Below the pieces are notes generated by a model that saw only the letters and a program-made list of their open reading frames with translations, was not told where the DNA came from and ran no database searches. This document shows positions 1 to 64,000 of a DNA stretch of 64,000 nucleotides, piece by piece (position 1 is the stretch's first letter; each line of letters begins with the position of its first letter). Source of the DNA: Gigantopelta aegis (taxonomy: Eukaryota; Mollusca; Gastropoda; Neomphalida; Peltospiridae). Location: contig NC_054712.1 of the NCBI RefSeq assembly GCF_016097555.1, positions 46,713,071 to 46,777,070 of the forward strand, written 5' to 3'. The position numbers and the translations under genes were made by a program.

Positions 1-293
1 CTCAACACTTTATTTACGGTTATATGGCGTTAGACATATGGTTAAGGACCACACAGATATTGAAAGAGGAAACCTGCTGTTGCCACTTTATGGGCTACTT
101 TTTTCGATTAGCAGCAAGGGATCTTTTATATGCACCATCCCACAAACAGGATAGTACATACCACGGCCTTTGTTACACCAGTTGTGAAGCACTGGCAGGA
201 ACGAGAAATAGCCCAATGGGTCCATCGACAGAAATCGATCCCAGACCGACCGCGCATCGAGCGAACACTTTACCACTGGGTTACATCCGCCCC
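1..293 (-). mobile_element. SINE type 1, cut by window start
   Basis: Tail-to-head on the plus strand; the head at the right end reads TACCACTGGGTTACATCC, the complement of a tRNA-like A box. The open frames across it are SINE sequence, not genes. Confidence 0.85.
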
Positions 294-764
294 CTTCAAT
301 AACAGACACAGGAAATATTTTTGGGAGAGGACCACGGGCAAAAGAGCACATGCCACTTAAATGAAATTGAAAAGAAATTGTTAAAAATGTTGGGTGTAGG
401 GGTGGGACGACAGGTCCCCTACCATGGATCAGGGCCGTACACTCCGGGGGGGGGGGGGGGGGGGGGGGGAGGGGGCAGCTGTCCCCCTGAGAATTGTTTT
501 GTTGGGTTTTTTTTGTTGTTTTTTTAACTCCAGAAAATACCATACACATCTCAGGGTTTAATTTGTATAGTGTTTCATTTTTTTTATAAAACGTAGTGCC
601 GCCACCCCACCCCCTGGATTTTGATCAGGATACGGCCCTGTGGATCAGCCATGTAAAGTTAGCATCAGGGTCATGCTTGTGTAATTAAACTAGCAAAACA
701 GTCATGTAGATTGAGGTATAATTAAGGATTTTAAATAAATCAGCTTCTAGTTAAGACCTCAGGC

Positions 765-1025
765 TCTGTAGTAATAAAGTGCTATCCTGTTGCTTGACCC
801 ATTGAGCTATTTCCCGTTCCAGCCAGTGCACCGTGACTGGTAACTCGTAGGCATGGTATATGTTATTCTGTCTGTGGGATGGTGCATATGTAAGATCCCT
901 TGCTACTAAAGGAAAAATATAGCGGGTTTCCTTTATATTTAAAAAATACCACATTTCATGTCCAATAGCCAATGATTAATAAATCAGTGTTCACTAGTTG
1001 TGTTGTTAAAAACAAAACTCTTTAG
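765..1025 (+). mobile_element. SINE type 2 (copy A)
   Basis: Contains the TCTGTGGGATGGTGCATATG core and a tail GTTGTTAAAAACAAAAC. The counterpart in copy B is at about 22860-23100, so it predates the duplication. Confidence 0.75.
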
Positions 1026-1265
1026 TTAAAGATCATTGTTAATTTAAAAATCATTTGAGAATTAGGAATTGTCATGTATTCGTGACAAGGCAGCCTACCA
1101 CAGCACTAGGGGTGTGGTGGGGGTGGGCGTAAACTTTGTTCAGCTTTTAAATGGAAGTTTTCAGGCTCACCCTGCCCATTGTCAAATTAGCCAACTGTTA
1201 ATATTTGTACAAAGTGACTACAACATATAGTATCTGGCTAAACTGTTAATCTAACCATTGTTTAA

Positions 1266-1642
1266 AGGGACACTCCTGAGTTTGCTGCAATTTTTAAGGT
1301 GTTATCGACTAACAGAGACTTTTTAACTATTACAAATCAAATATATTTTACTGCATAAACTATTAGTGGGTGTATATTAAACGTGTTTCTGATAGTTCTA
1401 ATATTTGTATTAGGTTCAATTTCATTTTATTTCCTCAAATATAGTTTTTTCGTACGTATAAAATTATTTGAAGACAAAATACAGTTTGGGCTTCTTACAA
1501 ATATTAAGATGACCAGAAACACATTGAATATACAGACACTAATATTCTAAACAAGAAAATATATTTAATCTGTAAGTTTAATCATAGACATATGTTACTA
1601 GTCGGAAACATCCTACAATGCAGCAAACTCAGGAATGTCCCT
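1266..1642. mobile_element. TTAA-target MITE (copy A only)
   Basis: Ends AGGGACACTCCTGAGTTTGC and complement, flanked by TTAA (1262-1265, 1643-1646). Copy B has an uninterrupted TTAA at the matching place (near 23309). Long imperfect inverted arms, no gene. Confidence 0.88.
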
Positions 1643-1741
1643 TTAATCATTCTCAAGGAAATACTCTACATTTCTAAAAATGGCTAAAACTAAATGTTTC
1701 CGAATGTAAGCCCAGGGTTTTGTTTATTAATTATCACATTA

Positions 1742-1862
<121 letters not shown>

Positions 1863-1941
1863 GGCCATCACCATTTAATCTGCTTTCCATTTTATACTAT
1901 TAATATTTCAACACTTCATGTACTTTGAACATTTCATCAGG

Positions 1942-4900
1942 ATGGCGTCTGCTTCCCGTGATAGTATATCCTGTGGAATATGCATGGACAGATTCCATGA
2001 TCCGAGAAGCCTCCTGTGTGGCCATTCCTTCTGTCACCAATGTCTGGAAGACCACGTCTTCAGCACAGTCACCTTGTGCTGTTTCCGCTGTCCCATCTGC
2101 AGAAAACCCAACTACTCCGACAACACCAAGTCCCTGGCTGAACAGTTCAGCCTCAACTACTCCCTCATACAGATCAGTGAGCAGATCACGCAACAGCAGA
2201 TGGGTGAGTATCATACAGAATGATAGAAAAACACATCTATACAGTGCCTAAAGTAGTGTCGGAAATAGAATAAAAACGATTTTTGTCAATTATTTCTTTC
2301 ATATTAAACTGACAAGTAAATATTTTGTAAATACCTATTTAATGATACTCTACCTAATTTAGGATTTACTTGTTTGGGCTCTCATTAATGTACAAGGTGG
2401 TGTTTACTCTTGAACTTAAAATAAAGATGTCAGTACAGGAGATTTGTGACTTTTAATGGAACAGACTATAACACATTTTGATGAATATGTGTCAATTTCA
2501 TTTACCCATAAACAAACTTTCAATTTAATACTGATTATTTTGAATTGCAGCATAAATTATTAATTTTGACCAGCATATGTAGTGAATATAAATTCAATAT
2601 AAGTATAGTAGAAATTTACACAGTCTTGCAACCACTTAAAGGTGCTATATCAGAAGTTATATGTGAGCATCTGTTTGCGATAAAGATTCTCCAATAAAAA
2701 TGTATTTTCTACTAGTAGATAAAATCATTTTCTATAATCATTTAATTTATGGGCATATAGTTAAAGGTGTAGTCTTTAAATGTTAAAACAAAATTTAATA
2801 TAACATGATTTGCAATAGCTGTCATGCAACTTTGAGATAGCACCTTTAATACCGGAAAATAGATCACAATCTCAAAATGGTTCTTGCCAGTTTTGCTAAA
2901 AAAATTACTTATAAATGTCTACAAATATTTTGTTTTGGAGAGGAATAGGGGTAAACCATCATCAGAAACGGTCCCTCACATATTGTAACAGCAATGAAAT
3001 TAACATAATATTTATGTTGACCAAACTTTGTTATAGTCTATTCCAATAAAGTGCACAAATCACTTGTTTACTGACATATTTCTTTTAATTTCAAGAGTAA
3101 ACACAACCTTGTACATCAATGAGAGCCAAGACAAGTAAATGCTGAATTAGGTAGACTAGACAAAATATTTACTTGTCTGTTTAATATTTAAGAAATAATC
3201 GACGAAAATCATTTTTATTCTATTTCCGACAGTACTTTACTAATAGGAGGCAGGTAGTTCATCAAGATAAACGTCTCCGGCACGATATTTATTATTGTGA
3301 TGTTTATTGCTGTGCCGTAACGTTTATCCATTGGATCGAATTTTCCATTTGCAATCACGATTTAATAAAATCAGGCATATGTGCTCTATTTAAGAGCCTC
3401 AACACGTACAACAACATATTTTAATAAATTTTAGACAAAAATATTAAGTACAATACCTTTGGTAACCTTTCCAGGATTAGATGTTTGAAGATGACACATT
3501 TAAACATTTGAAAGCTATTTTTATCCTGGCACATCGAAAATGCGGAATGAAAATTTTGCGGAACGAGAATTATTCGTATCAAGCATTTTACGTACACCCA
3601 GTAAAAAGAAATATTGCGGAACTGAATGGAATTGATTATTAAATTTATTTATTTTGTTATTTTTGTTTCTACATATGTGCTTTGTGTGGGTTGCATTATA
3701 TGCATTGTTAATAATATTATCACATTAAAGTTTTGGGGTGTATTATTCTTTTTTATTATTATTAAAAAAATAATGATTGTTAGTACAGGTCATTACTTAT
3801 TTTAAGGCCTTCATTTATTTACTTTTTCCAAAATTATTATTTCTTTAGTAATTGTTTTTAAATATTATTATTACAGGCCATTGCTTACATGTGTTTCAAA
3901 GGTTTTTTTCTTTTTTTCTCTCTTCTTTTTTGTTTTAATTTCATTTCTTTTTTTTAGCTATAATTACTGGTCATTAGTTATTTTAGGAGTTTTATTCAGT
4001 TAAATTTAATTGTTATTATTAATTTATTATCAATTAATTGATTTTTAAACAATATTATTCATTAAATAAGTTTATTTATTTATTATTATAAAACGTGATA
4101 TTCCATTAAATATCGTGGAATAAACTCGTGAACCCGAGACGAATAATAATAAAAATAATCCGATTCCACCAACAGTTTTCAATCACATTTTAAATATGCT
4201 CACAATGGCCGGCGGGAATATTCGAGATTTTGTTCGTAACTGAAAATTGGATTAATGCAGGATTACTATTTGGACAAACTGTCTATTTATGCGTAAAACG
4301 TGACTCGGGAAGTTTTCTTTATACAGTAAGTGTTTATATTTATTGGTACATCTCATATTTCGCCACGAAATAATTAATTCCATGGTTGTATCGATTCCGC
4401 CTGAAATCTGGGCGGAAACTGCACGCTTGTTTTTGCTGTTCAAGTTGTAAACATCGGGTCCAATAAATGTCAAAATGTAAAAAAACGGACCGTAGATGTT
4501 TACCTTGGTGAACTAGGAGGCAGGGTGCAATATTACAACGAAAAAGAAGTTGTAAATTGCTCGGTTTTAACTTTGTCTATTTGGAAAGGATCCTATACCA
4601 GTATTACTGTGATCCTTCTGTTATTCTGTCCCCCTACGTATTTCAGGCTTGATAGTTCAAGTTTGTTTTAATAACACAACTAGAGTTTATTGCTTTATTG
4701 ATTGGAAGGAAGAAGGACATGTTTTATTTAACGACACACTTAACACATTTCATTTACGGTTATATGGCGTCGGACACATTGTTAAGGACCACACAGATAT
4801 TGAGGGAGGAAACCCGCTGTCGCCACTTCATGGGCTACTCTTTTCGATTAGCAGGAGGGATCTTTTATAGGCACCATCCCATAGACAGGATAGCACATAC

Positions 4901-7900
4901 CACAACCTTTAATGTACCAGTCGTGCACTGGCTGGAGCAAGAAATAGCCGAATGGGTCCACTGACAGGGATCGATCCCAAACCGATCGTGTGCTTTACCA
5001 CTGGGCTACGTCCTGCCCCCTTATTGATTGGATGCCAAACATTTGGTAATTATGACATATATTCTTGGAGAGGAAACCTGCTACATTAGTAGCAATGGAT
5101 CTTTTATATGCACCAATCCACAAATAGGATAACACATACCACAGCCTTTGATATACCAGTCATGATGCACCGACTGGAACTTAGATAGATAGATAGATAT
5201 CTAGTTTAACGTGCCCATATACCACTAGGGTTTCGAACACGCCCATCCCGAGGTGGCCTGACTCGGGATGGGCGGGGGTAGAGTTGAAAATGTGCAGAAT
5301 TTTGATTTTGAGCACATTGATTTATTAATCATCGTCTGTTGGATGTAAAATATTTGGTAATTCTGACATATAGTCTTAAAGAGGAAACCAGCTACATTTG
5401 CCCAGTAATAGCAAGGGATCTGTTATATGCACCATCCCATAGACAGCACAGCACATACTACAGCCTTTGATGTACCAGTAGTGGTGCACTGGCCAGAATG
5501 AGAAACAGCCACTTCACTATTGTCTGTTCTTCTTAGTTTGGAGTAGGGCGGAACGTAGCCCAGTGGTAAAGTTTCTCGTTCCAGCCAGTGCTCCACAACT
5601 GGTGTAACAAAGGCTGTGGTATGTACTGTGGGATGGTGCATATAAAAGATCCCTTGCTGTTAATGGAAAAGAGTAGCCCATGAAGTGGCGACAGCGGGTT
5701 TTCTCTCAATATATCTGTGTGGTCCTTATCCATATGTCCAACGCCATATAACCGTAGATATAAAAAAAAAAAAAAAAAAAAAAAATGTGCTACGTGTATT
5801 GTTAAATAAAACATTTCCTTCCTTCCTTCCTTCCAGTTTGGAGTATAATATGATTTGGTCTCGCTATTCTTTCATGTTTTTGATACTCTCAACAGCTCCT
5901 GTGGTGACCGGTTCAAGCAACTTCATTGTAGCAGGAGGTAACATCGTTGACAGCAAAGTCAACATCACCAGCATCACCAACGTTTACGGAATAGGTATGG
6001 TAATAAATTTGAAGTGAGGTCTATGTTTATCAAACAAAGGGAAACATATTTTTCAAATAAAAACCAGAAACTTCGGTTCATTCTTTTGTGTGCTTTACAA
6101 CTGACTTCTCTTAGTTTGTAGTACTGGCCTCGGTGGCGTCATGGTTAGGCCATCGGTCAACAGGCTGGTAGTTACTGGGTTCAGATCCCAGTCGAGGCAT
6201 GGGATTTTTAATCCAGATACCGACTCCAAACCCTGAGTGAATGCTCAGCAAGGCTCAATGGGTAGGTGTAAACCACTTGCACCAACCAGTGATCCATAAC
6301 TGGTTCAACAAAGGCCATGGTTTGTGCTATCCTGCCTGTGGGAACCGCAAATAAAAGATCCCTTGTTGCTAATCGGAAAGAGTAGCCCATGAAGTGGCAA
6401 CAGTAGGTTTCCTCCCTCAATATCTGTGTGGTCCTTAACCATATGTCCAACACCATATAACCGTAAATAAAATGTGTTGAGTGTGTCATGAAATAAAACA
6501 TTTCCTTACTTCAGATTATCTTTTACTTTATGTTTAAAAAAAATCCAAATAAGGTTCAAGCACTCACCTCGGCTATCTGTTCTGGATAGTTAAAAGTTAA
6601 AGTTTGTTTTGTTTAACGACATCACTAGAGCATATTGATTAATTAATCTTTTATATGCACCATCCCACAGACAAGATAGCACATACCACAACTTTGATAT
6701 ACCAATTCTGGTGCACTGGCTGAAACGAGAAATAGGATAGAGGTTAATGCTGGTAATTTTCCCATTTAAAGGTTAACTTCCCATTTGTAGGTTAAAGGGA
6801 CCTAAAGTGTTAGCTTCAACCCGTGAAAATTAACACTAAGTTTAGTTAATCTACAAACCTGTAACACTTTTGGATAAAGATACAATTGAGTGAAATATGA
6901 GTCTGTGACTTTGAAATGGTGAAATATCCTCAAAATATAGACTAAAACTTAACTCCATAACTGTTACTTCTCAGACGCACGTGCGTTTTAAAAAATATGA
7001 GAAATGCATTTTTTTATTAAAAAACCCACCAGGATTACTTTGAATGCACGGAAATTGGTAATCTAAACCATAAAATCTAAGTAAAGTATGATTTCAGTTA
7101 TCAAAAATGGCTATAATAGTTTAAAAAATATGAGTTAGTGTTTAAAAACTAGGGTATGTCCCTTTAACTTTATATGATAATTAATGTAAAGTTAAAACGA
7201 GTCAAAAACAAAAAGCTTCTTCAGGTTGTATGTCTTCATTTCCGATAAAGGCCATTTCAAAGTTGTAAAAAAATTATAGAAAATTGCCTTTTGACTAAAA
7301 GACAAATTTCCTTGAATGGTGGCCAGAGGTTCCAAAAATTTCAAAAAAATTACTTGTCACAGGGCAAGTGCTAATCAGATATTCACTTGCCCCAAATATT
7401 TTTCCACTTGCCCATACTTCTTAAGGTAACCAATTGTGTTACTCCTACTTAATTTAATACAGTGCACAATAATGTAATAATCTTGAAAGTAATTGGCTTA
7501 ATTGCACAAATAAAGATTTTTGGCAATAGGTTACATCACTTACATCAGTTGTTATCGAACTTTTCAACACATTGTTTTCCGTTTTGGTGTGTTAACGCAT
7601 TGGTAAGAGTTCCGGTTGTTCCAGCATTTAGGGTTAGGTTAGTTCTCAAGGCTATGTAAATGCTCGAACGATCGGAACTCTTTCCAAAGGATTTATGGAG
7701 ATTTGTAACAAATTGAAAATACGTTTTAGCTATTACATTAGTCACTTGTCATCGGGCATATGCAGTTAACATAATTACTTGCCCGACATGAAAATTCCGC
7801 TTGGCATGGGCGTCGGGCGATGGGATTTTTAATCCCCTGGTGACCGAAAAAGATCAAGAATGACATAAAGTTTGTTTTGTTTAAAGACACCACTAGAGCA

Positions 7901-10233
7901 CATTGATTTATTAAATCATTGGCTATTGGATGTCAAACAGTTAATTTCAAACGTTAGGTAATTTCGACATATAGTCAAACCCACTACATTTTTCCATTAG
8001 TAGCAAGGAATTTTGTATATGCACCATCCCACAGACAGGATAACACATACCACAGCCTTTGATACACCACTGGCTGGAAAGATAAATAGCCCAATGGGCC
8101 CATTTAGGGGGAATGGTCCTAGACCGACTATGCATCAGGTGAGTGCTTTACCACTGGGCTACATCCAACCATAAGAATCCTTCTTTTTGAATAAAATGTG
8201 TCATATTTAGCATAGGTATGTTGTAATATGCTCATAGGTATATTGTAATATGCTCTGTGGTATGTTGTAATATGCTCTGTGGTATGTTGTAATATGCTCT
8301 GTGGTATGTTGTAATATGCTCATAGGTATGTTGTAATATGCTCTGTGGTATGTTGTAATATGCTCATAGGTATGTTGTAATATGCTCTGTGGTATGTTGT
8401 AATATGCTCATAGGTATGTTGTAATATGCTCTGTGGTATGTTGTAATATGCTCTGTGGTATGTTGTAATATGCTCTGTGGTATGTTGTAATATGCTCTGT
8501 GGTATGTTGTAATATGCTCATAGGTATGTTGTAATATGCTCATAGGTGTGTTGTAATATGCTCATAGGTATGTTGTATTATGCTCTGTGGTACTTGTATA
8601 ACGTACAAGCAAAAACAGGAATTAGTTTTAATACTTTTTACTAGTTACGGTATGAGGAATACAAAGTATACAGTGAAATAGATTTGTTGCTCTGTGGTAC
8701 TTACATAAAAGTAAAAACAGGAATTATTTGTAATACTTTTTACTAGTTATTAAGAATACAAAGTATACAGTGAAATAGATTTATTGCTCTGTGGTACTTA
8801 CATAAAAGCAAAAACAGGAATTATTTGTAATACTTTTTACTAGTTATTAAGAATACAAAGTATACAGTGAAATAAATTTATGCTCTGTGGTACTTACATA
8901 AAAGCAAACACAGGAATTATGTTTATGCTCTGTGGTACTTACATAAAAGCAAACACAGGAATTATTTTAATACTTTTTACTAATTATGAGGAATACGAGG
9001 TATACAGTGAAATAGATTTAAACCATATATCTCATAGAACTTAATCATTTTATTATAAAGTTAACCTTAAACAATGGACAGGTAGAATAATTCAAACAGT
9101 TAATCATTGGCTAGAATCTTATATTATTCAGTCGATTAATTAAAGATTTTTTTATTATTTACACAGACGCACCCAAAGCAAAGCTGAAAAAGTCCCTGGA
9201 TCAACTGGAAACATCGTTCCAGTCCATGGAGGTGAAACTTCAGTACCAGCGTCAACAAGAGTTAGTGAATCTCGACCTCAACGTGTCGCAGATTAAACAT
9301 GACATCGATGCCAGTGCTGAGAAACTGATAGAACTCTACAAAACTTCAGACAGTGATCATAAGAATGTTGAGAAGTTTATAGAGGAAATCTGTGGTGGTC
9401 GGGAATCTCAACATATCCAGTTATCTAAACTACACGAGACTACCAGAACCAAAATAGATGAACAGTTTAATGAGGAAAGAATGGTGTTAGTTGAACCAAG
9501 ACAATTGTTACAGGATAATTTGTTGGGTAAAGATTCGTTAACAGACTTAGAAATTGAAAAGAACACGGAAAGAATTGATAATGCTAACAAAATATTAACA
9601 GATTATTTGGCTCAAAATCAGACAAAACCCACACAAACAAGAATCACATTTACAAAATCTGCATGCGAAGGAGACACAATTTGTCCAAATATTGGTATAC
9701 TTTCTTGGACAGACGGACAGACAGAGATGAAAGGAGATACCGTTTGTCCAGATATTGGTATACTTTGTCTGACAGACGGACAAACAGAGATGAAAGGAGA
9801 TACCGTTTGTCCAGATATTGGTATACTTTGGCTGACAGACGGACAGACAGATATGGAGATGAAACGAGACACGGAACACCTGACCCCTAAACCTTGGTCT
9901 GTCACAGTGTTGGGTATTAACCTGTTCGTCGTATCGGGTGTGAACACTGTGACGTGCATGACATCATCTGGTGACATCAACTGGGTGACATCTCCCGATA
10001 CCAAACTGAGGTTTGCGTGGGGTATAGCGTGTGACAGATCGGGCTTTGTGTATGTGGTGGATCGCCACAGCAATACCGTTATTCAGCTGTCCCCTAGTGG
10101 CGAGTATTTGTGCGATGTGCGAACTGGGCGCGACAAGATATCAGTCCCAAGGGCTCTGTGTTTTAACAGGGACTTACTGTATATCACTCAGGATAATGGA
10201 GAAATAAAAATATTTATTGAAAAACAGAATTAG
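1942..10233 (+). CDS. RING / coiled-coil / truncated propeller protein, TRIM-like (copy A)
   Basis: Three coding exons: 1942-2203, 5896-5994, 9167-10233, with GT-AG junctions and matching phases; 475 aa. Exon 1 is a C3HC4 RING finger (Cys11, 14, 26, His28, Cys31, 34, 50, 53), expected to bind an E2 and act as a ubiquitin ligase. No B-box is seen. Exon 2 is a 33-residue beta-rich linker. Exon 3 gives a coiled coil (about residues 122-270), three copies of a 21-residue repeat (about 290-352) and only about 119 residues of NHL-like propeller. Compared with copy B (23525-29563), about 477 bp is missing in frame near 9875 and one extra 63-bp repeat unit is present. The start ATG is shared with copy B; an in-frame upstream ATG at 1918 is absent from B. 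No stop or broken splice site was found, but half a propeller is unlikely to fold normally, so this may be an expressed variant or an early pseudogene. Family assignment is firm at the RING, moderate for the propeller. Confidence 0.82.
2251..3237. mobile_element. 987-bp TA-target foldback element (copy A only)
   Basis: About 230-bp inverted arms beginning AAGTA(G/C)TGTCGG, flanked by TA (2249-2250, 3238-3239). Copy B continues without it at 23829. No transposase gene; probably mobilised by a Tc1/mariner-type enzyme. Confidence 0.85.
3255..4515. mobile_element. 1261-bp TIR element, 9-bp target duplication (copy A only)
   Basis: Begins TAGTTCATCAAGATAAACG and ends with the complement of TAGTTCACCAAGGTAAACAT. 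The 9-bp GGAGGCAGG is duplicated at 3246-3254 and 4516-4524 and present once in copy B. Interior is AT-rich with no transposase seen. A 9-10 bp duplication would suit Mutator-like elements. Confidence 0.85.
4640..5190 (-). mobile_element. SINE type 2 split by another SINE (copy A)
   Basis: A type 2 SINE interrupted by the type 1 SINE at 4706-5020. The same nested arrangement exists in copy B (about 23990-24617). Confidence 0.75.
4706..5020 (-). mobile_element. SINE type 1 nested in a type 2 SINE (copy A)
   Basis: Flanked by a perfect 11-bp TTATTGATTGG (4695-4705 and 5021-5031) that is part of the host SINE. The shared nesting in both copies shows it predates the duplication. Confidence 0.88.
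5320..5515 (-). mobile_element. Partial SINE type 2
   Basis: Contains the GGATCTGTTATATGCACCAT and CACTGGCCAGAATGAG parts of the family; lacks a clear head. Confidence 0.65.
5544..5837 (+). mobile_element. SINE type 1 in intron 1 of copy A
   Basis: Head GGGCGGAACGTAGCCCAGTG, B-box region deleted, tail ending in repeated CCTT. An 11-bp duplication AGTTTGGAGTA flanks it (5533-5543 and from about 5838). It ends about 60 bp before exon 2. Confidence 0.82.
5896..5994 (+). other. Small beta-rich exon 2 of the copy A RING gene
   Basis: A 99-bp exon in phase 1 at both ends, encoding 33 residues rich in Val, Ile, Gly, Asn, Ser and Thr with no long helix signal (for example AGGNIVDSKVNIT then TNVYGIG). 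It lies between the RING and the coiled coil. Copy B keeps it with two substitutions and one codon fewer. The alternating hydrophobic/Asn-Gly pattern recalls short amyloid-type assembly motifs (RHIM-like), but this is resemblance only. Confidence 0.7.
6124..6512 (+). mobile_element. SINE type 3 in intron 2 of copy A
   Basis: Alternative tRNA-like head (GGCCTCGGTGGCGTCATGG, GGGTTCAGATCCCAG) joined to the type 1 body and tail. The same head is at 17923 and 59061. Confidence 0.82.
6796..7163. mobile_element. TTAA-target MITE in intron 2 of copy A
   Basis: Begins AGGGACCTAAAGTG and ends ACTAGGGTATGTCCCT, flanked by TTAA (6792-6795, 7164-7167). Copy B has the empty site GGTTAACTTTATATG near 27233. 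Confidence 0.85.
7319..7842. mobile_element. Likely TIR element in intron 2 of copy A
   Basis: About 520 bp absent from copy B (near 27400). The ends are loosely inverted (GGTGGCCAGAGGTTCC and the complement of GGTCACCAGGGGATT), and ACTTGCCC-type words recur within. No clear target duplication. Confidence 0.5.
7863..8165 (-). mobile_element. SINE type 2 in intron 2 of copy A
   Basis: Runs from AGTTTGTTTTGTTTAAAGAC to TACCACTGGGCTACATCC; counterpart in copy B at about 27437-27700. Confidence 0.8.
8211..8590. repeat. 22-bp minisatellite, about 17 units
   Basis: Unit GGTATGTTGTAATATGCT plus four variable bases (CTGT or CATA). Copy B has one unit near 27734, so the array grew in copy A. Confidence 0.93.
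8581..9030. repeat. About 100-bp tandem repeat before exon 3 of copy A
   Basis: Four to five units starting TGCTCTGTGGTACTTACATA. Copy B has about two (27755-27940). Confidence 0.85.
9663..9861 (+). repeat. 63-bp coding repeat, three units
   Basis: In exon 3 of copy A; each unit encodes 21 residues around CPDIGIL then LTDGQTEMK. Copy B has two units (28586-28712). Unit length is a multiple of three, so expansion keeps the frame. Confidence 0.88.
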
Positions 10234-10350
10234 GGCCATATGTAGCCAAAAACAAATAGGGGTATGGTGGTACAAAAAAAAACCCTACCAATTATCGGGT
10301 CACAGTAATACAGAATATTTCTATCCAGATCAACATTTTTTTTTGCTTTT

Positions 10351-10356
10351 AATAAA
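10351..10356 (+). terminator. Poly(A) signal of copy A RING gene
   Basis: AATAAA about 118 bp after the stop codon, followed by a G/T-rich stretch. The same signal sits at the equivalent place in copy B (29681-29686). Confidence 0.6.
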
Positions 10357-10914
10357 AAAAACAAAAAACAGCGTTTGAGTTGGATTGGGTTGTTGTTATT
10401 TTTTTGGGGGGAGCAACTAATTTTCTGTCCCCTTCCTGCTAGTTACTGCCCTGAGAATTTCAAGTTAAAACACCAATAAAACCGCCATAAGCATTGTCAG
10501 AAAGACGTTACAACAATTATTTAATAATTATATAAAGAGGCCTTTAACATAAGATCCAAGCTGGTTCTTTTCATTTCTTATGTTACTACATGCATACTTG
10601 GATTTTCTACTTTCCTACAAAAAAACCCCACTGATATTTTAAATTGTAACAGAAACAATTGATTGGCAAAATAAAGTGGGGGGGGGGGGGGGGGGGGGCT
10701 CTTCAAAATTCTCTACTATACATAAATAAAATTCTGTTCTCCATATTTAGTTACTGGCAGTTTTGCAGACATTGATATTGCATGTATTGCATTACTAAAG
10801 GTAAGGCCAACAGAAAGATTTTGAAGAAATCACAAATGTCTTCACATGAAATCTGTCTGAAATGATTCTGAGAATCTATTAATACCATTCATCACAACAG
10901 TCATGCATATTTAT

Positions 10915-11140
10915 ATGTTTTATTTAATGACACACTCAACACATTTGATTTATGGTTATATGGCGTCAGACATGTGGTTAAGAACCACATAGATATAGAG
11001 AAGAAACCTGCTATCGCCACTTCATGGGCTACTCTTCGAGTAGCAGCGCAAGGGATCTTTTATATGCACTTTCCCACAGACAGGATAGTACATACCACGG
11101 CCTTTGTTACACCAGTTGTGGAGCACTGGTTGGAACGAGA
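10915..11140 (-). mobile_element. Partial SINE type 1, 3' of copy A gene
   Basis: Tail and body present, head missing. Counterpart in copy B at about 29905-30140. Confidence 0.75.
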
Positions 11141-11432
11141 CCATATTTAAAGGTGTATTCTCAACATTGCAGGTGTCCTGTTGTGATAAACAAATTACAA
11201 AGTGATCAATCTCCCATATAGGCCTAATCTTTGTATAATTAACTCAAGAATATCAAAAATGTATTGTGTTTCATCTTAGCATAAGCACTCGTTTCCTCAA
11301 GTGTATTTGGAGAAAAATTGTAAATAAAATACATAAAAAATCTTCACCAGCCAGTTCCATGTCAGTATGGAAATGCAAATGAAACTGAAACTAAGACTTC
11401 ATCATGTCATGGGGGGGGGGGGGGGGGGGGGG

Positions 11433-11622
11433 GGACGTAACTCAGTGGTAAAGCACTCCATTGATGCACAGTCGGTTAAGAATCGATACCCGTCGGTGGT
11501 CCCATTGGGCTATTTCTAGTTCCAGCCAGCGAGAAATAGCCCAATGTGCCCACCGATGGGGATCGATCCCAAAACAGCCGCGCATCAAGTGAGCACTTTA
11601 CCACTGGGCTACATTCCGCCCT
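11433..11622. repeat. Inverted pair of SINE heads (copy A)
   Basis: A plus-strand SINE head (ACGTAACTCAGTGGTAAAGC) runs directly into a minus-strand head ending TACCACTGGGCTACATTCC, giving a long hairpin with two B-box-like motifs. The same palindrome is in copy B at about 30257-30450. Confidence 0.75.
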
Positions 11623-12537
11623 ATATCTAAACAATGAGATCTAACACAGTTCGATGGATGCACAACATGAAAATGTGTTCCGCAATCATAACACAATCTT
11701 TATTACCATCAACAAACTACATGTACACCGTTTACAGTGACAGATAGTCATTTCGATGTAATGAAATATTTACTTAAATATCTTCATTGATCTTTTTTTA
11801 ATTGAAAATAAATTCTTATACATATACATGTAACTGTTAAGAATTATAAATATATTATTATTATTATTATTCACAGTTCAAAATATACAGAGAAATATAA
11901 CCAGTGTGACACGTGTGTCATAATATCATGTGCACATGGAATGTGACGTCATAACTTAATGCGGCTTCCCCAGTTTTAGCTCTGTGTAGTCGCTTACCAA
12001 AACGAAGTGATTTCTAAAAATGATGTTATTTCGGCGTCTCCTTCCAGTTATGTTTAAAATGTTTTGACGTCACAAGGTCCTTGTTATTAATAAAAACAAT
12101 AGTGGATAATAAAGAAATTATTACACTTGCGAGTGAATCATACTGATTTTATGAAACTTATGTCAGGATTCGCTCAGGCAATACAAAAATTCTAACATGC
12201 ATTTCGTAAAATCAGTACGACACACAAGCTCTTGTAATAATCTCTATATGTGCTATAACAGAGCTGCATTCAGCCAGAGATGTTTGCAGTGGCAGATCCA
12301 GAAAATCCATTTGTGGGGGAGGGGGGGGGGGGGGGGGGGGCTCCAATGGCATGAGGTGGAATGCCAGTGGAACTTTGGGGGAGGTTTGGAGGGGATCGTA
12401 AAAAAAATGAAAATTAATATGTAATAAAATTATAACTTTCGCAAATAAATTTTTTTTATGCCATGAAGTATTGAGGAAATTACTGCTGTATGCCGAGTAG
12501 CAACACATTACAGTTTTTGAGTTAATTATTACAAATA

Positions 12538-12713
12538 CAGTGAAACCCCTCTATACCGGACACTCTCGGGATCAAGTAAATTGGCCGGTGTTAAAAGGTA
12601 TCCGGTTTAGAGAGGTTAAATTCTGTACTGATTTTTTAAAAAGGACCCTGAAAAATGTCCAGTTTTGGGGAACTTCTGTTTTACAGAGGGTTTGGTTTTT
12701 AGAGGTTTCACTG
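12538..12713. mobile_element. pogo/Tigger-like MITE
   Basis: 176 bp, ends CAGTGAAACCCCTCTATA and AGAGGTTTCACTG, flanked by TA on both sides. This terminus is typical of pogo/Tigger non-autonomous elements in many animals. Confidence 0.75.
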
Positions 12714-12903
12714 TACTTGTGACAATACAAAATATGGTATTTAAAACTTTGAGAATGCACCTTTAATATGTCTGACTGTGATAACTTGGTATCTATGCAT
12801 AATAAAGGAAACTGTTAAAACTTTTGCTAATATAATGTAAAACATTGTATACTTGTTGAGTTGATATTGGGTCTGGTCTTACCTTTTAATCTTAATGTCA
12901 GGG

Positions 12904-13084
<181 letters not shown>

Positions 13085-13684
13085 GTAGACAACACAACTC
13101 ACTGTATAACATATTTTATATTTTAATAACTCATTAGTTTTTGGCAGCATATCATGGTTGGTTTGGGTTCTAACCTTGTTTAGTTTGTTTTTTGGAGGGA
13201 GTATTGTGAGGTTTTCTTGGTAGGCCTCTCGAGCACGTTTTAATGTTTTTCTTTCTTTCATTTTTACCAGTTAACTCTATAAAGACTGGATGCGGCGCAT
13301 GCGTGCGGTCAGCAAATTGTTTTTGAGAAATACAATAGTTTCAATGAGAGCATCCAGACTGGCTGCGTTCCATGCGTGCGTCTGCAAGTCGCATGCGGCC
13401 AGACGTAATTAAATAATCGTATATAGTGTACATTCCCAAAACACAAGTCAGATGCAACAGTCGGTTGGTTTGTTTATGGGGGGGGGGGGGGGGGGATTCC
13501 TCCATATAAATAGACTAAAATATGTTAGTGCCTCCTCAATATAGATACTTCCCCTTAATAAATATGGTGTACCTGCCCCTACCCCTAACCTCACCCCAAA
13601 CTCCAGATATCATTCCTACGGGCCTGTATTATATAATATTTATTAGACCCATGTTTGTGTTTTTTGTATTCACACACGACTAAC

Positions 13685-13867
13685 AGATATTATGTTAGCA
13701 ACCTTAGTTGGAGTTAACTCCCTTGATGTATTGGGTGAAAGTAATCGCCCTTGTTTTTTACTCTTCCTTCTTCTTTTGTATTTCTCAAGTAAAGTTGTGT
13801 TTTACTTTCTATGTTTGTGTTTCTGATCAGTAACTATTAGGGCGGCAACATTTCTCTTAACTGGCGT
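13685..13867 (+). repeat. 5' LTR of the retroelement
   Basis: Matches 19259-20667 once the two inserted elements there are removed. Both share the segment beginning at TATGTTAGCAACC and ending near TTAACTGGCG, with a handful of mismatches. Exact ends are uncertain because no clear target duplication was seen. Confidence 0.7.
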
Positions 13868-16800
13868 GGTGGCAGCAGGTATCGAAACCACGCGTCTGAA
13901 CACAAGCAGACTTTCCCGTAAGCTGTCCTGTATAGTTTTATTACGTCACGTAGCTGATCGGTTCGGCGTTTAGCTCGCCTGTAACACACATTCTTTCATC
14001 GTAATTCTACAACACAAACACACCATGGCACAGACACACCGCGCTCCAAAACAATGGTCTCTAACAAAAGTAGAAACAGTAAATTCATTCGAAAACTGGC
14101 GTCAAAATGTACACGTCACTCGATCTCAACTTAGCCGTTTCTTGGCCGATGGATATGTACATGGGATAAGAAGTCCCGTACAGAACCCACAAGAGGTTTC
14201 GCTGACGATGGTGAACATATCCCAGTAAGACAACGTCTTACAGCTCAACAGAAAAGCAACTACTTAGACTTGATGTTGGGACAAATTGCAAATTATTTCC
14301 CCATCATATCTCGCAACACCATAATTAAAACATCCACATCTCTACCTTGCATCTGGCAGTCAATATGCCTACATTTTGGCTTCAAATCCACCGGGGGTCA
14401 TTTTCTGGATTTTGATGAAATTCAACTACAGCCAGAGGAAAGACCAGAAGATCTCTTTCGGCGCCTAACTGCATTTGTAGAAGACGATCTACTCACACAT
14501 GTTAGCAGCATCACTCACCATGGTGACCAGGTTGCTGAAGATGAGGAAATGTCTCCATCTCTTGAAAACTTTATTGTTCTTCAGTGGCTGAGACTTATCA
14601 ATAAAGACCTACCTAGACTTGTCAAACAAAAGTATGGCACAGAACTTGGATCAAGAACTTTAGCATCAATCAAGCCAGAAATATCACAAGCTTTGCCGTC
14701 ATTAATCGATGAATTACGCACGTCTGAAGATGCAAAGGTCATGTGCTCCTCAGCATGGCGGTCGCAACAAATACCCAGACACCAACAGGCTAAGCATGTT
14801 ACCTCTGGGACGCCATCCAAAGTATACCCCATATGCAAAGCAGCAGATCGTTCCTATGATCATTTCCTGAGCCGTTGCAAACACCTTCCTGAAAGTGATC
14901 GCAAATTCCTTCTAAAAGCTCGACAAATAATCAACATAGCTGACAACGAGGACTCTGCAGACACTGATGACGACGAACAAAACGAATCGCCATCTGAATC
15001 TCACCAGTCTTCTAGTGCTTCTACACTGAGAGTGCAGATCAAAATATCACTCTACATAAATGTGTTTTACAAACACAACAATGTTCGAGTAACTCTTGAC
15101 ACCGGCGCCACTGGAAACATGGGTAGGTTATCAACTGCACAAGCATTGGGATTCCACATCAAAAAAACCTCACAGTCAGCACACCAAGCAGATGCCTCAT
15201 CTCCCTTGAATGTGATTGGAGAAATTACTGCCATCTCGGGGAGATAAAAAATTCCATTTTGAAGGCTTGATCGTGGAACAACTAGATGTAGACATACTTG
15301 CTGGTACACCATTTATGGAAAGTAACGACATCGGCATTCGACCTGCAAGGCGTCAGATAAGTCTTAAAGATGGTACACTTGTTCACTACGGCTCTATATC
15401 TGAAACAAAGGATCAACACACCATTGGCCGAGCTCGTGTACTCGGAGCACTACCCACTACTACCACAGTGTGGCCCGGTGACTATGTTGAAATACCAGTG
15501 CCTGATGACTACGCACTTCAAGATGATTTGTATGCTGTAGAACCACGAACCGATAACATTCATGCTACTCAATCCAAAACATGGCCTCCACACAGTCTCC
15601 TCCAAAGTGTATCGGGGAGAATTCGCATACCAAACACAACCGACAGTCCACAACTCCTGAGGAAAAATTAACATTTTTGCCAAATTCGACCAGTATTCAT
15701 CCCAGAAGTTGACAATGTCATTGACAAACCACATCACCCCAGAACATATACCAAATCACAGTCATATGGCAAGTTCTCAGACCAAATTCAAATAGACCCT
15801 CACCGTATTTTCTCTCTTCGGAAATCAGACATTCAGTGCTCTGGTTCAGGAATATGGTGATGTATTTGACCCTTCCATAGAATGCTATAATGGTGCCAGT
15901 GGTCCATTCCAAGCAGTAGTTAACATGGGTCCAGTACAACCTCCTCAGAGGAAGGGAAGAGTACCCCAGTACTCCAGAAAGCAACTCGGAGAACTTCAAC
16001 AGATGCTCGATGACCTCGAGGACAAGGGAGTTTTCAAACGTCCTGAAGATGCAGGTATCAAGGTTGAATATGTTAACCCTTCCTTCCTTGTCAGAAAGCC
16101 ATCAGGTGGCCATCGCCTAGTCACATCATTCGGTGATGTTGATCTTTACACCAAACCTCAGCCGTCCCTGTTACCTGATGTAGATTCAACATTAAGACAA
16201 ATCGGTCAATGGATATATATTATTACCACTGATCTGTCCAGTGTTTTCTACCAAATACCACTTGACAAGAATTCCATGAAGTATTGTGGTGTTGCTACTC
16301 CGTTTCGCGGTATCCGTGTATACACCCGATCGGCAATGGGTATGCCAGGTTCAGAAACTGCACTAGAGGAACTTATGTGTAGAGTTCTGGGAGATTTATT
16401 GACGGAAGGGGTTGTCAGTAAACTAACTGATGACATGTATTGTGGCGGAAATACCCCTGAAGAATTAATCAACACTTGGCATCGGTTGTTGACAGCCCTT
16501 TGACACAACAACTTACGACTGTCAGCATACAAAACAATAATCATTCCACAATCAACCACAATCCTAGGATGGAATTGGCTGTATTCAGGCTAGTCCTCAC
16601 TGCATCGCTACTTTAGCGTCATGTTCGCCTCCCAACTAAGTCTATGGGTTGCGCTCGTTCATTTGTGCATACAAAATTCTCGCCCGCGTTATACCCAGCT
16701 GTTCAAAGATCCTTGCCCCTTTTGATGATATTGTAGCAGGTCACCAGTCAAAAGATGAAATAGTTTGGAGCAATGACCTTCATGATGCCTTTTCTCATGC

Positions 16801-17922
16801 CCAGACAATGCTCTCCTCAAACAAAGCAATTGTTCTCCCAAACCCAAAAGACCAACTTTGGATTGTTACAGATGGAGCTGTTAAGGATCCAGGCATAGGA
16901 GCAACATTGTATGTAACTCGTTACAATCAACCTCGCGTTACAGGATTCTTCAGCGCAAAACTAAGACCACGTCAAGTCACATGGTTACCGTGTGAAATTG
17001 AAGCACTGTCGATTGCCGCTGCCACAAAGCACTTCAGTCCTTACATCATCCAGTCCAGTCTGAAACCTATCATCCTAACTGATAACAAACCTTGCATCCT
17101 TGCTTTTGAGAAGTTATGTCGTGGCGAATTTTCAGCAAGTCCTTGGGTTTCAACTTTTCTATCTACAGTCAGCAGATTTCAAGCCTCCGTCCGTCATCTG
17201 GCTGGTAATGCAAATATCCCATCAGATTTTGCTAGCCGAAATGCTCCAGAGTGTCACAATGAATTGTGTCAAATATGTGCTTTCATCCAAGAAACTGAAA
17301 ATTCTGTTGTTCGACACATTCTCATAGATGACATACTATCAGGTAAAACTCGGATACCCTTCACCACGATATCAACTTGGCACTCTCACTACAAGAAGAG
17401 TGCAAGGATTTGCGGCGTACCGATTCTCACCTGATTCGAGGTACTCACCCTTCGAAGAAGCTCACCAACATCAAAGATGTTAAACGTTACATCAATACGG
17501 CAACCATTGCAAAAGATGGTCTCCTCGTCGTAAAGCGAAGTGATTCGCTATTCCCCACACGAGAATGTATTGTTGTTCCCTGACAAGTTCTAGAAGGTCC
17601 CTTCAATGCCTTACATATTCAGTTGAATCACCCATCAGCATTTCAACTGAAGAAGGTAGTTCAAAGATACTTCTTTGCGCTTGACATGGATCGTTCCATT
17701 GACTATGTATCCAACAACTGCCATCAGTGTGCTGCTCTGCACAAGACTCCATCTACCATTGTCGAACAAGTTCAAGTAATCCACCTGAGACTGTAGGCAG
17801 TCTCTTTGCTGCAGATATCCTTAAACGAGAACGCCAACTCATCATAGTTGTGAGGGAATGTGTTACATCCTTTACAGTCGCCTGTCTGATTGATAATGAA
17901 CGTAGTGATGTCATTCGACAGG

Positions 17923-18357
17923 TACCGGCCTCGGTGGCGTCTTGGCAGGCCATCGGTCTACAGGCTGGTAGGTACTGGGTTCGGATCCCAGTCGAGGCAT
18001 GGGATTTTTAATCCAGATACCGACTCCAAACCCTGAGTGAGTGCTCCGCAAGGCTCAATGGGTAGGTGTAAACCACTTGCACCGACCAGTGATCCATAAC
18101 TGGTTCAACAAAGGCCATGGTTTGTGCTATCCTGCCTGTGGGAAGCGCAAATAAAAGATCCCTGCCTGTGGGAAGCGCAAATAAAAGATCCCTTGCTGCC
18201 TGTCGAAAAAAGAGTAGCCTATGTGGCGACAGCGGGTTTCCTCTTCAAAACAGTGTCAAAATGACCATATGTTTGACGTCCAATAGCCGATGATAAGAAA
18301 AAAAATCAATGTGCTCTAGCGGCGTCGTTAAATAAAACAAACTTTACTTTACTTTTT
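17923..18357 (+). mobile_element. tRNA-derived SINE inside the LTR element
   Basis: Flanked by a perfect 12-bp duplication TCATTCGACAGG (17911-17922 and 18358-18369). The head has a GGTTCGGATCCC B-box-like motif; the tail ends GTTAAATAAAACAAAC. A short internal tandem duplication is present near 18135-18190. Confidence 0.88.
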
Positions 18358-19389
18358 TCATTCGACAGGCATTGATTCATTTGTGCATAGAATTACGCCC
18401 TCTTGACGGACCCCAACAGTCATCCGCACAGATCCTGCTCCAGGCTTTCTCGCGCTGGCAAATGAGTTTCCTACACAAACACAGAATCACTCTTGAAATC
18501 GGTAGGGTCAAGAACATCAACAAAAACCCAATAAGGGAAAAAAGATCTATGACAACCGGATCCCCTTACTTGTTTACTTAACGCACAGCCTCCCAATGTG
18601 GAGAGCTGCTATCCATTGAGAACAGTTGTACTGAAGGCACTAATTTACTCTATTGCCTTTTTAAACACAGCAACAACTAACAGATCTCATGAAGGAAGTC
18701 AGATGTAATAAAGTAAAATGATGTTTATTTATTTACAAAACAAGCAATCGATTGTTGTGTACTTAACCAAGCAAGCCCGGCAAGGCTGTGCAGTGAACAC
18801 CGTGAGCTTTGATGTTTTGTCTGTGACACTCCGGCTAGACGGAATCGGTGATGGGGATTAAGAATTAGCAATACAGGTGTAATTCTAGTAACTTAAATGC
18901 TTGACAATCAACAGTCTACAGTAATAACAACGCAAAAGATTTGATAAGTGTTAAATCTACCAGGTCGATTTAAGGATTTTGTGTTGAACTAACATTCACC
19001 ATGTTTTTGTTCTAAACACGACATAGAAATATACTGTGTCAGTGTCATGAATCTGCATTTAGCTATCGTTTACCATGTTTTATTCCAGACCCCAACGACA
19101 AGAACATCTACCTTGTCGATTTTGATGACTTTGTGTTGGTTTAATAGTAACCATACAGTTATTCTATACTCACAGACAGTAAGTTCTAACCTTAAAAGAA
19201 TCTGACAGTAGGCCTACATTAACAGTACAAAAACAAAAAGAAGAAAAAAGTGGTTACGCCAGATATTATGTTAGCAACCTTAGTTGGAGTTATCTCCCTT
19301 GATGTATTGGGTGAAAGTAATGGCCCTTGTTTTTTACTCTTTCTTCTCCTTTTGTATTTCTCAAATAAAGTTGTGTTTTATTTTCTAAG

Positions 19390-19826
19390 GTCTCACTACA
19401 CAGATCACTTCCGGGTTCCTAATTGTGACACATGCTATACACATGGTTCACATATTCACTTCTAGGAAATGGTGAAGAATTAAAACAATATGTATGTTTA
19501 ATGGTAAGCCTTCTGGCTGTATTTTGCCCATGTTATTTTGTAATATTGTGCATCGACCTTTTGGAACATGGGCAAGTGACAGCCCGAGTGAATCGGTTAA
19601 TGAACCACCTATTCGGACCGGTACTACAGCCAGATGCGGTTATATAGCAAAAAACTGAGTCGGAAATGTTCTCAATTTTGGAGTTAAAATAAATGCTTAT
19701 ATAATGTATGTTCGCAATGGTGTATGTTGTTAGTGCCAACGAGAACCCGTTCTATGGGCAAGCTTCGCTTGAATTTGGGCAATTTAACATGGGTTTCAAT
19801 GGCAGCTGACATCTGTGTAGTGAGAC
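19390..19826. mobile_element. 437-bp TIR element in the 3' LTR
   Basis: Inverted ends GTCTCACTACACAGAT and complement, flanked by CTAAG on both sides (19385-19389, 19827-19831). The 5' LTR lacks it. No transposase gene; non-autonomous. The superfamily is not clear from a 5-bp duplication alone. Confidence 0.82.
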
Positions 19827-19878
19827 CTAAGTTTGTGTTTCTGATCAGTAACTATTAGGGCGGCAACTTTTCTCTTAA

Positions 19879-20659
19879 AGGGACACACCCTAGTTACGTT
19901 TATTTGTTAACCATTACGGCGTTGTTTTTCGCTATTAAACCCCATTTTTCACAAATAAAATTGCACTTTACTTACATTTTATTATTTAGAATACACATTT
20001 CCATTCACCTGAAGTGCTTTTTGGTAATCCTGATGTTTGTAAAACCACGAAATGCATTTTTTTGCATTTTTTCACAAAACGTGTTGTCGAGAAAAAACCG
20101 TTAAGCAAGCGAGGTCCAATCTATTTTTAATGTTACAGACGTTGATATATCACGTGACCGTTATCATTTTGGTTCGGTTTGTTTTCTCGTGCACGGTTCG
20201 CGCAATCAACATCCGATTTGTTGTTGTTCATTTGTGAGATTTTTCTTCACAGTTCGTGAACATTTTCAGTAACAATAAAGTTCAGACAAGTAAGTGTCTC
20301 AATACAAAACGTTACAAACCCTTAAAACCAATAATTTTGCTACGTCCTACTATATCTGGAGAGGGGGTACAACCAGGACAGAACAGTTGGAACATGTCCA
20401 GGAGAGGTGAAACGAACGCACCCCAAGTCTGTGAAATTTGTCGTGACGTAGGCATTGTTGTGCTTCTACCGGTGACATCAGAATACTAACTTTCAAAATT
20501 ATTTCAAGCAATTGGGACATGGGGATTCCCATGGTATTTATCGATATAAAACCTGCTTTTTCACTTCATTTGATAAAAACGTGATCTAAGTGTGTTACAG
20601 GTTTGTAGATTAACCAAATTATAATTTATTTTCGCTGGATGGAACTAGGGTGTGCGGCT
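19879..20659. mobile_element. 781-bp TTAA-target element in the 3' LTR
   Basis: Ends AGGGACACACCCTAGTT and the complement of AACTAGGGTGTGCGGCT, flanked by TTAA (19875-19878, 20660-20663). The 5' LTR has the empty TTAA site. TTAA preference suggests piggyBac-type mobilisation. Interior sequence near 20170-20350 recurs at 55920-56110. Confidence 0.82.
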
Positions 20660-21035
20660 TTAACTGGCGCAAATAAGTGGTCGGCCGAGGTAGGGGATTT
20701 AGAACTAAATCAATAAACACTGTAACATTATACAATACACACGCACAGACACGTACAACACTCGAAGTCCGTCTTTGATACGGTAGTCTGACAGATAAAG
20801 ACATGACACCAATTAGATACGATAACGTAGCGCTGAGCGTAGGCGAAAGTTTCCGTTACAGTACCGTAACTAGACCCCAATCTACTCGTGACCTTCCACG
20901 AAGGACGACTTTCAGATTGTTTTATAGACTACCCTGCGAGTGACGGACAGCCAGGTAAAATAAATAGGGGGTTCGTAATTTTCACAATATTGCTAGCGTG
21001 TAGTTTTAATAAGGGGCGAATGTTCGAATGACCCA

Positions 21036-21462
21036 TAGTTCATCAAGATTAACTTTGGCTACAAGTGCAAGCACTACCAAAGGTTAATCCTGGGGACGAA
21101 CAACGCCATTAGCCATTGTGGGGAGGGGGGTTGCCAATGAAACATATTTCTCTCTCCTTTTAATGAGGAATCATTTCTGTTTAACATCCTGAACAGGGCA
21201 CACATCAAATTTGGTATATCTTGTTCAACTCTCTGGCCTCCTCGTGGCGAGCAAGGGGCAACAGTAACGTTTTTACGTACTGGCAAACAAGAGAGAAATA
21301 TGTTTCATTGCCCCCCCCCCCCCCCCCCCACACACACACAGACACACACACACCCGGACGATTTTAGAAGAAAACTCAGAAAAAAGACAGGTAAGTAAGT
21401 TTAAAACTTAGTACTTATGTTTTAGTTATTTTTAGAGACATCAATGAACTGTTTTTTTCTTT

Positions 21463-21510
<48 letters not shown>

Positions 21511-22130
21511 GTGTGCGTGTGTGTGTAAAACATAATTTTTATTTAATTTTTATTAATTAATGTTTTTTTAATTTTTTTATTAACTTTAATTTCATTTATT
21601 TTATTTTAATTTATTAACTTTAATTTATTTTTACTTTTAAGTTATTTTATTAACTTTAATTAATTTTTAGTTTTATGTTTTTTGTTTTATTCATTATGAA
21701 ACGAGAAATGACTTCACCGATCCTTTTCCACATACAAGATTGTTCCGAGTTTCATTTTCCTCCCATAATGCACCGCGCGTTTTAAAAACAAGTCATACAG
21801 TCGGTCGTTTTTCCTTTAATTCAAAGTGAAGATCGTTTCAAAGTAAGTATTTCTTAGTGTCCATATGCTCCAAATAGATCACAGTACACGATTTGGGTAG
21901 AAAAACGTGATGACAGTCGTTTTTCTTTTAGTTTGACCGCAATTCGGATTGAATTCCGTTCCGAGCAAAATTGCTCGGAAGGGCGCTAATGGCGTTGTTC
22001 GTCCCCAGGATTAACCTTTGGTAGTGCTTGCACTTGCTTGCACTTGTAGCCAAAGTTAATCTTGATGAACTACCTTTGGTAGTGCTTGCACTTGCTTGCA
22101 CTTGTAGCCAAAGTTAATCTTGATGAACTA
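21036..22130. mobile_element. 1095-bp TIR element of the TAGTTCA family
   Basis: Flanked by perfect 10-bp GAATGACCCA (21026-21035, 22131-22140). It begins TAGTTCATCAAGATTAACTT with inverted arms of about 75 bp or more. The right arm end is duplicated in tandem (about 22015-22130). Contains a poly(C) run (about 21311-21329) and (TA)n (about 21466-21506). No gene seen. Confidence 0.85.
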
Positions 22131-22646
22131 GAATGACCCACTGAACTGGAAACAGTTATGGATTATTCTGCATTCAACTGTTGTTGCTTTGACAGTCCAC
22201 CGATCAGCAATTAGATTATCCTTGATGCCTGATCAACCTTGAAGGGCGCAAAACCACTGTAAATACTTGACTATAAGGTGGGGTGGGGTGAATTGTAGAC
22301 ACACGGTCTATTCAGGGTCCGGATACTATTTGATACCTGGTTTCAAGAACAGACCTCGGAAATATTTTTGGGAGAAACAAATTGTTATAAATGTTCGGGG
22401 TGGGGGTGGGACGATAGGTCCCCTACCATGGATCAGGGCCATATATTCGGGGGGGGGGGGCAGGGGTGGCAGTTGCCCCTCTGAGAATCTCTTCTTTTTT
22501 TTTACTCCAGCATACACATCTCAGGGTTTAATTTGTATAGTGTTTCATTGGTTTATAAAAAAAGTAGTGCCGCCCCCCCCCCCCCCCCCCCGGATTTTGA
22601 TCAGGATACGCCCTGTCGATCTGCCTTGTATAGTAGCATCAGGGTC

Positions 22647-22761
22647 TAGTTCATCAAGATAAACGTCTCCGGCACGATATTTATTATTGTGATGTTTATT
22701 GCTGTCCAATAAATGTCAAAATGTTAAAAAACGGACCGTAGATGTTTACCTTGGTGAACTA
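22647..22761. mobile_element. 115-bp miniature of the TAGTTCA family (copy B only)
   Basis: Only the two ends of the 3255-4515 element joined together, flanked by a perfect 10-bp duplication CATCAGGGTC (22637-22646, 22762-22771). Copy A has the single empty site at 663-672. Confidence 0.88.
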
Positions 22762-23409
22762 CATCAGGGTCATGCTTGTGTAATCAAACAACCAAACATC
22801 CATTTACACTGAGGTGTAATTGAGGAGTTTATATAGTTAAGACCTCAAGCTCTATAGTGACCTCAAGCTATTTCCCGTTCCAGCCAGTGCACCATGACTG
22901 GTAACTCAAACACATGGTATATGTTATTCTGTCTGTGGGATGGTGCATATGTAAGACCCCTTGCTACTAATGGAAAAATGAAGTGGGTTTCCTTTATATT
23001 TTAGAAATACCACATTTCACATCCAATAGCCAATGATCAATAAATCATTGTGCACTATAGTTGTGTTGTTAAAAACAAAACTCTTTTGTTAAAGATCATT
23101 GTTAATTTAAAAACCAGGAAATGGTCATATATTTGTGACAAGGCAGCCTATCACAGCACTAGGGGTGGGGTGGGAGCATAAACTTTGTTCAAACAGGGTT
23201 TTTCAGGGCTCACCCTGCCCATTGTCAAATTAGCCAACTGCTAATATTTGTACAAAGTGACTACAATATATAGTATTTGGCTAATAAAACTGTTCATCGA
23301 GCCATTGTTTAAGCATTCTCAAGGAAATACTCTACATATCTGAAAATGGCTAAACCTAAATTTTTCCGAATGTAAGCTCAGGGATTTGTTTGTTAATTAA
23401 CACATTTAT

Positions 23410-23447
<38 letters not shown>

Positions 23448-23524
23448 GCCATCACCATTTAAAATGCTTTCCGTTTTATACTATTGATATTTCAACACTC
23501 CATATACTTTGAACATTCATCAGG

Positions 23525-26500
23525 ATGGCGTCTGCTCCCCGTGACAGTATAGCCTGTGGAATATGCATGGACAGATTCCGTGATCCGAGAAGCCTTCTGT
23601 GTGGCCATTCCTTCTGTCACCAATGTCTGGAGGACCACGTCTTCAGCACAGTCACCTGGTGCTGTTTCCGCTGCCCCATCTGCAGAAAAGCCAATTACTT
23701 CGACAACACCAAGTCCCTGGCTGAACAGTTTGGCCTCAACTACTCCCTCATACAGATCAGTGAGCGGATCACGCAACAGCAGATGGGTGAGTCTCACAAA
23801 GAATGATAGAAAAACATATCTATACAGTGCCGAGTAATGGGCGGCAGGGTGCAATATTACAGCAATGAAATTTTTAAAAAAACATTTAGTTGTAAAGTGC
23901 TCGGTTTTAACTTTGTCTTTTTGGAAAGGATCCTATACCAATATTACTGTGATCCTTCTGTTTTTGCTGCCCCCCATGTTATTTCAGGCTTGATAGTTCA
24001 AGTTTGTTTCAATAACACAACTAGAGCATATTGCTTTATTGATTGGAAGGAAGAAGGAAATGATTTATTTAACGATGCACTCAACACATTTCATTTACCG
24101 TTATATGGCGTCGGACACATGGTTAAAAACCACAGAGGTATTGAGGGAGAAAACTCGTTGTCGCCACTTCATGGGCTACTCTTTTTCGATTAGCAGCAAG
24201 GGATCTTTTATATGCACCATCCCATAGACAGGATAGCACATATCACAGCCTTTGATGTACCAGTTGTGGTGCACTGGCTGGAGCAAGAAACAGCCCAACA
24301 GACCGACCGCTCATCAAGCGAGCGCTTTACCACTGGGCTATGTCTCGCCCCTCTTATTGATTGGATGCCAAACATTTGGTAATTATGACATATTTTCTTG
24401 GAGAGGAAACCTGCTATACATGTATTAGTAGCAATGGATCTTTTATATGCACCAATCCACAAACAGGATAACACATACCATGGCCTTTGATATTCCAGTC
24501 ATGATGCACCGACTGGAACTGGGAAATAGTCCAGTGGGCCCACCAATGGGGATTGATCTGAGACTGACCATGCATCAGGCAAGTGCTTGACCACTGGGCT
24601 ACATCCTGCCTGTACCTAGTAGGAGGCAGGGGGGCAAAATTACAAAAACTATTCATTTTAGTTTAAAAGTGCCTTTTTGTCATTCAGGAAAAGATCCCAT
24701 CCCAGTACTATTTCTTTTTTTAGTGTTTTCTTATTCTTCTTGTTTTGCTGCCCAACCTTGTACCCATAGTAATTTCAGGCTAGATAATTGATGTTAAAGG
24801 GACATTCCTGAGTTTGCTGCAATTTTAAAGATGTTATCGACTAACAGAGACTTTTTAATGATTGTAATTACATATCAAATGTATTTTTCGGCATAAAATA
24901 TTAGTTGCTGTATATTAAACATGTTTCTGATGGTTCTAATATTTGTAGTAGGTTAAATTTTACAAATATTAAGATGACCAGAAACACATTGAGTATACAG
25001 ACACTACTATTCTAAACAAGAAAATATATTTAATATGTAAGTTTAATCGTAGAAATATTTAATTAGTCGGAAACATCTTACAATGCAGCAAACTCAGGAA
25101 TGTCCCTTTAAAACATCTTACAATGCAGCAAACTCAGGAATGTCCCTTTAAAGTTTATTTTGTTTAATGACACTACCACGCTCTATATATGTGCACATTG
25201 TATTGTGGTCCTTAACCATATGTCTGACGCCACATAACTGTAAATTTAAAAAATGTGTTGAGTGCGTTGTTAAATAAAACATTTCTTCCTTCCTTCCAGT
25301 TGAAGTAAAATATTATTTGGTCTCGCTATCCTTTCATGTTTTTGATACTCTCAACAACTCGGGGGCGGGACATAGCTCAGTGGTACAGCACTTGGTTGAT
25401 GCACGATCGTTCTAGGATCGATTCCTTCTGTGGAACCATTGGGCTATTTCTCATTCCAGCCAGTGCTCCACAACTGGTGTAACAAAGGCTGTGGTATCTA
25501 CTATTCTGTCTGTGGGATGGTGCATATAAAAGATCCCTTGCTATTAATCTAAAAGAGTAGCCCATGAAGTGGCGACAGCAGGTTTCCTCTCTCAATATCT
25601 GTGTGGTCCTCAACCATAAGTTTGACGCCATATAACCGTAATAAAATATGTTGAGTGTGTCATTAAATAAAACACTTCTTTCATTTTCTTTCTCAACAGC
25701 TCCTGTGGTGACCGGTTCAAGCAACGTCGTTGTAGCAGGAGGTAACATCGTTGACAGCAAAGTCAATATCACCATCACCAACGTTTACGGAATAGGTATG
25801 GTAATAAATTTGAAGTGAGGTCTATGTTTATAGAACAAATTGAAACACATTTTTCAAATAAAACCCAGAAACTTTGGTTCATTCTTTTGTGTCCTTTACA
25901 GCTGACTTCTCTTAGTTTGTAACACATGTACTGTCAAAGAAAGAAAGACATGTTTTATTTAACGACACACTCAATACATTTTATTTATGGTTATATGGTG
26001 TCAGACATATGGTTAAGGACCATACAGATATTGAGAGAGGAAACCCGCTGTCCCCACTTCATGGGCTACTTTTTTTTATTAGCAGCAAAGGATCTTTTAT
26101 ATGCACCATCCCAGACAGGATAGTACATACCACGGCCTTTGTTACACCAGTTGTGGAGCACTGGCTGGATGTACTGTCATGGTAATCAGCATTTCAGATT
26201 ATCTAAAAATATCTTTGATGTGCGGTCGGTTTGGGATTGATTCCCGTCAGTGGGACCATTGCACAAATTTCTCGCTTCAACCAGTGCACCACGACTGGTA
26301 CATCAAAGGCCATGGTATGTACTACCCTGTCTATGGGATGGTGCATATAAAAGATGTCTTGCTGCTAATCGAAAAGAGCAGCCCATGAAGTGGCGACAGT
26401 GGGTTTCCTCCCTCAATATCTGTGTGGTCCTTAACCATATGTCCGACGCCATATAACCGTAAATAAAATTTGTTGAATGTGTCATTAAATAAAACATTTC

Positions 26501-29500
26501 CTTCCTTCAGATTATCTTTTACTTTATGTTTTTAAAAAATCCAAATAAGGTTAAAGCACTCGCCTCGGCCATCTGTTCTGGATAGTTAAAAGTTAAAGTT
26601 TGTTTTGTTTAACGACATCACTAGAGCACATTGATTTATTAATCATCACTATTGATTGTCAAACATTTGGTAATTCTGACATATAGTATTAGAGAGGAAA
26701 CACTATATTTTTTCATTAGTAGCAAGGCTAAGGGGATCTTTTATATGCACCATACCACAGACAAGATAGCACATACCATGACCGTTGATATACCAGTCGT
26801 GGTGTACTGGCTGGAACAGGAAATACTGTCCTGGATAGAGGTTAATGCCTGACATTTACCAGGGCCTCTAAATTATGGTAGCCCCACTCACATGGCTAGT
26901 GATATTCAATGTTGGGCTAGTAAATAACTACTATTGCCATGCCAGACGGCTAGTGAAAAAAAGAAGTTAAGTGTTTTTTGTAAATATGAATATCCTGACC
27001 CCACCCCAACCCCCAAAGTTAGTATTTTTAAGCTCTATCTCCCTCTTTAGGTGACATAGTATCTGATTATTACTATTATTTAGTAAAATTGTATTAACTT
27101 ATAGTGAATTTTTAATCATGGCTAGTAAATGTATTAAATCACTGATCCCATGGCTAGTTGATTTTTTTTAAATTCTACAAGCCCTGCATTTTCCCATTTA
27201 AAGGTTAACTTCTTATTAACTTCCCATTTATAGGTTAACTTTATATGATAACGTAAAGTTAAAACCAGTCCCAAAAAAAAGCTTCTCCAAGTTGTATGTC
27301 TTCATTTCCAATAAAGGCCATTTCAAAGTTATAATTTTTTTTATAGAAAATTGCTTTTTGGCTAAAAAAACCCAAAACAAACCATGAGTTATCTTCCTTG
27401 AAGAGAGACCAAAAAAGATCAAGAATGACATAAAATAAAGTTTGTTTTGTTTAAAGACTCCACTAGAGCACATTGATTTATTAAATCATTGGCTGTTGAA
27501 TGTCAAACATTAGTTAATTTCAAATGTTAGGTAATTTTGACATATAGTCAAACCCACTACATTTTTCCATTAGTAGCAAGGAATTTTGTATATATACACC
27601 ATCCCACAGACAGGATAACACATACCACAGCCTTTGATACACCACTGGCTGGAACAAGAAATAGCCCAACTATGCATCAGGTGGGCTACATCCAACTATA
27701 AGAATCCTTGTTTTTGAATAAATTTTGTCATGTCATAGGTACAGGTATGTTGTAATATGCTGTGGTACTTGGGTAAAAGCAAAAACAGGAATTATTTTTA
27801 CTAGTTATGAGGAATACAAAGTATATAGTGAAATAGATTTATGCTCTGTGGTACTTACATAAAAGCAAAAACTGGAATTATTTTTAGTACTTTTTACTAG
27901 TTATGAGGAATAGAAAGTATACAGTAAAATAGATTTAAACCATATAACTCGTAGAACTTAATCATTTTATTATAAAGTTAACCTTAAACAATGGACAGGT
28001 AGAATAATTCAAACAGTTAATCATTGGTTAGAATCTTATATTATTCAGTCGATTAATTAAAGATTTTTTATTATTTACACAGACACACCCAAAGCAAAGC
28101 TGAAAAAGTCCCTGGATCAACTGGAAACATCGTTCCAGTCCATGGAGGTGAAACTTCAGTACCAGCGTCAACAAGAGTTAGTGAATCTCGACCTCAACGT
28201 GTCGCAGATTAAACATGACATCGATGCCAGTGCTGAGAAACTGATAGAACTCTACAAAGCCTCAGACAGTGATCATAAGAATGTTGAGAAGTTTACAGAG
28301 GAAATCTGTGGTGGTCGGGAATCTCAACATATCCAGTTATCTAAACTACACGAGACTGCCAGAACTAAAATAGACGAACAGTTTAATGAGGAAAGAATGG
28401 TGTTAGTTGAACCAAGACAATTGTTACAGGATAATTTGTTGGTTAAAAATTCGTTAACAGACTTAGAAATTGAAAAGAACACAGAAAGAATTGATAATGC
28501 TAACAAAATATTAACAGATTATTTGGCTCAAAATCAGACAAAACCCACACAAACAAGAATCACATTTACAAAATCTGCATGCGAAGGAGATGCAATTTGT
28601 CCAAATATTGGTATACTTTCTTGGACAGACGGACGGACCGAGATGAAAGGAGAGACCATTTGTCCAGATATTGGTATACTTTGTCTGACAGACGGACAGA
28701 CAGATATGGAGATGAAACAAGACACGGAAGACAGACAGGAAACTGGACATAAAAACCAGGAAAGTGTCTATTTAAAACTTCTGAAGGTCATCAACACCAG
28801 ATATGATCCTAATACAACCGAACTTACTCCCCTTCTGACTTCAATCGATGTAATAGTCGTATACGAATCATTAAAAGTACTAGTAGCTGATTGCAGGAAC
28901 TTGTGTATTAAATGCTACAATTATGACGACGGCATGCTGTATTGTTCTTATAAGACAAGTGATGCGCCACGTGGTCTAGCGAAACTACAGGACTGTCGAG
29001 TGGTCGTAACATTACCACATGAGCGACAGATTGTTTTTTTCACTGTTACTGATGTCATCACAGTAACCAATACTCTGAATATGGAGAAGGGATATTTCAA
29101 CATAACCCAGTTACACGACTCCCATCTGGCAGCCACTGTATGGTTGTCGAAACCTGGCTGTGTCGATATCCTTGACCTCAAGGGTCACGTGATGCGTTCC
29201 ATATCGAACCTGACCGCTAAACCTTGGTATGTCACAGTGTTGGGTATTAACCTGTTCGTCGTGTCGGGTGTGAACACTGTGACGTGCATGACATCATCTG
29301 GTGACATCAACTGGGTGACATCTCCCAACACCAAACCGAGGTTTGCGTGGGGTATAGCGTGTGACAGATCGGGCTTTGTGTATGTGGTGGATCGCGACAG
29401 CAATACCGTTATTCAGCTGTCCCCTAGTGGCGAGTATTTGTGCGATGTTCTCACTGGACATGACAAGATATCGGTCCCGAGGGCTCTGTGTTTTAACAGG

Positions 29501-29563
29501 GACTTGCTGTACATGACTCAGGATAACGGAGAAATAAAAATATTTATAGCAAAACAGAATTAG
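23525..29563 (+). CDS. RING / coiled-coil / NHL-like propeller protein, TRIM-like (copy B)
   Basis: Three exons: 23525-23786, 25700-25795, 28083-29563, phases matching, 612 aa. RING residues are as in copy A (Cys11, 14, 26, His28, Cys31, 34, 50, 53), with eight substitutions in the 87-residue exon 1. Then come a 32-residue beta-rich linker, a coiled coil (about 121-270), two 21-residue repeats (about 288-331) and a complete-looking C-terminal propeller (about 345-612) with NHL-like blades such as RSGFVYVVDRDSNTV. Length suits a six-bladed NHL domain (about 270 aa). The order RING, coiled coil, NHL matches invertebrate TRIM2/3/32/56-like E3 ligases lacking B-boxes, which often act in signalling or innate immunity; substrate unknown. 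A SINE (25361-25690) is inserted at the intron 1 acceptor: the working acceptor is the duplicated target copy at 25698-25699, and its pyrimidine tract comes from the SINE tail. Likely a functional duplicate of copy A. Confidence 0.87.
24047..24353 (-). mobile_element. SINE type 1 nested in type 2 (copy B)
   Basis: Orthologous by duplication to 4706-5020, with the same TTATTGATTGG flanks inside a type 2 SINE (to about 24617). Confidence 0.85.
24798..25107. mobile_element. TTAA-target MITE in intron 1 of copy B
   Basis: Same subfamily as 1266-1642 (CCTGAGTTTGCTGCA ends), flanked by TTAA at 24794-24797 and 25108-25111. The last 40 bp or so is repeated in tandem immediately after (to about 25151). 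Confidence 0.85.
25361..25690 (+). mobile_element. SINE type 1 at the intron 1 splice acceptor of copy B
   Basis: Flanked by a 12-bp duplication TCTCAACA(A/G)CTC (25349-25360 and 25691-25702), which is the acceptor of exon 2. The upstream copy reads CAA instead of CAG. Copy A has one uninterrupted TCTCAACAGCTC. The SINE tail CTTCTTTCATTTTCTT supplies the pyrimidine tract. Confidence 0.9.
25700..25795 (+). other. Small beta-rich exon 2 of the copy B RING gene
   Basis: A 96-bp exon, same phase and position as the copy A exon. It differs by Phe-Ile to Val-Val and loss of one Ser codon, so hydrophobicity and frame are kept. Its acceptor lies in a SINE target-site duplication. Confidence 0.72.
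25936..26170 (-). mobile_element. SINE type 1, partial, intron 2 of copy B
   Basis: Begins AAAGAAAGACATGTTTTATT and stops in the CACTGGCTGG part; head missing. Confidence 0.75.
26222..26508 (+). mobile_element. SINE type 1, intron 2 of copy B
   Basis: Head partly lost (starts GTGCGGTCGGTTTGGG), body and tail AATAAAACATTTCCTTCC present. It faces the preceding minus-strand SINE. Confidence 0.75.
27437..27700 (-). mobile_element. SINE type 2, intron 2 of copy B
   Basis: Counterpart of 7863-8165 with a deletion near its head. Confidence 0.7.
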
Positions 29564-29680
29564 GGCCATATGAAGCCTAAAACAAATAGGAGTATGTTGA
29601 TACAAAAAAAAAAAACCACCAATTATCGGGTCACAGTAATATAGAATATTTCTATCCAGATCAAATTTTTTTCGACTATT

Positions 29681-29686
29681 AATAAA
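29681..29686 (+). terminator. Poly(A) signal of copy B RING gene
   Basis: AATAAA about 118 bp past the stop at 29563, conserved with copy A and followed by G/T-rich sequence. Confidence 0.6.
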
Positions 29687-30851
29687 AAAACAACAGCTTT
29701 TGAGTTGGATTGGGTTGGTATTTTTTTTTTTTGGGGGGGGGGGGGGGGGGGGCAACTAATTTTCTGTCCCTTTCCTGCTAGTTACTCACTTGAGAATTTC
29801 AGGTGATCTTGAAGAAATCACAAATGTCTTCATGTGAATCTGTCTAAAATGATTGAGAATCTATCAATACCATTCGTCACAACAGTCATGCATATTTAAA
29901 GGAAGGAAGACAGTGTTTTATTTAACGATGCACTCAACACATTTTATTTAGTTATATGGCATCAGACATATGGTTAAGAACCCCATAAATATTGAGAGGA
30001 AACCCGCTGTCGCCACTTCATGGGCTACTCTTTTCGATTAGCAGCAAGGGATCTTTTATATGCACCATCCCAAAGACAGGATAGTACATACCACGGCCTT
30101 TGTTACACCAGTTGTGGAGCACTGTTTGGAAACGAGACCATATTTAAAGGTGCATTCTCAACGTTGCAGGTGTTTTATTTGTGATAAACAAATTACAAAG
30201 TGATCAATCTCCTATATAATCTTTGTATAATTAACTCAAGAATATCATCATGTCAAGGGGGGGGACGGAACTCGGTGGTAAAGCACTCCATTGATGCACA
30301 GTCAGTTTAGGATTGATCCCCGTCTGTGGCCCCATTGGGCTGTTTCTAGTTCCAGCCAGCGAGAAATAGCCCAATGTGCCCACCGATGGGGATCGATCCC
30401 AAAACAGCTGCGCATCAAGTGAGCACTTTACCACTGGGCTACATTCCGCCCCATATCTAAACAATGAGATCTAACACAGTTCGATGGATGCACAACATGA
30501 AAATGTGTTCCGCAATCATAACACAATCTTTATTACCATCAACAAACTACATGTACACCGTTTACAGTGACAGATAGTCATTTTCATGTAATGAAATATT
30601 TACTTAAATATCTTCCATGATCTTTTTTTAATTGAAAATAAATTCTTATACATACACATGTAACTGTTAAGAATTAAAAATATATTATTATTATTATTCA
30701 GTTCAAAATATACAGAGAAATATAACCAGTGTGACACGTGTGTCATAATGATTTCATGTGCACAACGAATGATGTCATACACAAGCACACAAGCTCTTGT
30801 AATAATCTCTATATATACTGTAACAGAGCTGCATTCAGCCAGAGATGTTCA

Positions 30852-31041
30852 CAGTGGCAGATCCAGAAAATCCATTTGGGGGGGGGGTCCCAGTGACATG
30901 AGGTAGAATGCCAATAGAACTTTGGGGGAGGTTTGCAGGGGATCATAAAAAAAAATTAAAATTAATATATAATAAAATTATAACTATTGCAAAATTTACG
31001 GGGGGGGCGGGGGGGGCGGGCCCCCCTCTAGATCCTTCTCT
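30852..31041 (+). mobile_element. CAGTGGCGGATC-type MITE (copy B)
   Basis: Ends CAGTGGCAGATCCAGAAAA and CTAGATCCTTCTCTG. A truncated counterpart is in copy A from 12287 to about 12475. Confidence 0.65.
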
Positions 31042-31876
31042 GGTTCATTTGACTGGCTTATGTGCTTTAACTTAGACTGAATGACTACATCAGAAACCAA
31101 TCAAATAGTTTGAAAATGCGAGCATCATTCACTTTGCTGAATGCAAGGTACAGTTCAAGCTGGCATTTACCAACTGCGAATTGAATGTGAAGTTGGCGAG
31201 TTTAATCCATACCTGTGCCGTCACACTGTTATTCTAACTAGACATTTGTCAAGAATCTACAACTGTAAACAATGCAATTTAAACGTTTTGTGCATTCAGG
31301 TCAGGGGTTCGAACCCACAATGGACTGAACTTGTACAAATACAGTACTTTAGCACACACATCTGTATGATGGAATGAACATGTAATTGAAGCCTTATAAA
31401 ATGGATACTAATGATTATAATGTATTCAGATGAAATACAATGAACATTGTCGAATATCTAAATTGGAAATCAGATGGCTCCTTTAGCATGTGTATTATTA
31501 TTTCAAACCATCCACTGCCAAATCGTTCAGGTTAGATCCGAAAAGATCCTATCGATTTGGGTTATTAATTTTCAAAACATTCTGTCATTTTAACCTATTT
31601 TTTCATTAAAGATAAAAAATTTCGCAGTCACAATAAATGTTTTTAATAAATAATGGATTAAATTGGAGAATGCAATTGAAAGTTTGGGTCTATGAAAAAT
31701 AATCAACTCGCCACATTGTGGCTCGTAAATTATTTTTCACGATTCCACACTTCCTCATACATTCTCCACTACATATTGCATACCACCCTCAAGCTTTCCA
31801 TTTGTTTATTCTTGTTCAACATTTTTCATGTAATAAGACACCATGTGCCGAATTTATGAAGCCTGCTTTTTCTTGA

Positions 31877-32105
31877 ATGCAGGTGTTTTAAGCATTGTAA
31901 ATATATGCAGTTATGCAGTTACGCAGGTGTCCGACATTTTGAATGCAGGTGTTTTAAGCATTGTAAATATATGCAGTTACGCAGGTGTCCGACATCTTGA
32001 ATGCAGGTGTTTTAAACATTGTAAATATATGCAGTTACGCAGGTGTCCGACATCTTGAATGCAGGTGTTTTAAACATTGTAAATATATGCAGTTACACAG
32101 GTGTA
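31877..32105. repeat. About 58-62-bp tandem repeat, four units
   Basis: Unit starts GAATGCAGGTGTTTTAA and ends ACGCAGGTGTCCGACAT. Intergenic, downstream of copy B. Confidence 0.88.
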
Positions 32106-32250
32106 CGACAAAAACAGACTTCGTAAATCTGACCCAGTATATCTACAACACAGTTGTCGAAACATGTTTTAAACTATAGTTACAGTATTTCATAAATTAG
32201 TTGATCGCCATGGTAACAAAAATGCAGATTATACAAACATTCATAACAAC

Positions 32251-32424
32251 CAGTGGCGGATCCAGAAAACCCATTTAGGGTGGGCCCCAGTGACATGAGG
32301 TGGAATGCCAAATGAACATTCGGGGGAGGTTTGGAGGGGGATCGTAAAAAAAAAAATGAAAATTAATATAAAATAAAATTATAACCATTGCAAAATTTAG
32401 GGGGCCCCCCCTAGATCCACCTCT
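32251..32424 (+). mobile_element. CAGTGGCGGATC-type MITE
   Basis: 174 bp, CAGTGGCGGATCCAG to CTAGATCCACCTCT, with ACAAC-containing flanks on both sides; perhaps hAT-like. Confidence 0.68.
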
Positions 32425-32687
32425 AACAACAGTGTAATTATTTTTCACTTTCCCCAACACAGTTTAACAATGAAAGTTAAAAGTAAAACCGTGAGTACTA
32501 ATGACCCGAGAATAACAGGGTGCTCACTGATAATTTGGTCAAAACTGAGTGGTTGAGTGCATTATTATGAAGATGAAAGAACACTGTTCCATTGTTTTAC
32601 TAACCACAGAGTGAATAGGACTTTTACTCCATTATGAGTGTACAATGGATCAGAAAAATTTCAATCACATGTATCTCAGAAAGAGGT

Positions 32688-32945
32688 ACCGTCTCGGTGG
32701 TGTTGTGGTTAAGCCATCGGACATAAGGCTGGTAGGTACAGGGTTTGCAGCCTGGTACCAGCTCCCACCCAGAGCAAGTTTTAACGACTCGGTGGGTAGG
32801 TGTAAGACCACTACACCCTCTTCTCTCTCACTAACAACTAACTCACTATCCTGGACAGACAGCCGAGGTGTGTGCCCAGGACAGCGTGCTTGAATCTTAA
32901 TTAGATATAAGCATGAAAATAAGTTGAAATGAAATGAAATCTCAA
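32688..32945 (+). mobile_element. SINE type 4
   Basis: tRNA-like head (CCGTCTCGGTGGTGTTGTGG), a body unlike types 1-3, and a tail ending GAAATGAAATGAAAT. A minus-strand relative is at about 48940-49135 in a CLPTM1L intron. Confidence 0.65.
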
Positions 32946-32982
32946 AATGACATGTATTTCGGATAGATTTTATTTTTAGATC

Positions 32983-33022
<40 letters not shown>

Positions 33023-33373
33023 CCTACATACGCATGCACGCACACACACTCACTGTACATAGAACATTATATATAATAAAATAAATAATATGTGCAATCC
33101 TCAATTAAACATTAATGATTTACTACACTGTCTCATCATTTTAGCAGTTGGTCGGTCAGGTTTGAAATCTAAAATCCAACTCTTTTTTTTTTCTTCTTTT
33201 TTTTAAAGAAGAATTCGAAAATTATATCTACAAAAAGAAGCAAACTGACATTTTCTATGACTTGATTGGATTACAGAGAACAGTTTTTGTTTTTTAGGTA
33301 GGTCAAAGACTTGTTTTGTTTTAAGATTTTTAAGACATCATCATCTTTAAAAAGTCCAGTCACCATCATCATC

Positions 33374-33560
33374 CAGGGGCGGATCTAGGGGGGCATGGGG
33401 GCCTGGGCCCCCTAAATTTTGCAACAGTTATAATTTTATTATAAATTTATTTTCATTTTTTTTATGATTCCCTCCAAACCTCCCCCAAAGTTCCATTCAC
33501 ATTCCACCTCATATCATTGGGGCCCCCCTCCCTCAAATGGATTTTCTGGATCCACCACTG
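33374..33560 (-). mobile_element. CAGTGGCGGATC-type MITE, opposite orientation
   Basis: CAGGGGCGGATCTAG to GGATCCACCACTG, the same interior as 32251-32424 in reverse. Confidence 0.68.
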
Positions 33561-35232
33561 TCATCTTGAAAAAGGCCAACTCTTTTGTTTTGATTTTTTC
33601 AAATGGTTCCAGTCATTAAATTATTGTAGGCAGAGTAGTACAAACGGGTGACCTACTAAATGAGCCAAACAAATTGCAGTAATTGAAATATAACATTTCA
33701 TTTTTAGCTAAAACTATTTAAAATGTTTGCAAAATGATTTATGGTAGTTAGAATATACACTTCAAGTCGTGTACGACAGGGATCAAACGTAAGCATTTGT
33801 TACCCATGGCACTTTTGACAATTGTTTGAAAAGTGACTTATATGTGGATATATTTTAAATGTACAAAATGTTAAATACTGGCAGATAAAGTACTTCGTTC
33901 TTCGAAGTGATCTTAGTGCTAAGATCACCCTAAGTGCATATGGTAGCTTCACCGACGACAGTCATTTTCATTCAGCGGCACAAGAGTGCCATCAGTGATG
34001 CTCCCAACCTATGACAATTGTCATCGGTGCAAGTTGTCAAGTTTGAGACCTGGTATGATCATTAATGACACTGATATAGAATTTGTTATGTCATACATTG
34101 TTTAGTATTCTTTATAATTTAAATTAGTATTCTAATACAACTTTCATATAAGCCTTTTTTCCACTGGTTAATTTTCATGATAAATAGGACGGCAGATGTA
34201 CGCTGTCATGGGCAACCAGGATTTATCACGAAAATCCGACAGCTTGTCAAATATGCTGTCACTTAGCCTCATGTGTCGTGTTTTCGTTAGTATATTAATT
34301 CCACGTCTTACATTATATTAGACATCGGTATAAATAATTTTCAACAAAATTACTAACTTCAGATGAAAATTATATTATTGTTACTATTTTGTTATTATTT
34401 CGTGCCATTGTAACTTTTAACACTTCGTTAGCAGCAATGAACGTTCACCCACCCACCTCAAGTAAGGTCCGGTCACTGATTGATCACAGCAGTCACCAGC
34501 ATGTGTCTTGTGGTCTGCTTTTCTAGTTTGTGTTCTCAAAAGGGTACAAGCAGGTTCATCAAAAATAATTATATCACAATCTGAAGTACCTTATTTTTGT
34601 TTAGAACAAACTTTTTGTGACAATAAAATTGATAAAGAAGACAAGATGCAAATGACTTGATTTTTTAAATGCAATTTTAAACAACAGTAACTGCTTTAAA
34701 ATATTGCACAATTCTGAAGAAAAAAAACTTGCCCTTTAGTAAATGCATATTATTTTATGTATATATAAACTTTAAGTGAAAATATGTTAGCAAGTTATAA
34801 AAATTGTAGACCTACCCCAGCAACGTGGTTTTTGTACAAAATTAAACCAGGCAAATTCCTCGAAATAATTTAATATGAGGTTGAAACACCGCTCACAGAT
34901 GTAAAGTCCATCATATCCATGTCTTGCAACAGAAATTAAACCACCAATGAAAATATTTCTTTTAGTGTATCCAGTATTACAATAAATCATGTTCAAAAGA
35001 CAGACCACAGTGCTGATAAATTTTCCATTTGTTTCGCTCCTATGTCAGTGACTTCATGTGAGGAGAACGAAAAAAATATTACTTCATAATTTTACTTACT
35101 ACAAGCGTTTTCATTGAATATCGTAAGTAAGGAGAATAGATAATTAATTTTGTTTTATATTTATGGGATTTCTTTAATAAAAACACACTAAAATATCTTA
35201 CAGATACTCCTAATAGGTGTAGTATTAGAATA

Positions 35233-35380
35233 GGGATAATATCACTGTGTTTCGTTGTTAACTATAAGAATTTATCACAAAATATTTGGAATTAGGGACT
35301 CGACTTCATCTGGTCCCTAAATTCAAATTTTGTGATAAATCCTTTTAGTTAACAACGAAACATAGTGATATTATCCCCTA
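35233..35380. repeat. Near-perfect hairpin, about 65-bp arms
   Basis: Left arm GGGATAATATCACTGTGTTT, right arm end AAACATAGTGATATTATCCC, short loop. Intergenic. Confidence 0.85.
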
Positions 35381-35830
35381 AATATAAAATTTGTCAATCA
35401 TGCAACTGTCGATCTACATCAGGCCTCGACATGTTTGTGACAACACTGCACTACAGAGTGGTAGGCAGAACATTGGTCGTCTAGTTTCAAATAACACTGG
35501 AGATATTTGCTTAACCAGCTCTTTCTAATTTTAATACTAGCATCAAGAATTTACCTTAACAAATGGGTACCAACTGCTAAAATGGTGGGTAATTGAGGGG
35601 TGTATTTAGTTTTGTTTTTCTTTAAGAATTGCCCAATAATTATTATACAGAATGTAAAAGATTGCTTTTTGATTATTCAGAAAATTACTTTGATTTTGAG
35701 CCACCGAAACCGTTGTTCATTATCTGAAATAATATTAGTTATTCGACTTACATCATTTCAGTGTTTTCACTCTAGTCAAGGAAGGTGACTCAAAATGTTT
35801 TGTAATGTTTACAACAATGAAGAGGATTGA

Positions 35831-36155
35831 AGGAAGGAAATGTTTTATTTTAACAACACACTCAACACATTTTATTTACGGTTATATGGCGTCAGACATA
35901 TTGTTAAGGAACACACAGATATTGAGAGAGGAAACCCACTATTACCACTTCATGGGCTACTCTTTTCAATTAGCATCAAGGGATCTTTTATATGCAACAT
36001 CCCACAGACAGGATAGTACATACCACGGCCTTTGTTACGTCAGTTATGAAGCAGTGGCTGGAATGAGAAATAGCCCAATGGGTCCACCGACGGAGATCGA
36101 TCCTAGACTGACCGCGTATCGAGTGAGCGCTGTACCACTGAGCTCCATCCCGCCC
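35831..36155 (-). mobile_element. SINE type 1, near full length
   Basis: From GGAAGGAAATGTTTTATT to the complement of a GGGCGGGATGGAGCTCAGTG head. An imperfect duplication (ACAATGAAGAGGATT / ACAATGGAGAGATT) flanks it. It lies just beyond the 3' end of CLPTM1L. Confidence 0.82.
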
Positions 36156-36315
36156 CACAATGGAGAGATTCTCATGTTATATAGATGCATCAAGCACAAA
36201 CATTTTGTTTCTCAGAAATTAGCTGGGACAGTTTGTGCCACTTGAAATATAACTGGCAAGTGTAATAAATATGAGACAATAGTTTGTGAAGCACTGACAA
36301 TGTTTTAGTATTCTC

Positions 36316-36321
36316 TTTATT
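36316..36321 (-). terminator. CLPTM1L: Candidate poly(A) signal of CLPTM1L
   Basis: AATAAA on the minus strand about 800 bp after the stop codon. Nearer weak variants cannot be excluded, so the 3' UTR end is a guess. Confidence 0.4.
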
Positions 36322-37120
36322 GTCTGCTGTATTATGTAAAACAAAGAAAATATAGCAACATAACAAGATATCCTAACGTAAGCTTCACATGTTGGCTAAT
36401 CAAAAAAGTTTATAAACACTGTTTTAAAAAAACAAAAAACAAAAGGTTTGCGGGACTTTAAAACTGTGCTGTACAAAGAGTGATAATGAAAACAACAGTA
36501 TAATCGACTGGTTTCGCCCTTTTACAAGCAGCTGGTAAATAAGTGCACGACATTCTTTAATTTAGAAACAATTCACATTCAATACCAGGCCCGTAGGAAC
36601 CAGGGGGGGGGGGGGGGGGGGGGGGGGGGGTTGGCTTGTGAGCATTTTTTTCTTTTTATCACATTAATGTTTGCCATTGTGACCAAAATCTGATACCGAG
36701 TTTGTACCCGATCTGTCAGTGCCCCCCCCCCCAACTCCCAAAGTTGTTCCTACGAGCCTGAATACAGCAAATGTCTGAGACATATATTGATACCCTCCCA
36801 CTTGGAACTAATTATAAAATTTGTTCACTCATTTCACCATATTTGGTAACACTAGAAAACAAGTGATTTCCATGTTTAAAAAAAAACAAAAAAACATGAA
36901 ACCATTTTAACAAGCCTGAAATGCCACTTAAAAAAATTAAGTTAATTTTTAAACATTTCAGATCAAATACAATCTACTTTCTGAGAAGTATTTCATATTA
37001 AGAAAGCTACAATCAAAATAAAAAGCATAAAATGACATCGTTATGACAGTGAAATTACACCCGAATCCCCTGACATCACAGCTAGGTAAAATGCACATCC
37101 AAACACGTGGATTTCCTGAA

Positions 37121-40100
37121 TTATTTGGTCTTCTTTGTTTCTTCTTCAAATGATTCTCCAAACTCATTAACTCGTTTCTTGTCCACTGGATACAGCCTGT
37201 AAGAGAAATAATTAATGGCTATTAATATCCAGTAAAGAACTAAATGAATAAAAATACAATTGGCAAAAGTATTATTGGCAGCAATATAAATCACCAGAAT
37301 GTTTTTGGGGTGGGTTTTTTTTTTGGGGGGGAGGGGGGTTTCTAGTGAAATTTAGTGGAACGTGTGGAAAGAGAAATAATGTATTACAACAAACTAAAAT
37401 AAAAATCTAACAATAATAGACCCTGCACAATTGATACACTTCCATTTGATAACTCATAGACTGGTATCACCTTTCCCAGGTACACAGAACTGGCAGTGGC
37501 TACTGAGTAATCCACCCACCCATCCAATACAAACACACACACACACACACACAACAGGACAGACTGAAACTCTGTGTAGGCAGTGTTAAAACTCCCCATT
37601 AAGTTAAGTGGTGCGCTCACTCTGGATTGCAGTTGGTATTGGAATAAAAAATCTCCCACTGTGTGCGTGTGTGTGTTTTCATGAACACAGTATCTACCAG
37701 TCTTAAACTTGATGACAAGTGCACGACACCCACAGTGCTGATGTAATAACAGATGATGATATTGCAAAATTTAAATAACGTTTAAATCTTTAACGAGCTC
37801 AGTTATGTTCATTCACTCTATTGTTTAATTCACCCACAACTTCGACAACTTATATTTAGGTATGAAAAAAATACATTACCATCTTTGATACAAGTAGATG
37901 ATAAAAACTACATCATCACGAAAGCAGGCCAGTCGATGAGCTGTCGGCATGGTGATAATGAAAGCGAACACATCGTCAATGAAAGTGTTGAATGCCTGGA
38001 AAAAACCACAATTAGAATGGTAAAAACAATTCACTCACATTTATGATTGTACATTTTGTCAACGCATGCACATGAAAGACTGTGACGACGAAAATAAAAG
38101 CTGTTTAAAAACATTTATCATTCTCAGGTTTTCACCGATAATACAATAATAATGTTTTAACTGTGTTTACAAGCAGTGCTCCCATGACCTATTTTACCAA
38201 GTAATCAACAGGGGTTTCCCCAGAAGCATATGGCGTAGGGGGCCACTACGCCTTAGGTGTGTAAGTAAGCACTTTGGCATCATGTAAGGGCCTTAAATCA
38301 ATTGCCTCTATGCTTAAATTGGCACTATGTGACAATCAACTGTTGGTTGTAACAACTTTTAAAACTTTACAGTACACAAGTATTCACACTTTTAACAGGT
38401 GAAACATGTCCTTCATACCTAATTAGGTGCAGGGCCCTCAGCACCCTTTCGTTTAACATCAGTCGATTACTAATTGTCATAGACAACAAAGCTGGCACTT
38501 GCATTTGCGTTAAACTGATAGTGAAAATGTAAGCACCTTCAAAATATCCTGGAGAAAGGTCTGATCAAATAGAACATACCAAAATGATACATGCTATTTA
38601 GTTAGTATATACATGAAAAAATTAAATACAGTTAAGTATTATATCTTAAATTATTTTGTGCAACAAAAGTCGGAAACCAAAATAAACCTAAAACTAAGTT
38701 ATCTCAACATTTGTATGTTTATTATTTGATGACTTTAATATGCAAAATTTGCAACTCAAAAGTATATAAGAAGCAACCAGACTTTGGTTATTTATAGACC
38801 ATGATTTAGGATAGTACTAGGATACAAGCACATAGTGTTTTCTCTAGCTTGTTTTAGCATGGTACAGCACCATGCCTCAATAGTCTAGCACCATCTTGCC
38901 TTAATCAGGACCATGCTGCCATGAGATTAATAAGCCTTTTTCAATAATTAATTATAAAATTACCTTTATAAAAAATATATATTATTAATTAATAAAATGT
39001 TCCTGTTATATATTTTGCAATTCATTTATTAAAGCAAGCACATTAATTACATTTATTTTCATTTCAATTGTTTTTTCTTTAATGAAAAAACATGCCCTGA
39101 AAATAGTGAAAATGCCTGAAAAGTGTCTAGTCTACCATGCCTTGCTAAATTTCTAGGGAAAACACTAATCAAAAGGATACAATTTAGTAATACTTGCCTT
39201 ATACATGAATGCTCTCCATGGTAAATGAGCAACAGATTTCAACTGAAAAATTAAAATTATGAAACACAATATACACATGAGTATTTGTCATGAGTCAGGG
39301 TTTCTGCCAGAGGGAAAAACGGGTATGGCGACATCCCCAAATGTTTTTTGCAATTTTTTTTTTTTAAGTTAACCTTTTGACAAAATTAACGACTTATTAC
39401 TGTATAATTTTCTTAACTCTAACCCTAAACGTAGCCCATTTTCTTTCTGTAGGAGGCTCCCCCATACCCCCTGTTGACTGTGGTTGCATTCAGTTCCATA
39501 GTGCCATACCCACATATTTTGTTCTGGTAGAAACACTGTGAGTTATATGTAAAGCTAGGAAATCAATCAAACTAAGAGGGCTTAACATCACTGGATGATA
39601 TCAAGTACATACAAATTTGGAAGTCACTGATCTTGAGTTATTACTTAGCAGACAACAATCTTGTTTACAGAAACAGAATCTAGTATTCATATAACTATTT
39701 ATAACATATTACAAACTGTGATAAGACACAAAATACCCCATTGTACATGTATGTGCACTGGAAGTTTCCAGGTTTATTATATAATAAAAATAAATAACAC
39801 AGAGTGCAAAATGTGTAATGTCTTCACAAGGTTTAATTTTAAAAAAGTCTGCATATTAGAAGATTAATAATTCAAATCATTTTGCGAGTCATACAAATTA
39901 ATGTACAGGCATTGATCCTAGATATTGAGAAGTGTATTATTATTATTTTATTTTTATATATTTTTTTACTAATCTTAATAACATATTACCAACAACTTTC
40001 TTATTCAAGCTATCGATTTGCCAGGTGTTTCCCCAGAGGCATATGGCGTAGGGGGCCGCTACATCTTAGGTGTGTAAGTAAGTGCTTTGGCATCATGTAA

Positions 40101-43100
40101 GGGCCTTAAATCAATTGCCTCTATGCTTTCATTGGCTATACAATCAACTGTTGGTTGTAACAACTTTTAAAACTTTACAGTACACAGGTATTCACACTTG
40201 TTACAGGTGAAACATGTCCTTCATACCTAATTAGGTGCAGGGCCCTCAGCACCCTTTCGTTTAACATCAGTCGATTACCAATTGTCATAGACAACAAAGA
40301 TGGCACTTGCATTTGCGTTAAACTGATAGTGAAAATGTAAGTGCCTTCAAAATATCCTGGGGAAAGGCCTGTTTGCAATACCTTCAAATGCCTTTTATAC
40401 AAAAAGAACAGGTACATATTTAATGATAAAAATAGAAAAAACTTACCTTGTAGTTGACAAACAGCTGAGGTAACATAAAGAGGAATCCTAAAGCATAAAT
40501 ACCTAAAAAACAAAACAAAACAACCACCTCATAATAGTGATACTATCTGAGTATCCAATAGCCGATGTGTATTTTTGAGCTGGGATGTCATTAAATATTT
40601 ATTCTATCTGAGAGCAAACTAGGTGACTGTCAGAAAGAGGCCCACTGTTCATCAGAAATCTTGAATAATACATCAGATCATTCAATCTAGATGACGGGGA
40701 AATATTATCACGAGCCAAATTTTGTTGTAGGAAGAATTAACTTTACAAACAGATATATACCAAGAATTTATGAAGGAATAAAAGAGAAGGGAAGAAAATG
40801 GAAGGGAAGGGGGTGATGGTGAAGGAGGAGAAGGGTAGGAAGTGAAGGGAAGGGAAAGAGAGAAGCAGAGGAAAATACTGTTCTGTTTGATTAATCACTG
40901 ATCAGACCGGTAAATGAATTGGAATATATCACTCTGAATGTTGACAAGGAATGGTGAAATTAATATGATGCAAATCCCCATTAATAAATAGAGGATTCGT
41001 CACGAGTGTTTTTTAATATGGAAAATATCAACCAAGTCTATGTTAATCGGTATTTGTCGAGGCTCTGCCAAGACAAATACTGATTAACTAGACAAGGTTG
41101 ATATTTTACATATTAAAAAACATGAGTAGCGAATTCTATTTATCCTATAACACTTAAAACATAACATTTTAAATAAACTTTTAGTAAACCGCAGTACTAA
41201 AGTCGTTGCCATCGGTAATATGACATCATCATGATTAGCACAAATTAGTTTGACGTCACATATTTTAACTAAATCTTTGAAAACGTTACGCTCAGGTATA
41301 CAGGTCTTGTTGGTTTGGAAACAAATGACCCATCCACGGTAATACATGACCTTGAAACCTTGCAAATTTGCGTACCATTATTAACCGGGTCAATATACTA
41401 AATTATCACATGGGTTTATGACATGGATATCCTGGGTAAGTTAGATGATAAATTGATTACAATACAATGCACGTTAAGGTTATCTTACCATTTACTAAAC
41501 TTTGTAAAAACCATGAATACCAGCTGAAAAGTAGAAACAAAAATAGTATAAATAAAACATTTAATAATTAGGACACTCTACAATATTTAAAACACCTGTC
41601 CCTTCATTCTTAAGTCATTATCACAAGGTAACTTACAGAATCTAATTCATGTGGACAGTATAAACTTTATCACTTGAAACCTGTCATTCTTACATGCCGC
41701 CCTTTGTAGAAAACATGGATCATTTTATCTTTTCATGAAGACTTAACCTCACTTCTGACTAAAAGTTAAAGTTTGTATTGTTTAACGACACCACTAGAGC
41801 ACATTGATTTATTAATAATTGGCTACTGGATGTCAAACATTTGGTAATTTTAACATAAAGTCTTGGAGAGGAAACCCGCTACATTTTTTCATTAATAGAA
41901 AGGGATCTTTTATATGCACCATTCCACAGACAGCACAGTACATACCATGGCATTTGGTGCACTGGCTAGAACGCGATTTCTAATTAATGGCATTTCCTCC
42001 TATTTCAATAAACTGGTTCAAACATCTCAACAGCCAATGAATTGGTTTAAATAATAAAATATGGTAAAATTCATTAAGTTCAACAAAAACTCATAAAACA
42101 TCCTACCTTTTATGTTGTACATACAATAGCGAGTACACTGCCCCAGCTAAACACAGCGGATATAATAAATACGACAAATACTTCATTGCCTAAAAAGAAA
42201 TAATAATATATTATTACATTATAAATAATCATATTTGCTGTTGTAATTATACGGTAAATTGTTTATCATTCTGAAGCTATGTTGCACATATTAAATAATC
42301 TGAAATTGTAGTTAAACATTTCAGCAGGAACAGTTTCAGTACATTCTGTGTTCTACAGGATGGATTGAAAAATATTTAGTATCAATCTTAAATTCTAAAT
42401 ATGTTTAAACTACAAATGGCATACCCTATGTCCAGTCACACCCTATGTCCAGTCATACACAAAACATGATACAACTGGAAAAACGCTAACAAATGCAACT
42501 TTTATACAGTAATACAACATGAAATATTCCCTTTAAAACAAATATATAACGCAAACCTCAATTCACCTAAGACCAGGACTGGGATGTGGAGGTGGACAGT
42601 GAAAAAAGTTGAAAGAGAGGAGAAGTTGCCCGACCGAGACGAAATGAGATGGAATTCAATGGAGAGAAAGGAAAGGGGGCAGTAGGATCAAAATTTTTTT
42701 AATTCAATTCACCTGAGAATCGTAGGCTTCTGTTTCTTTTTCTTCACTGGAATGTGGTTCAAACTAAAAAAAAAAGAAAAAAGATTTGTCTAGTAAACAA
42801 ATACATAGAATATCTATGGTACAAGTTACTCATTATTTTAAGGATACATCAGTGTTCAGAGAAGAAGGTTAGAGAGTGTTCCACATGTTATCAACACAAC
42901 AAAGAAGTTTGAACTATGTCATTGTTAGTTTATATAAATTAATAACAAGTTGGTCTTCAAAAGCCGTTCCAATAAACTGGTACGAATATCCCAACTGACT
43001 GGGTTTTTTCTCATTCCAACCAGTGCACTACAACTGGTCAAAGGCCGTGGTATGTGCTTTTCGGTCTGTGGGAAAATGCATATAAAAGATCCCTTTCTGC

Positions 43101-43868
43101 ATTAGGAAAATGTAGCGGGCTTCCTCTGTTGACTACGAGTCAGAATTACCAAATGTCTGACATCCAATAGCTGATGATTAATTAATCAATGTGCTCTAGT
43201 GGTGTCGTTAAATAAAAACAAACAAATTGTTACTAATGGAAAAATGTAGCTAGGGCAGTATGTAGTTAGATCTATTTAGTATCTAGAGTGCTCCTATTGA
43301 CAGTAGCTAGTGGGAGTGTCCATAACAGGTCAGCTGGGAGAGGCACTCTGAGGGTATCTGGTTCAAATCATGAGTGGAGGTCAGGCTATTTGTCACACAT
43401 ACATTGGAAAAACAACATTGACATACTTACTTTAAATTTAGGTATAACACCGTTACTCCAGGAAACAGATACTTTCAGTGCCTTCTTTACTTTCCATATC
43501 TAGAAAGTATAATATTATTTTCTTATTAAGTTTTCACAAAACTGGCAGATGAAATAAGTAAATACACCACTGACAGATTTGATTTAGTGTAAACCAACTG
43601 GCTAAAAACAATAGTTGACTATAGTCTGTCTCATCCTCCTACAAAAATCTTTTTTGTAAATAATTTTATTTTTGTCTGACGTAAGAAGACATAAAGGTGT
43701 TTTTGAAAGAAATAAACCCCACTATTTTTGTGTCCTATTTAGAAAACAATCAGCTCAGTAATAAATTACTTGTAGAAAATTCCATAGCATGAAAAAAGGA
43801 GTTCCCCGTGGGACAGAATATGGATGTATATTTTAAAAATAAACAATTTATCTAGTTCTAATTAGACA

Positions 43869-43902
<34 letters not shown>

Positions 43903-46900
43903 TATTACCAGTGTTTTTTGGTATCGTCAATATCATATATTAGGAATAAAAATTGTATTATGCGAGCCTCTGGTGGGCATAATACATTATTTTTATTCCT
44001 AATATATGATACTGACAATACCGAAACACACAAGGGTAATAATTTCTTTATCATATAATCTCAAGCTTAAAATGTGTTTTTGTAAACTGTATACGTAACT
44101 TTAATTCCAGTCTGCCATTACTAGATATTGAATGACATAACAATATGTGGTGTGCTGTCTTTTTGAATGGAAATGATGTCAAACTTGAATGTCGCTGTTT
44201 ACATCAAAATAAACTAGTGCATAACGTTTTTTGTTTTCTGAACGCTTGACAGCTTTCAGTGTAAAATTGCTATTGAAATGTTTTTATTTGATGACTATGA
44301 ATGCATATGTCAATTATGGAGTGTCACCCTAGTACGTTTGCTTAAATGTCAATAAACCTAGTGCCGTGACCTCGATTAATTTACATTTAATTTGCAAAGT
44401 TATCAAATTCTTAAAGTATGTGATCTGAAAAACATCACATACTTTGATTGCACTGAAAATGTAAGATGTTACATGACAACTGTTACTAATATGCACCAAG
44501 ATGAATATATGGGTGACCCAATTTTCATTTATCCAGAAAATAAAGTTTGTAACAATCCAACACAAAAATGAATATACTATTGCTGTCACCAGAACAATAA
44601 CACCTGTGTCTTCACCTTTGACTTTTTAACTTTAGGAGCAATAAGAATGTAAGCAAAAGAAAACGTTTCCAGGAAGCTAACCTCTATGACGCCTGCGATT
44701 CCCGCAGGTATGAGGATGAGAAGACTGGTCTTTTCATCCATCAGATAGAAGAATATGATGATCGTTGAGATGCACCGCCAGATAACTAAACACACAGAAA
44801 CATATGTCATCTATTAACTACAAAATCACTCATTTAAAGCAAATGTTATTATCACTAATGCTAGAGATGGGCTAAAAACAAATACTGAAAGATATAACAT
44901 TAGCCAAACGACAAAAATAAAAATGACATTGGATTAAAAAAAACCATAAACCACAAAAGCTTAAAGGGTTTTGAAAAGTCAGGGATTTAATTACTGTGTT
45001 TTATTAAAGAACAAGTGCAGGATACACCAAACTGTATGATTTTTCCTCTCAAATATAATCACATATTAAACATTATGTCCTTAATTATAAAAACCGTAAC
45101 ATCATTGCTAAAGAAAGCAAGTGGATGATTACATATTTATAACAATGACAAACAGGAAAATATCAACTTAGTATTAGAAACAATTTCAATTTTCCACAGC
45201 TACATGTCATATATCTATAATTATTATCCACATGGTTCAACATAACCAGGTTAATAATAATCATATGAAGCACATGTGTAATAACAAGTATAATAATAAC
45301 AATAATATGACGTTGCTTCCCCAGTCCTAGCTCAGACTGTACATGTGAAATATGACGTTATTTCGTCCTCTTCTTCTAGCTGTGGTTGAATTTTTTTTTT
45401 AGATGGCCCTTGTTATTCGTAAACAAATTTACAATAATAATATGAATAATAAAGAAATTATTACACTCATGTGTGTGTCAGGATTTATGTATTACCCTTG
45501 CTCTCACTCGGGCAATACAAAAATCCTGACACTCGTTTCATAAAATCTCTATATCATATGTACACTGTATAAAAATATCCATAATGATGTTCTGTACCTG
45601 CTCTTGTGGACAGACCAACCATCGTCTTGCGTCTTTTCCAGTAGGTGATTTCATTCTTAAAGGCCAGAAAGTCAAACAGAAGCTGCAATTGAGAAAGAGT
45701 GCAATCTTATTATTGTGTTAACATGGGGAATAGGCTGCTTACTATAGGAAGATTCATACCAACAGTTCCTTGTTTTTCCCCACATCCAATATAACAACGA
45801 AGCCAAATGATGAACTTTCAGTCTTTCAGCCCTAATTACAATCATGTACATAGGAAAAACATCATTTGCAATAATAACCTGAAAATAGCTACAGGGGTGC
45901 AGAACTGCAGACTATTTCAGCAAACTAAAATAACGAAACAATTACTAGTCTGCCAGAATTTCTGCTAGTCCATAAACATACATGGTAATATAATACTGCT
46001 ATAATATAAACATTAAACAATCATAATCATTCATTCAAACCAAACATGTTGAAATTGCTGATTTTTGTTCTTTAAAGATACTAATTTAAAATGGGTGAAG
46101 CAAGAGTAATAAGTAAAATAATTTTTCCAAAAAATAACAAAATTAAAAATAAAATTTAATGCTTTATTTGCTAAGTATGAAAAAGCAAGCTGCTTATCAA
46201 ACTGATGATTATATTCAATGTGCTCTAGTGGTGTCGTTAAACAAAACGTTAACGTTACGATTATACATTTTTAACTCATCCATCGGAATGTTCCCTCATA
46301 TTTAGCAAGCAGACTATAACTGTCTGCAGCCCTGATCTCATAACTCGAGTTTCACCATATGTGCATTATTCTCAAATAGGTCTTCTGCAGAATGCATCAA
46401 CGGAACTCACGTGAAATGCAGCCACGGCAAATGTCAGAAGAAGAAAGTAAAAGTTGGTGTCTGCAAATATTCCTTTAATTTCATCTGTGTCCTTCTCAGT
46501 AAAACCTAAAATGGAAGAAAACCATGAATTTAATTTCCTTTATGCATTTTATCTATCTACCTGATGCACTAATCGTAGCATGGCACAAAAAAAGGGCTCA
46601 ACATAAGATATCCATGTCAGTTACAGTGATAAAACAAATACAGAGAAGGGACATCCATCTATGTTCCCCCTCTGCCAAGCATCCCACATGCAAAACAAAA
46701 TATTTTTACATAAAACAATGAATAACTGCGCCAAAATTTCTTCACTTCATCAGCAAGTCACAAGCTATGGATTACGTCTTTTGTTTTCACATAACCTGTT
46801 GATAGCTTAATGTCCATTTGTTTTTAAGATGAGACCTGCATTAAACATCTATTTAATTTTATTAAAGAGATCTTTGCTTACCAAGATTTTGTAACATCTT

Positions 46901-49900
46901 GAACGATTCCAGAAAGTTCGTCCACATTCGTAATTTTCCAACTGAGATCGGAGAATAGGTGATTGTCAACGGCAACTGTTCCGCGCTTGTGTTGATTGGC
47001 TGAAAATAGCAATACAGACTGACACCAACAGAAATTCAGTAATGCTCACAACACGTGTAACAAATAACATACAAGTCAATTAATATATTAGACAGATTAG
47101 AGTGAAGTATAATCAAACCTGTTCTAATAAGCACCCACCAAAGAAAACATTAAGTGGTTTTTTAAGACAGGTGGCTGCTCACTACAGGTCAGTGTATGCT
47201 ATTTAATGATTTGGGAGAATGTGGCTTCGTTAGACAGGTGACCGCTAGAGCAGGTTTGACTGTATATTCACATTATGAAAATGTTCACTAAATAACCAAA
47301 AATACAAACTGGTATAAATAATTCTGGAAGCCTTTGTTTATTGCAGTAAAAAACCAATATGGTCAATCCATCTATTAAACAATCACAAATAAATTTATCT
47401 CACACTACTATTAGATTACGTTTTATTATCTACTTGTGATTACCAAACTTTATGATTTAAACACATAAACATACCAATAAATCACGCATGCGGAAAGCCA
47501 TTTCATCAATAAATACCATAGGGAGATAATTCCCATCAGGCGAGACTCTGCAAAAGAGAAATACTAACAATAATATTGTTAGGTTTTAGTCAACGGTACA
47601 TAACTTCATTTACTAACAACAGAAAAAAATTAATTTCCAAGAAGCATAATTATGTAACTCCTCATACATAGTTAATACAAAATCGGTATTGTTAAACCCA
47701 AATAATGCAGACATGTGAAATACTAAAACATTCAAGCAATAAACCATCCAGCATTCAGTGTATTTAAACTAAGGCCATTCAGTGTATTTAAACTAAGGCC
47801 ATTCTGTGTAATTAAACTAAGGCCATTCTGTGTATTTAAACTAAGGCCATTCTGTGTATTTAAACTAAGGCCATTCAGTATTTAAACTAAGGCCATTCAG
47901 TGTATTTACACTAAGGCCATTCAGTGTATTTACAACTAAGGCCATTCAGCATATTTAAACCAAGGCGAATCTTTTTATTTTAAACTAAGGCCATTATGCT
48001 GTGGTTACTGTGACGCTGCATCTAGAGACCGAGAGAAGAAACCCACAGACATTTCCACATATCTGATCAGGGCACACCGAGACGGTACCTTAAATAACGA
48101 AACACCTCCCCTGGGATGGCTGTCCTCTCAAACGCTATCAACTCATCCATGACATTAATGGAAACTTTGTAGCGCCAGTGCGAAATCATTTTGTCTGTAG
48201 CTGGTCTAGCTTGCTTCTGAAAATAAATAAATGGGTATGACCATTCTGCAAGTAACAGTGACTTTTGAACACATTGGCTATATACATTTTTTTTATTTAA
48301 CTGAGTTGATAAAAAGCATACTAAGCACATAAGTTATGATCATGATCATAGAGCTTGGTGCATGTACAGACATTTCCTTTCAGTTTCCATGCTAATGCTG
48401 ATGCATAGCTTCTGTACTCTGACTTCAGTGGACTTGGTTTGAGTTTGGAGTTTTCCTTCTCCTAGAAGAGTTTCCGTACTAAGATTCTGAGTTTCTCCAG
48501 CCCAATTTTGATTTTGGAGTATGCTTCTCCTAGACAGATGTCTTTCTTGACTCACGTCCTCTGTCTGTCCGGTACATATTAGTCTAGTCTCTACCCTTTG
48601 ACCAGTCCAGCTTGGGTGACCCTACCAGGAGCTAATGCTCCAGCTGGCATAGCCTTCCGAGTCATTGAGACATGCAAGCTACCTCACCATGTCAGGGAAT
48701 GGACCATGAGATAGACACAAGTTATAACTATGACAAGTAATCATGTGACCAACCAATGATGTAATTTTAGGAATCGACGTCATAACATTACTTTGTTTTC
48801 ACAGTCTCAGCTCTGTGTACAAAATTTGTAATAATTTTAACATTTTATATTTCATGAAAGTTGTCATATGCTCCTAAGTAAAGGCTAACCCCATTTCATT
48901 TTAACTTGGCAATTGACTTTTGTGCTTGTACCCATGTACGATTTAAGCACACAGCAGTAGACACACACCTCAGCCACTATCTGTGTCTGTCCACGACACA
49001 GGTTAGTTGTTAGTGAGAAAAAAGTTGATCATGTGACCTTCCCACTAAATTCATTCTGGCAAACAGCTGGTACTGGGACGTGAACCAAGTACCTACCAGC
49101 CGTAAGGCTGATGGCTTAACTACTAAGCAACAAAGGCTGGTGCAAGACTTCTGTATTTACATAGTATATACTAATGATGTTCCAGTGATCAAGAGAAAGA
49201 AATCTTTTATTTAACGATGCACTCAAGACATTTTGTTTACAGTTATATGGTGTCAGACATATGGTTAAGGACCACACAGATATTGAGAGAGGAAACCCGC
49301 TGTTGCCACTTCATGGGCTACTCTTTTCGATTAGCAGCAAGGGATCTTTTATATGCACCATCCCACATACAGGGTAGTACATACCACGGCCTTTGATATA
49401 CCAGTCATGGTGCACTGGCTGGAACAGGAAATCACCCAATGGGCCCACCGATGGGGATTGATCCCACACTTACCGTGCATTGAGCGATATTGACGATTGA
49501 TAGGTTTAGGTCTACCGATATATACATGTAATGAGGTAATTACTTCAGAATGTTTCGACATGTCTTCTATGAGGTAGACGGTAAATAATGTAACTAATAT
49601 GTAAAATAATACGCATTTAATATATTCGATACAGCTGATTGCCTTGTTACATGTTTGTATGTTCATAATATTGTATTGATTGAACTGAATATGTGACTTG
49701 AATTGCAGAAATAAGTTACTTACATCAGTGGGTTTTGTCTCCCCTAGAAGATTGATGAATTCTGCCTTTGGATATGCATATGTGGTAATCTTCGTCACAG
49801 CATGTGATGTGTACTGGCCGAGAAGGTCGCTACCCTTTGGATGGACGAAAACATGTAAAAACAATGTCCCATTTCGTCTCGTTTTTAATGGGATAGAAAC

Positions 49901-52248
49901 ATTGAACGTCCTGTAAAAACAAAAGAAATAACATACATTAAATGCACTACAGGATACGTATTATATAGAATAAGTCCCTCGATATCATAAAAACATAACA
50001 AATCTACAAACAAGACAAATAAAAATTCTGTGCAATTAAATGTCTCGCCGACCACAAACCTTTTCGGTGCACTGAGATGAACATGAACAGGTTAACAATG
50101 CCAGAAGTAACTACTGTTCAAACACTCCCCAAAGCAGTCAGTCTAAGCCCACAGCTAAAAGCTGATGGGGAATGGCAGGTGTGTGGCACAGATAGCCACA
50201 AGAGTGTTAGGACTTCTAGTTTGTGACAGACATCAAAATGCAGAACAGCAAACATCAACACAAAGGTTGATACTGTCATCATTGCCGCCATCACTGGAAA
50301 AGTAACACCTATATCTTACCGTTTTACTCCATAAAGGCGATCAATGATTAATAAATCAAGGTGCTCTAGTGGTGTTGTTAAACAAAACAAACTTTAACGT
50401 TTTCATAAAGGTGTGGCAAAAAGACAATCATACCGACAGTTATAAATACATGTATGTATGTATGTGACTTTCAAATATTATAGTTATTAATTTCTTCTTA
50501 TTAGTTCTTCTTTGAATAAATCTTCAAAGTTATTATATAAAGAGGCCTACCATGACAGAGTAATACATTTTCTGGTATAACTTGTGCAAATATTTTTTAA
50601 TTTATATAATGTAAATTCCATGTAACATGTGAATTTGCATTTATTTGATATTGAAACTACCCAGTAACACGATAACAAAAAAAACACACAAAAAATTAAT
50701 AATAAAATAAATATATTATTTTAGAAGATAACATATAGATAAGAAAACAACATACATAATATTAAGTAGCAGTACTACTTACTTTTCAACAGTTGCTTTC
50801 ACAGAGAAGTTGTCATATCTCCAAATAAGAGTACGATCTCTAGCAGCTAAATTATGTTCTTGTTTATGTGACGTAAACACCTGAAGCTGGAAAATAAAAA
50901 TTACCAGGTATGAGATAAGTCCGCCAGGATTAGATGAGGGATGGGTTTAGGATGGTGTGTGAAACAATTAGGACCTCCGAGATGTATTTTAGACAGAGTT
51001 AGAATTAAAATGAAACAAAATCATGAGCTAAACACTCAGATAAGATATTGTGTGCATTTGTCTGTTGAAAAATAGCCTGCAATTTTGGTGGGGTCAGGGT
51101 TTTATCAACTATGTTTCTAGACTCCGATAACTGGCACAATTCCCCACCATTCACTAAAGGCTATGTTGTTTTTTATTCCCAATTTTGGACTAAACCATTA
51201 CCAATCTGAATGTAGATACATGTAATCCTTTTGTTTACTGTTATATACAGATATATTTTGAAATCGATACCTAATACTTGACAAACACTCCTTCCCTCAC
51301 CCACAACATTTCATAATGCAAAATAGACATATTAATTTGAATAAATAAAAGTACATGTATATGTGTATTATTACTCTTTTAAAATCTAACTTGGTTTAAT
51401 AAGATGAAAATTCCCCCTTTTGTTTTGTAAAATGACACAAAAATTCCCACGGTCAAAGATAACAGGTGAATTTCTATTTACCTTGCTGTCTAAAAAAAGG
51501 ACAACCTTCTTTTGCTTTTCGGAGGCTGCTATTTCCAGCCCAGCGATTTTGAGGAGAGTTCGGGAGCCTGAGGCTAGCAAAACTCATATAGGACTCTCTA
51601 GATTGGCTAGCATATGAGCCTGCATGGCTTGTAAAAATTATTTGTACAAATTACATTGATTCTTCGAAATGACAGAGTCAACATATATCTCAAAATCCTA
51701 GGAAACCAGCGTCTTGAATAGCAATCTTTTCCATGGTTTTATGCAACATATTTAGAGTATTTTCTGTTCTACTGGAGACGCACAGCAAGGCTTGCTGGGC
51801 TCTATAGATTTGCAAACAGGGAGTCCTTATGACACTTAAATTTTTTAAACCAAAATCGCACATTGATGGCCAAATTAGCCAATAGCTAATTTTTATTCAA
51901 AGTCACTACAACATTTAGTTTTTGGCTAATAAAAAATTCCTTAAATTAACCACATTTTAATTATTGGCTAAACCAAAATTTATTCCAGTGTGAGCCATAC
52001 TACCCCACTTCTGGATGTTGTGAAAAGTATTCATATTTATGATAAAGGGTTCCCCAGGAATCACACACATGTAACACAAGGCTTACTTCCAAAGATTGGT
52101 TCTTCAACAAGTACGGCTGGATGCAAAAGTTGTGTTGAGTGGACACACACGGCGTAGGTGAAAATATTGTATAAATAACCCACATGGAATGAGCCATGTA
52201 CGCAACGAATGCTGCTGCTATGGCCAACGTCCAAGAAAACTTTATCAT
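37121..52248 (-). CDS. CLPTM1L: CLPTM1L orthologue (cleft lip and palate transmembrane 1-like), 17 exons
   Basis: Minus strand, coding exons in transcript order: 52087-52248, 50783-50886, 49724-49910, 48089-48216, 47475-47547, 46882-46999, 46411-46505, 45598-45682, 44682-44785, 43431-43499, 42713-42763, 42107-42189, 41489-41523, 40447-40502, 39198-39242, 37880-37995, 37121-37196. They sum to 1587 bp (528 aa plus TAA; human about 538) with all phases matching. Residues 5-29 form a signal anchor, then a luminal domain to about 270, then hydrophobic segments near 276-297, 320-333, 339-352, 396-416 and 424-449. Strong family matches include [42 protein letters not shown] and [22 protein letters not shown]1-family proteins are ER multipass proteins; mammalian CLPTM1L is reported to scramble glucosaminyl-phosphatidylinositol during GPI-anchor synthesis. 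The intron after exon 15 starts with GC. A TTTATTTCAG just upstream of the ATG (acceptor ending at 52272) suggests a separate 5' UTR exon. Introns carry SINEs and hairpin elements but no coding damage was seen. Confidence 0.95.
38210..38563 (+). mobile_element. MITE in CLPTM1L intron, family 1 copy 1
   Basis: Ends CAGGGGTTTCCCCAGAAG and complement of CAGACCTTTCTCCAGGAT. Nearly the same sequence recurs at 40021-40371. Confidence 0.65.
40021..40371 (+). mobile_element. MITE in CLPTM1L intron, family 1 copy 2
   Basis: Ends CAGGTGTTTCCCCAGAGG and complement of CAGGCCTTTCCCCAGGAT, with TTTGC-like flanks. It ends about 75 bp from exon 14. Confidence 0.65.
40983..41143. repeat. Hairpin in CLPTM1L intron 13
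   Basis: Arms including TTTTTTAATATGGAAAATAT and near complement around a loop at CGAGGCTCTGCC. Confidence 0.75.
41764..41980 (-). mobile_element. SINE type 2 in a CLPTM1L intron
   Basis: AGTTAAAGTTTGTATTG tail end through GGCATTTGGTGCACTGGC; head lost. Confidence 0.75.
43005..43225 (+). mobile_element. SINE type 2 in a CLPTM1L intron
   Basis: Body TCTCATTCCAACCAGTGCAC to tail TCGTTAAATAAAAACAAAC. Confidence 0.75.
43901..44044. repeat. Hairpin in CLPTM1L intron 9
   Basis: Arms GTTATTACCAGTGTTTTTTG and its near complement, with a paired ATATTAGGAATAAAAAT section. Confidence 0.8.
45290..45560. repeat. Interspersed element in CLPTM1L intron 8
   Basis: GACGTTGCTTCCCCAGTCC to CTCGTTTCATAAAATC; shares blocks with 11940-12220, which copy B lacks. 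A third partial match is near 48780. A diverged non-coding repeat family. Confidence 0.5.
47110..47262. mobile_element. pogo/Tigger-like MITE in a CLPTM1L intron
   Basis: Inverted ends TCAAACCTGTTCTA and TAGAGCAGGTTTGA near TA sites. Short, no gene. Confidence 0.6.
47752..47995. repeat. About 24-bp minisatellite in CLPTM1L intron 4
   Basis: About ten units of GGCCATTCAGTGTATTTAAA with CTAA, drifting towards the right end. It lies about 90 bp from exon 4. Confidence 0.9.
48940..49135 (-). mobile_element. SINE type 4 in CLPTM1L intron 3
   Basis: Between CLPTM1L exons 3 and 4. Complement of the 32688-32945 family: CTACCAGCCGTAAGGCTGAT near the head and CTCAGCCACTATCTGTG in the body. Confidence 0.55.
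49190..49490 (-). mobile_element. SINE type 1 in CLPTM1L intron 3
   Basis: AAGAAATCTTTTATTTAACG to GATTGATCCCACACTTACCG; ends about 230 bp from exon 3. Confidence 0.8.
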
Positions 52249-52672
52249 GGCTTCACTCTGGGAAAAATCACCTGAAATAAATTTTCATTCACAATTATTA
52301 TTTTAATATAAATTTGTACATTTTAACGGTTGTTATATGTAGCATAATTTAATTTGGATATTTTATTATATAGGTAAAATATTATATATTAAAAAAATAG
52401 TGTTTCTTTTTGTCAGATTTGCCAATCAGGGGTGGAGAAAATTTAATTGTCAATCGGTCCCACTTGATGTCGTCACTACTGGAGGGAGGGGGAAAAAGAA
52501 AAGAATAAAATAAAAATAAACCATTTAAAAGAAAATATTTGCCAAACAGTTTTTAAAACAAATCATAGTGACATTTGTAGTTTTATCTTGAATCAGGAAC
52601 GCGAAACGATAAACATGAAGAATTTTTTTTTTATCACATCAGTGAAAACCCCCCACAAATTGTATATATATA

Positions 52673-54162
52673 CTCTTCAAAAAAAGTAACGCAAAGCCAG
52701 ATTTTCATTGTATGTTTCTAAATCGTTTAATACATGAAAGAAACAAGGCAAAAAATTGCAATTTGACACAGATAAACAACATTGACAGAGGCTGTTGTAA
52801 CAGCCATCCAAGTTCCCACGGTCCTGTTTGATGTCACGTACAGTCAGTAACGAGTGTGACCCCCATGAGAGTCAAGTACTTCCTGGCACCTCCTGCCCAT
52901 CGAAGCAATCAGATGACGGATGAAATCCTGCGGAATTGTAGCCCACTCGGCCTCCAAAGCGGCAGCCAGCTGTTGTAGTGTCTGAGGTTGGGGTTGTCGT
53001 CGTCGCAAACGTCTATCCAGTTCATCCCACAAATGCTCGATTGGGTTTAAATCTGGGGATTTGGAGGGCCATGGAAGAACATTGATGTTGTTGTTTGCTA
53101 GGAAGGCTGTGGTGATGCGCGCTGTATGAGAACGGGCATTGTCCTGCTGGAAAACAGTGTTGCCGTTGGCCATGTTGGGGACGACGTACGGGCGCAAGAT
53201 CTCGTCCACATAGCGCTGTGCTGTCAAGTTCCCCCTGATGTGCACCAAGTCTGTCCTGGCGTTGTAAGAGATGGCTGCCCACATCATCACACTTCCTCCA
53301 CCAAATTTGTCCACTTCCTGTATGCAATTGCGTGCAAAACGTTCACCTCTTCAGCGGTAGACACGTGCCCTTCCATCCTGTCTGCGGAGCATGAATCGCG
53401 ATTCGTCGCTGAACCACACGTGTCTCCATCGTCTTTGAGGCCATACCCTGTGTGCTTGACACCATTGTAGTCGAAGCTGTTGATGCTGCTGGGTTAAAAT
53501 CACGCCTCTAACAGGACGTCTGGGTCGCAATCCTGCCTCTTGTAGACGGTTCCGGACAGTCTGGTCAGAGATCCTACGCAGTCCCGGTATTGCAGATTGA
53601 GTGGAGGTAGCCGTGGTCGTCCTTTGGCGTAGGTGGCGTAACCGGATGTAGCGATCCAGGGCAGGAGTGGTGACATGTGGTCTACCGGATCTGCAAAGGT
53701 CACGTGTTGATCCATGCGCCTGGTAGCGGATCCATAATCTTGAAATGGTGCTAGGGCACACATTGAAAAGCCTCGCAACCTCTGATTGGGATTCGCCTGC
53801 TTCCAATTGTCCGACGGCTGTTCCTCTGTGCTTCATTCAGTCTTGGCATTGTGAAAGCTACGCTGACAGTTTTAAACCGAGTACAGCTAAGTCCTGAACC
53901 CTGCACTTTTATAGGGCTTCTTGTGCCTCTTGCACATGCACACCATGCCGTTCAAATCGCTGAATTGACAGCAGGTGCGGTTTTGCGATTGTTAAACTTT
54001 TTCACATCTGTCGTCAAGGTCATAAAATTCCGAACAACTTTGCTGGTGAAAATGCATTTGGTACGTTCCATTACACAACATACTTAGCGTTCGGAACACA
54101 ATGTTTCCACACATCCATATTTATTAGGAAAATTTAATTTTTGCGTTACTTTTTTTGAAGAG
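52673..54162. mobile_element. Tc1-type DNA transposon, nearly whole
   Basis: About 1.49 kb with matching inverted ends (CTCTTCAAAAAAAGTAACGC and its complement), flanked by TA duplications at 52671-52672 and 54163-54164. It carries one transposase gene on the minus strand. It sits upstream of CLPTM1L in intergenic DNA. Confidence 0.93.
52844..53849 (-). pseudogene. Tc1 transposase (DD34E), two lesions
   Basis: Starts at ATG 53847-53849 (MPRLNEAQR). The paired helix-turn-helix region is followed by a DDE domain: FSDESRF (first Asp), FQQDNARSH (second Asp), then Glu in PDLNPIEHLWDEL, with 34 residues between the second Asp and Glu. The frame shifts at about residue 9-10 (near 53825), and there is one in-frame TGA near 53354, at a likely former CGA arginine codon. 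Catalytic residues are otherwise intact, so the copy is fairly young but should not make a full protein. Confidence 0.9.
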
Positions 54163-57100
54163 TATATTTTACATAATGGAATAAATAATATATAAAATTA
54201 ATAAAAGTTATGAATTTTAATTCCCATATATGTATAAAAAGTACGAGTATTCAGTACTGTGTCCTGAAAATTAATAAAAGATGGCACCGTTGAAGCGTTT
54301 GACAGCCTGAGCTAGCACATGTTTAGACAAAAAAAGTAATAACGTCATCACTGATTGGATGAAATTTGGCCTCTGCTAGCTCTAGAGATAACAGTACATG
54401 TAGCTGTTCTGCTTACCCACTTGTTAACAAAAAAGGTGGAAACCTTTTGTTAATTTTAAAATCCTTTATAATTATTGGATACACTACATTGAACAGTCAA
54501 CAAAAAATACATTTATAGATTATTTCAGTATATTTTATGCTATTTCAAGCAGTTTGTATTGCACAAAAGCCTCTTGCTTCGGACTAGGATACTCGACCTG
54601 ACAGAGCTCCGTACAAAGGTGTTGATTATAACCAGTTGCAAATTCTGGGTCCTTTGTTTTAATTGGAGTGTAATACTTTGATGGCTCTCTAAACCAAGAA
54701 TGGTGCTATCGTTAATGTCTGTTTAATCTCTTGACCGGCTCAGTGATGTTGACGAATGTCTAGCCTAGTGGCAGTCGATTGACACTACTGTAGTTCCGAC
54801 TTCAGTGACTGGCGATATACTTAGGCAGACTTTAAGATCACAAACATCTGAAACACCAGCCATATTGACCACTATTTATTTATTATTTTAAATCATGTAC
54901 GAGATACTGATGTCTGAGCAGGCCAGTCCACTTGATGGATAGGAATTTGTTCCAATAATAGAAATGGACAGGTGCTTCGGACCGACAAGAATGACAAAAG
55001 TGGGACCGGCAAACACACGTTTTAAAAAAATAATTTCAGTCTCAGAGATCAAGAATCGGTCCCAGACCGGGGAAAATGGACTTTTCCCCACCCCTGGTGC
55101 CAATACTTGTTTATTTAATAATAACAAGATTGTATGACCTTTTAAAGGCATTTTGCAATTACTGCCCTTTACATATTATAAGATTCTCCAAGATTTCTGA
55201 GGACATTTGACCAGTGGAAGCTGATCCTATCACTGTCAGCAGGTTTGCAAGCACAGAACTGGGCATATTTCAATAAGAATTCTGCTTAAGTAAATGCCTC
55301 AACTATCATAAAGTTTCTCGGTGCATTGTGCTGAACACCCACAGGTGCAATCTCTATATACCAAGTTTCACTGACCTAGGACTTATAGTTTTTAAGAAAA
55401 TGATCTAAACTCAAAACATTCAACTTTAGTGCAAAAGTTGACTTTGTCGCCACGGTCGGAAAAATTACACCTAGACCCTTTTCATAAAGATGGTGAACAT
55501 GGTGCGTGATGTCATAAGGTGTTAGCTCTGAAATCAAAAGCATGCAATTCGAAGCGTGTTTCAAAGGCATAATCAAACGACTGAGAGAAGACATGCCTAC
55601 CCACTCAAAGTTAAATATACTTTCATTTATTAATTTACTGACAAATGGACTGGTCACAAAAACAAGTAATTTTATTATGAGTGTTTTTAGCAGGTGCATT
55701 CATGGCTGGCTTGAGTGAGATAGTATAGGGCTCACAAAGAGAGAATGGTAATCTGGCTGCACCGGGTGTATGAGCTATATTTATTGTGTACGAAGCCAAA
55801 ACAAGGGTGCGTAAAGTGACTGTCGTCAACCTTAATTGAAAAATGTAGCAGGTTTCATCTCTAAGACTATACTATATATATATATAATAATATCGTCAAC
55901 GTCCCTAAGTGCATTATGCTTCCAACTCCGTTCACTTTGTTTCCTCGTGCAGAGTTCGCGCACTTAACATCCAATTTGTTGTCATCTGCTTGTCGTTCAT
56001 TTGTGAGGTTTTTCTTCACAGTTCTAGAACATTTTCATTAACAATAAAGTTCAAACAAGTAAGTATCTAAATACAAAACTTTACAAACTCCTAAAACCAT
56101 TAATTTTACTAAGTCGTTTTTGTTTATTCCTTAAAATTACTGATATCGGGTCCACTTGATTTGTAGAAATTGACTTAAAATGGAGAAAGATGAGTTAACA
56201 TTCGGTGCGTGTCACGACTTCACACGTGCAAGACCAACAGGGCCAAAGCATTTAATTTTTATGATGTTTAACACCCCTGTTGTTAGAATTTGTTTTCAAT
56301 TATTATATTCGATCTGCAAAATGTATGCTACATGTTTGTGCTTCTACTTTAGTGAAAAGTATTAATAATCCATTGATAACAGTTGTAAATAATATTTAGT
56401 GTATAAATTGTGTTAATTAAGAATCAATTTGTAAATAAAATGATATTTTACAAACTATTCACTGGTATGAACATAAGGCCTATCAGAATTGACAATAAGT
56501 GTTAGCAGTGGGTGTTGGTAAAATGCGGACTGGACCAGAACGCTTGACAAACTGAATTTTTCCTTTAGAAAAATATTAAAGAAAGTTTGTCAACTGTGCA
56601 TAGTTAAGAAACATATATTTGTTCATGTCATGGCCTTAAAAATGAAAAATGATGAAGCGTACATGTAATGTTCGATACTTTTTGAAAACGCATGCGCCTG
56701 AATGCAGTTAGAAACGTTACACTCTTTCCTTCTTTTACGCCCACGTTGTTGATTTTTTACGTTAATTGATTGAAATCTATTTTGTTTAACGTATCGTAGC
56801 TGAAAAATGTAGAATAGTATTTCCGTAAATATCGTATTCGTGTTTTTGTAGTTTGGTGAACGCAGTTTAGCCTACTTAGGACGTCGATGGTATATGGCAA
56901 AATTGCTAAATGTTATCAATATGTCCGGTAGGTGACATGTATTGCTTTAACATTATTCTGAGAATATTTGTTATTATTAAAAATATATTTATTATTTTAT
57001 GAAAATATTAAATTTAAAATGTCGACATTCAGCGATTCGTGAAAAAAAAAGCCTGGACACTTGTGCTAATAAAACAAAAACCAGCACGATTATGATTATT

Positions 57101-57663
57101 AAATATATACATATATATTTATTATGCTACACCATACAGAATCTGCATGATAATGTGAATACTAACCAATAACTGAAAATAGTTCAATTGTTTTTTGCAA
57201 ATAACACGCTTTCTTCCGCCTTTCTATTTTATTATTTTTGAACGTTGAAGAGTTCACCGGAAGTATAAGCAATCGGAACTTCTCGGATTATTCCACGAAT
57301 CATCCCTGGGAAATATTACAGACACACCCGGGCTTCTATTAATTTTTACATTAAATTTTATGGTAGGCTATATTATTAAGAATCCTATTCCAAGATCTGT
57401 ACAGTTTATATTTATATTTCTTACACACCCGTTGGTTATTTTGGTAAGACATACTATTAAAACACACATGCTGTATATAACAGTTTTATCTCATTACTTT
57501 TATCAATCTAATTAAAATTAGCTCCACAGTAGAGCTAATTTTAATCAGATTGTACTTTTATATACATGTATTATTAATTTATTGTCAACTTTTTGCTTTT
57601 AGACCATGTGCCGTAACCATGTATGAATTCCGTCTCTTTGGCAATACAATCTATGCTGCATTG

Positions 57664-57785
57664 CTTTACGTTACGTTACGTTACGTTACGTTACGTTACG
57701 TTACGTTACGTTACGTTACGTTACGTTACGTTACGTTACGTTACGTTACGCTGCGTTGCGTTGCGTTACGTTACGTTACGTTATT
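57664..57785. repeat. (TTACG)n pentanucleotide microsatellite
   Basis: About 24 units with a few TGCG variants, CpG in every unit. Any open frame across it is an artefact. Confidence 0.95.
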
Positions 57786-57871
57786 TTATGTAGGCTACGC
57801 GTGATTTTAGTTTTAACAGTTTGAAGACAAATTTAATTTAACAGTTTGACTGGTTACTCCAGTGTGGTGAC

Positions 57872-57982
57872 CTAGGGCTACGATCCACGATTCGATCTTA
57901 GCGCTACGATCAAGTACATATAACTACCTTATGTAACTTAAGATGATCTTAGCGCTAAGATCACTTTGTGAAACGGGGCCCT
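57872..57982. mobile_element. Short palindromic element with GATCTTAGCGCTAAGATC
   Basis: Contains the perfect palindrome GATCTTAGCGCTAAGATC and a half-site upstream; a related word occurs at about 33910-33927. Likely a small MITE. Confidence 0.5.
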
Positions 57983-58109
57983 GGGCTCAAATGCACAAAA
58001 AGCATTCCAACTTACTGATGATAGAAACATTCTAAATGTTTAGTTCACTGCTACACAGAAAAATATTGAAATGTAATTCATAAAAGCTTGTTAATAAATA
58101 TAATAAATA

Positions 58110-58268
58110 TCATCATCATCATCATCATCATTGATAAAAACAGAAAATAATAAATATTATCACCGTCGTCATACTCATTGTCGTCGTTGTCATTATCATC
58201 ATCGCCACCACCACCACCACCACCACCACCACCACCACCACCACCATCATCATCATTATCATCATCGT
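58110..58268. repeat. (ATC)n / (ACC)n trinucleotide tract
   Basis: CAT and CAC repeats with interruptions, about 270 bp upstream of the carboxypeptidase start. Confidence 0.9.
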
Positions 58269-58541
58269 TATCATAATGTTAAGTATTAATCAGTAGGTTA
58301 TGATAGATCTATGTAGGACTATAACGAAGTTAATACAATTATTTAAAATGTTTCGATTTCAACTGCAGAGGGTGGGGGGATATACTTTTGGGTGCCAAAC
58401 AAAATACTCATGTGAAATGTTGACTTGTAGAACGATATTCAGATAAAGAATTGTTCCATTAAAGATAAGACGTTTTCGACAGGTGAACGTTTGGCGAGAT
58501 AAGAACAGCACGTGATTAACTCAGGTAACCAGCAGGTAAAA

Positions 58542-61500
58542 TGTTGTCCTGGTTTTTATTTTATTGTCTTGTGGCGACTCTGTTAGCGAACCAAGTCCGT
58601 TTTGATGGGTAGGTTGATTTTAATTACATTTTAGGCAGGTAATAATTGTTGACGAGAAACAAACAAACGCAGTGGTTTTAGAAAAGGTGCTTCGCTTTGA
58701 TCAGCCTAACTTATAAAACAACGCAGGCGCGAGTTATCTGGGGGGTTCGGGGGTATGATTCAAAGGTTATTTGCCCGTTACTGTAATTCCCGCCGTTAAT
58801 CTCGACCCGTTAGTCTCGCTACAACTTTTACATTCAGTCAAGATGTAAAGGTTATTAAAAAATTACTGGGGGGCCGGGCCCCCTTCCCCCCCCCTTCCCC
58901 CCACCTACCCCACCCCCTGCTACGGGCCTGCCTCTGCAAAAATCCAAGGAAAAAAATGCATAGCCTACTAGTAAGCCTAGTAGCATGTTAGAGCAAACAC
59001 GACCACCCACGATAAGCAACTTAAATAATTACCTTTTCTTTGGAACTTCGTAACCAGTCAGGCCTCGGTGGCGTCGTGGCAGGCCATCGGTCTACAGGCT
59101 GGTAGGTACTGGGTTCGGATGCCAGTCGAGGCATGGAATTTTTAATCCAGATACCAACTCCAAACCCTGAGTGAGTGCTCCGCAAGGATCAATGGGTATG
59201 TGTAAACCACTTGCACCGACCAGCGATCCATAACTGGTTCAACAAAGGCCATTGTTTGTGCTATCTCCTGCCTGTGGGAAGCGCAAATAAAAGATCCCTT
59301 GCTGCCTATCGTAAAAGAGTAGCCTATGTGGCGACAGCGGGTTTCCTCTAAAAAAATATGTGTGGTATTTAACCATATGTCTGACGCTATATAACCGTAA
59401 ATAAAATGAGTTGAGTGCGTCGTTAAATAAAACATTTCCTTCTTTCGTAACCGGTCAGTTCTGGAGCGGGACGTAGCCCAGTGATAAAGCGTTCGCTTGA
59501 TGCGCGGTCGGTCTGGGATCACTTCCTGTCGGTGGGCTCCAGCCAGTGCACCACGACTGGTATATCAAAGGCCGTGGTATGTGGTATCCTGTTCGTGGGA
59601 TGGTGCATATAAAAGATCCCTTGCTGCTAATCGAAAAGAGTAGCCCATGAAGTGGCGACAGCGGGTTTCCTCTAGCAATATCTGTGTGGTCCTTAATCAT
59701 ATGTCTGACGCCATATTACCGTAAATAAAATGTGTTGAGTGCCTCGTTAAATGAAACATTTCCTTCCTTCAGATTAGCTTTTACTTTATGTTTTTTTTAA
59801 AAATCCAAATAAGGTTAAAGCACTCACCTCGGCCATCTGTTCTGGATAGTTAAAAGTTAAAGTTTGTTTTGTTTAACGACATCACTAGAGCACATTGATT
59901 TATTAATCATCAACTATTGATTGTCAAACATTTGGTAATTCTGACATATAGTATTAGAGAGATTATTTGTTAAAGAACGTTTTGATATTCTTCAGCAGTA
60001 ATGCGACACGGGTCATGATCCACTACATGCTAATTGTAATAGCACAAGTGCCTACATATTATCCATACCATTAAACAAAAACTAATATTAGGACATATCA
60101 CTGGTGTAGCCAGGCTTTTAGATTGGGGGCCAACCCACTATTATGGGGGTGGGGTGGGGGGGGGGGGGCAACCCACACTATGTATGTATACATGTATATG
60201 ATTTTATAAAATTTAATATAGTAAAAAAAAAAGGTTTTGATCCAGCAGTAGGAGGGCAGTCCCCACCCACCCACCCACCCACCCCACACACACCGCCCCT
60301 GTCTCGTACGCTTATGCGATGATTAAGAAATTACTGTGCTCTAGGTGTAGTTAAACAAACTTTATACTACCAAGGTTAGAAACCGAAGCATCCGTAATTA
60401 GCCTAGATTCTAGCATTAGTTTAAAGTGCCCTAGTTTTCACTATCAGAACCATTTTTGATAACTGAAATCAAACTTTACTTACATTTTGTTGCTTAGATT
60501 ATACATTTCCCTACATCCGAAGTGTTTTTATATCACAAAATGCATTTTTTTCATATTTTTAAAAACGCACGTGCGTCTGAGAAGTAACGGTTATAGAGGC
60601 GAGTTTTAGTTTGTTTACAAGGTTCCAACGTCATAGACTCTTGTTTCAACCTGTTGTAACTTTATCCAAATGTGTTGCAGGTTTGTAGATTAACTAAACT
60701 TAGTGCCATTTTTTTTAAGGGTTGAAACTAGGGTGTGCACCTTTAAATGAGTATGAAACTTTCTCTTTTTTTCCAGACACAAAGTTCTGCGTGTTGTGCC
60801 ACACACATCTGATCAGCTACAATACCTGGTCTCTCTGCAACAAGACATTGATGTACGATAAATTCAGAATACACATACGCACGAACGCACACATACACAA
60901 ACAATCACGCACGCACACAAACACACACGGACACACACATACGCGCATACATACAGACGGACACACACGAACGCACGCGCGCACACACACACACACATAC
61001 GGATACACACAGGGACACACACACACAGACAGACGAACACACACAAAGGGACACACACACACACACACACAGACAGACGGACACACAGGGACACACACAA
61101 CACAGACAGACGGACACGGACAGACAGTCCCATGATTCCCCTCCCCTAGATCCGCCTTGAGCTGGTTTAGAGCTGTTAATTGCGCTATATCAAAGTTGTT
61201 TAATGGCGGTTCGCCGCCAAAATTATGTATCAACTTTTGCTTAGAAATGTGAATAGTATACATGTACCTTCAACTACATGCCTATAGAATTACGACTACC
61301 GGTGAATAATTTAAATGACTAATTTATTGGATTATTATTGGTGAATGACCAACTGAAGAGCTCAGTCGAACATTCCATAACGTTATTCCAGGTTATGTTA
61401 CTGGCCAGTGCGCTGTTTTAACAAACACACCCGTCTTTGACGGCCCTAAACTAGCTGCAGACAGTTAACTTGTCGGATTTCGTGGATTCGTCAATCTCAA

Positions 61501-62013
61501 AATATTTGTTACGACGTTTAGTCGGAAAGAACGAATCTCTTTCGATAGTCCCGAGTTATTTATGCAAAGATTATGTGTGGGACCGATTAATATGTAATTA
61601 TTTATCACAAATAAATGTCAAAACGGATACATATGGCACTGAATTGTAATTACATTATACGTTAAAGCACCTATAAGAATTTGGATTTGATTGTGCAAAG
61701 TATTTAAAACTAGAAATACCAGTATATTGAATTTAGTCAACTATTTGAGGTAAAATGTGTTTTTTTATTTTTTTATTATTATTTTATGTTTCAGATAGAC
61801 GTGTGGCATCCTACAGGAGGTGAAGGTCGTCCATTAGACATCCGGGTATCTCCAGCAGCATATCAACACATACTAAACGACTTGCACGTGCGAGGACTCA
61901 TTCCGGAAATTTTGATACAGGATGTTCAGGTTGCCTATGACAACCAACTGGCATCCAACAGACAATCTTTAACCGCAGGCTTTGCTTACGATAAATACCA
62001 CAGACTAGACGAG
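58542..62013 (+). CDS. M14A metallocarboxypeptidase, 5' part (signal peptide and propeptide exons)
   Basis: Three exons at the 5' end of a secreted carboxypeptidase A/B-type gene: about 58542-58608, 60777-60852, 61795-62013. Exon 2 ([18 protein letters not shown]) and exon 3 ([18 protein letters not shown] through [11 protein letters not shown]) encode the M14 activation propeptide; the ending before the catalytic domain is typical. Donor GTATGA follows exon 3. Catalytic exons with zinc ligands were not found downstream and must lie past 64000. Exon 1 has a good ATG and a hydrophobic stretch ending in ANQVRFDG, which joins exon 2 in correct phase, but ATG and downstream frame do not agree: one base seems missing in the T-rich run near 58554-58562. 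This may be an assembly error in a homopolymer, a mis-chosen start, or real decay. Such enzymes are digestive zymogens cleaved by trypsin-like proteases. Exons 2-3 are secure; exon 1 less so. Confidence 0.8.
59061..59446 (+). mobile_element. SINE type 3 in carboxypeptidase intron 1
   Basis: GGCCTCGGTGGCGTCGTGGC head, GGGTTCGGATGCCAG B-box region, type 1 tail. Flanked by TTCGTAACC(A/G)GTCA duplication. Confidence 0.85.
59463..59772 (+). mobile_element. SINE type 1 in carboxypeptidase intron 1
   Basis: AGCGGGACGTAGCCCAGTG head through CATTTCCTTCCTTC tail, close behind the type 3 SINE in the same orientation. Confidence 0.85.
60425..60742. mobile_element. TTAA-target MITE just upstream of carboxypeptidase exon 2
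   Basis: Ends resemble the 19879-20659 subfamily (CCCTAGTTTTC and complement), TTAA at 60421-60424 and 60743-60746. Only 34 bp separate it from the exon 2 start, so it flanks the splice acceptor region. Confidence 0.8.
60870..61125. repeat. Degenerate (AC)n / ACG-rich tract after carboxypeptidase exon 2
   Basis: CACA-rich DNA with GAC, GGA and ACG interruptions beginning about 18 bp after the exon 2 donor. It produces spurious Thr-His and Cys-Val open frames. Confidence 0.92.
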
Positions 62014-62917
62014 GTATGACAATGGAATCGAAGCCACTGTTTCCCACTAATTCTTGCTGTTATTCCATTCTCCGTCTGACTCTCAAGTGTTAATAATAAT
62101 ATTTAAAAAAAAAAAAAAAAATCATTTGACTCCTTGACGTTGTTAAGAGAATGGAGATAATAATGCACATCGTGAAATGAATTAATGAACCCATGACATT
62201 ATTACAGCATTTAGGGGCAGGATTTAGTTTAGTCGGTTGAGTGCTCGCTTGAGGTGCTTGCGTCGCAGGATCGAACCACCTCGGTGGATCCATTCGCTGA
62301 TTGGGTTTTTTCGAGTTCCAAACAGTGCACTACAACTGGTTAAAGGCCGTGGTATGTGTTTTTCTGCCTGTGGGGAAGTGCATATAAAATATCCCTTGCT
62401 GCATTAGAAAAAAATGTAGCGGGTTTCCTTTGATGACTACGAGTCAGAATTACCAAATGTTCGACATCCAGTAGCCGATGTTTAATTAATCGATGTGCTC
62501 CAGTGGTGTCGTTAAACAAAACCAACTTATTACAGTATTTATTTCACTCGAATCGCCTTTATTACAAATTATCTCTTTTTAACAGGTTGTGAGGCATACG
62601 CATCTAGGTGGAAAATTGCTTTTTAAAATATCATACAAACCACTGACAAATCACTACCGGCAACGTGTAATCCACCTCCCCATAGATAAATTAAAATATT
62701 TGAAATTTTGAAAAACCGTTAATGGTATTTTTTGTTGTTTGGGGTTTTTGGGGGTTTTTTTGGGGTTTTTTTTTTAGTTGGAAAAACAAACACAAAAATA
62801 CACAAAAACCAACCTTAAACTTGGTCATCTTTCTCCTGTGAGATAAAGTACACCTAACAGATATATCGGAATGCATATTGCTATTGTTTTTATACTCATT
62901 GTTAGTGCCATAATATA
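62014..62917. other. Carboxypeptidase intron after exon 3 (part)
   Basis: Contains a type 2 SINE and T/G-rich DNA at 62725-62780. An AACAG followed by GTTGTGAGGC near 62580 looks like an acceptor, but the reading frame after it does not resemble an M14 catalytic domain. Confidence 0.5.
62213..62524 (+). mobile_element. SINE type 2 after carboxypeptidase exon 3
   Basis: GGGGCAGGATTTAGTTTAGT head, GCAGGATCGAACCACC B-box-like region, tail GTCGTTAAACAAAACC. Confidence 0.8.
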
Positions 62918-64000
62918 CTACTCAAAAGAAGTTAAGGGTCAAACATATTTGTGCAAATAAAAATAAGCTAATATGCTAACATTGTGACGACTAATGACAA
63001 ATTATTTATTTGATGTCTCAAGAACAGAAAACACAAAACAAAAAACCTTTGCTTGGAAACTAGTTTACTACCCAGATGGATAAAGTCATGCACCCCCAAA
63101 AATGATGTTCACACATGTAGAAGCGTCAGTAACTGGTGTAGCCACCATTAGCATTCACACATTCTTGACAACGTTGGCGCATGCTGTTAACCAGGCGTTG
63201 GAAATAACGTTGAGGAATCGCTTGCCATTCTGCAACTAATTGCTGAGCTAGTTGCTGGAGGTTGACGGCAGGGACGTCATGTGATCGAACTCGCCGCCCA
63301 AGTTCATCCCACGCATACTCAATGGGTGACAAGTCTGGTGAATATGCAGGCCAATCCATGTGCTGAAGTCGGTCACCACCCTGGCATGATGAGGTCTTGC
63401 GTTGTCCTGGAACCAAGCTCCTGGTTCAATCCGCTGCAGAAGTGGAATTACAAAAGGTTCTACAGTCTCGTTGAGATAACGCTGACCAGTCAAATTTCCA
63501 TTAATGATGTACAGAGGGGTTCTGTGATTCATGGATATGCCCGCCCACACCATTACACTTCCTCCTCCAAATGGTAGATGTTGAACAACGTTAACATCAG
63601 CAAATCTTTCTCCTTGACAACGGTAAACACGAGCCCAGCCATCATTGAACTGGAGCAAGTACCGTGACTCATTTGTGAATAATGTCTCTGACCATTGCCC
63701 ACGGTTCCACCGGATATGACGTCTGCACCAATCAAGGCGAACCCTTCTGTGACGGGCAAGTAGCTGTGGTCGGACTATAGGACGCCGACATCGCAAACCT
63801 TGGTCTCGCAGACGATTCCTAATGGTCTGGTCAGACACATTGTTGCCTGTAGAAGCTCTGAGTTGATCACGAAGACGCCGTCCGGTCACAAAACGCTGTC
63901 GCAACGCCGTTATCATCAGGAAACGGCCTTCTCGTGCTGTTGTTGATCGTGGTCTTCCAGAACGGGAGCGATTCTGAATAGAATTAGTCGTCCTGAACCT
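62918..64000. mobile_element. Second Tc1-type transposon, cut by the window end
   Basis: The left end reads CTACTCAAAAGAAGTTAAGG after TA; the right inverted end lies beyond the window. It belongs to a different Tc1 lineage from the 52.7 kb copy, judged by different termini and protein. It lies past carboxypeptidase exon 3, so probably in that gene's intron. Confidence 0.85.
63126..64000 (-). pseudogene. Tc1 transposase, decayed and partial
   Basis: Open from the window edge with the RSGRPRST linker, the second DNA-binding helix region and the DDE domain. The first catalytic Asp is replaced by Asn (FTNESRY, codon at 63671-63673). After FQDNARPHHARVVTDF the frame shifts near 63368 with a small deletion, then the homologous sequence resumes through YSPDLSPIEYAWDEL to a stop at 63126. 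Two independent lesions make it inactive. Its N-terminus is outside the window. Confidence 0.9.

Follow-up and report, generated by a model that had tools for sequence, protein, structure and literature searches.

The window analysed here is a 64,000-nt stretch of the Gigantopelta aegis genome (C14:46713071-46777070; genome 1.149 Gb). It carries a tandem, same-strand pair of predicted three-exon RING / coiled-coil / NHL genes, copies A and B, with a spacing of about 21.6 kb. The predicted messages of both copies are open throughout and free of stops, and their exons are placed as follows.

1942..2203, + strand, copy A predicted exon 1
5896..5994, + strand, copy A predicted exon 2, 99 nt
9167..10233, + strand, copy A predicted exon 3, 138 codons fewer than exon 3 of copy B
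23525..23786, + strand, copy B predicted exon 1, RING finger
25700..25795, + strand, copy B predicted exon 2, 96 nt, phase 1/1
28083..29563, + strand, copy B predicted exon 3, coiled-coil-like stretch (by eye) followed by an NHL match

The prediction of exon 2 draws on GT-AG borders, a phase of 1 on either side and a frame that is open in both copies; its GC content is 0.48, against 0.33-0.37 for the introns. The two exons 2 differ at 3 of 96 sites and by a single 3-bp indel, a low divergence that has a probability of 0.06 under the noncoding rate and is not significant by itself. That rate, taken from seven aligned noncoding stretches with both branches pooled, is 124/1621 (7.6%). Values of dN/dS between the copies were 0.32 for exon 1, 0.37 and 0.23 for exon 3 before and after its deletion, and 0.65 for exon 2, the last being based on three changes. 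Exon 3 of copy A lacks the NHL-propeller stretch found in copy B and in a paralog on C1, yet is still open, and it has an additional copy of the TDGQTEMKGDTVCPDIGIL repeat. Being 138 codons shorter and without the propeller stretch, it leaves copy B, which bears the insertion described below, as the more complete of the two genes.

The insertion at exon 2 of copy B

A short interspersed element (SINE) in sense orientation is inserted over the predicted exon 2 acceptor of copy B, with duplication of its target. The features involved are listed here, together with those of an older SINE that lies further upstream in the same intron.

5887..5898, + strand, empty target site in copy A, TCTCAACAGCTC (exact match)
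25349..25360, + strand, upstream target duplicate TCTCAACAACTC (exact match and alignment with copy A), in which the former acceptor AG reads AA (25356-25357)
25361..25690, + strand, SINE of 330 bp, sense orientation, with a candidate tRNA-like head and a pyrimidine-rich CTTC-type tail (genome-wide copies, 40-copy alignment)
25671..25690, + strand, SINE tail, presumed polypyrimidine tract (14/16 pyrimidines at -20 to -5, that is 25680-25695, of which 25680-25690 belong to the SINE)
25691..25702, + strand, downstream target duplicate TCTCAACAGCTC (exact match), covering positions -9 to +3 relative to exon 2, with the AG of the acceptor at 25698-25699
25204..25299, + strand, 3' part of the older SINE in copy B, common to copy A, tail ending in CCAG, AG at 25298-25299
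5535..5845, + strand, older SINE in copy A, with the duplicate AGTTTGGAGTA at 5535-5545 and 5835-5845 (by eye)

Exact matching located TCTCAACAACTC once in the window, at 25349, and TCTCAACAGCTC at 5887 and 25691 only, and neither had a minus-strand match within the window. The total insertion of 342 bp is made up of the 330-bp SINE and one 12-bp duplicate. Once it is removed, 18 of the 282 aligned positions around the junction distinguish copy A from copy B, and no difference falls between -27 and exon base 26. On an assumed base composition, and allowing 20 tail offsets, the two ends of the SINE would carry a 12-bp repeat this good (one mismatch at most) by chance with a probability of about 8e-5. 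The preliminary description of this DNA had identified the 12-bp duplication with the exon 2 acceptor of copy B, with CAA in the upstream duplicate, CAG beside exon 2 in the downstream one and a pyrimidine tract taken from the SINE tail. The exact matches and the alignment with copy A bear this out for the predicted acceptor: the duplicate spans -9 to +3, the two trinucleotides are as described, and the bases immediately 5' of -9 are those of the SINE. The uninterrupted site in copy A is likewise present but had been placed one base too far to the right, at about 5888-5899 in place of 5887-5898.

The SINE family and other elements in the window

The SINE is a dispersed repeat. Scoring of 40 of the 5967 first-look candidates in the genome gave the copy in B and at least 39 other near-full-length matches (87-90% identity), with at least 5 partial ones, and the family alignment was built from the 40 copies, B included, that comprise all near-full-length matches listed. 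Target duplicates of variable length, about 8-17 bp, flank 32 of the 40 when up to one mismatch per 8 bases is allowed, some of the shortest being possibly due to chance. Against a consensus built from the 39 other family members the SINE in B differs at 27/321 sites overall (8.4%) and at 15/284 outside CpG (5.3%); a 17-copy consensus gave a near value of 28/322. Ten of the 15 non-CpG differences are common to at least 5 of the other 39 copies and five occur in at most 2, so that the private divergence of this SINE is lower. Its apparent age (5.3%, compared with 7.6% between copies A and B) fits an insertion around or soon after the gene duplication.

The head gave an Rfam tRNA match of 18.5 bits at 25370-25431 (cut-off 29, E 0.34), beside which stood an equally weak mir-784 match, and a further 20 of the 39 family members, when checked, yielded no Rfam match at E 0.01. 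The SINE also contains TAGCTCAGTGG, which we take, by eye, to be A-box-like. Repeats with a different tRNA-like head are found at 6126-6507, 17927-18250 and 59061-59441, the second overlapping an ARAGORN tRNA of undetermined type at 17928-17999. Their body is common to the SINE in B, with 84% identity between 6282-6507 and 25456-25681, which suggests that SINEs with exchanged heads are present in the window.

The older SINE ends in TTCCTTCCAG, in copy A 59 nt 5' of the exon 2 acceptor, where its AGTTTGGAGTA duplicate starts with the best-scoring AG of the intron; it too puts an AG directly after its tail, within the same gene pair. Between the gene copies, at 14138-17431, are fragments of retroelements that match RNase H and, weakly, reverse transcriptase. 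On the minus strand, 52847-53836 holds a Tc1/mariner-like transposase as two adjoining open pieces with HTH_Tnp_Tc3_2 and DDE_3 matches.

Proposed splicing of exon 2 in copy B

We propose, with a probability of roughly two in three, that the SINE duplicated the acceptor, that the downstream duplicate came into use together with the pyrimidines of the tail so that exon 2 was left unchanged, and that the spare AG was lost later. The gene duplication into A and B would have come first and the reverse transcription of a SINE RNA into the acceptor of exon 2 in B second, since the site in A is empty and the target in B is duplicated. A staggered cut would have duplicated 12 bases, -9 to +3, which would place an AG|CTC junction on each side of the SINE. 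Because the SINE has the same direction as the gene and a run of pyrimidines at its end, the downstream AG receives its tract from the SINE; the branch point probably comes from the tail as well. The spliceosome would then take the downstream AG, giving an open message of 612 aa with RING and NHL matches. The upstream AG, which differs from its counterpart by a single G-to-A change, would have been removed afterwards; translation of a message made via that duplicate, were it still CAG, ends at a stop codon of the SINE (25480). The order given in the preliminary description, in which the redundant site is the one then lost, is correct provided that both duplicates started as CAG. Chance loss of the upstream AG (two bases, estimated age) has a probability of 0.04-0.10 by drift alone, so that drift or selection may have removed it.

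Acceptor strength was compared using approximate weights, so that the contrast alone counts. On this scale the exon 2 acceptor scores 1.6 in copy A and 6.7 in copy B, with 11/16 and 14/16 pyrimidines at -20 to -5, respectively, and the insertion has thus probably strengthened the acceptor of B. No AG occurs in the 42 nt that precede the acceptor in B or in the 50 nt that precede it in A. Within 60 nt, copy B has one yTnAy branch-point candidate, TTCAT, whose adenine (25683) and the G of the acceptor AG are 16 nt apart, a short distance for a branch point; the candidates in copy A are at 21 and 12 nt. The highest-scoring AG of intron 1 is in both copies the end of the older SINE (25299 in B, 9.9, 101 AGs scanned; 5836 in A, 11.7, 178 scanned), and the exon 2 acceptor of A ranks eighth by score among the AGs of its intron. 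We infer that the exon 2 acceptor of B survived in splicing.

Could the acceptor instead have been broken, with copy B skipping exon 2 and the G-to-A change being neutral decay? With 96 or 99 nt and phase 1 on both sides, exon 2 would be a cassette whose skipping preserves the frame at a cost of 32 residues, and the B message without it does remain open. In the three paralogs whose intervals were read (L029, L030 and L064; C1 holds two of them and C3 the third), exon 1 joins exon 3 directly and in the same phase, as assigned by eye, so that skipping would yield a known layout of the family, and it is the outcome given for NF1 acceptor insertions (PMC3219598). We nevertheless consider it unlikely: the rebuilt acceptor of B outscores the intact one of A, and exon 2 of B has stayed open, with an indel of codon size and only three changes. 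Very improbable, in our judgement, is entry into exon 2 of B through other AGs, chiefly 25299, where the tail of the older SINE ends, that would yield SINE-containing messages with stops. The leading scores of 25299 and of its counterpart 5836 speak for such use, but reading on from 25300 in the frame of exon 1 meets a stop at 25413 within the younger SINE, and in copy A the frame from 5837 is closed by a stop at 5851, ahead of exon 2, so that use of these AGs would be harmful in both copies.

We give hardly any weight to a SINE older than the gene duplication that was later removed from copy A, either by conversion or by precise recombination of the two duplicates. The divergence of the SINE from its consensus (8.4% over all sites, 5.3% non-CpG) is somewhat more than half of that between A and B, which speaks for an early insertion, but its private divergence is lower, with most of its non-CpG differences shared by other copies. 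Exact loss of a SINE is rare. For both the polarity and the splicing of the site we looked to paralogs, and their use as an outgroup was rejected: exon 1 DNA and DNA of the exon 2 site each match copies A and B alone in the genome, which leaves no third copy, haplotig or retrocopy to settle either matter.

The exon 3 family itself is large, with 89 matching pieces in the genome, A and B included, and its best matches outside the window (45% and 41% identity) are on C1. A tblastn search with the exon 2 peptide over 14 and 8 paralog loci (overlapping sets, with many loci too short for exon 1) found no convincing match; the best, in L026 at E 0.023, is antisense and falls in the region of exon 3. 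When the L029, L030, L063 and L064 intervals were scanned for open exons of phase 1/1, there were 6, 8, 24 and 21 candidate frames, respectively, and the exon 2 motif was absent from all of them. L065 has no clear RING exon, and in L063 the RING match is divided between two frames. At L030:8760-9080, in a paralog on C1, the intron end and exon 3 start (pyrimidine run, AG and a AAAACACCACAG-like sequence) appear by eye to be tandemly repeated several times, and such units would give competing acceptors.

Related insertions and a possible wider role of SINE tails

The closest precedent that we found is the merle SINE of canine PMEL17, a tRNA-derived element at an intron/exon border whose 15-bp target duplication includes the original acceptor. 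There a short tail leaves the original acceptor in use, and long tails lead to use of a cryptic site and to the coat pattern (PMC7349775). The two cases are alike in that the acceptor, predicted in B, lies inside the target duplication and that the pyrimidine tract is derived from the SINE; they differ in that the merle SINE is antisense with a poly(T) tract, whereas that of B is in sense orientation with a CTTC-type tail, is 5.3% from its consensus and has lost one redundant AG. Among 14 Alu insertions in NF1, one fell in an acceptor AG and three in a pyrimidine tract, with skipping of the downstream exons (PMC3219598). These de novo insertions resemble that in B as retroposons in the acceptor AG or tract with target duplications reported, but they result in exon skipping and disease, and the tail of a sense Alu is poly(A), in contrast to the pyrimidine-rich sense tail of the SINE in B. 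Introners, mobile elements that recruit a splice site from their own target duplication, share with B the origin of the site in a target duplicate. They make new introns, however, and most are believed to transpose as DNA (PMC9860276), whereas in B a SINE has extended the end of an existing intron. Since copy A has a predicted counterpart of this intron that lacks the SINE, the insertion is distinct from an introner, which would form a new intron in coding sequence. The insertion in B is a single instance of a phenomenon already known in dogs and people; an acceptor insertion by a sense-oriented, pyrimidine-tailed element was not found described in the open-access literature searched.

Across the family, an AG following the tail was located in 34 of the 40 copies within the span searched. 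The first such AG scores at least 1.6, the level of the acceptor of A, in 15/40 copies, B included, as against 9% of 4697 random first AGs (obtained from 5000 positions), and at least 6.7 in 3/40 as against 1%, the weights again being approximate. Target preference was assessed post hoc in the 27 of 40 copies with a confident duplicate, under a stricter rule than that used for the 32. Position 1 of the duplicate is a pyrimidine in 27/27 (simulated mean 0.61) and position 2 in 25/27 (simulated mean 0.52), neither value being reached in any of 200 simulations; positions 3 and 4 are unremarkable, with values as high in 35/200 and 42/200. The older SINE in copy A is an exception to the pyrimidine start, as its duplicate begins with AG. 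We hypothesise that a pyrimidine-rich sense tail and targets starting with two pyrimidines would favour both landing at acceptors and rebuilding them. That the family acts as a builder of acceptors, its CTTC tail aiding priming on pyrimidine-rich targets so that acceptor-like sites are hit and then supplied with a tract, is a speculative extension that we regard as rather doubtful.

Insertion into a splice acceptor is usually taken as a null mutation. At this locus the empty site, 20 kb away in the sister copy, makes the steps readable: duplicate, rebuild, lose the spare. The comparison suggests that the composition of the tail in the sense direction, pyrimidine or poly(A), may decide whether an acceptor insertion is tolerated, an idea that is testable in genomes full of such SINEs. 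Were the family indeed a builder of acceptors, many introns of this genome would have rebuilt or new acceptors at SINE ends.
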